This document shows, one piece after another, positions 1 to 64,000 of a stretch of 64,000 nucleotides of DNA. Both the position numbers and the translations under genes were made by a program. The notes below the pieces were generated by a model. The model ran no database searches. It saw only the letters and a program-made list of their open reading frames with translations, and was not told the DNA's origin. The stretch lies in the NCBI RefSeq assembly GCF_014236855.1, contig NZ_CP051261.1, forward strand, positions 4,092,001-4,156,000, read 5' to 3'. The stretch comes from Xanthomonas sp. SI (lineage in GTDB: Bacteria; Pseudomonadota; Gammaproteobacteria; Xanthomonadales; Xanthomonadaceae). The stretch's first letter is position 1, and every line of letters starts with the position of its first letter.

Positions 1-184
1 AGCGCAGGGCGTGCGCATCGCGCGCAAGCACCTGGGCTGGTATGCCAAGGACCGCCCGGAGAACGCGGCGTTCCGCGCGGTGGTCAACCGCGCCGAGAGC
101 GCGCAGGCGCAGTTGGCGCTGACTGCCGACTACTTCGACGCGCTGATCGCCGGCGTACCGCCGTCCTTGTCCGCCGCGGCCTGA
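1..184 (+). CDS. dusB: tRNA-dihydrouridine synthase B, 3' end only
   Basis: The window opens inside a reading frame that starts at base 2 and ends with TGA at 182-184; about 60 C-terminal residues are visible. They contain the ARKHLGWY and RAVVNRAESAQAQL segments typical of the C-terminal helical domain of DusB-type flavoenzymes, which reduce uridine to dihydrouridine in tRNA D-loops. The catalytic barrel and FMN site lie outside the window, so the assignment rests on the tail alone. The tail is followed directly by a diverged second copy of itself. Confidence 0.75.
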   Translation, partial: AQGVRIARKHLGWYAKDRPENAAFRAVVNRAESAQAQLALTADYFDALIAGVPPSLSAAA

Positions 185-322
185 AGGACCATCCCGAGAA
201 CGCGACCGTTCAGCGCGGCGGTCAACCGCGATGAAATTGCACGGGCGCAGCTGGCGCTGACCGCCGACTACTTCGACGCGCCGATCGCCGGCGTGCCGCC
301 TGCGTTGCCTACGGCGGCCTGA
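184..322 (+). pseudogene. Decayed tandem duplicate of the dusB tail
   Basis: Bases 184-322 repeat bases 47-184, starting at the dusB stop codon and ending at an equivalent TGA (320-322). The copies are 138 and 139 bases long, so a one-base indel puts the second out of frame, and it has many substitutions concentrated in its first half. The stretch encoding LALTADYFDA is almost unchanged. It has no start of its own and is best read as a remnant, either of a tandem duplication or of recombination with a paralogous dus gene tail. Confidence 0.8.
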
Positions 323-494
323 GCGCCGCCACCGAATTTGCATTATTCGCGCGGACGGCATTTCCGGGATCGAACCGGCGCAGTTGCCGCAATAGGCGCG
401 CTTGCGCGATAAGCACGCGTTCCTCCGCTCGAGCAGGCATGGTCCGCATGTTGCCGAACAGCGGCGCGACAGGACTGCGCCGTGCCCACCGTGC

Positions 495-1568
495 TCAGCC
501 TGGGCCAGACTGCGGCGGCGCACCGACCGGGGTCGCTGTGGCCGGTTCGGCCCAGATCCGCCGCCACATTTTCGCCAGCGCCGCGCGGATCTGCCCGCGC
601 GCCACCGGGGCGCGATAGGCCGCCTGCAGCTGGCGCGGCTCGATCGCCTGCCAGCCATCGCCGTTCTGCCGCGCCACCGCGAAGTTGAAGTTGTAGTCCG
701 GCTCCAGGCCCATGCGCAGGTCGCTGAGCATCAGCTCGCCGTCCTTGACCTGCGCGCGCATGAAGCCGCGGTTGAACCAGGCCAGCCGCTGCACCGCCGG
801 CAGCGCGCGCACTTCGCCCAGCGCCTGGGTGTTGGAGGGATAGCCCTGGAAGCGCATCGGCCCGTGGTCGGCGACCAGCGAGCGCTCGCCGATCACGTAG
901 CCGCTCGGGGTCATCGCCACCACCCGCCACAGCAGCGTGTTGAACGGCATCGGCACCGAGAAGCGCGGCGCGTGCTGCAGGCCCATCGCCGCCAGCGCAC
1001 GGTCGGCTTCGCGATCGACCAGGTGCTTGGCCAGCAGCGACCAGCCCAGGTAGGCGCTGCTCAGGATCAGCCCGGCCAGCAGCGCCTGCTGCGCCACGCG
1101 CCGCGCACGCGCCCACCAGGCGATGGCGCAGGCCAGGATCAGCCACAGCGTGTATGCCGGGTCGATGATGAAGACGCTGGACCACATCGCCGGCGGCGGC
1201 CGCAGCGGCCACCACAGCTGGGTGCCGTAGACGGTGAACGCATCGAGCAGCGGATGCGTGATCAGCGCCAGCTGCATCGCCCAGAACCAGCGCCGCGGCG
1301 CTGCGGCCACGCGGCCATGGCCGAAGCGCCGGTACAGCCACCAGATCAGCCAGCCGAGCAGCGGCAGCACGAACAGCGAATGGCTGAAGCTGCGGTGCAC
1401 CGTCATCAACGTGACCGGATCGCGGGTCAGCGGCAGCAGGAGCAGCGAATCGAGATCGGGCACGGTGCCGAGCGCGGCGCCGGCGAGCAATGCAGCGCGG
1501 CGATGCGCCGCAGGGGCGATGGCCGCGGCGATGGCGCCGCAAAGTACGATCTGGGTGAGGGAATCCAT
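495..1568 (-). CDS. YdjM/DUF457-family membrane-bound metal-dependent hydrolase
   Basis: 357 residues. The N-terminus (MDSLTQIVLCGAIAAAI) is hydrophobic and followed by PDLDSLL and HRSFSHSL, the Asp/His arrangement that defines the YdjM / DUF457 inner-membrane family, annotated as metal-dependent hydrolases. About four membrane segments lie in residues 1-180 (ALLAGAALGT, LFVLPLLGWLIWWL, VFIIDPAYTLWLILACAIAWW); the C-terminal half is soluble. Substrate unknown; in E. coli ydjM is a damage-inducible gene, but no LexA box was looked for here. It stands alone between the dusB remnant (convergent) and a REP array. The start is the first ATG that keeps the conserved N-terminus. Confidence 0.8.
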   Translation of the reverse strand: MDSLTQIVLCGAIAAAIAPAAHRRAALLAGAALGTVPDLDSLLLLPLTRDPVTLMTVHRSFSHSLFVLPLLGWLIWWLYRRFGHGRVAAAPRRWFWAMQLALITHPLLDAFTVYGTQLWWPLRPPPAMWSSVFIIDPAYTLWLILACAIAWWARARRVAQQALLAGLILSSAYLGWSLLAKHLVDREADRALAAMGLQHAPRFSVPMPFNTLLWRVVAMTPSGYVIGERSLVADHGPMRFQGYPSNTQALGEVRALPAVQRLAWFNRGFMRAQVKDGELMLSDLRMGLEPDYNFNFAVARQNGDGWQAIEPRQLQAAYRAPVARGQIRAALAKMWRRIWAEPATATPVGAPPQSGPG

Positions 1569-1659
1569 CGGCCGATGCTAACAGGCGATGGGGCATCGGC
1601 GATTTGAAGAAAACCGTCACGCGCCTGTTGCTTGCAAGGGTCTTGCGGCCAATCCTCCG

Positions 1660-2103
1660 GGTGCACTGTAGGAGGGGCTTCAGCCCCGACCGGTTCCCAA
1701 GCCGGTAGGCATGTCGCCTTCGTTCGTCGCGGCTGAAGCCGCTCCCACAGGATTTGCGGTGCGCCGGCCAGGTGCACTATGGGAAGGGGCTTTGCGTGGC
1801 CTTGGGGCGTCAGCCCAGACTGGTTCCGAAGTCGGCAGGTATTCTGGCTTCGTTAGTCGCGGCTGAAGCCGCTCCTACAGGGGCGTGCGGCAGGACGGCT
1901 GGGTGCCTTGTGGGAGGGGCTTCGGCGCCGATGGCGTACGACGCCGGAAGTTCTACCGCTCCGTTCGTCGCGACTGAAGTCGCTCCCACAAGGAGCGCCG
2001 CGCGGCGAACCCACATTTGTGGGAGGGACTTCAGTCCCGACTGCATCCAGGCTGGCAAGCATTGCCGCGTCGTTTGTCGCGGCTGAAGCCGCTCCTACAG
2101 GTA
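1660..2103. repeat. REP array: four head-to-head palindromic units
   Basis: Intergenic run of short palindromes. Forward-oriented units begin near 1669, 1909 and 2019 (TGTRGGAGG-GRCTTC type) and reverse-oriented units near 1727, 1856, 1968 and 2076 (GTCGCGRCTGAAG type). Each has a 5-bp stem around TTCA and a conserved TAGGAG or GGGAG flank. Adjacent opposite units form larger inverted structures. The unit at 1909 is degenerate. No coding gene is visible between 1569 and 2147. Confidence 0.85.
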
Positions 2104-2147
2104 ACGCCTGGCGACGGGTGGGAATGTCGCCATCGCAACTGGCCCGA

Positions 2148-2957
2148 TCACGCCGCCTGCGGCAGGCGCAGCACGCGCGGCGCCAAGGTCTCGAGGACCT
2201 GACCGGTATGCGACAGCAGTTGCAGCCGGCCCTGGTGGTCTTCGCTCAGCGCGGTCAGGCTTTCGACCCAGTCGCCGTCGTTGGCGTAGACCAGGCCGTC
2301 ACGTTCGAACAGGCCGGCGCGGTGCACATGGCCGCAGACCACGCCGTCCAGGCCGCGGCGGCGCGCGTCGTCCAGGCCGGCGTCGACGAAGCGCTCGATG
2401 TAGCGCTCGGCGGCGCTGCTCTGCCGCTTCAGGTAGTCGGCCAGCGACCAGTAGCGCATGCCGAAGCGGCGGCGCACGCGGTTGGTCAGCTGGTTGCCGG
2501 TGAGGATGCGGTAGTACAGCCAGTCGCCGAACTTCTCCTGCAGGCCGCCGAACTGGGTGACCGCGTCGTAGTCGTCGCCATGCACCACCAGCAACCGGCG
2601 GCCGTCGGCGGTCACGTGCACCGCGCGCCGGCGCACCTGCATCGCCGGCAGCGCCAGGCCGCAGAAGCGGCGGATCGGGCGGTCGTGGTTGCCGGGCACG
2701 TAGATCAGTTCGGTGCCGCCGCGCGCCAGCGCGTGCAGCGCATCGATCACGCGCTGGTGCGCCGCACCCCACACCGCGCGGCGCTGCGCCATCCACCAGA
2801 AGTCGACGATGTCGCCGACCAGATACAGCTGCTTGCACTGCAAGCCGCCGAGGAAATCGGCCAGTTCGCGCGCATGACAGTGCGGCGCGCCCAGGTGCAC
2901 GTCGGACACGAACACCGCCCGGCGCGGGGGCGGAGACAAGCTGCTCACATTGTTCAT
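2148..2957 (-). CDS. LpxH-like calcineurin-type metallophosphoesterase
   Basis: 269 residues. The metal-site motifs of a calcineurin-fold phosphoesterase are all present in order: SDVHLG (near 19), GDIVDFWW (about 49), GNHDR (about 90), VHGDDYD (about 125) and GHVHRAG (about 209). This arrangement matches the UDP-2,3-diacylglucosamine pyrophosphatase-like family (COG2908), a group distinct from canonical LpxH whose members act on diphosphate bonds of lipid precursors. Its ATG overlaps the stop of the acyltransferase gene upstream (ATGA), so the two are co-translated and probably both serve membrane-lipid synthesis. The exact substrate is inferred only. Confidence 0.75.
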   Translation of the reverse strand: MNNVSSLSPPPRRAVFVSDVHLGAPHCHARELADFLGGLQCKQLYLVGDIVDFWWMAQRRAVWGAAHQRVIDALHALARGGTELIYVPGNHDRPIRRFCGLALPAMQVRRRAVHVTADGRRLLVVHGDDYDAVTQFGGLQEKFGDWLYYRILTGNQLTNRVRRRFGMRYWSLADYLKRQSSAAERYIERFVDAGLDDARRRGLDGVVCGHVHRAGLFERDGLVYANDGDWVESLTALSEDHQGRLQLLSHTGQVLETLAPRVLRLPQAA

Positions 2958-4672
2958 GCCGTCACCTCTGCTTCGCTACGTGGCCGTTCCAGGTAGCGCA
3001 TGCGCTTCTTGCTGCGGATGCGCTGCAGATCCAGTTCGATCAGGCCATCGACCGCGTCGTTGAACGCCGGATCCACGCCGAAAGCGAGGAAGCGCGCGCC
3101 GCCCGGCTCGCACAGCTCGGTGTACTGCTTGTAGAGCATCGGCACCGCGGCGCCGAGCGCGTCCAGGTTGCCCTTGAGCACCTTGAACGCGGTGTCCGCG
3201 TCCAGCGCGTCGAACGCCGGCGGCGCCTGCGAATAGTCGAACGGCCGCGCAGAGGCGGCTTCGCCCAGCGCGTCGCCGTAGTAGCGCGCGTAGTAGGCCA
3301 CGATCTGTTCGCGCGCCTGCCGCGGCAGCGCCGCGCTGATCGAGACCGCGCCGTACAGGTAGCGCACCTGCGGGTAGTCGCGCAGGTAGGCGCCGATGCC
3401 CTGCCACAGGTAGTCGATGCTGCGGCTGCCCCAGTAGTCGGGCACCACGAAGCTGCGGCCCAGCTCCATGCCGGCGGCGATGCGCGGCAGCAGCGCTTCG
3501 CCGTAGCGGAACAGGCCGGCGGTGTAGAAGCCGGCCAGGCCGCGCTCGGCCAGCACCGGCGCGCCGCGGGCCACGCGATAGGCGCCGACCACGCGCGCGG
3601 CGGCGCCGTCCCACAGCACGATGTGGTCGTACCAAGTGTCGTAGTCGTCCAGGTCCAGGCGCCGGCCGGTGCCTTCGCCGACCGCGCGGAAGGTCAGCTC
3701 GCGCAGGCGGCCGATCTCGCGCAGCAGCGCCGAACCGGCGCGCAGCCGGCCCACGCGGATCTGCTTGCCGTCCACGGTCTGGCCCAGGCTGCGCAGCGCG
3801 GCGAATTCCGCCGCCACCGCGGCCGGATCCTCGGCCGCGACCAGCGGTTCCTCGCTCGGCGCGGGCGCGTCGGCGCCGGCACGGCCCAGCGCATACAGCT
3901 CGCGGCGCAGGCCGCGCATCAGTTCGGCGTCGGACTGGCCCTGCGGCAGCGCGCGGGCATGGCCCAGGCTCAGCGCGATGCGCCGCTCGCGGCGGGCGAA
4001 CATCTCCCGCGCCAGCAACGCGGTGCCGGCCGGCTTGAACAGCGCCGAGGCGCCGTAGAACAACGCCGAGTTGCGCGCATGGATGCGCACCGGCAATACC
4101 GGGGTGGCGGTGCGCAGCGCGAAGCGGGTGAAGCCGCGGCGCCAGCGCCCGTCGGCCACCCCGCCCCAGCCCAGCCGCGACACTTCGCCGGCCGGGAACA
4201 CGATCACGCACTGTTCCTGCTCCAGCGCCTGCTCGATCGCGCGCACGCTGGCCGGCGACGGCGCGCCGCCGAGGATGCGCACCGGCAGCAGCAACTCGCG
4301 CAGGCCTTCCAGCGCCCACAGGAAGTCGTTGGCGACGATCTTCACGTCGCGCCGCACCTGGCCCACGCAATCCAGCAACGCCAGCGCATCCAGCGCGCCG
4401 GAGGGGTGGTTGGCGACGATCAGCAGGCGCCCGCGTGCCGGAATGCACTCGGCGGGGGTCGGCGCGACCACGTAGCGCGCCTGCAGGAAATCCATCCCGG
4501 CCTGGACCAGGGCGAAGCCGCGCAGCTCCTGGCTGGCGTCCAGGAACGCGTCCAGCGCGTCCAGGCCCGACCATTTCTGCAGGCCACGCAATAAGGGCCG
4601 CACCAGCCGCGAGCGGCGCCCGGCGAACCAGTGCGGGTAGCGATCCTGCAGACGACGTTCGAGTGCGAGCAC
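2954..4672 (-). CDS. Two-domain acyltransferase (PlsC-like plus OlsB-like), OlsF type
   Basis: 572 residues from a GTG at 4672, chosen because AAGGGGG precedes it at good spacing; an upstream in-frame ATG at 4732 lacks this and adds an unconvincing leader. The N-terminal domain has the lysophospholipid acyltransferase block: NHPSGALD (HxxxxD type, about 90), then IVFPAGEVSRLG. The C-terminal half (about 300-560) has the GNAT-like hemolysin/OlsB fold signature, with LRELTFRAVGEGTG and YYGAVSISA-type strands. Fused proteins of this kind (OlsF) carry out both acylations of ornithine lipid synthesis, the OlsB-like half adding the N-linked 3-hydroxyacyl chain. Activity here is inferred from architecture. 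Operon with the phosphoesterase downstream. Confidence 0.72.
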   Translation of the reverse strand: MLALERRLQDRYPHWFAGRRSRLVRPLLRGLQKWSGLDALDAFLDASQELRGFALVQAGMDFLQARYVVAPTPAECIPARGRLLIVANHPSGALDALALLDCVGQVRRDVKIVANDFLWALEGLRELLLPVRILGGAPSPASVRAIEQALEQEQCVIVFPAGEVSRLGWGGVADGRWRRGFTRFALRTATPVLPVRIHARNSALFYGASALFKPAGTALLAREMFARRERRIALSLGHARALPQGQSDAELMRGLRRELYALGRAGADAPAPSEEPLVAAEDPAAVAAEFAALRSLGQTVDGKQIRVGRLRAGSALLREIGRLRELTFRAVGEGTGRRLDLDDYDTWYDHIVLWDGAAARVVGAYRVARGAPVLAERGLAGFYTAGLFRYGEALLPRIAAGMELGRSFVVPDYWGSRSIDYLWQGIGAYLRDYPQVRYLYGAVSISAALPRQAREQIVAYYARYYGDALGEAASARPFDYSQAPPAFDALDADTAFKVLKGNLDALGAAVPMLYKQYTELCEPGGARFLAFGVDPAFNDAVDGLIELDLQRIRSKKRMRYLERPRSEAEVTA

Positions 4673-4807
4673 GGCAAGCCCCCTTGCTGACTGCGCACAG
4701 CTTCGGCCCCCGCGGCGACACCGATCTTGCAATATGACTACGGCAAAGTGACGCCCGCGGCCCCGCCGGCTGACCGGTTAACCTTGCCCAACGGCGGCGG
4801 GGCCACA

Positions 4808-4836
4808 ATGCACAGCACCGCGCGCCCGTGTATCAT
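4808..4836 (+). promoter_or_regulatory. Putative metK promoter (-10 TATCAT)
   Basis: TATCAT at 4831-4836 is a good -10 hexamer about 40 bases before the metK ATG. The matching -35 position (4808-4813, ATGCAC) is weak. The leader would be only about 35 bases, too short for a SAM riboswitch. AAGGA at 4862-4866 precedes the start as ribosome binding site, with somewhat long spacing. Confidence 0.45.
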
Positions 4837-4877
4837 GCGCGTCCATCTTTTCATCCGAATACAAGGATATAGCCGCG

Positions 4878-6089
4878 ATGTCCAGCTATCTCTTCACCTC
4901 CGAGTCGGTCTCCGAAGGCCACCCGGACAAGATCGCCGATCAGATCTCCGATGCCGTGCTCGACGCGATCCTGACCCAGGACAAGCGCGCGCGCGTGGCC
5001 TGCGAAACGCTGGTCAAGACCGGCGTGGCGATCGTCGCCGGCGAAATCACCACCAGCGCCTGGATCGACCTGGAAGCGCTGACCCGCAAGGTGATCCTGG
5101 ATATCGGCTACAACAGCTCCGACGTCGGCTTCGACGGCGAGACCTGCGGCGTGCTCAACCTGATCGGCAAGCAGTCGCCGGACATCAACCAGGGCGTGGA
5201 CCGCAAGAAGCCGGAAGAACAGGGCGCCGGCGACCAAGGCCTGATGTTCGGCTACGCCACCCGCGAGACCGACAGCTTCATGCCGGCGGCGATCCACCTG
5301 GCGCACCGCCTGGTCGAGCAGCAGGCCAAGGTCCGCAAGAAGAAGAACTCGCCGCTGGCGTGGCTGCGCCCGGACGCCAAGAGCCAGGTCACCCTGCGCT
5401 ACGAAGACGGCGTGGCGACTGCGATCGACGCGGTAGTGCTGTCCACCCAGCACGACCCGGACGTCAAGCAGAAGCACCTGGTCGAAGCCGTGCGCGAGGA
5501 AATCCTCAAGCCGGTGCTGCCGGCCAAGTGGCTGCACAAGGGCACCAAGTTCCACATCAACCCGACCGGCAAGTTCGTGATCGGCGGGCCGGTGGGCGAC
5601 TGCGGCCTGACCGGGCGCAAGATCATCGTCGACACCTACGGCGGCTGGGCGCGCCACGGCGGCGGCGCGTTCTCCGGCAAGGATCCGTCCAAGGTCGACC
5701 GTTCCGCGGCCTACGCGGCGCGCTACGTGGCCAAGAACGTGGTCGCCGCCGGCCTGGCCGACCGCTGCGAAGTGCAGGTCTCCTACGCCATCGGCGTGGC
5801 CGAGCCGACCTCGATCTCGGTCACCACCTTCGGCACCGGCAAGATCGCCGACGACAAGATCGAGAAGCTGATCCGCAAGCACTTCGACCTGCGTCCGTTC
5901 GGCATCCTGCAGATGCTCGACCTGATCCACCCGATGTACCAGCAGACCGCCTCGTACGGCCACTTCGGCCGCACCCCGAAGGCGTTCACCTACACCGACG
6001 GCACCGGCGCGCAGCACAACGCCACGGCGTTCTCGTGGGAAAAGACCGACCGCGCCGACGCGCTGCGCGCGGACGCGAAGCTGAAGTAA
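4878..6089 (+). CDS. metK: S-adenosylmethionine synthetase
   Basis: 403 residues, full length for the family. It makes S-adenosylmethionine from methionine and ATP in the cytoplasm. Diagnostic segments are seen in order: [19 protein letters not shown] at the N-terminus (methionine and Mg sites), [12 protein letters not shown] near 115 (ATP-binding signature), [18 protein letters not shown] near 265 (the P-loop-like second signature) and GHFGR near the C-terminus. It stands alone, with a promoter upstream and a strong terminator downstream. The product feeds the several SAM-using enzymes in this window, including MidA, LipA, a radical SAM protein and a methylase. Confidence 0.98.
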
Positions 6090-6112
6090 GCCGGCGCTTC
6101 GGCGCCTGCACG

Positions 6113-6144
6113 AAAACGGGCCGCATCGCGGCCCGTTTTTTTTG
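6113..6144 (+). terminator. Rho-independent terminator of metK
   Basis: Nine-base perfect stem ACGGGCCGC (6116-6124) / GCGGCCCGT (6128-6136) with an ATC loop, followed by a run of nine T from 6136. It lies 24 bases after the metK stop. Confidence 0.93.
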
Positions 6145-6452
6145 GTTGCTCGGGGCGGCGGGCGATGACGCACGCACCGCAGCCGGAAAGTATTCCCGGC
6201 GACGGCTGAAGGAGGGTCTTTATCCAGCGCGCAATCCGCCCCCTGTAGAGGCGCCATGTCCAAATACAAGGAGCGGCTTCAGCCGCGACCGACAGCACGG
6301 AGCACCCGCGAATGCCCCGCGCTGTCGGGGCAGACGCCCCTCTTGCAAAACAGCGTGCTACCCGAAGTCGCTGGCGCCAGAGCCATTGTCATCGCCAGAC
6401 CCCGAGGAATCGCCCGGCGACGGCGCAACACGCCGCTATCGCCGTGACCCAC
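6145..6452. other. Intergenic stretch with one solitary REP unit
   Basis: No gene is supported between the metK terminator and the expansin stop. A single degenerate REP unit (AGGAGCGGCTTCAGCCGCGA) lies at 6270-6289. The short frames here have no start signals or recognisable products. Confidence 0.6.
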
Positions 6453-7163
6453 TCACTTCGCGAACTGCACGTGCCCCTCGACGAAATACACGCCCTTGTC
6501 GCCCTGGCTCGGCAACGCCGACAGCGTATCGGTCACGACCTGGCCGCGGATATCGGTGAGGCGGATCTCCAGCAGTTGCGCGCCCATCTGCTCGCCAACG
6601 AAATGGTTGTACGGCATCTTCGGCAGGCTGACCCAGGCGCCGTTCTTCTTGTATTCGAACTTGACCACCGAATACAGGTGATTGCGCACCTGGATCGCGG
6701 CCCAGTACTGCGAACTGCCTTCCTTGATCCGGTACACGACGTTGCCGTCGATCGGCGCGGCGACCACCTTCCAGCTGATCGGGATATGCCCGGCACCGAT
6801 GTCACCGATCGCGGCGAAGGCATTGGGCGACAGGTCCAGGCCGCAATCGCCGCCCTCCGGATACAGGTCGGTGACGTAGACCGTGGCGGTGCCGCGCGGC
6901 CCCTGCACCTGCAGATAGGCACCGGCCAGCGCGGCGGGAATGCCGCCGTAGTTCATCTGCGTCGGATTCAGCGCGGTGATCATCGCATCGGCTGTAATCG
7001 GATCCAGCAGCACGGCGCCGCCGGAGTAGCCGGAACCGGTATAGGTCGCCGTGCCGTTGCAGATCCCGTCCCAGGCGGCAGCGGCGGGGGCGGCGATGGC
7101 GGCCAGGCACAGCCCGGCGAACAAGGTGGTGCTGCGCAAGGCGCGGGCGCGACGTGTCGGCAT
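6453..7163 (-). CDS. Secreted bacterial expansin (EXLX1 family)
   Basis: 236 residues. The start at 7163 is set by GAGGAG seven bases upstream; the longer frame is not needed. A signal peptide (TTLFAGLCLAAIAAPAAAA) is followed by a double-psi beta-barrel domain: GICNGTATYTGSGYSGGAVL, then TDLYPEGGDCGLDLSPNAF with the conserved Asp. A second, CBM63-like beta domain starts near VVYRIKEGSSQYWAAIQVRN. Expansins loosen cellulose-matrix contacts in plant walls without hydrolysis. In plant-pathogenic bacteria they promote colonisation and were acquired by transfer. There is no fused cellulase domain. It has its own transcription unit; a galactanase lies 20 kb away. Confidence 0.88.
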   Translation of the reverse strand: MPTRRARALRSTTLFAGLCLAAIAAPAAAAWDGICNGTATYTGSGYSGGAVLLDPITADAMITALNPTQMNYGGIPAALAGAYLQVQGPRGTATVYVTDLYPEGGDCGLDLSPNAFAAIGDIGAGHIPISWKVVAAPIDGNVVYRIKEGSSQYWAAIQVRNHLYSVVKFEYKKNGAWVSLPKMPYNHFVGEQMGAQLLEIRLTDIRGQVVTDTLSALPSQGDKGVYFVEGHVQFAK

Positions 7164-7390
7164 GGGATTCTCCTCGGCGAAGGCGGCGCCGGCCGCTGGC
7201 GTGCCGCCACCGGCCATGCGCCAGGTGCGCGGTGCGCCGCGCATCGGCCCGGGCACTGCGCGGGCCGACGCACTCTATGCCAGGCGCCGCCCACACACCG
7301 GCACCGCCACCAGGGAAACCGCATCTTGGCCGATGGCGTAGACCGCGGCGCCAGGCCGACGTCACCGCGCGCGCGAAACGCGCCCGGGCT

Positions 7391-7798
7391 TCAGCCGCGG
7401 CGGCGCCGCCCCGCGCCGGTTTCCAACCGCCACAGCAGGTCGCGCAGCGGGGTGAGCGCGGTGGCCATCCCCGCCGCCACGCCCAGCGCATCGGCCAGCG
7501 CATCGAACGGATCGGCCGAGCGCGTGGCGGTCCATGCGCCCTGCGCGAACTCGATACCGATGCCGAGCAGCAGCAGGCCCAGCGCCGCCCAACGCCAGGC
7601 GCGCGGCCCGGCGTAGATCTGCACCGCACCGGCCGCGAGCAGCAGGTAGGCGGTGAAATGCTCGGCCTTGTCGGTGTCCGGCAGATCGGACAGCTGCGGC
7701 GGGTGCGGCATCATGCACACATAGATCAGCACCAGCACACCCAGCCACCACAGCCCCAGCCACAGCCAGGGCCGGCGGAACGCGCGGACCGCCGCCAT
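7391..7798 (-). CDS. VanZ-like family membrane protein
   Basis: 135 residues with four predicted membrane segments (WLWLGLWWLGVLVLIYVCM, HFTAYLLLAAGAVQIY, WAALGLLLLGIGIEFAQ, and LGVAAGMATAL). The motifs DKAEHFTAYLLLA and GIEFAQ...R.ADPFDALADALGVAAG are the hallmarks of the VanZ fold. In VanZ itself this confers low-level teicoplanin resistance; for most family members the role is unknown. The ATG overlaps the TGA of the MidA-like gene by one base, so the two are translationally coupled. Confidence 0.85.
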   Translation of the reverse strand: MAAVRAFRRPWLWLGLWWLGVLVLIYVCMMPHPPQLSDLPDTDKAEHFTAYLLLAAGAVQIYAGPRAWRWAALGLLLLGIGIEFAQGAWTATRSADPFDALADALGVAAGMATALTPLRDLLWRLETGAGRRRRG

Positions 7799-8982
7799 CA
7801 CAGCCGCCAGGTCAGGTCGCCGACCAGGAACGCCGGCGCCAGCGACACATCGCGTTCGAAGCCCATCACCTGGAAGCGCTCGCCCATCTCGCTGGGCAGG
7901 GTCAGCCGTTTCACCTGCTCGCGCAGGCGCAAGCGGCCGCGTTCGTCGCTGCGCGCCTCGGCCTCGGCCAGCAGCGCATCCAGGCCGTTGCCGAGCAGGA
8001 AGCTGGCCTGGGTGCAATAGCCGCCCAGTTCGAACCCTGCGCCGGTGCCGGCCTCGGCCAGCGCGGTGAAGTCCACCGACGCGGTCAGGTCCTGCAGGCC
8101 CGGCCACAGATAGGGATCGGCATGGGTGCGGTGCCGGTAGAACGCGCGCAGGGTGCCGTCGTCGCGCTGCGGCAGGTAGAACTCGCCGCGCGGGTAGCCG
8201 TAGTCGACGAACAGCATCGCGCCGCTGCGCAGGCCGCCGGCCACCGCCTGGACCCAGTACGGCAGCTGCGGCAGCAGTTCGGAGCGGTAGCCGTCGGCGA
8301 ACGGCCTCTCCAGATAGCGTTCGACATGCCGCACCGCCGCCGCCAGCAGCGGATCGGCCGGCTGCTCGCCGCGGCGGAAGCGGCCTTCGCCGTCCAGGGT
8401 CACGGTTTCCTCGAACACCTCGCCATCGCGCAGGGTGAAGCGCGGCGTCGGCAGCGCATCGATCACCTCGTTGGCGAACAGCACGCCGTTCCAGTCGTCC
8501 TCGAACGGCCGGTCCAGCCACTCCACCAGGTCGAACACCGGCGGGATCAGCGCGCGCTGCAGGCGCTCGCGCTGGCGTTCGCGCAGGTCGGCGCTGGGCT
8601 CGAGGATGGCGTAGCGCTCGGGCAGCGCGTCCAGCGCCAGCAGGCGCTTGAGCATCACCTCGGCGAACGCGCCGCTGCCGCCGCCCACTTCCAGCATCCG
8701 CGCCTGCGGCCCAAGCTGCTGCAGCACCGGCGCCAGCGCGTTGGAAACGGTGGCGGCGAACAGCGGCCCCAGCTCCGGCGCGGTGACGAAGTCGCCGTCC
8801 TCGCCGAACTTGCTGCTGCCGGCGCTGTAGTAGCCCAGGCCCGGCGCGTACAGCGCCAGCTCCATGAAGCGCGAGAACGGAATCGCGCCGCCGCCAGCGG
8901 CGATCTCGGCGCGCAGATGCGCGGCCAGGCGATCGCTGTGGGCGAGCGCGTCGGCGTCGGGGGTGGGAAAGTCGATAGGCAT
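7798..8982 (-). CDS. MidA/NDUFAF7-family SAM-dependent methyltransferase
   Basis: 394 residues. It has the MidA-type signature: IPFSRFMELALYAPGLGYY near 35, GDFVTAPELGPLFA near 66 and the SAM site LEVGGGSGAFA near 98. FANEVIDALP near 170 and LFVDYGYPRGEFY near 250 follow. Mitochondrial NDUFAF7 dimethylates an arginine of complex I subunit NDUFS2; bacterial members are presumed protein arginine methyltransferases, but the target here is not known. It is the first gene of a two-gene unit with the VanZ-like gene and is divergent from folM, with 54 bases between the starts. Confidence 0.85.
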   Translation of the reverse strand: MPIDFPTPDADALAHSDRLAAHLRAEIAAGGGAIPFSRFMELALYAPGLGYYSAGSSKFGEDGDFVTAPELGPLFAATVSNALAPVLQQLGPQARMLEVGGGSGAFAEVMLKRLLALDALPERYAILEPSADLRERQRERLQRALIPPVFDLVEWLDRPFEDDWNGVLFANEVIDALPTPRFTLRDGEVFEETVTLDGEGRFRRGEQPADPLLAAAVRHVERYLERPFADGYRSELLPQLPYWVQAVAGGLRSGAMLFVDYGYPRGEFYLPQRDDGTLRAFYRHRTHADPYLWPGLQDLTASVDFTALAEAGTGAGFELGGYCTQASFLLGNGLDALLAEAEARSDERGRLRLREQVKRLTLPSEMGERFQVMGFERDVSLAPAFLVGDLTWRL

Positions 8983-9036
8983 GCGGCGCTGGATTGCGTG
9001 GACAATGCACAGCATAGCCGAGCGTGGAATGCACAC

Positions 9037-9771
9037 ATGACCGAAACCAAAGTCGCCCTGATCACCGGCAGCGCGCGCCGCATCGGCGCCGGCATCGCGC
9101 GGCACCTGCACGCGGCCGGCTATCGCGTGGCGTTGCACGCGCATACCTCGCAGGCCGAGCTGCAGGCGCTGGCCGAGGAACTGGAAGCCGTGCGCGCCGG
9201 CAGCACCCTGACCCTGCACGCCGACCTGCGCGACGCCGCGCAATTGCCGGCGCTGGTGGAGCAATGCGTGCAGCGCTTCGGCCGGCTCGATGCGCTGGTC
9301 AACAACGCTTCCAACTTCTACCCGACCCCGCTGGCCGAGACCACGCCGGCGCAATGGGACGACCTGTTCGCGGTCAACGCGCGCGCCCCGCTGTTCCTGG
9401 CCCAGGCCGCGGCCGCGCAACTGCGCGAGCACCGCGGCGCGATCGTCAACATCACCGACCTGCATGCCGAACAGCCGCTGCGCGCGCATCCGCTGTACAG
9501 CGCGGCCAAGGCGGCGCTGGCGATGCTGACCCGTTCGCTGGCGCTGGAGCTGGCGCCGCAGGTGCGGGTCAACGCGATCGCCCCGGGCGCGATCCTGTGG
9601 CCGGAAACCGGCAAGGACAGCGCCGCGCAGCAAGCCTTGCTGGCGCGCACGCCGCTGGCGCGGATCGGCCAGGTCGAGGAGATCGCCGAGGCGGTGCGTT
9701 GGCTGCTCGACGACGCCGGCTTCGTCACCGGGCAGACGTTGCGGGTGGACGGGGGCCGAGGCCTTTCTTGA
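9037..9771 (+). CDS. folM: Pteridine reductase / dihydromonapterin reductase-like SDR
   Basis: 244 residues, short-chain dehydrogenase fold. The cofactor motif is TGSARRIGAGIARHL with a basic Arg-Arg after the glycine-rich turn, favouring NADPH, as in pteridine reductases (TGxxxRxG). NNASNFYPTPL replaces the usual NNAG, another pteridine-reductase mark, and the catalytic YxxxK is YSAAK. It probably reduces dihydro- or oxidised pterins in folate or monapterin metabolism. The convergent folK gene (same pathway) supports this. A G-rich stop-adjacent element begins four bases after the stop. Confidence 0.85.
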   Translation: MTETKVALITGSARRIGAGIARHLHAAGYRVALHAHTSQAELQALAEELEAVRAGSTLTLHADLRDAAQLPALVEQCVQRFGRLDALVNNASNFYPTPLAETTPAQWDDLFAVNARAPLFLAQAAAAQLREHRGAIVNITDLHAEQPLRAHPLYSAAKAALAMLTRSLALELAPQVRVNAIAPGAILWPETGKDSAAQQALLARTPLARIGQVEEIAEAVRWLLDDAGFVTGQTLRVDGGRGLS

Positions 9772-9774
9772 AGG

Positions 9775-9907
9775 CTGGGAATGGGGAATAGGCAAGCGGG
9801 CCTGGGCCAGTCGTTGCTGGGAACCACTGCTTACCGCGCCATGACAGCCTGAAGACCGACCCGGCGTCCGCCTTTACCGATTCCCCATTCCCGATTCCCC
9901 ATTCCCG
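9775..9907. repeat. Stop-adjacent G-rich inverted element, copy 1
   Basis: Left end GGGAATGGGGAATAGG at 9778-9793, right end the complementary CCATTCCCGATTCCCCAT type at about 9882-9906 finishing CCCGGC. It fills the gap between the convergent folM and folK genes. Its right end is read through as the last codons of folK (GNGESGMGNR). Confidence 0.75.
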
Positions 9908-10395
9908 GCTTCATCAAGCTGCACCACCTCGAACGCCTCCCCGAACTGCGCATGCGCCTGCCACAGCGCGCCCAGGCTGCGGCCGCTGAGCGGGTCGACG
10001 AAGTCGGCGGCGATGTCGGCCAGCGGCTTGAGCACGAAGGCGTGGCGCAGTTCCGGGCGCGGGATGCGCAGGTGGCTGGGGCCTTCGACGATGCGGTCGC
10101 CGTAGAACACCACGTCGATATCCAGGGTGCGGTCGCTGAAACGCGGGCCGCTGCGGTCGCGCCCATGCGCGTCTTCCAGCGCATGCAGCCAGGCATCCAG
10201 CACTTCCAGCTCCCATTCGGTCTGCAACGACACGGCATTGTTCAGGAACGGTGAGCCGTCGAATCCGACCGCCGGGGTGCGGTAGGTCGGGGATACCGCG
10301 ATCGGGCCGAAACGCTGCCGCAGCGCACCTATCGCGGCAGGCAGATGCTGTTGCGGGCGCAGATTGCTGCCCAGGCTGAGGAGCACGGTGGTCAT
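9874..10395 (-). CDS. folK: 2-amino-4-hydroxy-6-hydroxymethyldihydropteridine pyrophosphokinase
   Basis: 173 residues; it transfers pyrophosphate from ATP to hydroxymethyl-dihydropterin in folate synthesis. VLLSLGSNL at the N-terminus, YRTPAVGF, FLNNAV, the ATP-site block SDRTLDIDVVFYGD and RIPRPELRHAFVLKPL are all present. The start at 10395 leaves the N-terminus at MTTVLLSLGSN; the longer frame has no support. The last ten residues (GNGESGMGNR) are encoded by the end of a repeat element and are not part of the family, so the gene's original stop was probably displaced by the element. Confidence 0.95.
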   Translation of the reverse strand: MTTVLLSLGSNLRPQQHLPAAIGALRQRFGPIAVSPTYRTPAVGFDGSPFLNNAVSLQTEWELEVLDAWLHALEDAHGRDRSGPRFSDRTLDIDVVFYGDRIVEGPSHLRIPRPELRHAFVLKPLADIAADFVDPLSGRSLGALWQAHAQFGEAFEVVQLDEAGNGESGMGNR

Positions 10396-10490
10396 GGGAT
10401 ATTCGCGCATGCCGCGGCCGCGACCGTCAACGGGTAGCCAAGCCCGTCCCCCCCGCATAGAATCGAAACGCATTGAACTCCGGCAGCGAC

Positions 10491-11330
10491 ATGACTTATT
10501 GCGTAGGTATCGAAGTGGACGAAGGCCTGGTCTTCGCCGCAGACACGCGCACCAACGCCTCGCTGGACGACGTCCGCGTGCATCGCAAGCTGCATGTGTT
10601 CGAGTATCCGGGGCAGGCGGTGTTCGTGCTGATGTCGGCCGGCAACCTGGCCACCACCCAGCTGGCGATCTCCAAGCTGCAACGCGATGCGGACGATCCG
10701 GACGCGCCGCGCAGCCTGCGCTCGTTCAAGCACCTGTTCGAGGTCGCCGAGTACGTCGGCGAGGTGCTGGTCTCCAGCCAGGTCAAGCTCTCCGACCAGT
10801 CCCAGCACAGCGGCGTCAGCGTGCAGTCCACCCTGATCCTGGGCGGGCAGATCGCCGGCGAGCGGCCCGGGCTGTACATGATCTACCCGCTGGGCAACGC
10901 CATCGCCACCTCGCCGGAGACGCCGTACCTGCAGATCGGCGAGTCCAAGTACGGCAAGCCGATCCTGGACCGCATCATCCGCCCGGAGATGCAGTTGGAA
11001 GACGCCGCGCGCACCGCGCTGGTGTCGCTGGACTCCACCATCCGCTCCAACCTGTCGGTCGGCATGCCGATCGACCTGGCGGTGATCCGCCGCAACGACC
11101 TGCGCGTCACCGAGCGCCTGCGCCTGGAAGCGGACACCCCGCTGTATTCGGAAATCCACGACACCTGGTCGCGCAAGCTGGAAAACGCGGTGCGCACCCT
11201 GCCGCGCTTCCCGTGGGAGCCGGCGCTGACCACCGAAAGCGACGCCGACACCCGCGGCACCCTGCCGCCGCTGCCGCCACGCCGCGTGCCGGCCCGGCGC
11301 GACCCGGAAGACCAGTCGTCGCAGCAGTGA
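10491..11330 (+). CDS. Anbu-type bacterial proteasome-related peptidase
   Basis: 279 residues from the ATG at 10491, chosen because Anbu proteins begin MTYCVGI with the catalytic threonine directly after the initiator; the earlier ATG at 10473 would bury it. Further family features are AADTRTNASLDDV, VLMSAGNLATTQ, LILGGQI, and YLQIGESKYGKPILDR. The C-terminal 25 residues are Pro/Arg-rich and divergent. Anbu is an N-terminal-nucleophile hydrolase ancestral to HslV and the proteasome, usually encoded with a transglutaminase-like protein, an alpha-E protein and a permuted ATP-grasp protein. None of those is adjacent here, so this copy is an orphan. Confidence 0.88.
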   Translation: MTYCVGIEVDEGLVFAADTRTNASLDDVRVHRKLHVFEYPGQAVFVLMSAGNLATTQLAISKLQRDADDPDAPRSLRSFKHLFEVAEYVGEVLVSSQVKLSDQSQHSGVSVQSTLILGGQIAGERPGLYMIYPLGNAIATSPETPYLQIGESKYGKPILDRIIRPEMQLEDAARTALVSLDSTIRSNLSVGMPIDLAVIRRNDLRVTERLRLEADTPLYSEIHDTWSRKLENAVRTLPRFPWEPALTTESDADTRGTLPPLPPRRVPARRDPEDQSSQQ

Positions 11331-11333
11331 AGC

Positions 11334-11519
11334 CGGGATTGGGGATTCGGGATTGGGGATTCGCTGTGAAGCAGGGATTCGGGATTTAGGGATTGGGGAT
11401 TCGCAAAAGCGCATCCAGGCTCTGATCGCCCGCGCTGAAGCGCTCTACTGTCCGTGCAACGGCGTTGCCTTTGCTGTTGCCTGAAACGAATCCCGAATCC
11501 CCAATCCCGAATCCCGGCC
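11334..11519. repeat. Stop-adjacent G-rich inverted element, copy 2
   Basis: Left block GCCGGGATTGGGGATTCGGG begins four bases after the Anbu stop and continues with further GGGATT units to 11403. The right block (AATCCCGAATCCCCAATCCC type, 11487-11519, ending CCCGGCC) abuts the stop of the convergent hybrid kinase at 11522. The middle carries no gene. Confidence 0.8.
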
Positions 11520-11521
11520 CC

Positions 11522-13036
11522 TCAGCCACTCTCCAACGCATGCGCCACCGCGCGGAACACGCGCTGCATCTCCAGCGGCTTGCGCAGCACGTGCACGGCG
11601 ATGTCGCGCGGGAAGTGGTCGCGCTGCAGGGCGGTGCCGGCATCCTCGAGCACGATCGCCGGGCCGCGGTAGTCCAGATCCTGCAGCGCCAGCAGCAGGC
11701 TCACCGCCGACAGCAGGATGATGTCGCTGTCCACGATCACCAGATCCGGCATGCCGTGTTCGCGCACCTCGCGCAGCGCCGCGGCGCCGTCGGAGGCCAG
11801 CTGCGGCTGGTAGCCCTGGCTGGACAAGGCGTTGCCGAGCAGCGACAGGCGCGTGGCCTCGCCGTCCACCAGCAGCACGCGCTGGCCCTTGCCCATCGGC
11901 ATCGCCGGCTCCGGCTCGGCCGAGGGCGCGTGGCCGCGCAGCGGGATCAGCAGTTCGAAGCAGGTGCCCACGCCCGGCGTGCTGTCCACGCCGATGCTGC
12001 CGCCGTAGCTTTCGACGATGCGCTTGCACGAGATCAGGCCCAGGCCGGTCCCGTCGGGCTTGGTGGTGAAGAACGGACTGAACAGTTGCGCCTGGGTATC
12101 CGCGTCCATGCCCACGCCGGTGTCGCGGACCAGGATCCGCACCCGCTCGCTGCCGTCGGCGCCGATCGCCGGCGCCGCCGAAATGGCCAGCGTGCCGCCA
12201 TCGGGCATCGCCTGAATCGCGTTCAGGCCGAGGTTGAGCAGGCACTGCTGCAGCTCGGTGTAGTTGGCCTCGATCGACAGCTCGGCGTCGGCCACCTCCA
12301 CCTGCAGGCCGACCCGCTCGGGCAGGCTGCTCTTGAGCAGCATCTGCACCGCCTGGAACAGGCCGGCGATGGACACCCGCTCGCTGGGGGTGCGCGAACC
12401 GCGCACGAACGACAGCATCGATTCGGCCATTTCGTGGCCGCGCCGGCCGCACTCGGCGATGACTTCGGCCAGGTGCCGCAGCTGCGGGTCGTCGCTGCGT
12501 CCGATCATCAGCTCCGGCACGATCAGCAGCGGCTGCAGGATGTTGCGCAGGTCGTGGCTCAGGCCGGCGGCGAGCATCGCCAGGCTCTCCAGCCGCTGCG
12601 CGCGCATCAGTTCGCCCTCGACCCGCTGCCGCTCGCGCTCGGTGCGCGCCTCGCGGATCGCGCGCGCCACCGCCGACGGCAAGCGGGTCGGGTTGTGCTT
12701 GATGATGTAGTCGTTGGCGCCGTCGCGCAGCGCCTCCACCGCGGTCTCCTCGCCGATCGTGCCGGAGACGAAGATGAAGGGCACCGAGGTGCTGTGCTCG
12801 CGCAGCACGCGCAGCGCCTGGTGTCCGGAGAAGCCCGGCATGCTCAGGTCCGACAGCACGATGTCCGGCGCGAACTCGCGCAGCGCGACGCGCAGCGCGG
12901 ACTCGCCTTCCACCCGCCGGAAGGTCGCCTCCAGGCCGGCCTCCAGCAACTGGTCGGACAGCAGCTCGGCGTCTTCCGGGGAATCCTCGACCATGAGGAT
13001 CCGGATCGGTCCGAGCTTGGTGCCGGTCGTAGGCAT
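11522..13036 (-). CDS. Hybrid response regulator-histidine kinase-receiver protein
   Basis: 504 residues with no membrane segment. An N-terminal receiver (12-130) has acidic residues MVEDSPED and the phospho-acceptor Asp63 in LSDLSMPG. A kinase core (about 148-370) follows, with His161 in GLSHDLRNILQ, the N box NLGLNAIQAM, DTGVGMD, and GTGLGL. A second receiver spans about 385-504: its acidic pair is altered (LLVDGEATR instead of DDE), but IVDSD and the Lys in VLRKP remain, so phosphorylation there may be impaired. It is the last gene of a three-gene phosphorelay and starts 6 bases after the stop of the single-domain regulator, so it probably receives phosphate from that regulator or its cognate kinase. 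Confidence 0.85.
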   Translation of the reverse strand: MPTTGTKLGPIRILMVEDSPEDAELLSDQLLEAGLEATFRRVEGESALRVALREFAPDIVLSDLSMPGFSGHQALRVLREHSTSVPFIFVSGTIGEETAVEALRDGANDYIIKHNPTRLPSAVARAIREARTERERQRVEGELMRAQRLESLAMLAAGLSHDLRNILQPLLIVPELMIGRSDDPQLRHLAEVIAECGRRGHEMAESMLSFVRGSRTPSERVSIAGLFQAVQMLLKSSLPERVGLQVEVADAELSIEANYTELQQCLLNLGLNAIQAMPDGGTLAISAAPAIGADGSERVRILVRDTGVGMDADTQAQLFSPFFTTKPDGTGLGLISCKRIVESYGGSIGVDSTPGVGTCFELLIPLRGHAPSAEPEPAMPMGKGQRVLLVDGEATRLSLLGNALSSQGYQPQLASDGAAALREVREHGMPDLVIVDSDIILLSAVSLLLALQDLDYRGPAIVLEDAGTALQRDHFPRDIAVHVLRKPLEMQRVFRAVAHALESG

Positions 13037-13042
13037 AGGCGC

Positions 13043-13483
13043 TTACTCTTTGTCCGGCGCCTGGTTGATCACCGCCCAGAACGTGCCCAGCGTCTTCACC
13101 GCAGTGAAGAACTGGTCCACGTCCACCGGCTTGACCACGTAGGCGTTGACGCCCAGATCCCAGCTGCGGGCCAGGTCGCTTTCCTCGCGCGAGGACGACA
13201 GGATCACCACCGGCAGGCGCTTGAGCGATTCGTCGGTGCGCACCAGCTTCAGCACTTCCAGCCCGTCCATGCGCGGCATCTTGATGTCCAGCAACAGCAC
13301 CGCCGGCAGGCCTTCCTCGCGGTCGGCGTAGGCGCCGCGGCGCAGCAGGTAGTCCATCGCCTCCACGCCGTCTTCGACATGCACGATGGGATTGGCCAGG
13401 CGCGCGTCGCGCAGCGCATCGACCGCCATCTCGGCATCGGCGGGGCTGTCTTCGGCAAGCAGGATGGTGCGGATGGCGGTCAT
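13043..13483 (-). CDS. Single-domain (Rcp1/CheY-like) response regulator
   Basis: 146 residues, one receiver domain with nothing attached. The acidic cluster is LLAEDSPAD, the phospho-acceptor is Asp66 in LLLDIKMPRMDG, the Thr/Ser switch is in VVILSSSREE and the conserved Lys is in AYVVKPVD. The extended alpha4-beta5 region (SWDLGVNAYVVKPVDVDQFF) resembles Rcp1-type regulators that shuttle phosphate from phytochrome-like kinases. Its ATG overlaps the stop of the upstream sensor kinase (ATGA), so kinase and regulator are made together. Confidence 0.9.
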   Translation of the reverse strand: MTAIRTILLAEDSPADAEMAVDALRDARLANPIVHVEDGVEAMDYLLRRGAYADREEGLPAVLLLDIKMPRMDGLEVLKLVRTDESLKRLPVVILSSSREESDLARSWDLGVNAYVVKPVDVDQFFTAVKTLGTFWAVINQAPDKE

Positions 13484-15291
13484 GCGGTCAACTCGTTGGT
13501 AGGCGCTTCGAGCGCGGGAGGTAAGACGAAATGGAAGGTCGCGCCCTGGTCCGGCGTCGCATCGGCCCAGATATGGCCGCCGTGGCGGGTGAGCACGCGG
13601 CGCACGCTGGCCAGGCCGATGCCGGTCCCGGTGTACTCGCTGGCCTTGTGCAGGCGCTGGAACACGCCGAACAGCTTGGCCGCGTAGGCCATGTCGAAAC
13701 CGGCGCCGTTGTCGCGCACAGTGAAGTGGTGGTTGCCGTCGGCTTGCAGCTGATAGCCGACCTCGATCACCGCGACCTCGCGCTTGGCGCTGTACTTGAC
13801 CGCATTGCCCAGCAGGTTCAGCCACAGCTGGCGCATCATGTTCTCGTCGGCGACCAGGATCGGCAGCGGCGCGACGCTCCACTCGATGCGGTGGCCGCTG
13901 CCGGCATGATCGGACTGGAAGTTGGCGTCCAGCACCGAACGCGTCTCTGCCACCAGCGACTGCATGTCCACCGCCTGCAGGCGCAGCGCGCTGCGGCCCA
14001 GTCGCGAGTAGACCAGCAGGTCGTCGATCAGCGAAGCCATGCGCCGCGCCGAGGTGCCGATCACTTCCAGATAATGGCGGCTCTTCTCGTCGGCGTCGTC
14101 GCCGAGGTGGCGTGCCAGCTTGTCGGCGAAGCCGGCGACATGGCGCAGCGGCGCGCGCAGGTCGTGCGAGACCGAATAGCTGAAGGCCTCCAGTTCGCGA
14201 TTGACCTCCGAGACCTGCTCCACCTTGCCCTCCAGCTGCCGGTTGAGCATCTGGATACGCTGCTGAGAGGCCTTCTGCAGGCTGATGTCGCTGACCGTCA
14301 TCAGCACCACTTCGTCCTCGCTGTCCGGCAGCGGCATGCGCCGCGCGTTGAGCAGCATGGTCCGCCCGACGCCGTCGGCGCCGGCCTGTTCGTGTTCGAA
14401 ATCCCACAGCTCGCGCCCGCGCAGCAGCACGTCGGCCAGGCGCTGGCGTACGAGGGGATCCTCCCAGACACCGTCGCCGACATCGGCCAGCATCTTCGTC
14501 GGACGCTCCGGGTCCAGCCCGTACAGCTCGCCGAACGCGGCGTTGTGCATCAGCATGCGCTGCTCGCTGTCGAGCAGCACGATCGGCTCGCGCACCGTCT
14601 GCAGCACCGCCGCGGCGCGGGCATTGGCGCGCAGCATGTGCCGCTCCGCGTCCAGGCGCCGGCCGATCTGCCGCTGCAGCAGCCAGATCACCAGGCCCAG
14701 CAGCAGCAACTGCACCGCCAGCGACACCCAGCTGATCGCCGAGGCCAGCATGCGCCGCTGGTCGGCGTCGGCGGTACGCTCGGCCAGCAGCGCATCCTCG
14801 CGCTTCTGCAGTTCGGCGACCAGGCCGCGGATCGGGTTGTCCGCGGTCATCTCCTGGATCAAGGCGCGGATCCGTTCCGGGTCGCGGTTCTCGGCGATGC
14901 GCGCCGCCAGCAGGCTGCGCCGTTCCAGGGTGCTCTGCAGGCGGCCGATGCGCACCTGCTGATCGGGGTTGTCGCGGGTCAGTTCGACCAGGCGCGCGAT
15001 GGTCGGGGTGATCGCCGCGCGCGCCCCGCTGAAACGCGCACGCAGGATCGGCGAGTCGACCTCGTGCGACATCGCCATCGCCGCCGACTCCATGTCGCGC
15101 ATGTCCGCTTCCAACCTGCTGAGCGCCGCCGTGACCTCCTGGCTATGGCTGACCCAATCGGCCGCACGCAAGGTGCTTTCGCTCATCTGCCGCAACAGCA
15201 ACGAGGGCAGGATCACGATCAGGACCACCGCCAGCACCAGCAGCGGCAAACGCCAGCGGTCCCAGGCGTCATGTTTGGCGGTGATCTGCAT
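13480..15291 (-). CDS. CHASE3-PAS sensor histidine kinase
   Basis: 603 residues. A membrane segment at 16-33 and a second at 189-205 enclose a helical periplasmic domain of CHASE3 type. A PAS domain (about 225-340, REPIVLLDSEQRMLMHN) and a short coiled coil lead to the HisKA domain with His376 in YSVSHDLRAPLRH. The ATPase domain has NLLGNAVKYS, DNGAGFDM, and TGIGLASVRR. The SHDLRAPLR H-box and long linker match the subfamily paired with Rcp1-like regulators, agreeing with the next gene. The stimulus is unknown. A weak ribosome site (AGG) precedes the ATG. Confidence 0.88.
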   Translation of the reverse strand: MQITAKHDAWDRWRLPLLVLAVVLIVILPSLLLRQMSESTLRAADWVSHSQEVTAALSRLEADMRDMESAAMAMSHEVDSPILRARFSGARAAITPTIARLVELTRDNPDQQVRIGRLQSTLERRSLLAARIAENRDPERIRALIQEMTADNPIRGLVAELQKREDALLAERTADADQRRMLASAISWVSLAVQLLLLGLVIWLLQRQIGRRLDAERHMLRANARAAAVLQTVREPIVLLDSEQRMLMHNAAFGELYGLDPERPTKMLADVGDGVWEDPLVRQRLADVLLRGRELWDFEHEQAGADGVGRTMLLNARRMPLPDSEDEVVLMTVSDISLQKASQQRIQMLNRQLEGKVEQVSEVNRELEAFSYSVSHDLRAPLRHVAGFADKLARHLGDDADEKSRHYLEVIGTSARRMASLIDDLLVYSRLGRSALRLQAVDMQSLVAETRSVLDANFQSDHAGSGHRIEWSVAPLPILVADENMMRQLWLNLLGNAVKYSAKREVAVIEVGYQLQADGNHHFTVRDNGAGFDMAYAAKLFGVFQRLHKASEYTGTGIGLASVRRVLTRHGGHIWADATPDQGATFHFVLPPALEAPTNELTA

Positions 15292-15441
15292 ACCTGTTCT
15301 TTGAAGATGGAAGACGGCAGCGACAGCGGGGCGGCATTGTCGCCGATCCCCGCGAGCGCACGATGAATTATTCAGGCTTCGCGCAAGCTCCCCATCGCGG
15401 CGCCTGAATGCGACTTTATCTTAACGATTGGGGACAAAGAA

Positions 15442-15472
15442 ATGGGCGGCTGTGCGCCGCCCATCGGTTCAG
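15442..15472 (-). terminator. Terminator after the 15.5-kb hypothetical gene
   Basis: Perfect nine-base stem ATGGGCGGC (15442-15450) / GCCGCCCAT (15456-15464) with a TGTGC loop. Read on the minus strand it is followed by TTTCTTTG. It lies 30 bases after the stop of the small gene at 15494-15859. Confidence 0.7.
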
Positions 15473-15493
15473 GCCATTCGACCGTACCCCGGA

Positions 15494-15859
15494 TCAGCGC
15501 GCCGACGCCCGGGCCATGCGGGCAGCGGCGTCGTGCGCCGCGCCGATCAGCGTCCACGACGACATCCCGGCGCGTACCAGCAGGAAATCGGCATGGCTGT
15601 GCAGGCGCGCGCGCTCGCCGGCGGTCAGGTCCTTGTCCAGGTCGTGCATCAGTCTGGCGAAGGCGCGCCAGAACCCGGCGTCGTCGTGGAAGGTGACCAG
15701 CAGCATGCCCAGCTTCGATTCGAGCTGGCGCATCGCCAGGAGCAGGGAGGACGGTCGCGGCGGCGCGTCTGTCGAGGAGAGCGCCGTATCCACCGCGTCG
15801 AGCGGCGCGGGTTGCGTGGCCGCGTGGCTTGGCGCGGCTGGAGAGTAAGCATCCAACAT
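15494..15859 (-). CDS. Small hypothetical protein
   Basis: 121 residues, not recognised. Residues 1-38 are Ala/Pro/Thr-rich and probably disordered; 39-121 are predicted helical (LLLAMRQLESKLGMLL, FWRAFARLMHDLDKDL, RARLHSHADFLLVRA). There is no signal peptide or membrane segment. It is considered real because AGGCGA precedes the ATG at normal spacing, a hairpin terminator follows, and its codon use is biased to G/C third positions. It is monocistronic, lying between the phosphorelay and the BON gene. Confidence 0.6.
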   Translation of the reverse strand: MLDAYSPAAPSHAATQPAPLDAVDTALSSTDAPPRPSSLLLAMRQLESKLGMLLVTFHDDAGFWRAFARLMHDLDKDLTAGERARLHSHADFLLVRAGMSSWTLIGAAHDAAARMARASAR

Positions 15860-15970
15860 GGCAATTCGCCTGGTAGCTAACGTGGCTGGATGATGACTGA
15901 ACGTGCGTCAATGCAATGCGAAGCGCGGCAATACGCCGCGTGATGCTCCCGGCACGCGAGTGCGTCGCCA

Positions 15971-15997
15971 AAAAAAAACGCACTCCGAAGAGTGCGT
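15971..15997 (-). terminator. Strong terminator of the BON gene
   Basis: Eight-base perfect stem ACGCACTC (15978-15985) / GAGTGCGT (15990-15997), CGAA tetraloop, and on the minus strand a run of nine T. It ends transcription from the BON gene. Confidence 0.92.
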
Positions 15998-16008
15998 CGT
16001 AGTGCAGA

Positions 16009-16038
16009 GGTGGGGCGCGCCTCGTCGCGCGCCCCACC
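16009..16038. other. Perfect 12-bp hairpin between BON stop and terminator
   Basis: GGTGGGGCGCGC (16009-16020) and GCGCGCCCCACC (16027-16038) form an uninterrupted 12-bp stem with a six-base loop. It has no T-run and sits 20 bases after the BON stop and 12 bases before the true terminator, so it may protect the 3' end of the transcript. Confidence 0.7.
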
Positions 16039-16058
16039 ACCGTCACCGATGGCGTGAC

Positions 16059-16448
16059 TCAGTGCTTGGCTGCGCCAGTCACTTTCAGACCGGTCGAGTC
16101 GACCTTCTTGACCCCGTCGATCATCTTGGCGACCGACACCGCCTTGTCGTGCTGCGCCTTGCTTCCGACCGCACCGGACAGCTTGACCGTGCCGTTGAGC
16201 GTCTCGACCTTGATGTCGGTGCCGGAGACGTCCTTGGTGGCGAGCAGATCGGCCTTCACCTTGGTGGTGATCCAGGTGTCGGTGACCGGCTCCTTGGAGT
16301 CGTGCTTCATGCCGTCGTTGTGGGCCATGGCAGCATGGTCCTTGTCGGCGGTGGTCGGCGGATCGACGGCGAGCGCCTGGCCGGCGGCCAGGGTCAGACC
16401 GAAAGCGAGTGCGGCGCTGAGCAGCGTGGGCGACGTTAACTTTTTCAT
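16059..16448 (-). CDS. Periplasmic BON-domain protein
   Basis: 129 residues starting MKKLTSPTLL, with a signal peptide cleaved near AGQALAVD. Residues 25-52 form a charged, His/Asp/Lys-rich linker. One BON domain occupies about 55-125 (DTWITTKVKADLLATKDVSG, then VETLNGTVKLSGAV and the conserved Gly). BON domains bind membranes or phospholipids; single-domain relatives of OsmY are induced by osmotic and envelope stress. GAGGAAG precedes the start at 16448, which fixes it over a longer frame. The twin 3' hairpins suggest a stable, abundant transcript. Confidence 0.88.
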   Translation of the reverse strand: MKKLTSPTLLSAALAFGLTLAAGQALAVDPPTTADKDHAAMAHNDGMKHDSKEPVTDTWITTKVKADLLATKDVSGTDIKVETLNGTVKLSGAVGSKAQHDKAVSVAKMIDGVKKVDSTGLKVTGAAKH

Positions 16449-16600
16449 GATGTCTTCCTCCGTTGAAGGTGTGGGGCGGAGTGTCTGCGCGGTGGCGTAC
16501 AAGCGACGTGACCGTCAAATCGCGGCAGCGTGAAAGGCGTGCACGCCAGATGAAGGACGTTGCAGGGATACTGTTCTCCCTTGCACTTGCACCGCACGCC

Positions 16601-17644
16601 ATGGATCAGACTTTCAATCTCGCCTTGCTCGGCTACGGTTTCGTCGGCCGCGTGTTCCATGCGCCATTGATCGCGCACACGCCGGGCCTGCGTCTGCACA
16701 CCATCGTCTCCAGTCGCCACGACGAGGCGGCCGCGGCCTATCCGCAGGCGCACATCGTCGCCGACGCGCAGCAGGCCTTCGCCGATCCGCAGATCGATGC
16801 GGTAGTGGTGGCCACGCCGAACCAGACCCATGCGCCGCTGGCGCTGGCGGCACTGGCGCAGGGCAAGCACGTGCTGGTGGACAAGCCGTTCACCCTGGAC
16901 GTGGACGAGGCGCAGCAACTCATCGCGCGGGCGCAACGCGCCGGACGCATCGTCAGCGTGTTCCAGAACCGGCGCTGGGACGGCGATTTCCTCACCCTGC
17001 GCGCGCTGGTGGAAGCGGGCACGCTGGGCGAGGTCGCCGAGTTCCACTCGCACTTCGATCGCCATCGCCCGCAGGTCGGCAACCGCTGGCGCGAGCATGC
17101 GCTGCCCGGTTCCGGACTGTGGTTCGACCTGGGGCCGCACCTGCTCGACCAGACCCTGCAACTGTTCGGCCAGCCGGAGGCGATCCAGGTCGATCTGGCG
17201 CAGCAGCGCCATGGCGCCCAGGCGACCGATTATTTCCACGCCGTGCTGCGCTACCCGCGGCTGCGTGCGGTGCTGCATGCCGGCTCGCTAGTCGCGGCGA
17301 ACGGACTGCGCTTCGCCGTGCACGGCGAGCGCGGCAGCTATCTCAAGCACGGCCTGGACACGCAGGAGGCGCAGTTGCGCGCCGGACTCACCCCGGCCGC
17401 GCCGCAGTGGGGCGAGGATCCGCTCGCCGGCCAGCTGACGCTGGTTGCCGACGACGGCAGTACCACCGCGCACGCGCTGCAGACGCAGCGCGGCGACTAT
17501 CGGCACTGTTATGCCGGCTTTCGCGAGGCGATGGCCGGACGCGCGCCCGCGCCGGTGGATGCGGCGCAGGCGCTGGCGGTGATGCGCTTGCTCGAACTCG
17601 GCCAGCGCAGCGCCGCCGAAGGCCGCACGCTGGCGCTGGACTGA
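16601..17644 (+). CDS. Gfo/Idh/MocA-family NAD(P)-dependent oxidoreductase
   Basis: 347 residues. The N-terminal Rossmann fold has LALLGYGFVGRVFHAPL (GxGxxG variant) and the family motif HVLVDKPFTLD near 95 (EKP-like, with the catalytic Lys). The C-terminal beta-sheet domain has SGLWFDLGPHLLDQTL, whose GxxxDxxxH-type histidine is the usual general acid/base. It is closest in layout to YdgJ/YhhX-type sugar or cyclitol dehydrogenases, but the substrate cannot be deduced. It converges with the 6-phosphogluconate dehydrogenase gene, 11 bases away, which may indicate a sugar-acid role. Confidence 0.85.
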   Translation: MDQTFNLALLGYGFVGRVFHAPLIAHTPGLRLHTIVSSRHDEAAAAYPQAHIVADAQQAFADPQIDAVVVATPNQTHAPLALAALAQGKHVLVDKPFTLDVDEAQQLIARAQRAGRIVSVFQNRRWDGDFLTLRALVEAGTLGEVAEFHSHFDRHRPQVGNRWREHALPGSGLWFDLGPHLLDQTLQLFGQPEAIQVDLAQQRHGAQATDYFHAVLRYPRLRAVLHAGSLVAANGLRFAVHGERGSYLKHGLDTQEAQLRAGLTPAAPQWGEDPLAGQLTLVADDGSTTAHALQTQRGDYRHCYAGFREAMAGRAPAPVDAAQALAVMRLLELGQRSAAEGRTLALD

Positions 17645-17655
17645 AACGCCTGTGC

Positions 17656-18597
17656 TTATCCGGCCGCGGTCCCGGACGGCGGCACGGCCGGCGTTTCGTG
17701 CTTGATCGCGTGCCCGCCGAACTGGTTGCGCATCGCCGACAACAGCTTGTCGGTGAACGAATCGTCGTCGCGCGAGCGCAGCCGTTCCAGCAGCGACAAG
17801 GTGATCACCGGCGCGGGAACGTTGAGGTCGATCGCCTCGGCCACCGTCCAGCGGCCCTCGCCGGAATCTTCGACATAGGGCGCGATCCCGGCCAGGGTGG
17901 GGTTGTCGCCCAGCGCATCCGAGCACAGGTCCAGCAGCCACGAGCGCACCACGCTGCCCTGGCGCCAGACCTCGGCGATCTGGTGCAGGTCCAGTTCGAA
18001 TTCCTGCTTGCGCGCCATCAACGCGAAGCCTTCGGCGTAGGCCTGCATCATTCCGTACTCGATGCCGTTGTGGACCATCTTGGTGAAGTGGCCGGCACCG
18101 CTGGGACCGACCCGGCCCCAGCCGGCATCGGTGGCCGGCGCCAGCGTGGCGAACAGCGGGTTAAGCCGGCTCACGGCCGCTTCGTCGCCGCCGATCATCA
18201 GGCTGTAGCCTTCCTTCAGGCCCCACACGCCGCCGCTGGTGCCGCAATCGACGTAGGCGATGCCATGCGCGGCCAACTCGGCGGCACGGCGCATCGAATC
18301 CTTGTAGTACGAATTGCCGCCGTCCACGACCACGTCGCCTGCGGTCAGCAGCGGCAGCAAGGCGGCCAGGGTGTCGTCGACGATCTTGCCGGACGGCACC
18401 ATCAGCCACACCGCGCGCGGCGCCGGCAATGCCGCGACCAGCGCCGCCATCGAGTCCGCCGTCTCCACGCCGCGCTGCTGCGCCGCGCTGCGCGCCGCCT
18501 CGCCCAGGTCGAAACCGACCACGCGATGGCCGCCACGCACCAGCCGCTCGGCCATGTTCGCGCCCATGCGGCCCAAGCCTACAAGTCCCAGTTCCAT
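17656..18597 (-). CDS. gnd: 6-Phosphogluconate dehydrogenase, short (GndA/YqeC) form
   Basis: 313 residues, against about 470 for the common form. This is the short class, often NAD-linked, found in some bacteria. Seen in order: MELGLVGLGRMGANMAERL (nucleotide site), VVDGGNSYYKDS, VDCGTSGGVWGLKEGYSLM (substrate loop) and HFTKMVHNGIEYGMMQAY with the catalytic Lys and Asn. It oxidises 6-phosphogluconate to ribulose 5-phosphate with loss of CO2. After FGRGHAIK-like FGGHAIK the C-terminus ends in a non-conserved Pro/Ala tail. Confidence 0.93.
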   Translation of the reverse strand: MELGLVGLGRMGANMAERLVRGGHRVVGFDLGEAARSAAQQRGVETADSMAALVAALPAPRAVWLMVPSGKIVDDTLAALLPLLTAGDVVVDGGNSYYKDSMRRAAELAAHGIAYVDCGTSGGVWGLKEGYSLMIGGDEAAVSRLNPLFATLAPATDAGWGRVGPSGAGHFTKMVHNGIEYGMMQAYAEGFALMARKQEFELDLHQIAEVWRQGSVVRSWLLDLCSDALGDNPTLAGIAPYVEDSGEGRWTVAEAIDLNVPAPVITLSLLERLRSRDDDSFTDKLLSAMRNQFGGHAIKHETPAVPPSGTAAG

Positions 18598-18666
18598 GCG
18601 TCTGTCCTAGCTCGAAGTGAGGAGCATTAGGGTCGCACGAAGCGGCGCCGGCGGCGTGACGCGCAG

Positions 18667-19980
18667 CTAAGGAACGCGTCCGGATGAAGCGCCCTGCGCC
18701 GCTCGCGCACAGTCCTGCAATTGCTGGTCGCGCCAGCGCCGATACAAGTTGGTATGCAGGTTGTGCAGGGTCAGGTCGATCGCGAACGGCGTGCGCGGAT
18801 TGCGGTCCAAAAGGCGCGCCACGTGGTAACCGATCGGCTTGGTGCCCTTGGGATGCACGTATACGTCGAAGCCCCGGTAGAACGGATCATCGAGCAGCGT
18901 GTCGATCTGTGCCAGGACACTGCGTTGCGCCGGCGACAGCGTCGCGCGCAGCGTGGGGTCGCGTTCGAACAGCAGTTTCTCGAAGCGCTCGCGGCCGGGT
19001 CCGCGCAGCGCCTGCGCCAGTTCCCAGATGCGCCGGTTGCTGGCGTCGTAATGGGCGAAGCCGCCATGCCGGCGCAACGCCGCCGCCGCGTCGGCGCTGA
19101 CCGCAACGACCACGAAGTTCTCCGCCTGGTTGTTGATGTCGTCCAGGTAGCGTCGCTCGAACACATGGGCGATGAAACCGGGCGCGCCGAGGAAGGCGGC
19201 GCCGCCGCGTTGCGCGGTCTTGGCCGCCTTGCCGTCGGCGAGGAACTCGCCGGCATGCGCGCCGAGCAGGATGCTGTCGGTCTCGTGCAGGGTGAGGAAG
19301 GTGCCGATCGACAGTTCCCCGGCGCTGAACGCGCGATCGAAGCCGGCATCGCCGTACAGCTCGCGCTGCGTGGCGAGCTGCGCGATCTGCCGGCCGACGC
19401 CGCACTCCGAGCGCACGTGGCCGCTGTAGAACGCCTCGATCGCGCGCGCGTTGCCCTGCGCCGGACGATAGCCGCGGCCGAAGCTGCGGAAGCGCTGCCA
19501 GCCCTGCCGGCGCGCACCGCCCGGGCCGAATCCGATCCAGCCCAGTTGCAGTGCGCTGAAGCGGTAGCCGGGGTTGTCCTGCAACCGCGTCACCGCGCGC
19601 TGGGTGGCCGCGCCGAGCAACAGGAAATAGCCGCACTGCGTGGCCGGCGTCTCCAGCAGCGCGCGCAGCACGTCGCGCCGTTGCGCCGGGTTCCACTGCG
19701 CCGGCAAGGCCGCCTGCAGGTCGCCGTGGGCCTGTGCGTCAGCCAGCGAGCTGCGTTCGCAGGGCGTGCCCGGCAGCAGCCGCGGCTGCGCGGCAGGCGT
19801 GCTGTCGATGCGCCAGCCGAGCTGGCGCAGCAGCGCGGCGAGGCAGTCGGCGCTGGCCTGGTCGGCCGGTTCGGGCGGAGCGGCGAGTGCACCGCCCGCG
19901 GCCAAGGCCAGCGCCAGCAGCAGGCGCGCGGCGAAACGGCATCGGCGCGGCACTGGCGGGTTCGGAATGCTGACGGTCAT
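18667..19980 (-). CDS. Exported protein of unknown function
   Basis: 437 residues. The N-terminus is a signal peptide (RFAARLLLALALAAGGALA, cleaved near AAPPEP). No family is recognised. The mature part has two cysteine-containing stretches (SADCLAALLRQLGW; TPCERSSLADAQ), a segment with QCGYFLLLGAATQRAVTRLQ, and a conserved-looking block DINNQAENFVVVAV...GGFAHYDASNRRIWELA. Late on it has LHNLHTNLYRRWRDQQLQDC. Absence of transmembrane helices after the signal suggests a periplasmic or outer-membrane-associated protein. It is monocistronic. The start gives the best signal peptide; a longer frame exists but adds a non-signal leader. Confidence 0.7.
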   Translation of the reverse strand: MTVSIPNPPVPRRCRFAARLLLALALAAGGALAAPPEPADQASADCLAALLRQLGWRIDSTPAAQPRLLPGTPCERSSLADAQAHGDLQAALPAQWNPAQRRDVLRALLETPATQCGYFLLLGAATQRAVTRLQDNPGYRFSALQLGWIGFGPGGARRQGWQRFRSFGRGYRPAQGNARAIEAFYSGHVRSECGVGRQIAQLATQRELYGDAGFDRAFSAGELSIGTFLTLHETDSILLGAHAGEFLADGKAAKTAQRGGAAFLGAPGFIAHVFERRYLDDINNQAENFVVVAVSADAAAALRRHGGFAHYDASNRRIWELAQALRGPGRERFEKLLFERDPTLRATLSPAQRSVLAQIDTLLDDPFYRGFDVYVHPKGTKPIGYHVARLLDRNPRTPFAIDLTLHNLHTNLYRRWRDQQLQDCARAAQGASSGRVP

Positions 19981-20194
19981 GGCACGAGCATGGCAGATGC
20001 GAAAGAGGACACGGCAGGAGGCATGGCGCGCGGCGCACGCACACGCGGGTGCGCAGCGTGACGCGCGCGCGGTGCACGCGCTGCGAAACCGTGCGCCACG
20101 GTGATGCGCATGGCGGTCAGCGGCAGGCATATTCACTCGGTTGCCATGCCGGCCGGCCCTACACTGCCGCTCCCCCGCTCGTGGAAGCCTCGTC

Positions 20195-21082
20195 ATGCAT
20201 GTGCTCGTCACCGGCGGCACCGGATTCATCGGCCGCGCACTGTGCCCCGCTCTGCTCCAGGCCGGACACCAGGTCAGCGTGCTCAGCCGCGACGCGGCGC
20301 GCGCCACGCGGGCGCTGCCCGGCGTGCAGGCGCTGCAAGACCTGCAGGGTGCGGCGCCGGCGCACGCGGTGATCAATCTCGCCGGCGAACCGCTCAGCGA
20401 CGGCCGCTGGAACGAGACACGCAAGCGCCGCTTCCGCACCTCGCGCATCGGCACCACCCGCGCCCTGCTCGACTGGATCGCGCAACTGGACCCGGCGCAG
20501 CGTCCCGCCTGCCTGCTGTCCGGCTCGGCGATCGGCTACTACGGCGACCGCGGCAACGACCTGCTCGACGAACGCAGCCCGGCCGGCGCGGATTTTTCCG
20601 CGCAGCTGTGCCAGGACTGGGAAGCCGAGGCGTTGCGCGCGCATGCGCTGGGCGTGCGCACCAGCCTGGTCCGCACCGGTGTGGTGCTCGGCCGCGACGG
20701 CGGCGCGTTGTCGCGGATGCTGCCGCCGTTCCGGTTCGGCCTGGGCGGGCGCATGGGCGATGGCCGGCAATGGATGAGCTGGATCCATCGCGACGATCAC
20801 GTCGGCCTGTTGCTGTGGCTGCTGCAGCACGGCGGCGACGGCGCCTACAACGCCACCGCGCCGGCACCGGTGACCAATGCCGATTTCGCCCAGCAGCTCG
20901 GCCAGGCGCTGCACCGGCCGGCGCTGCTGCCGGCACCGGCCGCGGCGCTGCGCCTGGCCTTCGGCGAGATGTCCGATCTGTTGCTGGGCAGCCAGCGGGT
21001 GTTGCCGACCCGCGCACAGCAGGAAGGCTATGTGTTTCGCTATCCGGAGCTGGGGGCGGCACTGAGTGCCATTGTCGGCTAG
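20195..21082 (+). CDS. TIGR01777/SDR39U1 (YfcH-like) NAD-dependent epimerase family protein
   Basis: 295 residues. It starts MHVLVTGGTGFIGRALCPAL, an extended-SDR nucleotide site. The family block VINLAGEPLSDGRWNETRKR follows near 60, then SGSAIGYYGDRG (the YYG region), and the second half ends with LLGSQRVLPTRAQQEGYVFRYPEL, diagnostic of the YfcH/SDR39U1 group. The physiological substrate is not established in any organism. The start at 20195 is preceded by GGAAGC; an upstream ATG at 20141 gives a leader without SDR features. Two REP units follow the gene. Confidence 0.88.
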   Translation: MHVLVTGGTGFIGRALCPALLQAGHQVSVLSRDAARATRALPGVQALQDLQGAAPAHAVINLAGEPLSDGRWNETRKRRFRTSRIGTTRALLDWIAQLDPAQRPACLLSGSAIGYYGDRGNDLLDERSPAGADFSAQLCQDWEAEALRAHALGVRTSLVRTGVVLGRDGGALSRMLPPFRFGLGGRMGDGRQWMSWIHRDDHVGLLLWLLQHGGDGAYNATAPAPVTNADFAQQLGQALHRPALLPAPAAALRLAFGEMSDLLLGSQRVLPTRAQQEGYVFRYPELGAALSAIVG

Positions 21083-21106
21083 GGCCAGCAACGCCGCAGC
21101 CTGCCT

Positions 21107-21180
21107 CTGTAGGAGCGGCTTCAGCTGCGACAGGGTCTTGCCGGATGATGTCTGTCGCGGCTGAAGCCGCTCCTACAGAA
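21107..21180. repeat. Head-to-head REP pair
   Basis: TGTAGGAGCGGCTTCAGC begins at 21108 and the inverted partner (GTCGCGGCTGAAGCCGCTCC) lies at 21154-21173, forming a large imperfect hairpin. It sits 25 bases after the epimerase stop. Confidence 0.85.
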
Positions 21181-21266
21181 AAGCGTGGCATGGCCTGGCA
21201 AGCGCCTGCGAGCCCCGCGGCGGCATTCACCGACCTGTCCACACAAGTCCCTGGTTGCGCCAACGC

Positions 21267-21305
21267 AAAACGCCCCGGCGGATGCTGTCCGCCAGGGCGT
21301 TTTTA
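21267..21305. terminator. Bidirectional terminator
   Basis: AAAACGCCC (21267-21275) pairs with GGGCGTTTT (21295-21303) around an inner GGCGGA/TCCGCC stem, with A-rich and T-rich flanks on both sides. It serves the glycine-zipper gene (minus) and can stop read-through from the epimerase gene. Confidence 0.85.
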
Positions 21306-21348
21306 CTTACTTGCAAAGCGCGCCGCGATGGCCGATCGCGGCGTGGGC

Positions 21349-21717
21349 TCAGTAGCGCTTGCAGACCGTCTCGACGCGGCGGTTGCCGTTGGCCTGCTGG
21401 CGCTGGCCCTGGATGTAGCGCCCGGTGGCGCCGCCGGCGACCGCGCCGCCGACCGTCGCCAGCTTCTTGCCGTCGCCCTTGCCGATCTGGTTGCCGAGCA
21501 GGCCGCCGATCGCCGCGCCGGCCACAGTGCCGCCGATGCGGTTGGGGTCGGTGTTGTTCTTCTGCACTGCGACCTTCTTGCAATGCACGCGGGTGCCGTC
21601 GTTGAAGCGGCGTCCGGCGTCTTCCGGCCCGTAATGGCGCTGCGCCTGCGCCAGCGGCGCGGCAGCAGTGGCGATCGCGAGGATGCTGAGACACACGGCG
21701 GATTTGAAAGTGTTCAT
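21349..21717 (-). CDS. Glycine-zipper 2TM-domain envelope protein
   Basis: 122 residues. A signal peptide (VCLSILAIATAAAPLAQA) is followed by RVHCKKVAVQ, then a glycine-zipper pair RIGGTVAGAAIGGLLGNQIG and VGGAVAGGATGRYIQGQ, and a C-terminal Cys (VETVCKRY) that could pair with the earlier one. This is the SlyB/YcfJ-type 2TM domain, which inserts in the outer or inner membrane and is linked to envelope integrity. GGAGCAACC precedes the start at 21717. It is its own transcription unit. Confidence 0.85.
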   Translation of the reverse strand: MNTFKSAVCLSILAIATAAAPLAQAQRHYGPEDAGRRFNDGTRVHCKKVAVQKNNTDPNRIGGTVAGAAIGGLLGNQIGKGDGKKLATVGGAVAGGATGRYIQGQRQQANGNRRVETVCKRY

Positions 21718-21859
21718 GCTGGTTGCTCCTGGGTGGCGGAGCCGATACCTGTTACAGGCATCGCACTCCCGACGGCGCCACCTTTGCACCGCGATTGCGA
21801 ATGAATCGTGAAGCGAAATGCCGCTATTCAGCTTCCGTAGCCGCGGATGAACGCACGCC

Positions 21860-22591
21860 TCAGCGCGGCGTGGTGCCGTCGTTGACCGCGGGCGCGGCAG
21901 CAGGCGCGGGCGTAGCTTCCGCCACCGGCGTCGGCGGCACTGCTGCGGGTGCAGGTGCCGGCGGCGCTGCTGCCGGCGGCGGCGTCGGTGCAGCCGCCGG
22001 TACCGCAGCGGCCGGCTCGGGCTTGGGCGCTGCCGCCGGCGGCGGCTCGGGCGGCGCGGCCGGCTTGGCCTTGGGCAGGTACTGCGCCATGAGTTCGAAG
22101 AAGCGCTTGTAGAAATCGCCGTCCTGCACCGTGCTGCTGGCCACGCGCACCAGCGAGTCGTCGCTGCTGCCGACCGGCAGCGACACCGAGCCGAGCACGC
22201 CGACGCCGACGCTGGCCGAGGTCGCGCTCTTCTTCAGCGCATAACGGTCCTGCAGCGCGCTGACGAACACCCAGGACTCGTCCTGGCCGTGCGCCACGCA
22301 CGACACGCGAAGCTCCAGCTGCTCGTGCGAATCCTGGTTGGGCTGGAAGTTCTTGGTGCCTTCGACCGCATCGGCGGTGGCCTTGGCGACCACATAGCCC
22401 TGGCTCAGCAGCGCGCGCCGCGCCGACTCGCAGGCCTGGCCCGGCTGTACCGGATAGCTGCGCGAATAGGTGTTGTCGGAGTTGAAGGTCTCCTTCACCA
22501 GGTTGTCCTGCTTGCGGGCGAAGCAGCCGCTCAGGCCGATCGCGACCAGCACGAGCGCAGGAAAGGCGAGGACGTTGGACGAAGCGGACAT
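21860..22591 (-). CDS. DUF2242-like lipoprotein with Ala/Pro-rich tail
   Basis: 243 residues. The lipobox is IGLSGC with the lipidated cysteine at 23. The conserved part (about 28-170) starts RKQDNLVKETFNSDNTYSR and has paired cysteines (QACESARRAL; RVSCVAHG) and DRYALKKSATSASVGVGV, matching the DUF2242 lipoprotein family. Residues 175-243 are a low-complexity Ala/Pro tail, which could span peptidoglycan. Function unknown. It lies 78 bases downstream of the methylase gene on the same strand and might be read from that operon, though a separate promoter is possible. Confidence 0.78.
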   Translation of the reverse strand: MSASSNVLAFPALVLVAIGLSGCFARKQDNLVKETFNSDNTYSRSYPVQPGQACESARRALLSQGYVVAKATADAVEGTKNFQPNQDSHEQLELRVSCVAHGQDESWVFVSALQDRYALKKSATSASVGVGVLGSVSLPVGSSDDSLVRVASSTVQDGDFYKRFFELMAQYLPKAKPAAPPEPPPAAAPKPEPAAAVPAAAPTPPPAAAPPAPAPAAVPPTPVAEATPAPAAAPAVNDGTTPR

Positions 22592-22669
22592 GGCCGTGGA
22601 CCGAAAGGAAGGAACCGGCCAAGGATAGCCGCAAGCGCGTCGAGGCGGCCTTGATGCCGCCGCCAGCGC

Positions 22670-23734
22670 TCATCCCGCGGTTAGCGAGCCCGGCGCCGGC
22701 TGCAGCGACAGGTCCACCCGCAGCAGGCCGCCGCCGCAGTCGCGGCGTTCGGCGCGCAGGTAGTGGTAGGCGTCGAGCAGCGCCAGCGTCGGCGGCGCCG
22801 CCAGCGGCTCGCCCCACAGGCTGAGCGCGAAGCCGCGCGCGCGCAGCCAATCCATCAGCCGCTGCAGTTGGCCGAGGTCGCGCGGCAGCAGCAGGTCCAC
22901 GTCGCCGGGCGGGCGCGCGGCCGCGTCGGGGTCGGCGAGCCAGGCCGGATAGCTGCCGTACACGGCGTAGGCGAACCCGTCCGCGCGCAGTGCGGTCAGC
23001 AGCTGCGCGCTGCCCGGCAGGTCGATCGGTTCGCGCCGCTTCTGGAAGATCAGCGCGTACTCGTGGCTGCGGTCGCTGCGCGTGTCGCCGGGCGCCAGCG
23101 ACTGCGCGGTCTCGCGCGGATAGCACAGCACGCGTTCGGCGCAGGGCACGAACAGGCTGCCCAGCACCCGCGCCAGGTCCCAGGCCTGCGCCACGTACAC
23201 GCCGCCGACCTCCACGTTCTCGACCATCGCGATGCAGAAGCCGTCGTCGCGCAGGCTGCGGCGCACCGCATGGAACACCGCGCGCAGCCCGCCCAGATAC
23301 GCCGCGTAGTCAGGGCTGGCATACAGCTGGCCCGGTGCCGTCGCGCCAGGCCAGTCGCAACCGAAGTACGGCACGTTGGTCAGGCACAGATCGACCGGTG
23401 TCTCCAGCGCGAGCTGCGGCAGCGCACCGACCCGCACCTGCGCGCGCAGCCCGAGCCGCTGCAAGCGCTCGCGCGCCAGCGCCGCGCGCCCGGCATCGAT
23501 CTCCAGGCCCAGCCCGCGCCGGCCTTCCAGTTCGGCGGCGAGCAAGGTGCTGCCGAAGCCGCAGAACGGATCCAGCACGCAGGCGTCCGGCGCACTGAAC
23601 TGGCGCACGAACGGGCGCATCTGGCTGACCCAGCCGCAATCGCGCGCGCCCAGCGGATCGCGCCGGCGCAGGTCGTCGGGCAGCCGGTGTTCGGGCGGGT
23701 CCGGCGGCGGCGTCCACCAGCTGCGGCTATCCAT
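22670..23734 (-). CDS. DNA-methylase-like protein fused to a nucleotidyltransferase-like domain
   Basis: 354 residues. Residues 30-235 form a SAM-dependent methyltransferase: motif I is LDPFCGFGSTLLAAELEG (Asp55) and motif IV is LTNVPYFG (Asn120-Val-Pro-Tyr, where N6-adenine/N4-cytosine methylases have (D/N)PPY). LEID after motif I fits the SAM ribose site. Residues 245-354 look like a minimal nucleotidyltransferase: YGSYPAWL (259-266), then GDVDLLLPRDL (277-287), the GS...DxD arrangement, and a late LRVDLSL. Substrates are unknown; it could modify DNA or RNA. It overlaps the radical SAM gene by eight bases, so it is the last gene of the NAD-salvage operon. Confidence 0.72.
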   Translation of the reverse strand: MDSRSWWTPPPDPPEHRLPDDLRRRDPLGARDCGWVSQMRPFVRQFSAPDACVLDPFCGFGSTLLAAELEGRRGLGLEIDAGRAALARERLQRLGLRAQVRVGALPQLALETPVDLCLTNVPYFGCDWPGATAPGQLYASPDYAAYLGGLRAVFHAVRRSLRDDGFCIAMVENVEVGGVYVAQAWDLARVLGSLFVPCAERVLCYPRETAQSLAPGDTRSDRSHEYALIFQKRREPIDLPGSAQLLTALRADGFAYAVYGSYPAWLADPDAAARPPGDVDLLLPRDLGQLQRLMDWLRARGFALSLWGEPLAAPPTLALLDAYHYLRAERRDCGGGLLRVDLSLQPAPGSLTAG

Positions 23735-24833
23735 GCCGGGCCTGCCACAACAGATCGCGGTCCGGCTGCCAGCCCGCGCACAGCCGGCCGTCGGCGAAGA
23801 ACACCAGCTTGTAGATGTCGCCGCTGTCGTGGCGCGCCTGCATGGCGGCATAGTCGGAGGTTTCGAACACCACCTCCATGCCGTCGGCGGTGACCATGCG
23901 CAGGTTCCAGAAGTAATAGCCCTCGGTGATCTGCAGCGGCCGCAACGTGCGCCACCACGGCGTGGCCATGCACGCGGCCACCACCTGCTCCACGCCGACC
24001 CGCGCCTGCGCCAGATAGCGCTGCGTGCCGCCGCTGCGGTAGCCGTCGCCGAGCCGCGAGAACTCGCGGAAGACCACCGTGCGCGCGCCGCATTCGCGCG
24101 CCCAGCGCAGGTAGCCGGCGACGCCGTCGGCATCGGCGACGCCGCCGTGCTGCAGGATGCACACCAGGCGCAGCGGCAGCGCGGCGGCGATGCGCTGCGC
24201 GGTGGCGACGAACACCTGCGCATCGGCGATCGCCTCGCCGTCGCGGAAGCGCATGATCGCGTCGTTGCCGGCCTGCTGCGGGTGGTGCCGCGACAACTCC
24301 ACCCACGACAGTCCGAAGCGTTGCAGCGCGTCCAGCAGCGCATCGCCGCGACCGCGGGCGAAGCCGGCGCCGTTGCTGTACAGCACGCGCTGCTCGACCA
24401 GCAATCCATCGCGTTCGGCCTCGGCCAATGTCTGCAGCAACTGCAGGAACCAGGCTTCGTCGTCGGTCATTTCCAGCCCCGACAGCGACTGCGACAGCGG
24501 CAGCCCGGACAGCTGCGCCAATCCCTGCCGCAGCATCCCGAAATAGTCCGGCGGCGGCCGCAGGCTGGCCGCGGCGGTGCCGCCGGCCTGCGGGCGCAGC
24601 GTCTCCGAACAGAAGCGGCAGCGCGCCGAACAGGGCCGCACCGACGCGTACGGGGTGAAGGTCACCGGCTGCGCGACGCGATAGTCGCGCCCGCCGATGC
24701 GCTGCACGCGCCAGCGCGCGGCATCGGCGGCGGCCGGCACCCGCCATTCCAGGTGCGGCATGCCGGCGCGCAGTGCGGCGAACAGCGGCGAGGCGCCGCT
24801 CAGCGGCGGCGCGAACTCCATGCTGGCGTCCAT
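23727..24833 (-). CDS. Radical SAM protein of unknown substrate
   Basis: 368 residues. The iron-sulfur motif is Cys68-x3-Cys72-x2-Cys75 (PCSARCRFCSE), followed by a barrel with SGLEMTDDEAWFLQLLQ, VLYSNGAGF, LSWVELSRHHP and VVFREFSRLGDGYRSGG. The C-terminal 60 residues (ITEGYYFWNLRM, VVFETSDYAAM, IYKLVFFADGRLC) form an extra domain. The reaction cannot be assigned. It starts 8 bases after the nadV stop (a second in-frame ATG is at 24821) and overlaps the methylase gene downstream, which implies a joint function. Confidence 0.75.
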   Translation of the reverse strand: MDASMEFAPPLSGASPLFAALRAGMPHLEWRVPAAADAARWRVQRIGGRDYRVAQPVTFTPYASVRPCSARCRFCSETLRPQAGGTAAASLRPPPDYFGMLRQGLAQLSGLPLSQSLSGLEMTDDEAWFLQLLQTLAEAERDGLLVEQRVLYSNGAGFARGRGDALLDALQRFGLSWVELSRHHPQQAGNDAIMRFRDGEAIADAQVFVATAQRIAAALPLRLVCILQHGGVADADGVAGYLRWARECGARTVVFREFSRLGDGYRSGGTQRYLAQARVGVEQVVAACMATPWWRTLRPLQITEGYYFWNLRMVTADGMEVVFETSDYAAMQARHDSGDIYKLVFFADGRLCAGWQPDRDLLWQARHG

Positions 24834-24841
24834 GCCGGCAC

Positions 24842-26266
24842 CTACAGGCGCGCGGCGTTCGCGCGCTCGCGCACCTGCGCCAGGCTCCAGTCGTGCAGCA
24901 GGCGGCCGTTTTCCCACACCGTGACCATCGCATCGTCGTAGCCGGCGGGCCGGGCCAGTTCGTCCAGCGACGCGGCCGAGGCCGGCACCGGCTCGGTGCG
25001 GTAGCCACCGTATTCGCGGTGGCGCAGCAGGCTCATGCGGCCGCGCTTGCTGAGCTTGCCCTTGTCGGTGACCGGATCCTTGTAGACGTCGATCCACTTG
25101 CCGTCCACGCGCGCGGCCGAGCACTTCAGCGCGAACTTCTGGGTGTCGCGGTCCAGCCGCTGCAGCAGCGCGCCGCCCATGCCGAAGGCGACGTTGTCGG
25201 TGGCGTAGCCGGCGCTGGTGACGCGTTCCAGGATCGCGCGGATGCTGGTCGGGTTGACCCCGTCGCCCTGGATCACGCGCACGTGGTTGAGCACCTTGTA
25301 GCCCTTGCCGTTGACGCTGTGGCCGAAGGCCTCGTCGAGCAGTTCCAGGCACTGGTGCACCACCGCCACCGGGTCGCCGGAATCGGGGCGGATCACCACG
25401 GTGGCGCCGGAGGCGATCACTTCCTCGCGCAGCGTGGTGCCCCAGTGTTCGCGGATCGCGTGGAAGATGTCGTAGCTGTCGGACACCACCGCGACGATGC
25501 CGCCGGGCTTGCCGAAGTGGGTGAGCATATTGCGGTACGCGTCCACTTCGCGCTCGCGGCCCCAACTGGTGATGGTGCTGTGCTCGGCGGCGGGGATCGA
25601 ATAGCCGGCCATCGGCTCGTGGTAGTGCGCGCGCGCCAGCAGCAGCCCGGACACGGTATCGGTGCCGAGGAAGTTGACCAGGTGCGCGGCGCCGCCGATC
25701 GCCGCCGACTCCAGGCTGGACACGCCGCGCGCGCCGAAGTCGTGCAGCTTGAACGGCAATTGCCCTTCCGGGTCGTCGCTGGTGCGCTCCAGGAACTGGC
25801 GCAGGGTCTGCTTGGCGTGCCAGCTGACCGTGGCCACGGTGACCGGATACCAGATGCGCAGCAGCAGCGTTTCCAGGTACGAGGGCACCCAGTAAGCCTG
25901 CGCGTCGGTGGACTCGATGGTCATCAGCGCGTTGTGGGTCGGCACCACGCTGCCCTCGGGCACGGCGCGGATGCGGATCGGCAACTGCCCGCCGAGGCGG
26001 TCGACGATGTCGCGCCAGCCGGCCTCGTTGAACGGCACGCCGTGCGCGGCGAACAGGTCGCGCGCCTCGTCGACGTCGGCATGGGTGATGGCGCGGCCCA
26101 GCGCCTCCTTGAGGATCGACTGCAGGCCGAAGAACACGGTGCGGTCGTAGACGCCGCCGCGCGATTCCACGTAGAAGAACGTGGCATCGGTGCCGGCCGG
26201 ATATTGCAGCCAGTGGCTGGCCTTGTAGCTATCGGTGTTGAGCAGCAGGTTGTTGAGGCATTGCAT
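24842..26266 (-). CDS. nadV: Nicotinamide phosphoribosyltransferase
   Basis: 474 residues, close to the usual 460-490 of Nampt/NadV. It joins nicotinamide to PRPP to give NMN. Diagnostic features are NLLLNTDSYKASHWLQYP and FYVESRGG at the N-terminus, FKLHDFGARGVSSLESAAIGG near 220, VIRPDSGDP near 300 and VIQGDGVN...FGMGGALLQ near 340. Nampt enzymes bypass deamidation to nicotinate. It lies 63 bases downstream of nadM-nudix, whose product turns NMN into NAD. GGAGCTTCCG precedes the ATG. Confidence 0.95.
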   Translation of the reverse strand: MQCLNNLLLNTDSYKASHWLQYPAGTDATFFYVESRGGVYDRTVFFGLQSILKEALGRAITHADVDEARDLFAAHGVPFNEAGWRDIVDRLGGQLPIRIRAVPEGSVVPTHNALMTIESTDAQAYWVPSYLETLLLRIWYPVTVATVSWHAKQTLRQFLERTSDDPEGQLPFKLHDFGARGVSSLESAAIGGAAHLVNFLGTDTVSGLLLARAHYHEPMAGYSIPAAEHSTITSWGREREVDAYRNMLTHFGKPGGIVAVVSDSYDIFHAIREHWGTTLREEVIASGATVVIRPDSGDPVAVVHQCLELLDEAFGHSVNGKGYKVLNHVRVIQGDGVNPTSIRAILERVTSAGYATDNVAFGMGGALLQRLDRDTQKFALKCSAARVDGKWIDVYKDPVTDKGKLSKRGRMSLLRHREYGGYRTEPVPASAASLDELARPAGYDDAMVTVWENGRLLHDWSLAQVRERANAARL

Positions 26267-26329
26267 GACGGAAGCTCCTTCGCGTCGGGGGAAGGCCAGC
26301 GGTCTGTCCGCCGGCCGGAAAAGCCGCGA

Positions 26330-27379
26330 TCAACCGCGACCCAGAAAGAATTCGAGCAGGTGCAGGTGGTCTTCGAACAGTTTCGGGCCCATGCCCAGCA
26401 CTTCGCTGACCGGAATCCAGCGCGCCTTGTCGGCATCGTCGCCGCCACGCACCTCGGGCAGTTCGCCGAAGGTGAATTCGAAGTGGAAGGCGTGGGTGAT
26501 GGTGCGCCCGCGCAGGCTGCGCTCGGGATGGTCGAACACGTGGCGGTTCTTCAGCGAGCCCTTCAGCACCGGCACCGGGATCTTCAGCCGGGTTTCCTCG
26601 CGCAGTTCGCGCAGGCAGGCATCGAAGATGCTCTCGTGCTGGCCGACGAAGCCGCCAGGCAGCGCCCACAGACCCTTGCCCGGCGCGGCGCGGCGCCGCA
26701 CCAGCAGCACATGGCCCGAATGCACCACCACCGCGTCGGCGGTGACGAAGGTCGGCGGATACGGCGCCTCCTTCCAGGCCGCGCGGTACTGCTCGATGAA
26801 CTGGTACTCGGCCAGCAGTTCCGCATACGACGGCGAGTTCTTGCGGAACGCTTCGAGCATGTCGAACACCGGAGCCGGCACGTTGCCGCGCAGCATCAGC
26901 AGCGCGCCGTGGAAATCGATGCTGCCGGCCTCGAACAGGTAGCGGCGCAGTTCGGTCGCCGACAGCGTCTCGGTGTGCTGCACGTCGACGAGCGGCCACT
27001 GCGGGAACTCGCGCAGGTAATAGCTGCTGGCGTCCTTGTCCATGCCGACCAGGCCGATGCGCGCCTCGGCGCCGCCGCCGTCGGCACGCACCGCCTCGGC
27101 CACCGCCGACTGCACGGCGGCGATCCATTGGCTCTCGTTGTACAGGTGGTCGCGCAGCGGGCGCAGGATCAGGCGCTCGCCGGCGCCCTCGAGCGCGGCC
27201 TGGATCATGACGCTGCGTTCGGCCACCGTCCACGGATTGCGGATGGTGCGCGGGGTCTCGGCCGAGCCGATCAGGAAGATGAGTTTCTGCGCTCGCGCCA
27301 GGGCGTGGCGGGCAACGGCGGCGTGGCCGTTGTGGAAGGGCTCGAAGCGCCCGATGAACACCAGGTAGTCGTATTCCAT
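26330..27379 (-). CDS. nadM: Bifunctional NMN adenylyltransferase / Nudix hydrolase
   Basis: 349 residues. The start is the ATG at 27379, six bases after GAGGG; the ATG at 27385 leaves no spacing. Residues 1-180 are an archaeal-type NadM nucleotidyltransferase (FIGRFEPFHNGHAAVARHAL with HxGH, later SATELRRYLFE). Residues 205-349 are a Nudix domain with box GGFVGQHESIFDACLRELREE. Known fusions of this kind adenylate NMN to NAD and hydrolyse ADP-ribose, joining salvage with recycling. It is the first gene of the four-gene operon and is divergent from the galactanase gene across 229 bases. Confidence 0.94.
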   Translation of the reverse strand: MEYDYLVFIGRFEPFHNGHAAVARHALARAQKLIFLIGSAETPRTIRNPWTVAERSVMIQAALEGAGERLILRPLRDHLYNESQWIAAVQSAVAEAVRADGGGAEARIGLVGMDKDASSYYLREFPQWPLVDVQHTETLSATELRRYLFEAGSIDFHGALLMLRGNVPAPVFDMLEAFRKNSPSYAELLAEYQFIEQYRAAWKEAPYPPTFVTADAVVVHSGHVLLVRRRAAPGKGLWALPGGFVGQHESIFDACLRELREETRLKIPVPVLKGSLKNRHVFDHPERSLRGRTITHAFHFEFTFGELPEVRGGDDADKARWIPVSEVLGMGPKLFEDHLHLLEFFLGRG

Positions 27380-27608
27380 GAGCATCCCTCACGGTGATTG
27401 GGGTCGCCGCGGGTCTGTCCCTTGGCGTGCGACAAATGCTACGCCGATGGGCGTCGCCGTCAAGTGCCGCGCGCGAGGCGCCGCTGTCGCCAGGCGTAGA
27501 CACCCTGCGCTGCAGCGCGCGTTGCGCGCGCGATCGCGCTAGCCTCGCGCACGCCCCGGCCAGCGCCGCAGGCATCGCTTACCGGCACGCCATCATCGCG
27601 AGGAACCC

Positions 27609-28607
27609 ATGAACGGATCGAGCAAGAGCATGTGCGCATGGCTGGCGCTGTTGCTGCTGGCCTGCCTGTGTGCGCCGGCAGCGGCGCAGAGTTTCGCCAA
27701 GGGCGCGGACGTGAGCTGGATCGACCAGCAGGAGAGCAGCGGCCGCGTGTTCCGTAACGCCGCGGGCGCGAACACCGATTTCTTCGCGTTGCTGAAGGGC
27801 AGCGGCGTCAACGCGGTGCGCCTGCGCGTCTGGGTCAATCCCAAGGACGGCTGGTGCGACGGCGCCGACGTGCTGAACATGGCCAATCGGGCAAAGGCGC
27901 AGGGCATGCAGATCATGATCGACTTCCACTACAGCGACAGCTGGGCCGATCCCGGACAGCAGACCAAACCGGCGGCGTGGAGCGGCGATGCGTTCTCCAA
28001 ACTGCTCAGCGACGTCTACGCGCATACCAGCGGCATCCTGTCGTATCTCAAATCCAACGGCATCAACGTCAGTTGGGTGCAGGTTGGCAACGAGATCAAC
28101 AGCGGCATGCTGTGGCCGGACGGGAAGACGCCCAACTTCGGCAATCTCGCGCAGCTGATCAACAGCGGCTACAACGCCAGCAAGTCGGTGTATCCCAACG
28201 CCAAGGTGGTCGTGCATCTGGCCAACGGCTACGACAACGCGACCTTCCGCTGGTTCTTCGACGGGCTCAAGTCCGCCGGCGGCAAGTGGGACGTGGTCGG
28301 CATGTCGCACTATCCCTCGAGCAGCGGCTGGCAAAGCGCGAACACGCAGATCGCCAGCAACATGCGCGACATGGTGGCGCGCTACGGCGCGGACGTGATC
28401 GTCAGCGAAGTGGGCATGGACTGGCAGCAGGACGCGGCGACCCGCGCGATGCTGGCCGATCTGGTCGCCAAGACCCGCGCGGTCGGTGCACATGGACTGG
28501 GCGTGTTCTATTGGGAGCCGGATGCGTATCCGGGCTGGCAGGGCTATACGAAGGGCGCGGTGAACAACAACGGGCAGCTCACCCAGGCGCTGTCGGCGTT
28601 CCAATAA
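27609..28607 (+). CDS. Secreted GH53 endo-beta-1,4-galactanase
   Basis: 332 residues. The signal peptide (WLALLLLACLCAPAAA) is cleaved before QSFAKGADVSWI. The GH53 barrel has both catalytic glutamates: acid/base Glu162 in VQVGNEINSGMLWP and nucleophile Glu267 in VSEVGMDW. RLRVWVNPKDGW and MIDFHYSDSWADPGQQ are also typical. It cleaves the galactan side chains of pectin (rhamnogalacturonan I), releasing galacto-oligosaccharides. There is no carbohydrate-binding module. With the expansin it supports a plant-wall lifestyle. A second in-frame ATG at 27630 gives an equally good signal peptide. Confidence 0.94.
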   Translation: MNGSSKSMCAWLALLLLACLCAPAAAQSFAKGADVSWIDQQESSGRVFRNAAGANTDFFALLKGSGVNAVRLRVWVNPKDGWCDGADVLNMANRAKAQGMQIMIDFHYSDSWADPGQQTKPAAWSGDAFSKLLSDVYAHTSGILSYLKSNGINVSWVQVGNEINSGMLWPDGKTPNFGNLAQLINSGYNASKSVYPNAKVVVHLANGYDNATFRWFFDGLKSAGGKWDVVGMSHYPSSSGWQSANTQIASNMRDMVARYGADVIVSEVGMDWQQDAATRAMLADLVAKTRAVGAHGLGVFYWEPDAYPGWQGYTKGAVNNNGQLTQALSAFQ

Positions 28608-28771
28608 CGCACGCGGCGCCTGTCGCGCCGCTGCATGCCGGGCGGGTTTCGCCGCCTGGGCGTGCGCCAATGTGAGCGTCGTGGCGCCGCGTGCGCGACG
28701 CAGTCCGCGACTGGATGGCGGTCACATCGGCATGCCACCATTGGCGCGATCCCACCGCCAGACCTGTCGCC

Positions 28772-29650
28772 ATGTCCAAATTCTCGTTGTCACCGCGTTC
28801 GCTTGGGTTGCTGCTGTTGCTCGCGCTGGGCGCAGTGCTCGCCCCAGCGCAGGCGCGCGCGCCATCGCACGCCGCGCCAGCTACGCTCAAGGTAATGAGC
28901 TTCAACGTGCGCGTGCCGGTCGATACCGACGGCGACAAGCGCTGGGAGATCCGCCGCAGCGCGATGGCCGCGCTGATCCGTGAGCAGCGTCCCGACGTGT
29001 TCGGCACCCAGGAGCTGGTCAAGCTGCAGGCCGATTACCTGGCCGCGCAACTGCCCGACTACCGCTGGTTCGGGCGCAGCCGCGACGGCAGCGAGGACGG
29101 CGAGCGCATGGGCGTGTTCTACGACAGCCGCCGCCTGAAGCTGGTGGAATCGGGCGACTTCTGGCTATCGGACACCCCGACGGTGGTCGGCAGCATCAGC
29201 TGGGGCCACCCGCTGCCGCGGATGGTGAACTGGGGGCTGTTCGAACGCATCGCCGACGGACGCCGCTTCTACCTGTTCGACACCCACCTGCCGTACCGCG
29301 ACGAAGACGAGGCGGCGCGCGCCAAGGGCGCCGCGCTGATCCTCGCGCGCGTGCAGGCCTTGCCGGCCGACGTGCCGGTGGTGATCACCGGCGACTTCAA
29401 CACCGCGCCGGATTCGCCCACCTACCGTACGCTGGTGCCTGCGCTGGCCGACGCGCGCAAGCAGGTGCCGCACGCGCAGGGACCGGAGGCGACCTTCCAC
29501 GATTTCACCGGCCATCCCGACCGGCGCATCGACTGGATCCTGTCGCGCGGATTGCGCGCCACCCACTTCGCCACGCTCGACGCGCGGCCGCAGGGACATT
29601 GGCCGTCGGACCACTTCCCGGTGGAAGCCGAGTTCGCCTGGCCGCAGTGA
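28772..29650 (+). CDS. Exported endonuclease/exonuclease/phosphatase-family protein
   Basis: 292 residues. A signal peptide (SLGLLLLLALGAVLAPAQA) precedes a complete EEP fold: VMSFNVRVPVDTDGDKRW, FGTQELVK (metal-binding Glu), LFDTHLPYRDEDEAA, VITGDFNTAPDSP and a final PSDHFPVEAEF. The closest architecture is the secreted sugar-phosphatase/nuclease-like group with RRIDWILSRG. The natural substrate is unclear: phosphodiester or inositol-phosphate esters are both possible. It follows the galactanase on the same strand 165 bases later, probably as a separate unit. Confidence 0.85.
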   Translation: MSKFSLSPRSLGLLLLLALGAVLAPAQARAPSHAAPATLKVMSFNVRVPVDTDGDKRWEIRRSAMAALIREQRPDVFGTQELVKLQADYLAAQLPDYRWFGRSRDGSEDGERMGVFYDSRRLKLVESGDFWLSDTPTVVGSISWGHPLPRMVNWGLFERIADGRRFYLFDTHLPYRDEDEAARAKGAALILARVQALPADVPVVITGDFNTAPDSPTYRTLVPALADARKQVPHAQGPEATFHDFTGHPDRRIDWILSRGLRATHFATLDARPQGHWPSDHFPVEAEFAWPQ

Positions 29651-29674
29651 AGTCGATCGCTTGCGCACGGGATG

Positions 29675-30583
29675 TCATCCCGCGCCGGTAGTCGCGGCAG
29701 CGTCGGCGTGCGCGCACAGCCAGTCCAGCACCTGACGCACCGCCGGCGCCGGTGCGGGCCGCCACACGATCGACAACTGCCGCGCTGCCCACGGCTCCTG
29801 CAACGGCACCGCGACCAGTTGTTCGCGCACGCTGACCCGGGCCAGCGCGGCCTGCGGCAGGATCGCCACGCCGGCGCCGCGCGCCAGCATCCGGCACAGC
29901 GGCTCGATGCCGTGCACGTGGGCGCGGATGCGCAGCAGGCCGCCGGCGCGCGCGGCCTGCGTGCGCAGGTGCCGCTGCAGCGCGCTGTCGTCGGCCAGGC
30001 CGAGGAATTCCGCCTGCCATAGCTGCGCCAGGCGCAGCTGCGGCGCGCGCGCCAGCGGATGCGTAGCCGCTGCCACCAGCACCAGCCGGTCCTGGCGGAA
30101 TGCCTGCGCGTGCAGACCGGACAGGTCGGCGTGGTCGGCGATCACCACCAGGTCGGCACGCTCCTCGCGCACCGCATCGGCCGCAGCAGTGCTGCCCTGT
30201 TCGCGCAAGGCCAGGTCGATGCGCGGATGCGCGACCAGGAACTCGGCCAGCAGTTCGGGCAGCCATTCGTACAGCGCCGCGGTATTGGCCAGCAGCCGCA
30301 CCGTGGCCTGGTTGGCGCCGGTGTGCTCGCCCAGTTCGGCGCGCATCGCCTCGGCCTGGCGCAGCAGCTGCCGTGCGTGCCGCAACAGCGCGGCGCCGGC
30401 CGCGGTCAGGCTCACGCCGCGGCGGCCGCGCGCGAACAGCGCCGCACCGGCCTGCAGTTCCAGCGCGCGGATGCGCGCGCTGGCCGCGGCCAACGACAAC
30501 GCCGCGCGGTCGGCACCGGCGGTGATGCTGCCGGCCTCGGCCACCGCCACGAACAGCCGCAAGTCGATGAAATCCAGGTGCAT
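29675..30583 (-). CDS. LysR-family transcriptional regulator
   Basis: 302 residues. The N-terminal winged helix-turn-helix is DLRLFVAVAEAGSITAGADR...SLAAASARIRALE (residues 5-60), followed by a linker helix and the two-lobed effector domain. It is divergent from a TauE/SafE permease gene, with 85 bases between the starts, the classic arrangement for a LysR regulator controlling its neighbour. Effector unknown; a sulfonate or organic acid ligand would fit TauE-type transport. Motifs T-N11-A for binding were not searched in detail. Confidence 0.9.
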   Translation of the reverse strand: MHLDFIDLRLFVAVAEAGSITAGADRAALSLAAASARIRALELQAGAALFARGRRGVSLTAAGAALLRHARQLLRQAEAMRAELGEHTGANQATVRLLANTAALYEWLPELLAEFLVAHPRIDLALREQGSTAAADAVREERADLVVIADHADLSGLHAQAFRQDRLVLVAAATHPLARAPQLRLAQLWQAEFLGLADDSALQRHLRTQAARAGGLLRIRAHVHGIEPLCRMLARGAGVAILPQAALARVSVREQLVAVPLQEPWAARQLSIVWRPAPAPAVRQVLDWLCAHADAAATTGAG

Positions 30584-30668
30584 CGCCGTTCCAGCCTTCG
30601 TCGTTGCCGAAGTCTGCCTGAAGCAATCGCGCATTGTCCGACGCCGCGGCACCGCCGATGCTGCAGAC

Positions 30669-31412
30669 ATGCAATCGCTCATCCCGCATCTGCTGCCGAT
30701 CGCCGCGGTGTTCTGCCTGGCCGGCTTCGTCAAGGGCGTGGCCGGGACCGGCCTGCCAACGGTCGCCATGGGCTTGCTGGGACTGTGGCTGGCGCCGCCC
30801 GAAGCGGCCGCGCTGCTGGTGCTGCCGTCGCTGCTGACCAATCTGCAGCAGGCCTGGGGCAAGGGCGCGGCGCCGCTGCTGCGGCGGCTGTGGCCGCTGC
30901 TGCTCACGATCGCGATCGGCACCTGGCTCAGCGCCGGCATCCTGATCGGCGCCGATCCGGCGCTGGCGCGCGGCGGACTCGGCGCCTTGCTGGCGCTGTA
31001 CGCGCTGCTCGGCCTGAGCCGCTGGCAGGGCCGGCTGCCACCGCGGCACGAGCCCTGGGCAGGCCCGGCGGCCGGGTTGGCGACCGGCCTGCTGACCGGC
31101 GCCACCGGCGTGTTCGTGCTGCCGTCGTTGCCCTATCTGGTCGCGCTGGGCCTGCCGCGGGAGACGCTGATGCGCGCGTTGGGCTACTGCTTCTTCACCG
31201 CCACGCTGGCGCTGGCCATTGCCCTGACCTGGCACGGCGCGTTCGCGCGCGGCGCGCTCGGCCCTTCGTTGCTGGCTCTGCTGCCGACCGCGATCGGCAT
31301 GTGGCTGGGCGCGCACCTGCGCCAGCGCATTTCCGCCGAGGCGTTCCGGCGGGTGTTCTTCCTGACCTTGCTGGCGTTGGGTGTGCATCAGCTGTGGCAG
31401 GCGCTGAGCTAG
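30669..31412 (+). CDS. TauE/SafE-family anion permease
   Basis: 247 residues, nearly all hydrophobic: seven to eight membrane segments. The two internal repeats carry the family pattern FVKGVAGTGLPTVAMGLLGL (near 20) and GLLTGATGVFVLPSLPYLVALG (near 143). Members export sulfite, sulfonates or related small anions. It is probably regulated by the divergent LysR gene. A REP pair follows the stop by 30 bases. Confidence 0.9.
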   Translation: MQSLIPHLLPIAAVFCLAGFVKGVAGTGLPTVAMGLLGLWLAPPEAAALLVLPSLLTNLQQAWGKGAAPLLRRLWPLLLTIAIGTWLSAGILIGADPALARGGLGALLALYALLGLSRWQGRLPPRHEPWAGPAAGLATGLLTGATGVFVLPSLPYLVALGLPRETLMRALGYCFFTATLALAIALTWHGAFARGALGPSLLALLPTAIGMWLGAHLRQRISAEAFRRVFFLTLLALGVHQLWQALS

Positions 31413-31440
31413 CGCAGCTTTCGATCCAGTTGATGCGCAC

Positions 31441-31512
31441 CTGTAGGAGCCGCTTCAGCCGCGACCGGGCGTTACCGGTAAGACACGGTCGCGGCTGAAG
31501 CCGCTCCTACAG
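31441..31512. repeat. Head-to-head REP pair
   Basis: CTGTAGGAGCCGCTTCAGCC begins at 31441 and its inverted partner ends at 31512. The left stem has a single change (GCCGC against GCGGC), so it is slightly decayed. It lies between the permease stop and the prc terminator. Confidence 0.85.
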
Positions 31513-31645
31513 AGAGCCTGTCAGGCTGGTGCCCGAGGCGAACCCTGCAGTGCGATCGTCGGTACCGTGACTGGCTGCTCTGCCACAGCGTTCGGCACCA
31601 GCCGCGCAGAACGCAAGCGATGGCGCGCGGCCACGCAGACCCCTA

Positions 31646-31680
31646 ACGAAAAACGCGCCATCGCTGGGCGATGGCGCGTT
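31646..31680 (-). terminator. Strong terminator of prc
   Basis: Perfect 13-base stem AACGCGCCATCGC (31652-31664) / GCGATGGCGCGTT (31668-31680), three-base loop, followed on the minus strand by TTTTTCG. It lies 28 bases after the prc stop. Confidence 0.9.
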
Positions 31681-31708
31681 CGTGTTCGCGCGGCGATGAA
31701 GTGCGGGC

Positions 31709-33886
31709 TCAGTCGGCCCAGCGCCCCGGGCCGGTGGACTGCGGTAGTACCTGCACCGACAGCGGGTGGTCCTTTTCCAGCAGGTTCAGCGCGTCTGCCA
31801 GGATCGAGGCCGACTCGCGCAGCAGCGGATCCGGGCGCTTGTCGACCAGCTTCTCGCGCGCGGCGTCCTTGATGATGTCGCGTTCGTTGCCGGTCAGGCC
31901 GTCGTCGCTGCTGTCGTCGGCGAGCGGATCCAGCGGCAGCCCGAGCTGCTTGCGCATCTCCTGGCGCTGCTTGCGCTGCACGTCCTGCTTCTCGCGCTCG
32001 GCGCGGCGCTCGGCCTCGTTGAGCACCACGTACTTCTTCGCCGCCTCGGTGCGGAACTGCTGCACGTCCTCTTCCCACCACTGGAATTCCTTGTCGCTGG
32101 CGATGCGGCTGGCATGCAGCGTCTCCAGCTTCGGCAGCAGCGGCGCGAAGTTGCCGTACTGGGTGTGCGGCACCGCGGCGATGCGGGTCCACGGCAAGGC
32201 GTTGGGGTAGGTGCTCTCGCCGAACTCGGTGGCATCGACGCTGGCCGGGAACGCGATGTCCGGCACCACGCCCTTGTGCTGGGTACTGCTGCCGCTGACC
32301 CGGAAGAACTGGGCGATGGTCAGCTTGACCTGGCCGAAGCGGTCGGTCTCGTTGGCCGGCCAGCGGTCCAGGTCGACGATGTTCTGCACCGTGCCCTTGC
32401 CGAAGCTGGTCTCGCCGATGATCAGGCCGCGTCCGTAATCCTGGATGGCGCCGGCGAAGATCTCCGAGGCCGAGGCCGAACCGCGGTTGATCAGCACCGC
32501 CAGCGGGCCGTCCCAGGCCACGGCCGGGTTGTCGTCGCTGTTGACGGTGACCCGGCCGCCGGATTCGCGCACCTGCACCACCGGGCCCTGCTCGATGAAC
32601 AGGCCGGTCAGTTCGATCGCCTCGTCCAGCGAGCCGCCGCCGTTGTTGCGCAGGTCAAGCACCACGCCATTGACCTTGTCGGTCTTGAAGCCGGCCAGCA
32701 GCTTGGCCACATCGCGGGTCGCCGAGGCGTAGTCGCTGGCGTTGCGGCGGCGGCCTTCGAAGTCCTGGTAGAACGCCGGCAGCTTGATCACGCCGACGCG
32801 CCGCGCCGGTTCGCCGTCCTTCGCCGGCAGGGTGATGGTCTCGCCCTTGGCGGCCTGTTCGGCCAGGCGCACCTTCTGCCGGGTCAGCAGCAACTGGCGG
32901 TGCTTGCCGTCCACGCCAGCCTCGGCCGGAATGTACTCAAGACGTACCTGGGTGTCCTTGTCGCCGCGGATCTTGGCCACCACGTCGTCGATGCGCCAGC
33001 CGATCACGTCCTCGACCTGGCCGGACTTGCCCTGGCCGACGCCGACGATCCGGTCGCCCGGCTTCAGCGTGCCGTCCACCGCGGCCGGGCCGCCGGGGAT
33101 GACCTCGCGGATCACCACCATGTCGTCCTGCTTCTGCAACTGCGCGCCGATGCCTTCCAGCGACAGCGACATCTGCTGGTTGAAGTTCTCGGCGGTGCGC
33201 GGGGTGAAGTAGTCGGTGTGCGGATCGACGGTGTTGGTGTAGGCGTTCATGAAGAACTGGAACACGTCCTCGCTCTTCAGCTCCTTCACCGAATCTGCGA
33301 GGTTGGCGTAGCGCTTGTCCAGGGTCTTGCGGATGTCCTCGGGCTTCTTGCCGGCGAGCTTGAGCCGCAGCCAGTCGTTCATCACCGACTTGCGCCACAG
33401 CTCGTCCAGCTCCTGGTTATCCTTGGGCCACGGCACGTCCTTGCGGTCGTACTCGAACTTCTCGCTGCCGTTGAAATCGAAGTCCTGCTTGAGCAGCTTG
33501 CGCGCGTAGCCGATGCGCTCGTCCACGCGCTGCCGGTACACGGCGAACACCTGGAACGCCGGCTCCAGCTGGCCGGCGGCGATATTGCTGCCGAGATTGG
33601 CCTGGAACGCGGCGAACTTGTCCACGTCGGCCTGGGTGAAGAACTGCTTGCTGCCGTCCAGCGTCTCCAGGTACTTCTTGAAGACTTCCTTCGAGGTCGC
33701 CTCGTCGAGCGCGCGCGGCCGGTAGGCGTAGCGGCTGTCGGAGAGCAGCCCGTACACCAGCTTGGCGGTGGTGGACTGGTCGGCGGTCGAGGCCGCCGGC
33801 AGCGCGGGCGCGTCGGTGCGGGCGAACAGCGCCAGCGGCGTGGTCAGCGCGAACGCCAGCAGGAAGACGGAAGCTTTGAATTTCAT
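31709..33886 (-). CDS. prc: Carboxy-terminal (tail-specific) processing protease
   Basis: 725 residues, larger than CtpA and similar to E. coli Prc. A signal peptide (ASVFLLAFALTTPLALFA) leads to a helical N-domain, a PDZ domain (about 240-320, GIGAQLQKQDDMVVIREVIPGG) and the serine-lysine protease core with Ser472 in NRGSASASEIFAG and Lys497 in TSFGKGTVQN, 25 residues apart as in E. coli Prc. DLRNNGGGSLDEA binds the substrate tail. Prc trims or degrades periplasmic proteins at their C-terminus, including peptidoglycan hydrolases, which fits the murein genes upstream. The C-terminal 60 residues are charged and partly coiled-coil. Confidence 0.96.
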   Translation of the reverse strand: MKFKASVFLLAFALTTPLALFARTDAPALPAASTADQSTTAKLVYGLLSDSRYAYRPRALDEATSKEVFKKYLETLDGSKQFFTQADVDKFAAFQANLGSNIAAGQLEPAFQVFAVYRQRVDERIGYARKLLKQDFDFNGSEKFEYDRKDVPWPKDNQELDELWRKSVMNDWLRLKLAGKKPEDIRKTLDKRYANLADSVKELKSEDVFQFFMNAYTNTVDPHTDYFTPRTAENFNQQMSLSLEGIGAQLQKQDDMVVIREVIPGGPAAVDGTLKPGDRIVGVGQGKSGQVEDVIGWRIDDVVAKIRGDKDTQVRLEYIPAEAGVDGKHRQLLLTRQKVRLAEQAAKGETITLPAKDGEPARRVGVIKLPAFYQDFEGRRRNASDYASATRDVAKLLAGFKTDKVNGVVLDLRNNGGGSLDEAIELTGLFIEQGPVVQVRESGGRVTVNSDDNPAVAWDGPLAVLINRGSASASEIFAGAIQDYGRGLIIGETSFGKGTVQNIVDLDRWPANETDRFGQVKLTIAQFFRVSGSSTQHKGVVPDIAFPASVDATEFGESTYPNALPWTRIAAVPHTQYGNFAPLLPKLETLHASRIASDKEFQWWEEDVQQFRTEAAKKYVVLNEAERRAEREKQDVQRKQRQEMRKQLGLPLDPLADDSSDDGLTGNERDIIKDAAREKLVDKRPDPLLRESASILADALNLLEKDHPLSVQVLPQSTGPGRWAD

Positions 33887-34125
33887 CTACGTACTCTCGG
33901 CACGAGGCCGTCAGGGGGGCTGCAGATCGCGTGAGACAACACGACAGTGCCGCAAGTTGCAGGCCGTGTCACCTGTTCCTGAACCAGACTAGCCGGGGCC
34001 CGGTAGCGAAGTGTGAATGGCGCCGGTGCAGGCGCTGCGGGCGGGCGTCGCGGCCGGCACGGCGGGCGTCCTGGACGCTCGCCAGGACGCGGCGGCGGCG
34101 CCACAACCGCTGCCGCAGGGTGAAC

Positions 34126-35142
34126 TCAGGCGGCGACGCCGGCGCCGGCAGCCTGCCGATCGGCGTGGTAGGACGAGCGCACCATCGGCCCGGAGGCGAC
34201 GTGGCTGAAGCCCAGCGCATTGCCGTACTCCTCCAGCGCCTTGTACTCGTCCGGCGTCCAGTAGCGCATCACTGGGTGGTGGTGCGCGGTCGGCTGCAGG
34301 TACTGGCCGATGGTGACCATGTCCACGTCGTGCGCGCGCAGGTCGCGCAGCGTGGCCTGCACCTGCTCCATGGTCTCGCCCAGGCCGAGCATGATCCCGG
34401 ACTTGGTGGCGATCGACGGGTGCTGCGCCTTGAACTTCTGCAGCAGGGTCAGCGACCACTGGTAGTCGGCGCCGGGACGCACGTTCGGGTACAGGTCCGG
34501 CACGGTCTCGATGTTGTGGTTGAACACGTCCGGCGGATTGGTCGCCAGGATCTCCAGCGCGCGGTCCATGCGGCCCTTGCCGCGGAAGTCCGGGGTCAGG
34601 ATCTCGATGCGGGTGGCCGGCGCGGCGGCGCGGATCGCGCCGATGCAGTCGGCGAAGTGCTGGGCGCCGCCGTCGCGCAGGTCGTCGCGGTCGACGCTGG
34701 TCACCACCACGTAGCGCAGGCCCATGTCGGCCACGGTCTGCGCCAGGCTGGCCGGTTCGCTCGCGTCCGGCGGCTTGGGCCGGCCATGGGCGACGTCGCA
34801 GAACGAACAGCGGCGGGTGCAGACTTCGCCCAGGATCATGAAGGTGGCGGTGCCGTGGCTGAAGCACTCGTGGATGTTCGGGCAGCTGGCTTCCTCGCAG
34901 ACCGTGACCAGGCGGTTCTCGCGCAGCTTGGCCTTGAGCGTCTGCACCGCGTTGCCGGACGGGATCCGTACCCGGATCCACGACGGCTTGCGCAGCACCG
35001 GCGCGTCGGCGAACTGCACCGGCGAGCGGTTGATCTTGTCGCCGCCCAGTTGCTTGACGCCGGCCTGCAGCGGCGCGGGCGCGGCCGCGCTGTCGCCGGA
35101 AAGGACCTGCAGAGGGATGGTGCGTGCGCTGGGCTGGGTCAT
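34126..35142 (-). CDS. lipA: Lipoyl synthase
   Basis: 338 residues. A radical SAM enzyme that inserts two sulfurs into protein-bound octanoyl groups. The auxiliary cluster motif [12 protein letters not shown] is near 81-92 and the radical SAM motif [13 protein letters not shown] near 111-123. [20 protein letters not shown] and [11 protein letters not shown] are also family-specific, and the end has the [10 protein letters not shown] serine that ligates the auxiliary cluster. It follows lipB by 22 bases, the standard pathway pair. Confidence 0.97.
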
Positions 35143-35164
35143 GGCGTCGTCGGCGGGCAGGCGG

Positions 35165-35878
35165 TCAGGCCGCGTGCGTGAGCGTGAGGTCGGGCAAGGC
35201 GTCGAGCGGCTGCAGGGTCAGCCCGAACTGGCGCGCCAGTTGGGCCAGCAGCACCGGTTTGACGGCCTGCATGCCGGAGGGACCGCCCAAGTCTAGCACC
35301 GAGGTCACCTGCAGGCCCTGATAGCCGCAGGGATTGATGCGGTGGAACGGCTCCAGATCCATCGCCACGTTGAACGACAGGCCGTGGAAAGTGCAGCCGC
35401 GGCGCACGCGGATGCCGAGCGCGGCGACCTTGGCCGCGCCGACGTAGACGCCGGGCGCGCCGTCGCGGCGCTGGCCAAGGATGTTCCATTCGTCCAGCGT
35501 GTCGATGAGGGCCTGCTCGATCCGGCACACGTAGTCGCGCACGCCGATCTTCAGCCGGCGCAGGTCCAGCAGCGGGTACACCACCAACTGGCCGGGGCCG
35601 TGGTAGGTGACCTGGCCGCCGCGGTCCACGTGCAGCACCGGGATCTCGCCGGGCGCCAGCACGTGCTCGGGCTTGCCGGCCTGGCCGAGGGTGAACACCG
35701 GTTCGTGCTCGACCACCCACAGCTCGTCGGCGCTGGTTTCCTCGCGCGCATCGGTGAAGCGCTGCATCGCCCGCCACACCGGCTCGTAGGGCTGGCGGCC
35801 GAGATCGCGGACCCGGCACGGCGGCAGTGCCTGCGTCGGCTCCGGCGGCAGTACCGCGGCGACGGCTACAGCGTCCAC
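35165..35878 (-). CDS. lipB: Octanoyl-[ACP]:protein N-octanoyltransferase
   Basis: 237 residues. It moves octanoate from acyl carrier protein to lipoyl domains. The catalytic Lys is in [17 protein letters not shown] and the catalytic Cys in [12 protein letters not shown], both in the expected places. [11 protein letters not shown] and [17 protein letters not shown] are the N-terminal family segments. Its first 13 bases overlap the end of the DUF493 gene upstream, and lipA follows, so the three form one operon. Confidence 0.97.
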
Positions 35879-36144
35879 TTCACTTCCGGATGCTCGCGCA
35901 GCGCCAGATGCGCGGCGTCGTACTGGGCGCGGTCGGCGGCGCGGAAGGCGATCCGCACCGACACGTACTTGCCGTTGGACGAATGCTTCCAGCTGATGCG
36001 CTCTTCCAGCACGTCCACGCCCGCCTGGGCGAGCAGGCGCGGCAGTTCGGTCTCCAACCCGGTGTTGGCGGTGCCCATCGCGCTGAGCTCGAAGACGCCG
36101 GGGAACTGGAAGCCGTGATCGGGGTTGTCCGAGGTGATATCCAT
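35866..36144 (-). CDS. ybeD: YbeD-like DUF493 protein
   Basis: 92 residues, the usual size. It has the ACT-like fold pattern of the family: [20 protein letters not shown] at the N-terminus, then [20 protein letters not shown], ending HPEVKWTL. The position directly upstream of lipB and overlapping it is conserved in gammaproteobacteria. Its role is thought to be a small regulatory one in lipoate metabolism, but this is unproven. Confidence 0.93.
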
Positions 36145-36425
36145 GGCTGCATTATCGGGCCGGCGCCGGGCAAACCCAAGGCCGCGCCGCGCCGGCAGGC
36201 CGCTTGTACGGACGCTGGCGGCAGCCGCGCCGCGTCAGCATGTGGGCGCGGTTGGCAAGCGATGCCAATAGGACGAAGCGATACGGCTACGCGGCTTTCG
36301 CGCGAACGCCGGCGCGGCCTATGCTCGACCCGGCATCTTCATGAATGCAGGCTTCACGGGACGCGCGCATCCGGCCCGCTAGCGTCGGTGTCCCCATTCC
36401 CCTCCTTCCTCCAGGGACGTCGCCC

Positions 36426-37487
36426 ATGCCGTCATCGCGCCTGCCTCTCGCCCTCGCCGTCGTGCTCGCCATCGCTTCGCTGCCCGCTGCCGCCGCCACC
36501 GACCGGTGCGCCGGCAGCGCACTGGAAGACACCCCGCCGACGGTGAACTTTCGCGTCGACAACGACCTGTTCGGCGGTGCCGGCCAGGACCAGGGCTATA
36601 CCAACGGCTTCGGCATGACCCTGGTGTCGCCGAACCTGGTCGACTTCACCGACGACCCCTGCCTGCCGCGGCTGGCGCGGGCGGTCAACCGCTACCTGGA
36701 GCGCCTGCACCCGGGCGAGTTCGAGCAGCAGAACATGGTCTTCAGTTTCGGCCAGGCCATCTTCACCCCGACCGACAAGACCCGCCGCGACCTGATCAGG
36801 GACGACCGCCCCTACGCCGCCGTGCTGGCGGTGAACTTCGGCTACAACGCGCGCAATGGCGACCGCCTGCGCACCACCCAGTTGTTGCTGGGCATGGTCG
36901 GCCCGTCGGCGCAGGGCAAGCAGGTGCAGGACGCAGTGCACGACGCGCTCGGCGACGAGAAATTCCTCGGCTGGGACAACCAGTTGCACGACGAACCGGT
37001 GTTCCGCCTGGTGCACGAACGCATGCGCCGCTGGCCCGGCGACGCGACGGTCAACGCCGACGGCTGGGGCTGGGACGCGATCAGCCACTGGGGCGGCGCG
37101 CTCGGCACCTTGCAGACCCACGCCAACGCCGGCGGCGAAGTGCGCTTCGGCTGGAAACTGCCAGACGATTTCGGCAGCTCGCCGTTGCGCCCGGCCGGCG
37201 AGAACACCGCTCCGCCCCGCTACGGCATGGGCCGCGGCTGGTCCGCCCATCTGTTCCTGACCAGCGACGCGAGCTGGGTGCTGCGCGACATCACCCTGGA
37301 CGGCAACACCTTCCGCGACAGCCACAGCGTGAAGAAGCGCCCCTTCGTCGGCGAGGCCGGTTTCGGCCTGGCGGTGATGCGCGGCAAGTGGAAGTTCGCG
37401 CTGGCGCGCTACTGGAGCACCCGCGAATTCGACCTGCAGAAACAGACGCCGGTGTTCGGCAGCTTCACGATCAGTCGGCGGCTGTGA
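36426..37487 (+). CDS. LpxR-like outer-membrane lipid A 3'-O-deacylase
   Basis: 353 residues with signal peptide (LALAVVLAIASLPAAAA). The mature protein is a predicted 12-strand beta-barrel of the LpxR/DUF2219 family: VNFRVDNDLFGGAGQDQGYT at the start holds the Asn-Asp pair and the following glycine-rich turn, RDDRPYAAVLAV follows near 120, HWGGALGTLQTHANAGGEVR near 240, and it ends in an aromatic-rich strand (FGSFTISRRL). LpxR removes the 3' acyloxyacyl group from lipid A at the cell surface and in other species lowers host recognition. The start at 36426 gives the best signal peptide. Confidence 0.88.
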   Translation: MPSSRLPLALAVVLAIASLPAAAATDRCAGSALEDTPPTVNFRVDNDLFGGAGQDQGYTNGFGMTLVSPNLVDFTDDPCLPRLARAVNRYLERLHPGEFEQQNMVFSFGQAIFTPTDKTRRDLIRDDRPYAAVLAVNFGYNARNGDRLRTTQLLLGMVGPSAQGKQVQDAVHDALGDEKFLGWDNQLHDEPVFRLVHERMRRWPGDATVNADGWGWDAISHWGGALGTLQTHANAGGEVRFGWKLPDDFGSSPLRPAGENTAPPRYGMGRGWSAHLFLTSDASWVLRDITLDGNTFRDSHSVKKRPFVGEAGFGLAVMRGKWKFALARYWSTREFDLQKQTPVFGSFTISRRL

Positions 37488-37490
37488 AGA

Positions 37491-37565
37491 GCCGGGATTC
37501 GGGATTCGGGATTGGAAACCGCTCCCGGCTTCGGCGAATCCCCAATCCCCCAATCCCGAATCCCA
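37491..37565. repeat. Stop-adjacent G-rich inverted element, copy 3 (short)
   Basis: GCCGGGATTCGGGATTCGGG begins at 37491, four bases after the lpxR stop, and the inverted right block (AATCCCCAATCCCCCAATCC, 37538-37557, continuing to 37564) ends just before the dacC terminator. Only about 20 bases separate the blocks. Confidence 0.8.
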
Positions 37566-37598
37566 AAAAAAAGCCGGCGTAAGCCGGCTTTTTTTCAA
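37564..37598. terminator. Bidirectional terminator between lpxR and dacC
   Basis: Eight-base perfect stem AAGCCGGC (37571-37578) / GCCGGCTT (37583-37590) with a GTAA loop, flanked by six A on one side and seven T on the other. It suits both convergent genes. Confidence 0.93.
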
Positions 37599-37599
37599 C

Positions 37600-38811
37600 T
37601 CACTCGGCTTCCCACCACATCCAGAAGCTGTCCCACAGGCGCTTGAAGAAGCCGGCCTCGTCGACCGCTTTCAGCGCCACCAGCGGCGCTTGCGCGATCA
37701 CCTTGCCGTCCAGCGAGACCTTCACCGTGCCGATCGCCTGGCCCTGCTTGATCGGCGCTTCCAGGGTCTTGGGCACGTCGATCGACGGCTTCAGTTCGTT
37801 GTAGCGGCCGCGCGGCACGCCGACCAGCAGCGGCTGCGCCACGCCCAGCAGCACTTCCTTCTCGGTGCCCTTCCACACGCGCTGCTGCGCGACCTGCTTG
37901 CCCGGCTCGTACAGGCGGTGGGTCTCGAAGAAACGGAAGCCCCAGTTCAGCAGCGCCAGGCTGTCCTCGGCGCGCTGCTTCTCGGAGCTGTCGCCCATCA
38001 CCACTGCGACCAGGCGCTGGTCGCCGCGCTGCGCCGAACTGAGCAGGCAGTAGCCGGCCTCGGAGGTGTGCCCGGTCTTGATGCCGTCCACGCTGGGGTC
38101 GCGCCACAGCAGCAGGTTGCGGTTCTGCTGGGTGATGTCGCCGACCTTGAACTCCTTGATCTTGTTGTAGGCGTAGGTCTCCGGATAGTCGCGCACCATC
38201 GCCCGGCCCAGCAGCGCCAGATCGTAGGCGGTGGTGTAGTGGCCTTCGGCGGACAGGCCGTGGGCGTTGACGAAGTGCGAGCCGGTCATGCCGAGCTTGG
38301 CCGCGTAGTTGTTCATCAGCGACGCGAAGGCTTCCTCGCTGCCGGCGGCGTGTTCGGCCAGCGCGATCGCCGCGTCGTTGCCGGACTGGATCGCCATGCC
38401 CTTTTCCATGTCCTCCAGGCGCGCGGTCTGGTTGACCGGGAAGCCGCTGTAGCTGCCATCGGTGCCGGCGCCGCCCTCGCGCCAGGCGCGCTCGCTGAGC
38501 ATGACCTGGTCATCGCGCTTGATCTTGCCCAGCTTCAGTTCGGCGGCGATCACGTAGGAGGTCATCACCTTGGTGATGCTGGCCGGAGCCACCCGCGCGT
38601 GCTCGTTCTCGCCGGCCAGCACCTGGCCGGTGGCGTAGTCCATCAACACCCAGGACTTGGACACGGCCGGCTTGGGCGCCGGCGGAATCGCCACGGCGGC
38701 GGGCGCGGTGGCAGCGGCGGCAGGCGATGCCGGCACCGGGCCGGGGGTCTGCGCGGAAACCAGGCCGACGGCGAAGGTGGCCACGGCGGCGACGGCAAAG
38801 CGGAATTTCAT
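37600..38811 (-). CDS. dacC: D-alanyl-D-alanine carboxypeptidase (PBP5/6 family)
   Basis: 403 residues. A signal peptide and an Ala/Pro-rich stretch (20-50) precede the penicillin-binding domain: Ser78-x-x-Lys81 in APASITKVM, QSGNDAAIALAE (SGN motif) and GIKTGHTSEAGYC (KTG motif). A C-terminal beta domain (PBP5_C) is followed by an amphipathic end (AGFFKRLWDSFWMWWEAE) that anchors the protein to the membrane face. It removes the terminal D-Ala of murein pentapeptides. The gene follows rlpA on the same strand with 193 bases between, so it probably has its own promoter. Confidence 0.95.
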   Translation of the reverse strand: MKFRFAVAAVATFAVGLVSAQTPGPVPASPAAAATAPAAVAIPPAPKPAVSKSWVLMDYATGQVLAGENEHARVAPASITKVMTSYVIAAELKLGKIKRDDQVMLSERAWREGGAGTDGSYSGFPVNQTARLEDMEKGMAIQSGNDAAIALAEHAAGSEEAFASLMNNYAAKLGMTGSHFVNAHGLSAEGHYTTAYDLALLGRAMVRDYPETYAYNKIKEFKVGDITQQNRNLLLWRDPSVDGIKTGHTSEAGYCLLSSAQRGDQRLVAVVMGDSSEKQRAEDSLALLNWGFRFFETHRLYEPGKQVAQQRVWKGTEKEVLLGVAQPLLVGVPRGRYNELKPSIDVPKTLEAPIKQGQAIGTVKVSLDGKVIAQAPLVALKAVDEAGFFKRLWDSFWMWWEAE

Positions 38812-39004
38812 CTAAAACGACTCCTGGCGGGCCCGAGGGCCGATGGTAAACGAGGCATTGTAGGGCTAGCCGGCGCCCGCCCAGGCGCCACGGCGGCGCA
38901 GGCGGGAGGCGGCGTTAAGCCATCGGCGCGGGAGCGGCACGCGAACCTGGCGATGGCTGGCGCGTAGCGGCGCCAGCGACAGGCGTGCGGGTTCGCCGCG
39001 CGCT

Positions 39005-40456
39005 TCAGTCCTTGACGATCTGCGGACGCCCGAAGCCGAGGCCGGCGATGCGGCTGGCCAGCTCGGTGGCGCGGCCATGGTCCTCGGCGGCGACCCGCAG
39101 CCGCCACAAGGTGCGCCCGCCGGACACGATGTCGCTGACGCTGGCGCCGACGATGCCGGCCGAGGCCAGCTGCGACAGCGCGCGGTTGGCGTTCTCGCGG
39201 CTGGCGAAGCTGGCCACCTGCAGCAGGATGCCGAGCGGGCCGCGCGCCGCGGCGTTGTCGACGGCCGCGCGGGTCGCCGACACGGCAGGCGCCGGTGCCG
39301 CGGCCGCGACGGTGGTCGCGGTGGGCGCCGGCGCGGCGGCAGCGGTGGCGCGTCGCGGCGGTGCCTGCGTGGCGGCCACGGTCGCATCGACCTTGGCCGG
39401 CTTGCCGGTCGCCACGCGCACGCCGCGCGATTTCATCCAGTCATCGAAATGGTCGGCATTGGCCGCGGTGTCGGCATCGGCCAGCACCCGGTAGCGCCAG
39501 CGCTCGCCTTCCGGCAAAGCGGCGGCCGCCGCGCTCGCGCTGGCGGCGCTGGGCGCGGCAGTGCTGGACACGGTGGTGTTGCGCGCCGGTACGCTGGCCG
39601 CAGCGACGACGGTGGCCGGCTTGGCCGGCAAGGCCTTGACCAGGTTGTCCATGTCGGTGGCGCGGCGCGCCGCAGCGGTCTGCGCGGCACTGCCCGCTGC
39701 GGTCGCGCTGGCCAGCGCGGTGCCGGTCGCGACCTGCTTGCCGGTCCGCCGCGAGGCGAGCAGGTTGCCGTTGTCGGCCGGGGTCAGCCCGCGCACTTCG
39801 ACCCGGCCGGTGCCCTTGCCGGTGATGCCGAGCTTGACCGCCGCCGCGTAACTCAGGTCGATGACCCGGTCGTCGTGGAACGGGCCGCGGTCGTTGACCC
39901 GCACCACCACCGATTCGCCGTTGTCCAGGTTGGTGACCAGGGCGAAGCTGGGCAACGGCAGGGTCTTGTGCGCGGCGGTGAACGCGTACATGTCGTAGAC
40001 CTCGCGATTGGAGGTCAGCCGGCCATGGAACTTGCTGCCGTAGTACGAGGCGGTGCCGCGTTCGACGTAGCTGTGCGGGTCGTCGATGATCTTGTATTCG
40101 CGGCCCAGCACCATGTACGGCGAGCGGTTGCCGACCGCCGAGCGCGGCTCGTTGGTGACCAGCGGCTCGGGGATGCAGGCCACGTTGGGCACGTAGTCCG
40201 GGGTGCTGTCGCTGACCCCCGGCGCGTACAGGCCGCCGGCGGTGTAGTTGCCGCGCGTGGACGGATCTTCCTTGGCCGGTGCGTAGGGCGAGGTGGACGG
40301 GCAGCCGGTGGCGACATGCGCCGGGCCGCGGCCTTCCACCCTGACCCCGGGCGCGGCGGCGCCGCCGCCGGCGGTCTTCTTCGGGGCGCTGCTGCAGGCG
40401 GCCAGCGCCAGCAGGGCGACGACGGGAACGATCCGGAGCAGCGCGTTCGGGTTCAT
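39005..40456 (-). CDS. rlpA: RlpA-type septal lytic transglycosylase with SPOR domain
   Basis: 483 residues, a lipoprotein (lipobox LALAACSS). The DPBB catalytic domain (about 125-225) has GTASYYGSKFHGRLTSN with the conserved catalytic-loop His, and VRVNDRGPFHDDRVIDLSYA with the conserved Asp. A long Ala/Thr-rich linker (about 245-400) leads to a C-terminal SPOR domain (ILLQVASFASRENANRAL...LWRLRV), which binds denuded glycan at the septum. RlpA cleaves peptide-free glycan strands during division. It overlaps mltB by four bases. Confidence 0.93.
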   Translation of the reverse strand: MNPNALLRIVPVVALLALAACSSAPKKTAGGGAAAPGVRVEGRGPAHVATGCPSTSPYAPAKEDPSTRGNYTAGGLYAPGVSDSTPDYVPNVACIPEPLVTNEPRSAVGNRSPYMVLGREYKIIDDPHSYVERGTASYYGSKFHGRLTSNREVYDMYAFTAAHKTLPLPSFALVTNLDNGESVVVRVNDRGPFHDDRVIDLSYAAAVKLGITGKGTGRVEVRGLTPADNGNLLASRRTGKQVATGTALASATAAGSAAQTAAARRATDMDNLVKALPAKPATVVAAASVPARNTTVSSTAAPSAASASAAAAALPEGERWRYRVLADADTAANADHFDDWMKSRGVRVATGKPAKVDATVAATQAPPRRATAAAAPAPTATTVAAAAPAPAVSATRAAVDNAAARGPLGILLQVASFASRENANRALSQLASAGIVGASVSDIVSGGRTLWRLRVAAEDHGRATELASRIAGLGFGRPQIVKD

Positions 40457-41589
40457 GCCGGGGGTAACTCCTTGCCGGCGATGGCCTGGGACAGTTGGTA
40501 CACGGCCATCGCGTACATCTTGGAAATGTTGTAACGGGTGATCGCGTAGTAGTTCTGGAAGCCGAGCCAGTACTGCTTGCCGGCGCTGCCGTCGAGCGTG
40601 ATCGGGGTGGCGGTGGCGCCGGCCGGGACCGGGGCGGCCGGCTGGTAGCCGCGCGCGGCCAGGTCGGCGAGCGTGTAGCTCGGGGTCCAGTCGGTCGGAT
40701 TGAGTTCCTCGGCGCCGGGACGCAGCGTGGCCGGCACTGCGACCACGCCGTCGCGCACCCAGCCGCCCTTCTTGACGAAGTAGTTGGCGATCGAGGAGAA
40801 CATGTCGTCGTAATCGGTGAACAGGTTGCGCTTGCCGTCGCCATCGCCGTCCACCGCGAACTGGCGGTAGCTGGACGGCATGAACTGGCCCAGGCCCATC
40901 GCGCCGGCGTAGCTGCCGATCAGGGTGGCGATGTCCAGGTTCTCTTCGCGGCCGAGCGCGAACAGCTGGCCGAGTTCGTCGCGGAAGAACAGCTCGCGGC
41001 GCACTTCGCGCTCGAGCTTGGCCGGGTCGCCGCTGCGCGGATAGCGGAACGCCAGCGTGTACAGCGCGTCGAGCACGCGGTAGCTGCCGGCGTTCTTGCC
41101 GTAGCTGGTCTCCACGCCGATGATCGCGACGATGATCTCCGGCGGCACGCCAGTGCGCACCTGCACCCGCATCAGTTCTTCGCGATGCGTGGACAGGAAC
41201 GCGCGGCCGCCGTCGATGCGCGCCTGGCTAATGAACATCGGCCGGTATTCGTTCCACGGCTTGACCCGCTCGGCCGGGCGCGACATCGCCGCCACGATCG
41301 CATCCTTGAACTGCGCCTGCGCCAGCGTCGCCTCGATCTGCGCCGGATCCAGGCCGTACTTGGCGGCGGTGTCGCGGACGAAGTTGGCGCGCGCGATCTC
41401 GAACGGCACCGGGGTCAGGTCGACCGGCGGCGCGGGCACCGCCTCGGGCGCCGTGCCGGCCGGCAGCGGCGGGCGCGGCACGGTCTGCGGCAGCGCGTTG
41501 GCCTGCGGCGGCGGCGGCGGAGCCTTGGGCTGGGTCGCGCATGCGACCAGGCCAAGCGTGATCAGGCAAATCAGCGAGCGTCGAATCAT
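40453..41589 (-). CDS. mltB: Membrane-bound lytic murein transglycosylase B
   Basis: 378 residues, lipoprotein with lipobox GLVACA (Cys17). The soluble-lytic-transglycosylase domain has the catalytic Glu in IIGVETSYGKNAGSYRVLDA, TLAFRYPRSGDP, and SYAGAMGLGQFMPSSYRQFA, all MltB marks, plus the Asp/Asn loop DGDGDGKRNLFTD. It cuts MurNAc-GlcNAc bonds forming anhydro ends. The pair mltB-rlpA, followed by dacC, puts three peptidoglycan-modifying enzymes together. Confidence 0.95.
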   Translation of the reverse strand: MIRRSLICLITLGLVACATQPKAPPPPPQANALPQTVPRPPLPAGTAPEAVPAPPVDLTPVPFEIARANFVRDTAAKYGLDPAQIEATLAQAQFKDAIVAAMSRPAERVKPWNEYRPMFISQARIDGGRAFLSTHREELMRVQVRTGVPPEIIVAIIGVETSYGKNAGSYRVLDALYTLAFRYPRSGDPAKLEREVRRELFFRDELGQLFALGREENLDIATLIGSYAGAMGLGQFMPSSYRQFAVDGDGDGKRNLFTDYDDMFSSIANYFVKKGGWVRDGVVAVPATLRPGAEELNPTDWTPSYTLADLAARGYQPAAPVPAGATATPITLDGSAGKQYWLGFQNYYAITRYNISKMYAMAVYQLSQAIAGKELPPA

Positions 41590-41812
41590 GGCGGCAGGTT
41601 AACAGAGTCCAGATGAATTTCCACCAATAACGCCATGAAACAAAAGAACTTTGCCGCGAGTCAAGTGCGCCTGGCGTATTCATGCTGGGGAGCGCGGCGA
41701 TACCCTGTGGGTCACGGCATCGGCCTCGGCGCCATCGCCGGCCGTGCGGCGCAAACGCAAGGGCCGCCGGTGGTTGCCCACCGACGGCCCGGGTGCTGCA
41801 CGGCGGCGACGC

Positions 41813-41941
41813 TCAGAACGGCGCGTCGATCTCCACCGCGTCGATCAGCTTGTGGTTAACGAACTCCTTGATGCCCAGCCCGATCAGTTCGCGGCCATAG
41901 CCGGAGCGGCGCACGCCGCCGAACGGCAGGTCGGCGGCCAA
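41813..41941 (-). pseudogene. C-terminal remnant of an aldehyde (succinate-semialdehyde type) dehydrogenase
   Basis: The last 41 codons of an NAD-linked aldehyde dehydrogenase remain: [20 protein letters not shown], then [20 protein letters not shown] and a stop. This tail is clear, but immediately upstream (CPGGL) the homology breaks off into the 3' end of the AcvB-like gene. No active-site Cys or cofactor domain remains. It is a deletion relic adjoining the stop of the next gene. Confidence 0.85.
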
Positions 41942-41963
41942 GCCACCGGGGCATCGGACATCG

Positions 41964-43298
41964 CTATTGCAGCGCCCCGGGCGGGGTGCGCAGCGGAGCG
42001 GGTTGCACCGTGCCTGCGCGAGGATGCCCGGCATCCAGTGCCGCGACAGGTTGGCGTGCGTCCTCCGCGAGCTGCTGCCAGCGCGCGTCCACGATCGTCG
42101 CCAATCCGGCCGGGTGCTGGTCGAAATGGTGGCCGCCGTGCAGCGCGACGATCTTCGCACCGCTGTCGCGCAGCTGCGGGCACACCGTGTCCTTCTCCTG
42201 GTCGCCGTACACGCACAGCAGCTGCGACGGCGCGATGCGCGCGATTTCCGGCAACACCGGCTTGGCGTCGTTGGCATCGCCCAGGTCGAACCAGTTGCGC
42301 ACACGGATCTGGAAATCGGCCTTGCGGTCCACGCCGAACAAGGCCAGCAGGCCGACCTGCGCGCGCTGCGCCGGCGGCAGCCGGTTGTACATGAACGGCA
42401 TCGCGGTGGCGCCGAAGGAATAGCCCACCAGCAGGATGCGCTGTGGGTGCCAGCGCTGCTGGTAGTGGGCGATGACCCGCGCCAGGTCGGCGCTGGCCTG
42501 CGCCGGCGGCTTGTCGCGCCAGAAGTAGCGCAGGCTGTCCCAGCCGACCACTGCGATGCCGCGCTGCTGCAGGGCCTCGGCCATGCCCTTATCGATATCG
42601 CGCCAGCCGCCGTCGCCGGACAGCACGATCGCCAGCGGCGCGCCGGGCACGCGCACCGGCAGTTCGGTCAACGGCAGGTCGTCGAGCGCGCCGCCGCTGC
42701 CCGGCGCGTGCAGGTGCGCGGCCACGCGCGCGGCCAGCGCCGTCTCCGGCGCCGCGCCCAGCGGTGCCGCCGCGAGATCGACGAAGCCTTGCGCGCTGCT
42801 GGCTTGCGCAGTGCCGGCGCAGACCTCGGTCGGCGCCGGCGCGATGCCGATCGCGCCGCCCAGGGTCGCCGCCGGCGCGGCGCCGACGATGCGCTCGGCC
42901 AGGGTCGCGCTGGTGCCGGTGCCGGCCAGCATCGGCAGGAAGTAGCGGTCGCCGTGCAGGTCGCGCTGCAGGTGCCGGCTCAGCTGCTCGGCATCGTGCC
43001 AGGCATGCCCGCAGCCGCTGCCGCCGCGCTGCAGGCGCATCAGATAGCGATCGCCATCGACCGTCGCGACCACCGCGCCGGTCGCGGCGATGCGCGCTGC
43101 CGCCGCCTGGCGCTGCGCGCGGTTGCCGCTGGCGAACAGGATCACCACGCCCCGCGGCGGGCCGGCCGGCTGGGTCAGCGCGACCCGGCCGTAGCCGTGG
43201 CTGTGCATGGCGCCCTTGGGAAAGTAGTAGCGGATCAGCGCATAGCCGCTCAGGCCCAGCACGACGCTCAGCAGCAACAGGAATCTCAGGAATTTCAT
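41964..43298 (-). CDS. AcvB/VirJ-family serine hydrolase-like virulence factor
   Basis: 444 residues. The N-terminus ([19 protein letters not shown]) is a signal or signal-anchor. Two alpha/beta halves follow; the C-terminal half is VirJ-like, with [18 protein letters not shown] near 226, the nucleophile Ser294 in [12 protein letters not shown], and [11 protein letters not shown] near 400. In Agrobacterium AcvB is a periplasmic lysyl-phosphatidylglycerol hydrolase needed for virulence and usually sits next to the synthase gene (lpiA/mprF). No such gene is nearby here. The start at 43298 gives the only good signal; the longer frame does not. Confidence 0.82.
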
Positions 43299-43634
43299 CG
43301 ACACACATCCATGTCGGCACAGCCGAGCGGACAGGAACCACGGGAAAGACGCGAGGAGGACAGGCGCGGACGGACGCAGAAGAACGACACGGGCCAGGCC
43401 CGGATCGACGATGCGCTGCGTTGGCTCCCCTCGATGGACGCGGGCCGGCTGGGCGGCGTCGACGCCGCGCATGGCTCACCCGGAACAGATCCTGCGCTCG
43501 TGGCGGGCCGGCTCCAGCGGCGCCGCGACGTGGCATCGACGCGAATTGTGCGCAGCGCCGACACACGCCGCAATCGTTTGCCACATCACCGCATGCTTGC
43601 GGTTAAGCCTGCGCGCGCCGCTTGCCGCGGCGGC
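43299..43634. other. Intergenic stretch without a supported gene
   Basis: 336 bases between the AcvB-like start and the rodA stop. Frames present lack start signals and recognisable products; no hairpin with T-run, REP unit or clear promoter was found. Confidence 0.5.
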
Positions 43635-44753
43635 TCAGTAGCCGTGCACCGGGCGGTGCGCCTTGACCGCCATCACCAGGCCCAGCCCGGCCAGCAGCGA
43701 CACCGCGGAGGTGCCGCCGTAGCTCATCAGCGGCATCGGCACGCCGACCACCGGCAGCAGCCCGGAGATCATGCCGCCGTTGACTAGCACGTAGACGAAG
43801 AACGCCAGGCCGGTGGCGCCGGCGAGCAGGCGCGAGAACGTGTCGCGCGCCTGCGCGGCGATCCACAGGCAGCGCGCGATCACCACCAGGTACAGGGTCA
43901 GCACCGTGGCCACGCCGATCCAGCCGAATTCCTCGCTGAGCACCGAGAACGCGAAGTCGGTGGTCTGCTCGGGAATGAAGTTCAGGTGCGACTGCGAACC
44001 CAGGCCCCAGCCCTTGCCGTGCAGGCCGCCGGAGCCGATCGCGATCTTGGACTGGATGATGTTCCAGCCGGCGCCGAGCGCATCGTTCTCCGGATTGAGG
44101 AACATCATGATCCGGTCCTTCTGGTACGGCCGCAGCAGCCATAGCCAGGCCACCGGCGCGGCCGCGGCGACGCCGCCCACCGCGATGCCCACCCACCACC
44201 ACGGCAGCCCGGCCAGCAGCAGCACGAAGCCGCCGCTGGCGGCGATCAGCACGCCGGTGCCGAAGTCCGGCTGCAGCATGATCAGCGCGGTCGGCAGGCC
44301 GATGATCACCGCGCTGACCAGCACCGTGGGCACGCGCGGCGGCAGCGGCACGCGGTGCAGGTACCAGGCCACCATCATCGGCATGCTGATCTTCAGCAGC
44401 TCGGCCGGCTGCAGGTAGAACACCTTCAGGTCCAGCCACTGCCGGCCGTACTTGCCGGTGCCCAGCGCGAACACCGCCAGCAGCGGCAGCATCGACAGCG
44501 CGTAGATCAGCGGGGTCCACGCGCGCAGGCGCAGCGCCGAGACCCGCGACAGGCCCCACATCGCCGCCGCGCCGATCGCGAAGCGGATGGCCTGGGCCAG
44601 CATCAGATGGTTGCCGCCAGCCTGGCCGCCGGCGCTCTTGAGCACCGCCAGGCCGATCACCATCAGCGCGCCCAGGGCCAGGCACATCGGCCAGTCCAGG
44701 GTGCGGGCGAAACGACCGCCGAGATCGGCCAGCCAGCGCAGGAAATCCTTCAT
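43635..44753 (-). CDS. rodA: Rod-shape-determining SEDS glycosyltransferase
   Basis: 372 residues, about ten membrane segments. SEDS-family features: LDLKVFYLQPAELLKISMPM, MLQPDFGTGVLI, QKDRIMMFLNPENDALGAGW, and HLNFIPEQTTDFAFSVLSEE, ending MPLMSYGGTSAVSLLAGLGL. RodA polymerises glycan strands of the side wall together with PBP2. Its ATG overlaps the stop of mrdA (ATGA), ensuring coupled synthesis of the two partners. Confidence 0.97.
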   Translation of the reverse strand: MKDFLRWLADLGGRFARTLDWPMCLALGALMVIGLAVLKSAGGQAGGNHLMLAQAIRFAIGAAAMWGLSRVSALRLRAWTPLIYALSMLPLLAVFALGTGKYGRQWLDLKVFYLQPAELLKISMPMMVAWYLHRVPLPPRVPTVLVSAVIIGLPTALIMLQPDFGTGVLIAASGGFVLLLAGLPWWWVGIAVGGVAAAAPVAWLWLLRPYQKDRIMMFLNPENDALGAGWNIIQSKIAIGSGGLHGKGWGLGSQSHLNFIPEQTTDFAFSVLSEEFGWIGVATVLTLYLVVIARCLWIAAQARDTFSRLLAGATGLAFFVYVLVNGGMISGLLPVVGVPMPLMSYGGTSAVSLLAGLGLVMAVKAHRPVHGY

Positions 44754-46810
44754 CGTTCGTCCGGGATCTCGTCGGGGATCGGCGGCGGCGCGGCCGGCAG
44801 CGGCACGGCGGCGGCTTCCACTTCGACCGGGCCGACCAGCACCGGGCGCTCGCCGGCGGCCAGCGCCACCGCGTCGGCGGCGCCGCGCGAACCCGGATCC
44901 TCGGCGTAGTACAGCTGGCTGCCGAACGCGGTGGCGCCGCGCAGGCTGTCCAGCGGCTCGATGCCGGCGGGCAGGCGGCCGAGCAGCCAGGCGTCGAAGA
45001 TCTTGCGCGCGATCGGCGCGGCGGTGCTGGCGCCGTAGCCGCCGCCTTCCACCGCCACCGCCAGCGCGATGGTCGGCTGCTCGGCCGGGGCGAAGCCCTC
45101 GAACAGCGAGCGATGGCGCAAATGCATCGGCAGGCTGCGCGGATCCACCGCGGCCAGGCCCTTGCGGCTGACCACCTGCGCGGTGCCGGTCTTGCCGGCC
45201 ATCTGGTACGGCGCGCTGACCGCGATCGCATGCCCGCTGCCGCCCGGGCGCATGGTGTCCATCATGCCCTCGCGCACCGCCTGCAGATTGCCGGGATTGT
45301 CGCTGATCGGCTTGCCCTGGCCGAGCGCCACCGGCGCCCATGGCTGGTCGAAGGCGCCGCGCTGGGCCATTACCAGGTGCGGGGTGCGCAGTTGGCCATC
45401 GGCGATGCCGGCCACCGCGCGCACCAGTTGCAGCGGGGTCACCTTCCAGTCGCCCTGGCCGATGGCGATGTTGACCGTGTCGCCGGGATACCACGCTTCC
45501 TTGCGGCTTTTGGCCTTGTAGGCCGGCGACGGCACGATGCCGCCGATCTCGCCCATCAGGTCGATGCCGGTGGGCGCGCCGAAGCCGTAGCGGTTCATGT
45601 ACTGGTCGACCTTGGTGATGCCCATGTCGATGGCCAGCTTGTAGTAGTACGTATTGACCGACTGCGAGATCGACTTGCGCAGGTCGGTCCAGCCGTGCCC
45701 GCCGCGGTGCGAGTCGCCCCAGCCGCGGCTGACCCCGGGCAGGTAGAACATGCCGGTGGACAGGATCTTGTCCTCCGGCCGGCGCGTGCCGCTGTCCAGC
45801 CCGGCCAGGCCCATGAACGGCTTGATGGTCGAACCGGGCGCCACCCCGCCGAGCACCAGGCGGTTGAACTGCGGCCGCGACGGATCGCTATTGAGCGCCT
45901 GGAAGTCGGCATGCGAGATGCCGTTGACGAACAGGTTGGGGTCATAGGACGGCAGGCTGACCATCGCCAGGATCTCGCCGGTGCGCGGATCGATCGCGAT
46001 CGCCGCGCCCTGGTAGTCGCCGAACGCGGCGACCATCGCGCGCTGCAGGTCGGCGTCGATGGACAGGCGCAGGTCGGCGCCGGATTGCGCCGGCACCCGG
46101 CCAACGGTGCGGATCGCGCGGCCCTGCACGTTGGTCTCGACCTGCTCGTAGCCGACCTTGCCGCGCAGCTCCTCTTCGTAATAGCGCTCCAGCCCGGACT
46201 TGCCGATGTGGGTCAGCGCGGCATTGCCCTCGCCGAGCATCTCCAGGTCTTTCTCGTCGATGCGGCCGACATAGCCGATGATGTGCGCGAACAGATCGCC
46301 GTAGGGATAGTGGCGGGTCAGGTACGGTTCCAGCTCCACGCCGGGGAAGCGCCAGCGGTCCACCGCGAAACGCGCGCGCTCCTCCTCGCTGACCCGCAGT
46401 TTCAGGGTCACCGGGCGGAAACTGCGGCTGGCCTTGCGCGCGGCCTGGAAGCGCTCGATGTCCTCCGCCGACAGCGCGATGACCTTGCCCAGCTCGGCCA
46501 GCAGCGCGTCCATGTCCTCGACCTTGTCCGGGGTCACGTCGAGCCGAAACGCGGGCACGTTCTCGGCCAGCAGGCGGCCGTTGCGGTCGTAGATCATGCC
46601 GCGCCCCGGCACCACCGGCCGCGGCTTGATCCGGTTGGCGTCCGAGCGCGTGGCGTAGATGTCGTGGTCCAGCACCTGCAGCTTGAAATACCAGGCGCCC
46701 AGGCCGACCAGCGCCACCAGCACGCCGAAGAAGCCCAGCGCCGCGCGGCGCCGGAACTGCTCGGCCTCGGCGTGCGGGTTCTTCTGCGTGCGGCGGGTAT
46801 TCAGGGCCAC
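44750..46810 (-). CDS. mrdA: Penicillin-binding protein 2 (transpeptidase)
   Basis: 686 residues. One N-terminal membrane anchor (ALGFFGVLVALVGLGAWYF), the pedestal domain with RGMIYDRNGRLLAENVPAF, and the transpeptidase with Ser327-x-x-Lys330 in APGSTIKPFMGLAG, SQSVNTYYY (SxN) and AGKTGTAQVVS (KTG). It crosslinks side-wall peptidoglycan with RodA in the elongasome. The C-terminal 35 residues are Pro/Ala-rich, longer than in E. coli. It lies one base after mreD. Confidence 0.97.
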   Translation of the reverse strand: MALNTRRTQKNPHAEAEQFRRRAALGFFGVLVALVGLGAWYFKLQVLDHDIYATRSDANRIKPRPVVPGRGMIYDRNGRLLAENVPAFRLDVTPDKVEDMDALLAELGKVIALSAEDIERFQAARKASRSFRPVTLKLRVSEEERARFAVDRWRFPGVELEPYLTRHYPYGDLFAHIIGYVGRIDEKDLEMLGEGNAALTHIGKSGLERYYEEELRGKVGYEQVETNVQGRAIRTVGRVPAQSGADLRLSIDADLQRAMVAAFGDYQGAAIAIDPRTGEILAMVSLPSYDPNLFVNGISHADFQALNSDPSRPQFNRLVLGGVAPGSTIKPFMGLAGLDSGTRRPEDKILSTGMFYLPGVSRGWGDSHRGGHGWTDLRKSISQSVNTYYYKLAIDMGITKVDQYMNRYGFGAPTGIDLMGEIGGIVPSPAYKAKSRKEAWYPGDTVNIAIGQGDWKVTPLQLVRAVAGIADGQLRTPHLVMAQRGAFDQPWAPVALGQGKPISDNPGNLQAVREGMMDTMRPGGSGHAIAVSAPYQMAGKTGTAQVVSRKGLAAVDPRSLPMHLRHRSLFEGFAPAEQPTIALAVAVEGGGYGASTAAPIARKIFDAWLLGRLPAGIEPLDSLRGATAFGSQLYYAEDPGSRGAADAVALAAGERPVLVGPVEVEAAAVPLPAAPPPIPDEIPDER

Positions 46811-46811
46811 G

Positions 46812-47300
46812 CTACTTCTTGCTCCGCCGACCCAGCCGCAGCGCGTCCAGCAGCACGAACAGCGGCGGCCACAGCGCCATGCCCAGCAGCGGCGCCCACC
46901 AGTAGTTCCACGGCAGCGTCGGCTCGCCCACCGCCAGGTGCACGGCCGCGGCGACGATGCGGTCGTTGAGCAGCAAGCCGCCGATCGCCAGCGCCTGCTG
47001 CGACATCGGGAAGAAGCGGATGCGCGCGCGGAAGCGCTGCAGGATGAAACTGAAGATCACCAGCCGCAGCGCCTGCTCGCCGAGCACCCCGCCGTACAGC
47101 AGGTCGGCGACCACACCGATGGCGAAGGCGAAACCCAGCCCGACCGTGTCCGGCGTCTCGATCACCCAGTACGCCACCACCAGCGCCAGCCAGTACGGGC
47201 GCAGCGGCTGCAGCACCAGCGGCAACGGCAACAAGCCCAGCACCAGCGCCAGGATCACGCTGACCGGCAGCACCCAGCCTTTGCTGCGGGGGCGGCTCAT
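46812..47300 (-). CDS. mreD: Rod-shape-determining protein MreD
   Basis: 162 residues, five or six membrane helices, with PRSKGWVLPVSVILALVLGLLP start, VIETPDTVGLGFAFAIGVVADLLYGGVLGEQALR (the family's PDxxLGxxxGLLxD-like core at about 55-90) and a basic tail. It links MreC to the membrane machinery. Its ATG overlaps the mreC stop (ATGA). Confidence 0.93.
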   Translation of the reverse strand: MSRPRSKGWVLPVSVILALVLGLLPLPLVLQPLRPYWLALVVAYWVIETPDTVGLGFAFAIGVVADLLYGGVLGEQALRLVIFSFILQRFRARIRFFPMSQQALAIGGLLLNDRIVAAAVHLAVGEPTLPWNYWWAPLLGMALWPPLFVLLDALRLGRRSKK

Positions 47301-48430
47301 TGCGTCTCCTGTGGAGACGCCGGGATTCGGGATTCGGGATTGGGGATTGGGGAGGGCTCTGGCTGTTTGGGGGCGACGGGCGAGGCGGAGGCAGCGGGAG
47401 CGGGCGCAGGGCGCGCGGGCGGCTGCGTGGCGGTCGATCGCGGAGAGGCGAGGATTGGAGATTGGGGATTGGGGATTGGGGGGGACGCAGGCTGTCCGGG
47501 CGTGGTGGAAGCCGCGGGTGCCACACGACCATTGCCACCGCCGCTGGCGCCGCTTCTATCCAATCCCGAATTCCCAATCCCCAATCCCGTTGCTGCGACC
47601 GAAGGGCGCAGCAACAACACGTCCCGCCCCCGGTCCAGCTTCGCTGCGGGCTTCAGGTTGCCGACCAGGAAGGCGTGGGTGTCGTCCGGGCGCAGCGTCG
47701 CCACCGTGCCGACCGGGAAGCCGGCCGGGAAGCGCCCGCCCAGGCCGGAGGTGACGATCTCGTCGCCGACCTCGACCCCGGCGCTGAGCGGCACGTCGCG
47801 CAGTTCCAGGGTGTCGCCGCGGCCGTAGACGATCAGGCGCACGCCGTTGCGCGCCACCGTCACCGGCACCGCGTGATCGGGGTCGGTCAGCAGCAGCACG
47901 GTGGAGTGCAGCGGGGTCACTTCGATCACCTGGCCCATCAGCCCGCCGGCGTCGATCACCGCCTGGCCGACGTGCACGCCGTCGCGGCCGCCGGCGTCGA
48001 GCACCAGGCGCTGCCGGGTCGGATCCAGATCGATGTCCAGGATCGGTGCCAGCTGCACGTCCAGGCCGCGGCGCTCGGCCACGCCCAGCAGCTCGCGCAG
48101 CTGCGCGTTGTCCAGCGCCGCGGTCTGCAGCCGGGTCAGCCGCGCCTTGGCGATCAGCAGCTCGTTGCGCAGCGTGCGGTTCTCCCTGACCAGCTGCGCA
48201 TGGCTGGCGGCGTTTTCCTGCACCTGCGAGCCGAGCCGGCCCGGCAACCCGGCCAGCGCCCACAGCGGTTGCACCAGCAGGTTGGTCTGGCTGCGCAGCT
48301 GGGCCAGCCAGCCGGCCTGCGCGTCGAGCACGATCAGCACCACCGCCAGGGCCAGGTAGGCCAGCAGGCGCGGCGTGCTGGCGGCTTCGCCCGGGCGGGC
48401 AGTGACGGGAGGACCGGCGTAGGGAGGCAC
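47297..48430 (-). CDS. mreC: Rod-shape-determining protein MreC with repeat-derived tail
   Basis: 377 residues. A membrane anchor near 25-42 and a coiled coil (about 75-110, NAASHAQLVRENRTLRNELL) precede the two beta domains (LLGVAERRGLDVQLAPILDI; GQAVIDAGGLMGQVIEV; VTSGLGGRFPAGFPVGTVA). MreC bridges PBP2 and MreB. Family homology ends near residue 275 (AKLDRGRDVLLL). The remaining 100 residues are Pro/Ala/Ser-rich and include GLGIGNSG, PIPNPQSPI and PIPNPESRIP, which are translations of GGGATT-type repeat ends, so the tail grew by insertion of repeat elements. Confidence 0.95.
   Translation of the reverse strand: MPPYAGPPVTARPGEAASTPRLLAYLALAVVLIVLDAQAGWLAQLRSQTNLLVQPLWALAGLPGRLGSQVQENAASHAQLVRENRTLRNELLIAKARLTRLQTAALDNAQLRELLGVAERRGLDVQLAPILDIDLDPTRQRLVLDAGGRDGVHVGQAVIDAGGLMGQVIEVTPLHSTVLLLTDPDHAVPVTVARNGVRLIVYGRGDTLELRDVPLSAGVEVGDEIVTSGLGGRFPAGFPVGTVATLRPDDTHAFLVGNLKPAAKLDRGRDVLLLRPSVAATGLGIGNSGLDRSGASGGGNGRVAPAASTTPGQPASPPIPNPQSPILASPRSTATQPPARPAPAPAASASPVAPKQPEPSPIPNPESRIPASPQETQ
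47320..47590. repeat. G-rich elements inside the mreC coding region
   Basis: GGGATTCGGGATTCGGGATT lies at 47322-47341 (continuing to 47350), GGAGATTGGGGATTGGGGAT at about 47456-47475, and the inverted block AATCCCGAATTCCCAATCCC at 47561-47580. They have the same orientation pattern as the intergenic copies but are read as mreC codons without frame loss. Confidence 0.8.
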
Positions 48431-48435
48431 GGATC

Positions 48436-48600
48436 AGGGCCGGGAATGGGGAATTGGGAATGGGGAATCGGAAAACAACTGCACGCTCCCGGGTCGATCA
48501 GGCCGGGGCGAAGGCACGGTGTCGAACAGGGAGCCAGGAAGGCGAGCGGGCCTGACGGGCTCTTCTATTCCCGATTCCCCATTCCCCATTCCCGGCGTCG
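48436..48600. repeat. Stop-adjacent G-rich inverted element, copy between mreB and mreC
   Basis: GCCGGGAATGGGGAATTGGG starts at 48439, just upstream of the mreC start, and the inverted right block ends CATTCCCGGCG at 48601, five bases from the mreB stop. It fills the whole mreB-mreC gap (174 bases). Confidence 0.8.
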
Positions 48601-48604
48601 GCCA

Positions 48605-49765
<1,161 letters not shown>

Positions 49766-49912
49766 CTAAAACCGCGCCTTGCACGCGCTCGCAGCGGCGC
49801 CGTGCATCGCGCTTCTGGCCCTGCCCGGCCGCAGCCGTTACCCTTTGCGCCGCGGCGACCCCGCACGCTGCCCGCCTGAATGCGGGCTCATCCCTCCGCC
49901 AAGGCCTGCCCG

Positions 49913-50845
49913 ATGTCCGCACTGATCTGTGGTTCCCTCGCTTTCGACACCATCATGGTGTTCCCGGACCAGTTCAAGAACCACATCCTGCCGGACAAGG
50001 TGCACATCCTGAACGTGTCGTTCCTGGTGCCGCGGATGCGCCGCGAGTTCGGCGGCTGCGCCGGCAACATCGCCTACAACCTGCACCTTCTGGGCGGTGA
50101 TCCGATTCCGATGGGCACGGTGGGCCAGGATTTCGGTCCGTACCGCGAACATTTCGAGACCTTGGGCATCGATCTGTCGCGGGTCAAGGTGATCGAGGAC
50201 CTGTTCACCCCGCAGGCGTTCATCACCACCGACCATGACAACAACCAGATCACCGCGTTCCATCCCGGCGCGATGATGCGCAGCTACGAGAACCACGTAC
50301 GCGACGTGCCGGGCGTGACCCTGGGCCTGGTCGGCCCGGACGGGCGCGAAGGCATGATCCAGAACGCCGAGGAGTTCGCCGCCGGCGGCATTCCCTTCAT
50401 CTTCGATCCCGGCCAGGCGATGCCGCTGTTCAACGGCCCGGAGCTGCGCACCTTCATCGAACAGGCCGACTACGTGGTGGTCAACGACTACGAGTCCAAC
50501 CTGCTGCAGGAGCGCACCGGCTGGAACGAGCAGGACATCGTCTCGCGGGTGCAGGCCTACATCACCACCCAGGGCCCGAAGGGCGCGCTGGTGTACACCC
50601 CCGACAAGACCTACGACGTCCCGCCGGCGCACGAGCGCCGCGTGGTCGACCCGACCGGCTGCGGCGACGCGTTCCGCGCCGGCCTGATCTTCGGCATCGA
50701 ACGCGGCTGCGACTGGCTGACGATCGGGCGCATGGGCAATCTGATGGGCGCACTGAAGGTGGAACATCCCGGCACCCAGAACCAGCGCTTCGACTTCGAC
50801 GAATTCAACGACCAGTTCAAGCAGCAGTTCGGGTATGCCTTGTAA
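49913..50845 (+). CDS. PfkB-family carbohydrate kinase (adenosine-kinase-like)
   Basis: 310 residues. PfkB signatures: FGGCAGNIAYNLHLLGG near 47 and VVDPTGCGDAFRAGLIFG near 253 with the catalytic Asp. The N-terminus ALICGSLAFDTIMVFPDQFK and HILNVSFLVPRMRREFGG match bacterial adenosine kinases, which salvage adenosine to AMP, but ribokinase-like sugars cannot be excluded. It is divergent from mreB with 261 bases between. A G-rich element begins four bases after its stop. Confidence 0.88.
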   Translation: MSALICGSLAFDTIMVFPDQFKNHILPDKVHILNVSFLVPRMRREFGGCAGNIAYNLHLLGGDPIPMGTVGQDFGPYREHFETLGIDLSRVKVIEDLFTPQAFITTDHDNNQITAFHPGAMMRSYENHVRDVPGVTLGLVGPDGREGMIQNAEEFAAGGIPFIFDPGQAMPLFNGPELRTFIEQADYVVVNDYESNLLQERTGWNEQDIVSRVQAYITTQGPKGALVYTPDKTYDVPPAHERRVVDPTGCGDAFRAGLIFGIERGCDWLTIGRMGNLMGALKVEHPGTQNQRFDFDEFNDQFKQQFGYAL

Positions 50846-50846
50846 G

Positions 50847-51020
50847 GCCGGGATTGGGGATTGGGGATTGGGGATTCGTAAAAGCTGGATCCTGGCGCCT
50901 TGAAGCCACGCCAAACCGCGCAATCGCGCGGTTTCTCGTTCTGGCCGCAGGCCGGAAAGAGGCTGCGGCAGGCAAGCCGCTCTTGCCAATCCCGAATCCC
51001 GACTCCCCACTCCCGGCTTT
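50847..51020. repeat. Stop-adjacent G-rich inverted element with G-quadruplex motif
   Basis: From 50847 the sequence is GCCGGGATTGGGGATTGGGG and continues with ATTGGGGATT: four G-runs separated by ATT. The inverted right block (AATCCCGAATCCCGACTCCC, 50991-51010) ends CCCGGC at 51018. The element spans the gap to the sigma-54 activator gene. Confidence 0.82.
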
Positions 51021-51093
51021 TGCTGCACTGCGGTTTGAGCCAAGGCCCGGTTTGTGCGTCACTGCCGCTCTGGTCCCGGGTGGGGGCCCGAGG

Positions 51094-53088
51094 ATGCGCC
51101 ACGTGTCGGAGCTGACTGTCGCCAACCTCCTGCAGGCCACGGCTGGGCCGTCGTCCGCTGCCGAGGCGGAATCCGCGTTGCTGGCGCGGATGCGCCGTTT
51201 CCGCCAGATCGAACCGCTGCCGCCGGCGCTGGCGCGCTCGTGGCAGCGCTGCATGGACGAGCACGGGCTGAGTCCGGACGCCCCCCCTTCGCCGATGGTC
51301 CACGACGGCAACGGGCTGCGCGAGCGCCAGCAGCGGCTCGAGGAAGTGCTGCGCATCGCCAAGGTGGAGATGGAGAACCTCTACGAGCAGATCGCCGGCG
51401 GCGGCTACGCGGTGGTGTTCGCCGACGCCGAGGCGACCTTGCTGCACAGCGTGCAGGACCCGGCGCTGCTGCGCGAATTCCGCGAGACCGGGCTGTTCTG
51501 CGGTGCCAGCTGGGCCGAGCGCTACCAGGGCACCAACGGCATCGGCACCTGCGCGGTGGAGCGCAGCGCGCTCGGCGTGCACCGCGGCGAGCACTACCTG
51601 GTCCGGCATCTGCCGCTGTCGTGCAGCGGCGCGCCGATCCTCGACCCGCACGGACAATTGCTGGCGGTGCTGGATGCGTCCACGCCGGACGCGCGCGACA
51701 CCAAGCTGGTGCAGCGCCATACCAGTGCGCTGGTGCGCATGTCGGCGGCGCAGATCGCACGTTCGTATTTCCTGGAGCAGTACCGGCATGCGTGGATCCT
51801 GCGCTTCCACAGCCGCCCGGAGTTCGCCGGCCTGCTGCACGAGGCGCTGATGGCGATCGGCGCCGACGGCTGCGTGCTGGCCGTCAACGAGGCGGCGCTG
51901 GAACAGCTCGGCAAGGGCGACCGCAGCCTGCTGGTCGGGCGCGACATCTCGCAGGTGATGCAGCTGGACTTCGACACCGTGGAGCAGCGCGCGCGCAACG
52001 ACGCCAGCACGCTGTGGTCGATCCGCTGCGCCTGCCACGGACGGCGCTTCTTCGCCCTGGCGCAGCCGCCGCGCCGCGACGCGGCCGCCGGCCGCGCGCG
52101 CGCCGCCAGCGCCGACAGCGGCGAGGCGGCCTATTCCCGCGAACACGTCGGCTCCGATCCGCGCATGCGCCACAACCTGGACAACGCGTTGAAGCTGGCC
52201 GCGCATCGCGTGTCGATCCTGCTGTGCGGCGCCACCGGCACCGGCAAGGAAGAGTTCGCCAAGGCGGTGCACCGCGGCTCGCCGTGGGCGGCGCGATCGT
52301 TCGTGGCGGTGAACTGCGCGGCGATTCCCGAGGCGCTGATCGAGAGCGAACTGTTCGGCTACGCGCGCGGCGCGTTCACCGATGCGGCGCGCGAAGGCCG
52401 CCACGGCAAGCTGCTGCAGGCCAGCGGCGGCACCCTGTTCCTGGACGAGATCGGCGACATGCCGCTGCCGCTGCAGACGCGGCTGCTGCGCGTGCTGGAA
52501 GAACAGAGTGTGACCCCGCTGGGCAGCGACCGGGCGATGCCGCTGGAACTGCACGTGATCAGCGCCAGCCACCGCGACCTGATGCAGATGGTGGCCGCAG
52601 GCGAGTTCCGCGAGGACCTGTACTACCGCCTCAACGGCGTGGTGCTGCACCTGCCGCCGCTGCGCGAGCGCAGCGACAAGGCCGAACTGATCCGCACCCT
52701 GCTGCGCGAGGAGAGCGGCGAGCACCACGTGCGCATCAGCGAAGACGCGCTGCACAAGCTGCTCAGCTACGCCTGGCCGGGCAACCTGCGGCAACTGCGC
52801 AACGTGCTGCGCACCGCCGCGGTGCTGTGCGCAGACGGCATGATCCGCATCTCCAACCTGCCGCAGGAAATCGTCGACGCCGACAGCGGCCCGTGCCTGG
52901 TCAACGGCGATGCGGTCGCCGCCGACGACATGCCCGGCCGCGTAGCCTTGGACAGCGCCGAACGCAGCGTGCTGCAACAGCAGCTGGAACGGCATCGCTG
53001 GAACGTCAGCCGCACCGCCGACGCGCTCGGCATCAGCCGCAACACCCTGTACCGCAAGCTGCGCAAGCATGGGTTGGCGACGGCCTGA
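51094..53088 (+). CDS. AcoR-type sigma-54-dependent activator
   Basis: 664 residues. A GAF sensor domain lies at about 90-225 and a PAS-like segment at 245-325. The AAA+ domain (350-585) has Walker A GATGTGKE (379-386) and Walker B GGTLFLDEIGD. A Fis-type helix-turn-helix ends the protein (WNVSRTADALGISRNTLYRK). There is no receiver domain, so a small molecule probably signals through GAF, as in AcoR. The sigma-54 contact loop reads GAFTDA (426-431), where GAFTGA is usual. The gene lies beside the PQQ alcohol dehydrogenase operon, whose promoter is of sigma-54 type, and is its likely regulator. Confidence 0.88.
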   Translation: MRHVSELTVANLLQATAGPSSAAEAESALLARMRRFRQIEPLPPALARSWQRCMDEHGLSPDAPPSPMVHDGNGLRERQQRLEEVLRIAKVEMENLYEQIAGGGYAVVFADAEATLLHSVQDPALLREFRETGLFCGASWAERYQGTNGIGTCAVERSALGVHRGEHYLVRHLPLSCSGAPILDPHGQLLAVLDASTPDARDTKLVQRHTSALVRMSAAQIARSYFLEQYRHAWILRFHSRPEFAGLLHEALMAIGADGCVLAVNEAALEQLGKGDRSLLVGRDISQVMQLDFDTVEQRARNDASTLWSIRCACHGRRFFALAQPPRRDAAAGRARAASADSGEAAYSREHVGSDPRMRHNLDNALKLAAHRVSILLCGATGTGKEEFAKAVHRGSPWAARSFVAVNCAAIPEALIESELFGYARGAFTDAAREGRHGKLLQASGGTLFLDEIGDMPLPLQTRLLRVLEEQSVTPLGSDRAMPLELHVISASHRDLMQMVAAGEFREDLYYRLNGVVLHLPPLRERSDKAELIRTLLREESGEHHVRISEDALHKLLSYAWPGNLRQLRNVLRTAAVLCADGMIRISNLPQEIVDADSGPCLVNGDAVAADDMPGRVALDSAERSVLQQQLERHRWNVSRTADALGISRNTLYRKLRKHGLATA

Positions 53089-53133
53089 GCGCGGAGGCGA
53101 AGCTGTTCGGTCACGCCATCTTCTGCATCCCAT

Positions 53134-53735
53134 CTCCTGTAGGAGCGGCTTCAGCCGCGACCCCAAAGCCGGATACAGATCGGCTTCGGGGTCGCGGCTG
53201 AAGCCGCTCCTACAAACAACCATCGCGTGATGCAGCGATGCCGCTGTTTTGGTAGGAGATTCAGTCCCGACTGCTACCGAGGCCTGCAAATTCCCGGCTC
53301 CGGTGTCGCGACTGAAGTCGCTCCCACAAAGAAGCAGTCGTCTGCTACGGCGATGCTCATCGGCGCTGCTTTTTTAGGAGCAACTTAAGTTCCGAGTGCT
53401 GTCGAAGCCGGATGCCTTCCGGCCTCAGTGTCGCGGCTGAAGCCGCTCCTACAAACAACCGGTATCCGCGCCGCTGTTGTGCGAGCAGCTTCAGCCCCGA
53501 CTGCTGTCGAAGCCTGAAAATTTCCGGCTCCGGTGTCGCGACTGAAGTCGCTCCCTCGACAAGCCTTGGCACGATGCGACATTGCATGAGCGCAGGTCCA
53601 CTCTCGTGTTCAACGCAACGATCATGTCGATGGCGATCTGCACGGCTTTTGTGGGAGGGACTTCAGTCCCGACTCTTCCCGAAGTCGGCCATCTTCCGGC
53701 TTCGGGGTCGCGGCTGAAGCCGCTCCTACAAAAAG
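53134..53735. repeat. REP array: five head-to-head pairs
   Basis: Pairs lie at 53138-53215, 53250-53330, 53370-53456, 53475-53560 and 53650-53732. Stem types differ: GCGGC/GCCGC, GCGAC/GTCGC, GGGAC/GTCCC, and a decayed CAACT/AAGTT copy at 53375. Between the arms of most pairs is a second inverted segment (GAAGCCGGA / TCCGGCTTC type). The array separates the activator gene from the stop of the TonB receptor gene and may insulate them transcriptionally. No gene is supported here. Confidence 0.88.
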
Positions 53736-53794
53736 CAGGCACCCTGGTGTCCGCGGCTCTGCGCTGCGCCGCACTGCACAGTTCACCGGCCAGC

Positions 53795-56191
53795 CTAGAA
53801 CCGCCAGCGCAAACCGACCTGGTATTGCCGCGGCGCGCCGGGGGCGACGAAGCGGGAGGGGCCGTCTTCGACCGCGGCGTCCTGCGGGCGCGCCAGCGCG
53901 CCGTCCGGAAACAGGTCTTCGGCGACCGCCGCATAGGTCTCGTAGCGGCGATCGAACAGGTTGTTGACGCGCAGGTACAGCGACAGGCCGTCGGCGATCT
54001 GCCAGGTGCCGTGCACGTCGATCAAGGCGTAGCCGCCGGTGGACAGGTCGTGGCGCACCGCGTCTTCGCCGTCCTCGGGATCCTCGACCAGGCCGTCCTC
54101 GTTGCCGCTGGCCACGCGCCGCGAGATCGCGCGCAGGTCCGCACCCAGCGCCAGCTGCGCCAGGGCCTGCCACTCCAGGCCCAGCTTCAGCGTGTTGCGC
54201 GGCAGGCCGGCGATGCGCATGCCCGGATGCAGCTCGATGGTGCGCTCGCCGGACAGCAGTTCGCCGTCGCTGCGGTAGGTCGCGTCCAGGTAGCTGTAGG
54301 CGGCGAACCAGCGCAGCGCGCCGCTGCTGGCGCGCCAGCTCAGATCCGCGCCCTGGTAGCGGGTGCGATCGACGTTGTCGAAGTAGCCCAGCTGGGTGTT
54401 CGGCGCACGCAGGAACAGGATGTCGTTGCGGTTGTCGGCGCGGTACAGCGAGGCGTTGAAGGCCTGATCCGGCGACGGGTTCCAACGCGCGCCGACTTCG
54501 TAGGTGCGCGAGACGATCTGCTCCAGGCGCGGGTCGGCCTGCAGCCCGGTCGGCAGCCGGCACGGCTGTTCCGGGTCGGCGCAGCCCAGTTCGATCGCAG
54601 TCGGCGCGCGGCTGTTCTGCGAGGCCGAGGCGAAGGCGGTGAAGCCGCCGCCCAGGCGCTGGGTGATGCCCAGCGACGGATTGGCCTTGGCGAACACGAA
54701 GCGCTCGCGCGGCAATGCGCCGTCCTCGGCGGTGGACAGCACGTTGCTGACCTCGACCCGGTTCCAACGCAGCGCGCCGGTCACGTGGGTGGCCTCGCTC
54801 ACTTCCCAGGTGTCGGCGGCGAACACGCCCAGCGTGCTGCTGCGGCCGCTGACCCCGGAAAAGAACTCGCGCTCCTCGTCGGGATCGGCGACGACGGCGC
54901 GGTCGTCCTCCACGAAGCCCTCCTGTGCGTACTGCCGGTAGCGCACCCGGTTGCGGTCGTAGGTGGCGCCGAGGCTGAGCGCATGCGCGCCGGCCTGGCG
55001 GCTGAAGTTCAGCGCCACGCCCTCGGCATGCTGGCGCATCTGCGTGGTGTTGAGCACGCCGCTGTGCAAGGCGTCGGCATCGGCGCGCGACACGGTGCAA
55101 TCGTCGTCCAGCGGCGTGCCGTCGGCGGCGTAGCCGTCGGCGCAGTCCTCGACGAATTCCTCGTAGTCCTCGTTGATGTCGCCGTTGACGGTGTCGCGGC
55201 GGCCGTCGCGGTAGTAGGCCAGCAGGTGCAGCGACGTATCCGCATCGAAGCGGTGGTCCACTTGCGCGGTCAGCAAGGTGTTGCGGTTGCGGGTCATGTC
55301 CGGCGAGGTATAGACCGCGTCGCGGTCGGCCTCGTACAGGCCGGACTCGATGCCGTCGTCGGTGTAGCGGCTGCCGGGCAGCAGGCCGTTGCCGATCAGG
55401 CGGCTGCGCCCATGCAGCAGCGACACGTCCCAGTCGGTGCTGTCGCCTTGCTTGCCCACTTTGCCGAACACGGTACCGAGGCGGCCTTCGGAGGCATCGC
55501 GCCAGCCGTCCTCGTCGAAGCCGGTGACCGCGACGAAGGCGTGCAGGCCATCGCGGCCGGCGTAGCCGTAGGAGGCATCCAGGCGCTTGCGCGCGCCGCT
55601 GCCGAACGACAGATCCGCGCGCAGGCCCGGCGCGGTCAGGCCGGATTGGGTGGTGAACGCCAGCGCGCCGCCGAGCGTGTTCGGCCCGAACAGCGGGTTG
55701 GAGCCGGGCATCAGCGCGACGCTGCGGATCGCCGCCTCCGGCATCATGTCCCAGCTGACGATGTCGGCGAACGGCTCGTTCATGCGCACCCCGTCCAAGT
55801 ACACCGACACGCCCTGCGAGGCACCCGGCAACGCCGAAGCGCGGAAGCCGCGGAAGGTGAGATCGGTCTGGAACGGGCTGCCCTGCACCTCGTTGGTGTC
55901 CACGCCGTTCATCTGCCGCAGCATGAAATCGGTGAGGTTGCCGGCCTGGCTGCGCGCGATGTCGTCGGCGTTGGCGGTCTGCACCGTGTACGGCAGGTGG
56001 TCGGCATCGATCAGGGTGCCGGGAATCGGCGTGGCGGTGACCTCGACCCGGTCCAGCGCGGTGATCTGCGCATCGCCGGCATTGACCGTGGTCTGCGCGG
56101 CGGCCGGCGCGGCGGCCAGGGCCATGACGATGGCGGCGGCCAGTCCGTGCGCGTGCGCCTGCCCGATACCGCGTCCTTTGCTGCTAACCAT
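53795..56191 (-). CDS. TonB-dependent outer-membrane receptor of the PQQ operon
   Basis: 798 residues. The signal peptide (GLAAAIVMALAAAPAAA) is followed by a TonB box (LDRVEVTA, 47-54), a plug (65-185, with LPYTVQTANADDIAR and GSNPLFGPNTLGGALAF) and a 22-strand barrel ending in GLRWRF. Two predicted extracellular loops are very acidic: 338-373 with Cys350 and Cys365 bracketing eight or so acidic residues, and 427-441. The gene lies 15 bases after the class III dehydrogenase gene, last of six. Homologues near quinoprotein genes suggest import of PQQ itself (as E. coli YncD/PqqU does) or of a metal chelate such as a lanthanophore; sequence alone does not decide. Confidence 0.85.
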   Translation of the reverse strand: MVSSKGRGIGQAHAHGLAAAIVMALAAAPAAAQTTVNAGDAQITALDRVEVTATPIPGTLIDADHLPYTVQTANADDIARSQAGNLTDFMLRQMNGVDTNEVQGSPFQTDLTFRGFRASALPGASQGVSVYLDGVRMNEPFADIVSWDMMPEAAIRSVALMPGSNPLFGPNTLGGALAFTTQSGLTAPGLRADLSFGSGARKRLDASYGYAGRDGLHAFVAVTGFDEDGWRDASEGRLGTVFGKVGKQGDSTDWDVSLLHGRSRLIGNGLLPGSRYTDDGIESGLYEADRDAVYTSPDMTRNRNTLLTAQVDHRFDADTSLHLLAYYRDGRRDTVNGDINEDYEEFVEDCADGYAADGTPLDDDCTVSRADADALHSGVLNTTQMRQHAEGVALNFSRQAGAHALSLGATYDRNRVRYRQYAQEGFVEDDRAVVADPDEEREFFSGVSGRSSTLGVFAADTWEVSEATHVTGALRWNRVEVSNVLSTAEDGALPRERFVFAKANPSLGITQRLGGGFTAFASASQNSRAPTAIELGCADPEQPCRLPTGLQADPRLEQIVSRTYEVGARWNPSPDQAFNASLYRADNRNDILFLRAPNTQLGYFDNVDRTRYQGADLSWRASSGALRWFAAYSYLDATYRSDGELLSGERTIELHPGMRIAGLPRNTLKLGLEWQALAQLALGADLRAISRRVASGNEDGLVEDPEDGEDAVRHDLSTGGYALIDVHGTWQIADGLSLYLRVNNLFDRRYETYAAVAEDLFPDGALARPQDAAVEDGPSRFVAPGAPRQYQVGLRWRF

Positions 56192-56206
56192 GCATGCTCC
56201 TTGATG

Positions 56207-57316
56207 TCAGTACAGTACGACCGATTTGATGCCCCTGCCCTCGCGGATCGCATCGAAGGCGCGGTTGATGTCCTGCAGCGGCAGCGTCTCGCTGATGAGT
56301 TCGTCGATGCGGATCTCGCCGGCCAGGTAGCGCTCGGCATAGGCCGGCAGTTCGCTGCGGCCCTTGACCCCGCCGAACGCGCTGCCGCGCCAGGCGCGGC
56401 CGGTGACCAGTTGCAGCGGCCGCGTGCTGATCTCCTGCGCGCTCGGCGCCACGCCCAGGATGATGCTTTCGCCCCAGCCCTTATGGCAACACTCCAGTGC
56501 CGCGCGCATCGCGCGCACGTCGCCGACGCACTCGAAACTGTGGTCGGCGCCGCCGTCGGTGAGATCGACGATCACCTGCTGCACCGGCGCGCCGAAGTCC
56601 TTCGGATCCAGGCAGTCGGTGGCGCCCAACGCGCGCGCCAGATCGAACTTGTCGCGGTTGATGTCGACCACGATGATGCGCCCGGCGCGCGCCATCACCG
56701 CGCCCTGCACCACCGACAGGCCGATGCCGCCGAGTCCGAACACCGCCACGCTGTCGCCGGGCCGCACCCGCGCGGTGTTGAGTACCGCGCCGATGCCGGT
56801 GGTGATGGTGCAGCCGAGCAGGCACACCTTGTCCAACGGCGCGGAGGGATGGATCTTGGCCACCGCGATCTCCGGCAGCACGGTGTACTCGGCGAAGGTG
56901 CTGGTGCCCATGTAGTGCAGGATCGGCCGCCCGCGCAGCGAGAAGCGGCTGCTGCCGTCGGGCATCAGCCCGCGGTCCTGGCTGGCGCGGATCGCCTGGC
57001 ACAGGTTGGTGCGCCCGGAGCGGCAGAACTTGCACACGCCGCATTCGGGCATGTACAGCGGGATCACATGATCGCCGGGGCGCACGCTGGTGACGCCGAT
57101 GCCGACCTCCTCGACCACGCCGGCGCCTTCCTGGCCCAGGATCACCGGGAACGCGGCGTCCGGATCGGCACCGGACAGGGTGCTGGCGTCGCTGTGGCAC
57201 ACGCCGCTGGCGACCAGGCGCACCAGCACCTCGCCGGCCTTGGGCGGTTGCAGGTCCACTTCCTCGATGGCCAGCGGTTGGTTCGCCGCCCAGGCGACCG
57301 CGGCTCGCGTCTTCAT
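56207..57316 (-). CDS. Class III alcohol dehydrogenase / S-(hydroxymethyl)glutathione dehydrogenase-like
   Basis: 369 residues; GGGGAGAGGGG precedes the start at 57316. Class III marks: [50 protein letters not shown] (glutathione-binding region), [13 protein letters not shown]. The structural zinc cysteines 92, 95, 98 and 106 are present, as are catalytic-zinc Cys40 and Cys169. The third catalytic ligand, normally His in LGHEGAG, is Gln62 (codon CAG). It would oxidise formaldehyde-glutathione formed by the PQQ enzyme, unless the Gln alters metal binding or specificity. Fifth gene of the operon, 46 bases after the propeller gene. Confidence 0.88.
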
Positions 57317-57362
57317 TCCCCTCTCCCCGCATCCTCTCGCTGTGCCGCATGCGCTCCTCGCC

Positions 57363-58394
57363 TCACTGCGCGATGACCACACCCCAGGGCATGTCGCCCA
57401 CTGCGATCTGCTTGATCTCTTTCATGGTGGCGGTGTCGATGACGCTCACGCTGTTGGAGCGGCCGTTGGCCACGTACAGCTTCTTGCCGTCGGCGCTGAG
57501 CGCCGGATTCCACGGGCGCTGCCCGACCGGGATCTCGGCCAGGCTGGCGCGCGCGGCCGGGTCGATCACGCTGACCGTGCCGGCGCCGCCGTTGGAGGCG
57601 TAGACGCGGCTGCCGTCGCGCGAAATGGCGATGCCGGCGGTGCGCTGCCCGGCCGGAATGCTGGCCACGCGCCGGCGCGCGACCAGGTCGATCACATCGA
57701 CCACGCTGGCCGCTTCCTGCGCCACGTACACGGTGTTGCCGTCGGGGGCGAACGCCATGCCGCGCGGATGGCCGCTGGTGGCGATGACGCCGGTGGATTT
57801 GCCCGCCTTCAGGTCGATCACGTCCAGATCGTTGGAACCTTCGTTGCTGGTCAGCAGCAGCGTGCCGTCGGGGCTGTACACGCAGTGCTCCGGCGCCTGG
57901 CCCTGAGTGGCGATGCGCGCGCCGATCGCGAAGCTGGCCGGATCGATCAGCATCACCTGGTTCTGCCCTTCCACGCACACCGCGAACTGGCGGCCGTCCG
58001 GCGATGCGGCGATGCCCTCGGCGTTCTCGCCGATGTCCACGCTGCGCAGCACCCGATCCTGCACCGTATCCAGTTCCAGCAGCCGGTGGCCTTGCGCATC
58101 GATCACGTACAGATGCCCGGACGGTCCGGGCAGGAGCTGCTGCAGGCGCTTGCCGAGCTGGCCCTGCGCGGACAGCGTGCGCAGCACCGCGTCGGTGCCG
58201 GTGTCGATCACCGAGATGGTGCCGGCACGTTGGTTGGGCACGTAGGCCAGCGCCGCTGCCGGCGTGGCGGACGGCTTGGCATCCGCGCTCGCATCCGCCG
58301 CACCGGCAGGCGCCGCCGCGCGCTGGCAGGCCGCACCGGCCAGCAGCAGCGCCAGCGCAGCGGTGCCCAGCGTGCGGCGTGCGCCTGGGGTCAT
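57363..58394 (-). CDS. PQQ-catabolism-associated YVTN beta-propeller protein
   Basis: 343 residues. An exported N-terminus ([16 protein letters not shown]) contains a possible but atypical lipobox. About seven propeller blades follow, each with the pattern ...YVxN...xxxVSVIDTxxxxVxxxIxVG (for example [20 protein letters not shown] and [19 protein letters not shown]). This matches the YVTN-repeat family found beside quinoprotein dehydrogenases (PQQ-dependent catabolism-associated propeller). Function unknown; a scaffold or electron-transfer accessory is possible. Its ATG overlaps the cytochrome stop (ATGA). Confidence 0.85.
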
Positions 58395-58951
58395 GGAGCC
58401 GCGCCCGCGGTCTTGTTGATCGAGTGGATGAAGGCCAGCAGCTTCTCGGTGTCGCCGTCCTTGAGCACCGGCGCGAACGGCGGCATCTGCCCGACCACCT
58501 TCTCGTGGCCGACGCGGACCTTGCCGTGCGCGGTCATGCCGGCGGTGCCTTCGCTGATCAGCGTGCGCAGCGTGTCGTCGTCGTGGCCGTAGACCCAGAT
58601 GTCGTTGGTCAGCGGCGGGCACATGCCGCCACCGCCGGTGCCGCCGTGGCAGGCGCTGCAGCCGGCGGACAGGAAGATCTTCTTGCCTTCGGCGGCGAGC
58701 TCCGGCGTCACCTTCACCGGCGGGCCTTTCGGAATCGGGGTGACCGCGGCCGGCGGCGGGGTCGCGGCGGCCGGCGCAGCGACCGGGGCGGCGCTGGGCG
58801 CAGGTGCGGCAGCAGGTGCCGCCGACGGGGCGGCAGCGGGGGCGGAAGGCGGTGCATCCTTGCCGCAGGCGGCCAGGGCCAGGGTCAACGCGAACAGGGA
58901 CAGGTGCAGCAGCTTCGGGACGACGGAACGGCGGACGACGGCATTGCGCAT
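58391..58951 (-). CDS. Lipoprotein c-type cytochrome (XoxG-like role)
   Basis: 186 residues. The lipobox LALAAC puts the lipidated cysteine at 29; an Ala/Pro linker runs to about 75. A single class I haem domain has CSACH near 97-101 with the distal Met probably in GQMPPF near 155. GGTGGGGMCPPLTNDIWVYG and DTLRTLISEGTAGMTAHG are typical of cytochromes that take electrons from quinoprotein alcohol dehydrogenases. It would pass electrons from PQQH2 to the oxidase chain. It is separated from the binding-protein gene by 77 bases and coupled to the propeller gene. Confidence 0.88.
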   Translation of the reverse strand: MRNAVVRRSVVPKLLHLSLFALTLALAACGKDAPPSAPAAAPSAAPAAAPAPSAAPVAAPAAATPPPAAVTPIPKGPPVKVTPELAAEGKKIFLSAGCSACHGGTGGGGMCPPLTNDIWVYGHDDDTLRTLISEGTAGMTAHGKVRVGHEKVVGQMPPFAPVLKDGDTEKLLAFIHSINKTAGAAP

Positions 58952-59028
58952 GGGAAAAGAACCTTTGCGGGACGGACTGTGGGGACGTGAATGCCGCGGC
59001 TGCGGCGCGAGCAGGTAAGGCGTGGCGG

Positions 59029-60789
59029 TCATTGCGTGCGTCGGTGTTCGGCCTCCGTGAGCAGTTGCGCCAGCGACGCATCGCCGCGCTGTTGCGCCAG
59101 CGCCGCCGGCGTCTTGCCGTCGGCGTCGCGGGTGGCCGCGTTGGCGCCGGCGGCGAGCAGGCGGCGACTGGCGTCCGCGCGGCCGGCGGCGGCGGCCAGC
59201 ATCAGCGGGGTCACGCCGGCGCGGTTGGGCCGGTCGGCCTCGGCACCGCGCGCCAGCAAGGCGTCCAGCATCTGCGGATCGTTGCGCGCCACCGCGAACA
59301 TCACCGGAGTGAAGCCGGCCGGATTGCTGCGGCGCACGTTGGCGCCGGCGCCGAGCAGCGCCTGCACCAGCTCGATATCGGCATAGGAGATCGCCAGATC
59401 CAGCGCGGTCCAGCCGTCCTTGGACACCGCATCGACCTTGGCCCGGCGCGCAAGCAGCAGCTTGGCGCTCTGCGCGTCGTTGCCCCAGGCCGCCTTCATC
59501 AATGGCGTCCAGCCGCTGCTGCCGTCGCGGCTTTCCACGTTGGCGCCGGCCGCCAGCAACTCGCCGACCAGGGTCGGCGCCTGGTTGCGGATCGCCTGGT
59601 GCAGCGGCGGCTCGCCCAGCAGGTTGGGTCGGTCGGCGCTGGCCCCGTGGCGCAGCAGCCAGGCCACGCGCACGCCATCGCCGGCGTCCAGCGCATGCGC
59701 CAGTTCCTGGTTGGGGTCGGCACCGCCGGCGATGCGCAGCTGCAGTTGCGCCAGCATCTCCGAAGAGGCCTGCGCACTCGGCGTCGTGGTGTCGTCGGCC
59801 GGCGTGTCGTAGCTGCCGTGCGAGCGCAAATCGCCGTTGACGATGCAGTCGGCACAGGCCACCAACGGCACGTGGTATTCGCGCAGGATCGCGTCGATCT
59901 TGCCGGCACTGCGCTGCATCGCCGCGTTCAGCGCATCGCGCAGGTCGGCGTTCTTGCGCGACACCGCCCACGCCATCGAATACTCCAGCACTTCGTCGTC
60001 GATGACGTTCAACGGCACCACGCCCAGGCCGCCGCGCGCGGCGTAATAGCCGGCGACCGGGCCCCAGGACTCGGCGGCGTCGAGCTGCCCGCCGGCGACG
60101 CGTTCGGCCAGCTTGCCCGGGTGGTCCTGCGGCGAGGTCGCCGAGTCGTAGAACAGGTATTGCACATCGCCGGACACGCCGTGGTCGAACAGCGCCTGCC
60201 GCGCCGGCGAACTCTGGAACACGCCGATCTTGAGTTTCTTCAGCGCCGGATCGTCCAACGAGGCCGGCTGCAACGCCAGGCCCTTGCGGGTCACCAGCAC
60301 ATAGGTGGAGCGGTACAGCGGCTGCGTGGGCAAGCCCATCTCGAAATCGCTGTTCATGTCCATCAGCACGTCGCAACGCCCGGCGTTGATCGTGCTGCGC
60401 GCCAACCCACGTTGATAGTAGGTGCGCCATTCGTATTCCAGGCGCCGGCCCATCGCCTCGGCGAGGACCTGCGCGATCTTGTTCTGGAAGCCTTCGCCGG
60501 CGCGATTGGACAACGGCATGTTGCCCGGATCGGCGCAGACCCGCAGCACCGCCGCATCGGCGGCGAGCGCGGGGGCGGGCACGGTGCCCGCCGCTGGTTT
60601 GGTGGCCGCGCTAGAGGCGGCCTCAGGAACGCGAGCCGTCGCGGACGACGGCTCGCGCGTGCAACCTGCGGCGACGAGTCCGAGGCTGCAAAGCAACACC
60701 ACGGCGCGCGCGCCCCGATACAAGCGCCGCGGGGCGACCGCCTCCCCCGGGCGGTCGCTCGCGACATGGACGCGTCGCCGCCGGCTCAT
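59029..60789 (-). CDS. Quinoprotein-associated substrate-binding protein fused to ankyrin repeats
   Basis: 586 residues, predicted lipoprotein (GLVAAGC, Cys43). Residues 80-310 are a periplasmic binding protein of the quinoprotein-dehydrogenase-associated class (TIGR03871; XoxJ belongs here): LRVCADPGNMPLSNRAGEGF, YYQRGLARSTINAGRCDVLM, QDHPGKLAERVAGGQLDAA. Residues 345-580 are about seven ankyrin repeats (SGWTPLMKAAWGNDAQSAKL, AGFTPVMFAVARNDPQMLDA and similar). XoxJ is thought to help activate or load the dehydrogenase; the ankyrins would add a docking surface in the periplasm. Its ATG overlaps the stop of the dehydrogenase gene (ATGA), so production is coupled. Confidence 0.87.
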   Translation of the reverse strand: MSRRRRVHVASDRPGEAVAPRRLYRGARAVVLLCSLGLVAAGCTREPSSATARVPEAASSAATKPAAGTVPAPALAADAAVLRVCADPGNMPLSNRAGEGFQNKIAQVLAEAMGRRLEYEWRTYYQRGLARSTINAGRCDVLMDMNSDFEMGLPTQPLYRSTYVLVTRKGLALQPASLDDPALKKLKIGVFQSSPARQALFDHGVSGDVQYLFYDSATSPQDHPGKLAERVAGGQLDAAESWGPVAGYYAARGGLGVVPLNVIDDEVLEYSMAWAVSRKNADLRDALNAAMQRSAGKIDAILREYHVPLVACADCIVNGDLRSHGSYDTPADDTTTPSAQASSEMLAQLQLRIAGGADPNQELAHALDAGDGVRVAWLLRHGASADRPNLLGEPPLHQAIRNQAPTLVGELLAAGANVESRDGSSGWTPLMKAAWGNDAQSAKLLLARRAKVDAVSKDGWTALDLAISYADIELVQALLGAGANVRRSNPAGFTPVMFAVARNDPQMLDALLARGAEADRPNRAGVTPLMLAAAAGRADASRRLLAAGANAATRDADGKTPAALAQQRGDASLAQLLTEAEHRRTQ

Positions 60790-62792
60790 CGCGCGGTCTT
60801 GGCCGCGGCGGCCGGTGCGCCACCCGCCGCAGCGGTGGCGCTGGCGGTGACGGTCTTGCCGGCGCCGTCGATGCGGAAGGTATGCACCATGCCGCCCAAC
60901 GGGATCTTGTCGAAGCCGTTGCTGAAGGCCAGACCCGCCGCACCCAGCGCGCCGTACGGATCGCCCGGATCCAGACCGCCGGCGACCGGCAGGCCGATCC
61001 AGCCGCCGATGCCGGAGAACACCGCCACGTACTGGTGGCCGTTGGCCTTGTAGGCGATCGGGTTGCCGATGATGCCGGACGGCAGCTTCATCTCCCACAG
61101 CTTCTTGCCGGTGTCCTTGTCCACCGCGCGGAACCAACCGTCGAGCGTGCCGTAGAACACCAGCCCGCCGTCGGTGACCAGGGTGCCGCTCCACACCGGG
61201 AACTTCTCCTTGATCTCCCACTTGGACTTGCCTTCGACCACGTCGAACGCCTTGACGATGCCCAGCGCGCCAGGCTCGTTCGGCTTCATCATCACATTGG
61301 CGAACACGTACGGCAGGCCCATCATGGTGTTGCCGCGTTCCTGCGGTTCCAGTTCCATGTGCCAGTTGTTGGTGCCGCAGAAGAACACCGCCGAATTGGC
61401 CGGATCCACCGAGCACGGCTGCTGGTCCTTGCCGCCCATCGCCGACGGGAACGCCTCGACCTTCTTGCCGCGCTCCAGCGGCGAATGCGCGGCGACCTTG
61501 ATCGGGCGGCCGGTCTTCATGTCGATGCTCTCGGCCCAGTTGGCCGGCACGAACTTGTGCGCGCGCAGCAGGGTGCCGTCGCGGCGGTCGAGCACGTAGG
61601 CGAAGCCGTTGCGGTCGAACTGCACCACGGACGGCACCTGCTTGCCGTCGATGGTCAGGTCGACCAGGATCGGCTCGTTGATGCCGTCGTAGTCCCACTG
61701 GTCGAACGGCGTCTTCTGGTAGCCCCACACCGCTTCGCCGGTCTCGATCTTGCGCGCGAACAGGGTCATCGACCACTTGTTGTCGTATTCGCCGGTATCG
61801 CATTCCTTCTGCGTGGTCTTGCCGCAGCGGTACGACGGGCTCCACAGGCCGGGGTTGCCGGTGCCGTAGTAGAGGAGTTTCAGCTTCGGGTCGTAGCTGT
61901 ACCAGCCCCACGCCGCGCCGCCACCGCGCTTCCAGCCTTCCTCCGGGAACGTCTTCACGCCCAGGTCGCCGAGCTGGCCGTGCTGCGGATTGGCTTTGTT
62001 GAAATCCGGACCCAGGCAGATGTCCTTGTCGGTGCCGGTCGCTTCGCACGACCAGGCCTGCTTGCCGTCGCCCAGCGCATACGCGGCGACGCGGCCGCGC
62101 ACGCCGAATTCGTTGCCGCTGATGCCGGCGATGACCTTGCCGTCGGCGATGATCGGCGCCATGGTGATGGTCTCGCCCTTTTCAGGATAGGCGAGCTTCT
62201 GCTTCCACACTTCCTTGCCGGTCTTGGCATCGAGCGCGATCACATCGCCGCTGAGGCTACCGAACACCAGCTTGCCGTCGGCATAGGACGCACCGCGGTT
62301 GACCGTGTCGCAGCACGCTACCGCCACCGAGCGCTCGTCCTGCTGCGGGGTGTATTTCCACAGCACCTTGCCGCCGTCGTCCTGCGCCGCCAGGTCGATC
62401 GCGAACACGTTGTTCGGATACGCGCTGACCATGTACATGATGCTGCCGATCACCAGCGGCTGACCTTCGTGGCCGCGGGTGGCGTCGGTCTTCATCTCCC
62501 ACGACATCTTCAGGTTCTTGACGTTGTCGCGGTTGATCTCGGCCAGCGGGCTGTGCCGGTTCAGGCCGAAGTCGCGCCCGATGCCGCCCCAGTTGTCGGG
62601 ATTGGCAGCATTGGTGGCGAACTCGCTATCGGTATCGGCCACCGCGGCCGGCGCGGCAGCGGCCGGTTGCTGCGCAGCGGCAGGCGCGGCCGGCGCCGCG
62701 GTTTCTTCCTGCTTCTTGCAACCCGCCAGCACCAGCGCGGTTGCCAGCGCGAGCAGCGTCCAGGCACGGGTACGACATGGATGACTGTGCAT
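60786..62792 (-). CDS. Lipid-anchored PQQ alcohol dehydrogenase with lanthanide-type active site
   Basis: 668 residues; GAGGGGAG precedes the start at 62792. Lipobox LVLAGC (Cys25), then an Ala-rich linker to 52. The eight-bladed PQQ propeller has vicinal Cys160-Cys161, W-motif blades (GKEVWKQKL, GKKLWEMKL) and metal/catalytic residues Glu228 (GNEFGVRG), Asn313 (GTGNPGLW), Asp367 and Asp369 (WDYDG). Asp two after the catalytic Asp is the mark of lanthanide-dependent XoxF/ExaF enzymes; calcium enzymes have Ala, Ser or Thr there. It oxidises primary alcohols (methanol or ethanol) in the periplasm. First gene of the six-gene operon behind a sigma-54 promoter. Confidence 0.92.
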   Translation of the reverse strand: MHSHPCRTRAWTLLALATALVLAGCKKQEETAAPAAPAAAQQPAAAAPAAVADTDSEFATNAANPDNWGGIGRDFGLNRHSPLAEINRDNVKNLKMSWEMKTDATRGHEGQPLVIGSIMYMVSAYPNNVFAIDLAAQDDGGKVLWKYTPQQDERSVAVACCDTVNRGASYADGKLVFGSLSGDVIALDAKTGKEVWKQKLAYPEKGETITMAPIIADGKVIAGISGNEFGVRGRVAAYALGDGKQAWSCEATGTDKDICLGPDFNKANPQHGQLGDLGVKTFPEEGWKRGGGAAWGWYSYDPKLKLLYYGTGNPGLWSPSYRCGKTTQKECDTGEYDNKWSMTLFARKIETGEAVWGYQKTPFDQWDYDGINEPILVDLTIDGKQVPSVVQFDRNGFAYVLDRRDGTLLRAHKFVPANWAESIDMKTGRPIKVAAHSPLERGKKVEAFPSAMGGKDQQPCSVDPANSAVFFCGTNNWHMELEPQERGNTMMGLPYVFANVMMKPNEPGALGIVKAFDVVEGKSKWEIKEKFPVWSGTLVTDGGLVFYGTLDGWFRAVDKDTGKKLWEMKLPSGIIGNPIAYKANGHQYVAVFSGIGGWIGLPVAGGLDPGDPYGALGAAGLAFSNGFDKIPLGGMVHTFRIDGAGKTVTASATAAAGGAPAAAAKTAR

Positions 62793-62875
62793 CGTTCTAC
62801 TCCCCTCGTTGAATAGCCGTGCGCTTACCGTCGAACGGCCTGCGCGGCGGGATGTGGAAACATCGCGAGTGGGAG

Positions 62876-62891
62876 AGCAATCAACGTGCCA
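62876..62891 (-). promoter_or_regulatory. Sigma-54 (-24/-12) promoter of the PQQ operon
   Basis: On the minus strand the sequence reads TGGCACGTTGATTGCT, an exact match to the consensus TGGCACG-N4-TTGCW. Transcription would begin about 12 bases beyond the GC, near 62865, giving a leader of about 70 bases before the dehydrogenase ATG. Confidence 0.88.
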
Positions 62892-62975
62892 GCGCGCTGC
62901 TGCAGTGCGCCATCGTTGAGCCGCAAGCATCGGCCGTGGCACGGGCAGAGCCGCGCCCCTGCCGAGCGGCTGCGC

Positions 62976-63027
62976 TGTATCGGAAACGGCACACTTTGCG
63001 CCACCGGCTTGTATCGCGATTGGCGCA
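62976..63027. promoter_or_regulatory. Tandem 18-bp candidate enhancer sites
   Basis: TGTATCGGAAACGGCACA (62976-62993) and TGTATCGCGATTGGCGCA (63010-63027) match at 13 of 18 positions and are 34 bases apart, about three helical turns. They lie 85 and 119 bases upstream of the -24 element, the usual distance for an activator of the sigma-54 class. The first has an imperfect dyad (TGT..CG / CG..ACA). Confidence 0.6.
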
Positions 63028-63600
63028 GCGGGGCCGGAGCGCCATGCGCAGCAAACGACCGGCACACATGGCAGACCCCGGGACAGGTCCCCGACCGATC
63101 CGTCGTCGTGCTGTCGGTGCGCGTCGGGGTGCGGGCGCCCGAGACTCCTTGGAGGAACTTGAGTCCCGACGCTATTGCATCGCACAGCAGGGATTGGAGG
63201 CGCGGCGCCGCAGATCACCGGCGCGAGCGGCAAACCGCAGCATCCGCGGCAGCAAACTCTCCAGCTCGCGCGCTCGTGCTCTCGCCCCTGCTGTTGCTCT
63301 GTTGCTCTGTTGCTCTGCTGTTGCTGTTGCTGTTGCTTTGGACTTTCCGGGTCCCTTACGCAGCGGCGAATAGGTCGGGAAAAACCCCGAAGGGGCGGCG
63401 CACAGGGATGTGCGCCGTTCGCGGCAGGGGCAGGGCTCGCCGGAAAAAGGCGAAGCACTGCTTCGCCCCGGCGGGCGGGCAGGCGCCGTGAGGCGACTGC
63501 CCCGGACTTGGCCGCGTAGCGGACAAGCCCCTTCCGCGAATCCCGTCCTATTCGCGGACCCGGAGCGCGCAGCGCGGAGGGCGCGTAGGCAGGGTGTGCT
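63028..63600. other. Gene-free region with CTGTTGCT microsatellite
   Basis: No gene is supported. From 63291 to 63338 a tandem of CTGTTGCT-derived units (ctctgttgct and ctgttg) is seen. After 63340 the sequence changes character (short direct stretches such as CGAAGCACTGCTTCG at 63450-63464). Frames on both strands lack ribosome sites and recognised products. Confidence 0.55.
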
Positions 63601-63611
63601 TTCTTTTGGTT

Positions 63612-63639
63612 ACTTTTCTTTGCACAAGCAAAGAAAAGT
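63612..63639. other. Perfect 12-bp inverted repeat, A/T rich
   Basis: ACTTTTCTTTGC (63612-63623) and GCAAAGAAAAGT (63628-63639) with loop ACAA. It is strikingly A+T-rich against its surroundings. There is no adjoining gene; it may be a relic of a terminator or of a mobile repeat. Confidence 0.75.
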
Positions 63640-63684
63640 GACTCGCCATCGGCGAAAGCTTTTGCTCTTGCAGTGGCGAATCCT

Positions 63685-63755
63685 TGTAGGAGCGGCTTCA
63701 GCCGCGACACTTTCTGACAGAGCCAGTCGCGGCTGAAGCCGCTCCTACAAAAGCA
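63685..63755. repeat. Head-to-head REP pair
   Basis: TGTAGGAGCGGCTTCAGCCG starts at 63686 and the inverted partner ends with CTCCTACA near 63751. Both arms have intact stems. Confidence 0.85.
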
Positions 63756-63894
63756 AATGCCTCACCTGTTGCAGTGGCGATGGCACGAGAACCAGGAGGA
63801 TGCAGAGATTGGCAATCCGCCATGCGACGCATGGACACAAAGCGACTGATCTGCATAGCGGTGGCAACAACCGCGACTACGCGCCTTTCCCTCT

Positions 63895-63962
63895 CTGTGG
63901 GAGGGACTTCAGTCCCGACGGGGCTTCACCGACAAAGCGTCGGGACTGAAGTCCCTGAAAAG
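63895..63962. repeat. REP pair of the GGGAC/GTCCC stem type
   Basis: TGTGGGAGGGACTTCAGTCC at 63897 and its inverted partner (GTCGGGACTGAAGTCCCTGA) near 63940, forming a stem of about 18 bases. The remaining sequence to 64000 holds no recognised gene. Confidence 0.82.
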
Positions 63963-64000
63963 AACCCCCTACTCGGCCGAGCCCCGCCACCATTCCAGCA

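Follow-up and report, generated by a model that had tools for sequence, protein, structure and literature searches.

A conserved XoxF1-clade operon in Xanthomonas with lipoprotein-like signals and a predicted sigma-54 promoter

What a six-gene cluster built around a PQQ dehydrogenase does in Xanthomonas sp. SI, and whether its genes belong together, is the question raised by this locus. The initial annotation of the window (the whole analysed stretch, 64,000 nucleotides) had described a self-contained operon for lanthanide-type alcohol oxidation. The six genes were found in one direction, all on the minus strand (53795..62792), and family models upheld the identity of each part, from the dehydrogenase to the TonB receptor. 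Two of the three ATGA junctions described before, at XoxF/XoxJ and cytochrome/propeller, are present, and the third requires the cytochrome to start at 59032. A start at 58951 is more likely and leaves 77 bases between the XoxJ and cytochrome genes. The remaining gaps are 46 bases (propeller/class III dehydrogenase) and 15 bases (class III dehydrogenase/receptor). A promoter/terminator scan found no minus-strand terminator-like site within the operon and one weak site resembling a sigma-70 promoter, located in the class III gene, with counts near those of the shuffles. The six genes presumably share a single transcript. All six genes, in order, were identified in 24 of the 29 named Xanthomonas-type loci, including one (L034) with an interrupted xoxF frame, while the other five comprise three loci cut by a contig edge, one without the XoxJ gene and one, from X. 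vasicola, that is largely deleted. This order exceeds chance, and the genes are a real, conserved unit. Independent variation of the genes among relatives, which would have argued against an operon, was not seen in the co-occurrence of xoxF, receptor and activator or in gene order. The cluster is not self-contained, since pqqB, pqqC, pqqE and S-formylglutathione hydrolase are encoded elsewhere in the genome.

The first gene (60786..62792, minus strand) encodes a XoxF1-clade PQQ dehydrogenase of 668 aa, identified by TIGR03075 (596 bits, cut-off 480), structural match, residues, tree and signal. The four metal-site residues reported earlier (Glu228, Asn313, Asp367, and Asp369) lie at exactly those positions and align with XoxF1 and XoxF2 structures; the extra Asp369, two residues past the catalytic Asp, together with the Glu and Asn ligands, marks the protein as a XoxF. 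They are conserved in 31/31 Lysobacteraceae-type and 20/20 other XoxF1 loci aligned (54 of 55 loci, L063 being too short), suggesting that the enzyme would use a lanthanide-type metal. In the tree, which was built from 33 of the 54 aligned loci plus the window, the window XoxF groups with Methylacidimicrobium and Hyphomicrobiaceae proteins, and 31 of the 34 rows fall on a 100/100 branch separate from three 38-46% relatives. Because XoxF2-5 reference rows are absent from this tree, the name XoxF1 leans also on bit scores (891.6 for 7o6z, the closest solved relative, and 623 for the next structure, the XoxF2 4mae) and on Methyloceanibacter, listed as xoxF1 in PMC9258066. An Asp before the metal Glu has been called diagnostic of XoxF1 (PMC8546591). 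This Asp is present in 18 of the 20 other XoxF1 loci, whereas the window has Asn227, as do all 31 Lysobacteraceae-type loci, L047 and L048. Judged by its sequence, the window enzyme is a XoxF1 by descent, in a variant without the diagnostic Asp.

In 7o6z, the XoxF1 of Methylacidimicrobium thermophilum AP8, Nd is the bound metal, and both methanol and formaldehyde are substrates, with Km values of 1.4 and 1.6 uM, respectively (PMC8546591). The window enzyme shares its metal ligands, has Gly at AP8 position 259 and is about 60% identical to the Methylacidimicrobium loci fetched, in which (L038-L040) XoxJ-ankyrin and cytochrome likewise come after xoxF. It differs in having Asn and Ala at the sites of AP8 Asp172 and Cys240, a lipoprotein signal with a tether, and a downstream class III dehydrogenase and TonB receptor.

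The second gene (59029..60789, minus strand) encodes a 586-aa fusion of a XoxJ-type binding protein with an ankyrin domain, supported by TIGR03871 (255.8 bits, cut-off 212), ankyrin families and the XoxJ fold. In a structure model (pLDDT 81.7, pTM 0.54), the binding-protein domain matches XoxJ 6onp with a TMt of 0.90, and the fold matches include the MxaF/MxaJ complex 9ism; as for XoxJ/MxaJ, the gene adjoins that of the dehydrogenase. Unlike 6onp and 9ism, the window protein carries an ankyrin domain (about seven repeats in the model), a CxxC (312/315) between the domains and a lipoprotein-like signal. XoxJ/MxaJ has been proposed as a loader of the apo-enzyme (PMC12997753). The ankyrin tail would serve as a docking arm. 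A fusion peculiar to the window was ruled out, as a one-frame fusion was identified in 14 of 20 other XoxF1 loci, from Verrucomicrobia and Proteobacteria; two more have both parts with the frame interrupted, four have neither part nearby, and two 45% relatives (L058 and L059) have an unfused XoxJ. The third gene (58391..58951, alternative start 59032, minus strand) encodes a cytochrome c of 186 aa in the XoxG position (PF00034, PF13442, signal, tether) with one CSACH motif, and the fourth (57363..58394, minus strand) a YVTN beta-propeller of 343 aa with TIGR02276 repeats and signals, scoring 175 bits against the cut-off of 287 of the PQQ-catabolism propeller model TIGR03866.

The combination had been called unfamiliar; its part families hold, but the core is not new, because XoxF1 is known in Xanthomonadaceae, whose xoxF1 is already published (PMC9258066), and XoxJ-ankyrin is known in other XoxF1 loci. 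Similar parts occur in the ped cluster of Pseudomonas putida, with quinoprotein dehydrogenases, the XoxJ-like PedG and the PQQ-associated propeller PedA2; by contrast, P. putida is described in the cited section as having no LutH homologue and as controlling ped by PedS2/PedR2 rather than by an adjacent sigma-54 activator (PMC12997753). XoxF3 clusters of Acidobacteria, Verrucomicrobia and Gemmatimonadetes also have XoxJ, XoxG, a YncE-type propeller and a TonB receptor near xoxF, but they belong to a different clade, and the cited section mentions neither a class III dehydrogenase nor a sigma-54 element (PMC10875860). What is distinctive in Xanthomonas, besides the lipoprotein-like signals described below, is the sigma-54 promoter match with an AcoR-like activator, and the glutathione-formaldehyde dehydrogenase and TonB receptor within the operon.

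The fifth gene (56207..57316, minus strand) encodes an S-(hydroxymethyl)glutathione dehydrogenase / class III alcohol dehydrogenase of 369 aa (TIGR02818, 641 bits, cut-off 544), of which the genome has a second copy, 66% identical; FghA (S-formylglutathione hydrolase) is encoded elsewhere (424.9 bits, cut-off 281.7). Neither Fae nor RuBisCO was found in the genome, and the three genome matches to the formate dehydrogenase equivalog TIGR01591 were all below the cut-off. One of these, C1:809411, is more likely a nitrate reductase, given its scores (505.7 of 666 bits for TIGR01591, 501.3 of 1000 for NasA) and the adjoining NarK transporter and CysG-type methyltransferase; C1:2033090 is an FdhF/YdeP-family oxidoreductase (957.6 bits, cut-off 582). 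Given the lack of Fae and RuBisCO and of a formate dehydrogenase equivalog scoring above cut-off, dissimilation appears likelier than full methylotrophy. These same absences, the class III dehydrogenase encoded within the operon, and a regulator resembling AcoR, the acetoin regulator, would also suit an operon mainly for detoxification, the true substrate being a different alcohol or an aldehyde, for example formaldehyde. The AP8 enzyme does oxidise formaldehyde and methanol comparably well (PMC8546591). Nevertheless, we regard this reading as rather doubtful, because methanol dehydrogenases are the nearest solved relatives, and Xanthomonadaceae were among the taxa labelled by 13C-methanol on plants, in a study that cites their xoxF1 as methylotrophic potential (PMC9258066). 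These results point to methanol as the presumed physiological substrate.

The last gene (53795..56191, minus strand) encodes a TonB-dependent receptor of 798 aa (PF00593, PF07715). It is not a PqqU by the model NF041535 (76.6 bits, cut-off 1200), and no sequence match in the PDB was found at E 0.001. It matches general siderophore/TonB models only, all below cut-off, and some sources label its relatives as 'involved in Fe transport', as would be expected of an iron or sugar receptor merely trailing the operon. This reading is unlikely, given the 15-base spacing from the class III dehydrogenase gene and the distribution of the receptor among 297 genomes of the family, where it occurs in 28 of 29 genomes with xoxF and in 1 of 268 others, a count that is drawn mostly from two genera and not corrected for phylogeny. 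The ligand is likely a lanthanide chelate or PQQ.

Four of the products, XoxF, XoxJ-ankyrin, cytochrome and propeller, begin with lipoprotein-like signals, which the initial annotation had not mentioned, nor had it mentioned the sigma-54 promoter match or the AcoR-like regulator. The signal of XoxF has LAGC with Cys25, Lys at +2 and an Ala/Pro tether at 26-52, that of the cytochrome LAAC with Cys29 and a long Ala/Pro tether, that of the propeller GAAC with Cys23 and an Ala/Pro-rich tether, and that of XoxJ-ankyrin AAGC with Cys43, a position that implies either an extended signal or a start further downstream. Ala and Pro together make up 51-68% of the window tethers but 16-22% of the sequence that follows them. 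A looser, PROSITE-like lipoprotein rule accepted all four proteins. Among the named Xanthomonas-type loci holding each gene, lipoprotein-like signals were identified in 28/29 XoxF, 27/27 XoxJ-ankyrin, 26/27 cytochromes and 25/25 propellers when 150 residues were scanned with a looser charge rule (a shorter stretch and stricter rule gave 17/27 cytochromes and 27/29 XoxF), compared with 1/19, 0/16, 0/16 and 1/16, respectively, in other XoxF1 loci. The +2 residue of the Xanthomonas-type signals is never Asp.

These proteins might nevertheless form an ordinary soluble XoxF1 system, in which the lipobox-like Cys carries no lipid or the anchoring is functionally irrelevant. Only XoxF and cytochrome match the strict lipobox consensus in the window, where XoxJ and propeller miss it (the propeller matches in 20 of 25 named relatives); the XoxF of Lysobacter and Pseudoxanthomonas, with PAAC, fails even the looser rule (0/2); XoxF, XoxJ and cytochrome of Coralloluteibacterium have plain signal peptides; and the XoxF1 of Methylacidimicrobium was purified from an ultracentrifugation supernatant (PMC8546591). 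We consider a soluble system quite unlikely, since four separate proteins carry the Cys signal at nearly every Xanthomonas-type locus, whereas the other XoxF1 loci examined hardly ever have it, and the Ala/Pro-rich tethers speak against it. In addition, XC_0679 of X. campestris 8004, a 'methanol dehydrogenase', was independently predicted as a lipoprotein (DOLOP-listed), and its transcript level rose 5.4-fold when lolB was mutated (PMC8739992). The same source states that lipoprotein sorting residues of X. campestris are unknown, and the main text of a lolA proteome paper has neither 'methanol' nor 'PQQ' (PMC6341742). On the signals, the four lipoprotein-like proteins are a feature distinguishing Xanthomonas from other XoxF1 loci; the four would be lipidated, and the outer membrane is the likely site.

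Sigma-54 promoters have the -24/-12 consensus GG-N10-GC. A predicted promoter of this type, TGGCACG-N4-TTGCT (62876..62891, minus strand; 12/12 consensus letters), begins 99 nt upstream of the xoxF ATG, and only two matches of at least 11 letters occur in the 64 kb window, counting both strands. A match of at least 10/12 letters precedes xoxF in 28/28 named and 27/27 further loci of >85% identity, the rows of L049 and L061 being artefacts of too little upstream sequence. Further upstream, a dyad, GGCGCAAAGTGTGCC (62988..63002, minus strand), is a candidate activator binding site, conserved with at least 13/15 letters at -169 to -272 in the same 28/28 and 27/27 loci, from which the motif itself was derived. 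Beyond the operon end and convergent to it lies the gene of a sigma-54 activator (50854..53088, plus strand, likely start near 51094; PF00158, Fis-type HTH), which we take to be AcoR-like. The activator was identified in 28 of 29 xoxF genomes and, partial or broken, in 2 of 268 others (the same 297 genomes, with the same limits of two main genera and uncorrected phylogeny). Its gene lies within the stretch covered in 20 of the 29 named Xanthomonas-type loci; three of the other nine (L011, L021, and L025) are without it despite a full 10 kb flank. Taken together, the promoter match and the activator gene suggest sigma-54 regulation of the operon.

A decaying cluster out of use is very improbable: although it is mostly lost in X. 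vasicola (L063), has an interrupted xoxF frame in X. euvesicatoria (L034), is without XoxJ in L023, and xoxF is missing in four of 18 genomes listed for the same genus, 27 genomes including the window's own have a (near) full-length xoxF of about 90-98% protein identity and no stops, promoter match and signals are conserved in the named loci, and XC_0679 is transcribed (PMC8739992). The X. vasicola loss and those four genomes had given rise to the idea of loss in grass pathogens or on pectin-poor hosts, which was rejected since a XoxJ-ankyrin of 96% identity is present in records of X. translucens pv. poae and pv. graminis, and the other genomes could not be assigned to hosts.

We favour, as the probable explanation, a XoxF1-clade operon under a predicted sigma-54 promoter, whose four lipoprotein-like proteins would sit together on the periplasmic side of a membrane, likely the outer one, and turn methanol into formaldehyde, which the class III dehydrogenase likely oxidises further. 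The TonB receptor would import a lanthanide chelate or PQQ, and the XoxJ domain would keep apo-XoxF open for insertion of PQQ and metal, with the ankyrin tail as docking arm. XoxF would oxidise methanol to formaldehyde, with electrons presumably passing to the tethered cytochrome; formaldehyde would enter the cytoplasm and bind glutathione, and the operon's class III dehydrogenase, then FghA, would convert it to formate. The AcoR-like activator probably senses an alcohol or aldehyde and fires the promoter. More tentatively, Xanthomonas may have remodelled the soluble XoxF1 system into an outer-membrane 'methanol respirasome', with the four proteins lipid-anchored in the inner leaflet, the neighbouring receptor handing lanthanide or PQQ directly to the loader, and plant alcohol as the switch via sigma-54.

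The locus raises the questions of how a tethered XoxF would pass on its electrons, what function the XoxJ ankyrin tail has in the XoxF1 clade, and whether XoxF can come under sigma-54 control. If this explanation is true, the machinery would be membrane-tethered rather than a set of soluble enzymes, and much of a plant-associated genus, many crop pathogens included, would draw energy from plant methanol via rare earths.

The genome of Xanthomonas sp. SI, a single contig of 5.25 Mb, harbored all six codirectional genes proposed in the initial annotation, on the minus strand from 62792 down to 53795, and family models returned the same six protein types. These were genes encoding a PQQ methanol/ethanol dehydrogenase (XoxF, 60786-62792; TIGR03075 above cut-off), a XoxJ-type binding protein with ankyrin repeats (59029-60789; TIGR03871 above cut-off), a cytochrome c (58391-58951), a YVTN propeller (57363-58394), the class III enzyme S-(hydroxymethyl)glutathione dehydrogenase (56207-57316; TIGR02818 above cut-off), and, last, a TonB receptor (53795-56191). 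Spacings of 15-77 bases were present as described (77, 46, and 15 bases), but only two of the three claimed ATGA junctions were sure. The six genes are a XoxF1 operon, new as a variant, which includes its own formaldehyde dehydrogenase and receptor; its metal, substrate, membrane, and receptor ligand are what we infer. Additionally, an interspersed repeat of palindromic form, GTAGGAGCGGCTTCAGCCGCGAC, occurred together with variant copies on both flanks of the operon (around 53100-53760 and 63690-63750), with 441 exact copies genome-wide (215 forward, 226 reverse) and none of the reversed control.

Among solved structures, the XoxF of the window scored highest against 7o6z, which is XoxF1 from Methylacidimicrobium thermophilum AP8 (891.6 bits), followed by the XoxF2 structure 4mae (623) and the rest (at most 515.5). 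Its closest relative among the 55 fetched loci was that of Xanthomonas bonasiae FX4 (97%). In a 34-row tree built without XoxF2-5 references, the Lysobacteraceae-type XoxF formed a supported group (99/99) neighboring proteins of Methylacidimicrobium relatives and Hyphomicrobiaceae, with three relatives of 38-46% identity standing apart. The four lanthanide-site residues noted initially (Glu228, Asn313, Asp367, and Asp369) were kept in 31/31 Lysobacteraceae-type and 20/20 other XoxF1 loci in the alignment. According to an excerpt of the 7o6z paper, an Asp preceding the metal Glu is diagnostic of XoxF1 (PMC8546591). This position was Asn throughout the 31 Lysobacteraceae-type sequences, as well as in the Methyloceanibacter copies L047 and L048, and Asp in the remaining 18 XoxF1 rows. 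Since tree and scores fit XoxF1 but the "diagnostic" Asp is replaced, the Lysobacteraceae-type dehydrogenase is, as judged from sequence, XoxF1 by descent with an altered signature. In the fetched stretch around the two Methyloceanibacter copies, nothing matched XoxJ, the cytochrome, or the propeller.

The XoxJ-ankyrin fusion was found in 27 of the 29 Xanthomonas-type loci; among the 20 other XoxF1 loci, 14 had it in a single frame, two had both parts in a broken frame, and four had neither nearby. In two 45% relatives the binding protein was unfused (245 residues from match to stop). A search with the whole protein (E 1e-40) returned 730 homologues, the best 120 of which all had ankyrin domains save one partial record (P0065). 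The AlphaFold model, based on 34 sequences (mean pLDDT 81.7, pTM 0.54), comprised a XoxJ domain, a floppy linker, and about seven ankyrin-type helix pairs, and its Foldseek matches included MxaJ (5sv6), XoxJ (6onp, TMt 0.90), the MxaF/MxaJ complex (9ism), and numerous ankyrins. Ankyrins were rarely mentioned among the literature matches listed for XoxJ/MxaJ, and those in the excerpt of one paper matched for xoxF and ankyrin belong to other organisms. A CxxC pattern between the binding and ankyrin domains (residues 312-315) was invariant in the 34 aligned fused proteins; it was absent from the two unfused binding proteins, but also from those of L041, L050, and L051, which are fused.

Four products of the operon are predicted to be lipid-tethered. 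The signals of XoxF, XoxJ-ankyrin, cytochrome, and propeller end at Cys 25, 43, 29, and 23, and the stretches past it contain 51-68% Ala+Pro, vs 16-22% in the part beyond. A strict lipobox consensus was found in XoxF and the cytochrome, and the looser PROSITE-like lipoprotein rule used for scoring held for all four. In the named Xanthomonas-type loci this rule held for XoxF in 28/29, XoxJ-ankyrin in 27/27, cytochrome in 26/27, and propeller in 25/25, the exceptions being L030 (a differing frame ahead of the xoxF match) and L023 (a deletion). The corresponding counts were 0/2, 2/2, 2/2, and 1/2 in Lysobacter and Pseudoxanthomonas, 0/1 each in Coralloluteibacterium (whose propeller has LAAC without a suitable Met start), and 1/19, 0/16 (XoxJ), 0/16, and 1/16 in other XoxF1 loci. 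In Escherichia coli, a residue other than Asp after the lipoprotein Cys directs sorting to the outer membrane. Because this residue in the Xanthomonas-type proteins was Lys, Thr/Ile, Gly/Ser, or Gln/Arg/Glu and never Asp, the signals would point to the outer membrane by that rule. In the excerpt of a study on X. campestris 8004, the "methanol dehydrogenase" XC_0679 is listed as a DOLOP lipoprotein with the signal MHQSSCRSARGGVLLMLALSAVLAGCKKDT, its transcript is 5.4-fold up in a lolB mutant, sorting residues in this organism are stated as unknown, and XC_0679 is not described as a lanthanide enzyme (PMC8739992). Among the matches listed for XoxF as a lipoprotein, the paper examined deals, in its excerpt, with another protein.

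The operon is likely under sigma-54 control. A predicted -24/-12 element, TGGCACGTTGATTGCT, matching the consensus used for scoring perfectly, lies 99 nt ahead of xoxF (62891-62876, minus strand), and only two matches of at least 11 occurred in the whole window on both strands. Matches of at least 10/12 with GG and GC intact were found in 28/28 named loci above 85% identity (27 at 11 or more), in 27/27 further such loci, and in the X. vasicola remnant L063, which retains an N-terminal xoxF piece and the receptor gene end. A dyad, GGCRCARASTGTGCC, is a candidate site at -169 to -272, with at least 13/15 letters in every one of these 28 named and 27 further loci above 85% identity, which is a description and not a test because the motif was drawn from those loci. 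Past the receptor gene, a convergent gene (50854-53088, plus strand) encodes a sigma-54 activator (PF00158 with a Fis-type HTH), which we take to be AcoR-like. Four beta/gamma-proteobacterial loci of one tree group (L045, L046, L051, and L052) had promoter matches of 10 or 11, and an AcoR-like gene follows the cytochrome in L045 and L051. The Lysobacter, Pseudoxanthomonas, and Coralloluteibacterium loci had neither a -24/-12 match nor an AcoR-like gene within the fetched stretch; genome G018, with xoxF at nearly the contig coordinates of L055, had an activator match (57%) on a different contig. In the Methylacidimicrobium group (L038, L039, and L054) a sigma-54 activator-like gene (37-39%) lies directly upstream of xoxF, and no -24/-12 match was found there.

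The six-gene order, the conservation of which the initial annotation had proposed to check, was complete in 24 of the 55 named loci, all within the 29 of Xanthomonas type; a Paraburkholderia MAG (L052, XoxF 59%) has the same order from XoxF through the class III dehydrogenase. At 70% identity or more, xoxF was present in 29/297 family genomes, excluding two further matches at 45-47%. The receptor was found in 28/29 xoxF genomes vs 1/268 others, and the activator in 28/29 vs 2/268, both partial or broken; these counts come mostly from two genera and cover xoxF, receptor, and activator. The two remnants (G250 and G092, the latter a 330-contig draft) look as if the regulator decayed following operon loss. 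The activator was 9-11 kb from xoxF in 22 of the 28 genomes, 20 kb in one, and on another contig in five, and lay within the fetched stretch in 20/29 named Xanthomonas-type loci. The xoxF frame is interrupted in X. euvesicatoria (L034), and X. arboricola pv. juglandis (L023) is without XoxJ-ankyrin.

Elsewhere in the genome, pqqB, pqqC, and pqqE are grouped outside the operon, and the gene for another class III dehydrogenase (66%) is less than 1 kb away from an S-formylglutathione hydrolase gene. The genome search returned no Fae, no RuBisCO, and no formate dehydrogenase equivalog above cut-off; an FdhF/YdeP-family oxidoreductase is encoded. In the excerpt of a study with 13C-methanol on plant samples, Xanthomonadaceae are among the labelled taxa, and the paper points to their xoxF1 as a potential for methylotrophy (PMC9258066). 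From this gene set, full methylotrophy is not indicated, but strain SI may possibly oxidize methanol to formate, with electrons passing to the respiratory chain and NADH.
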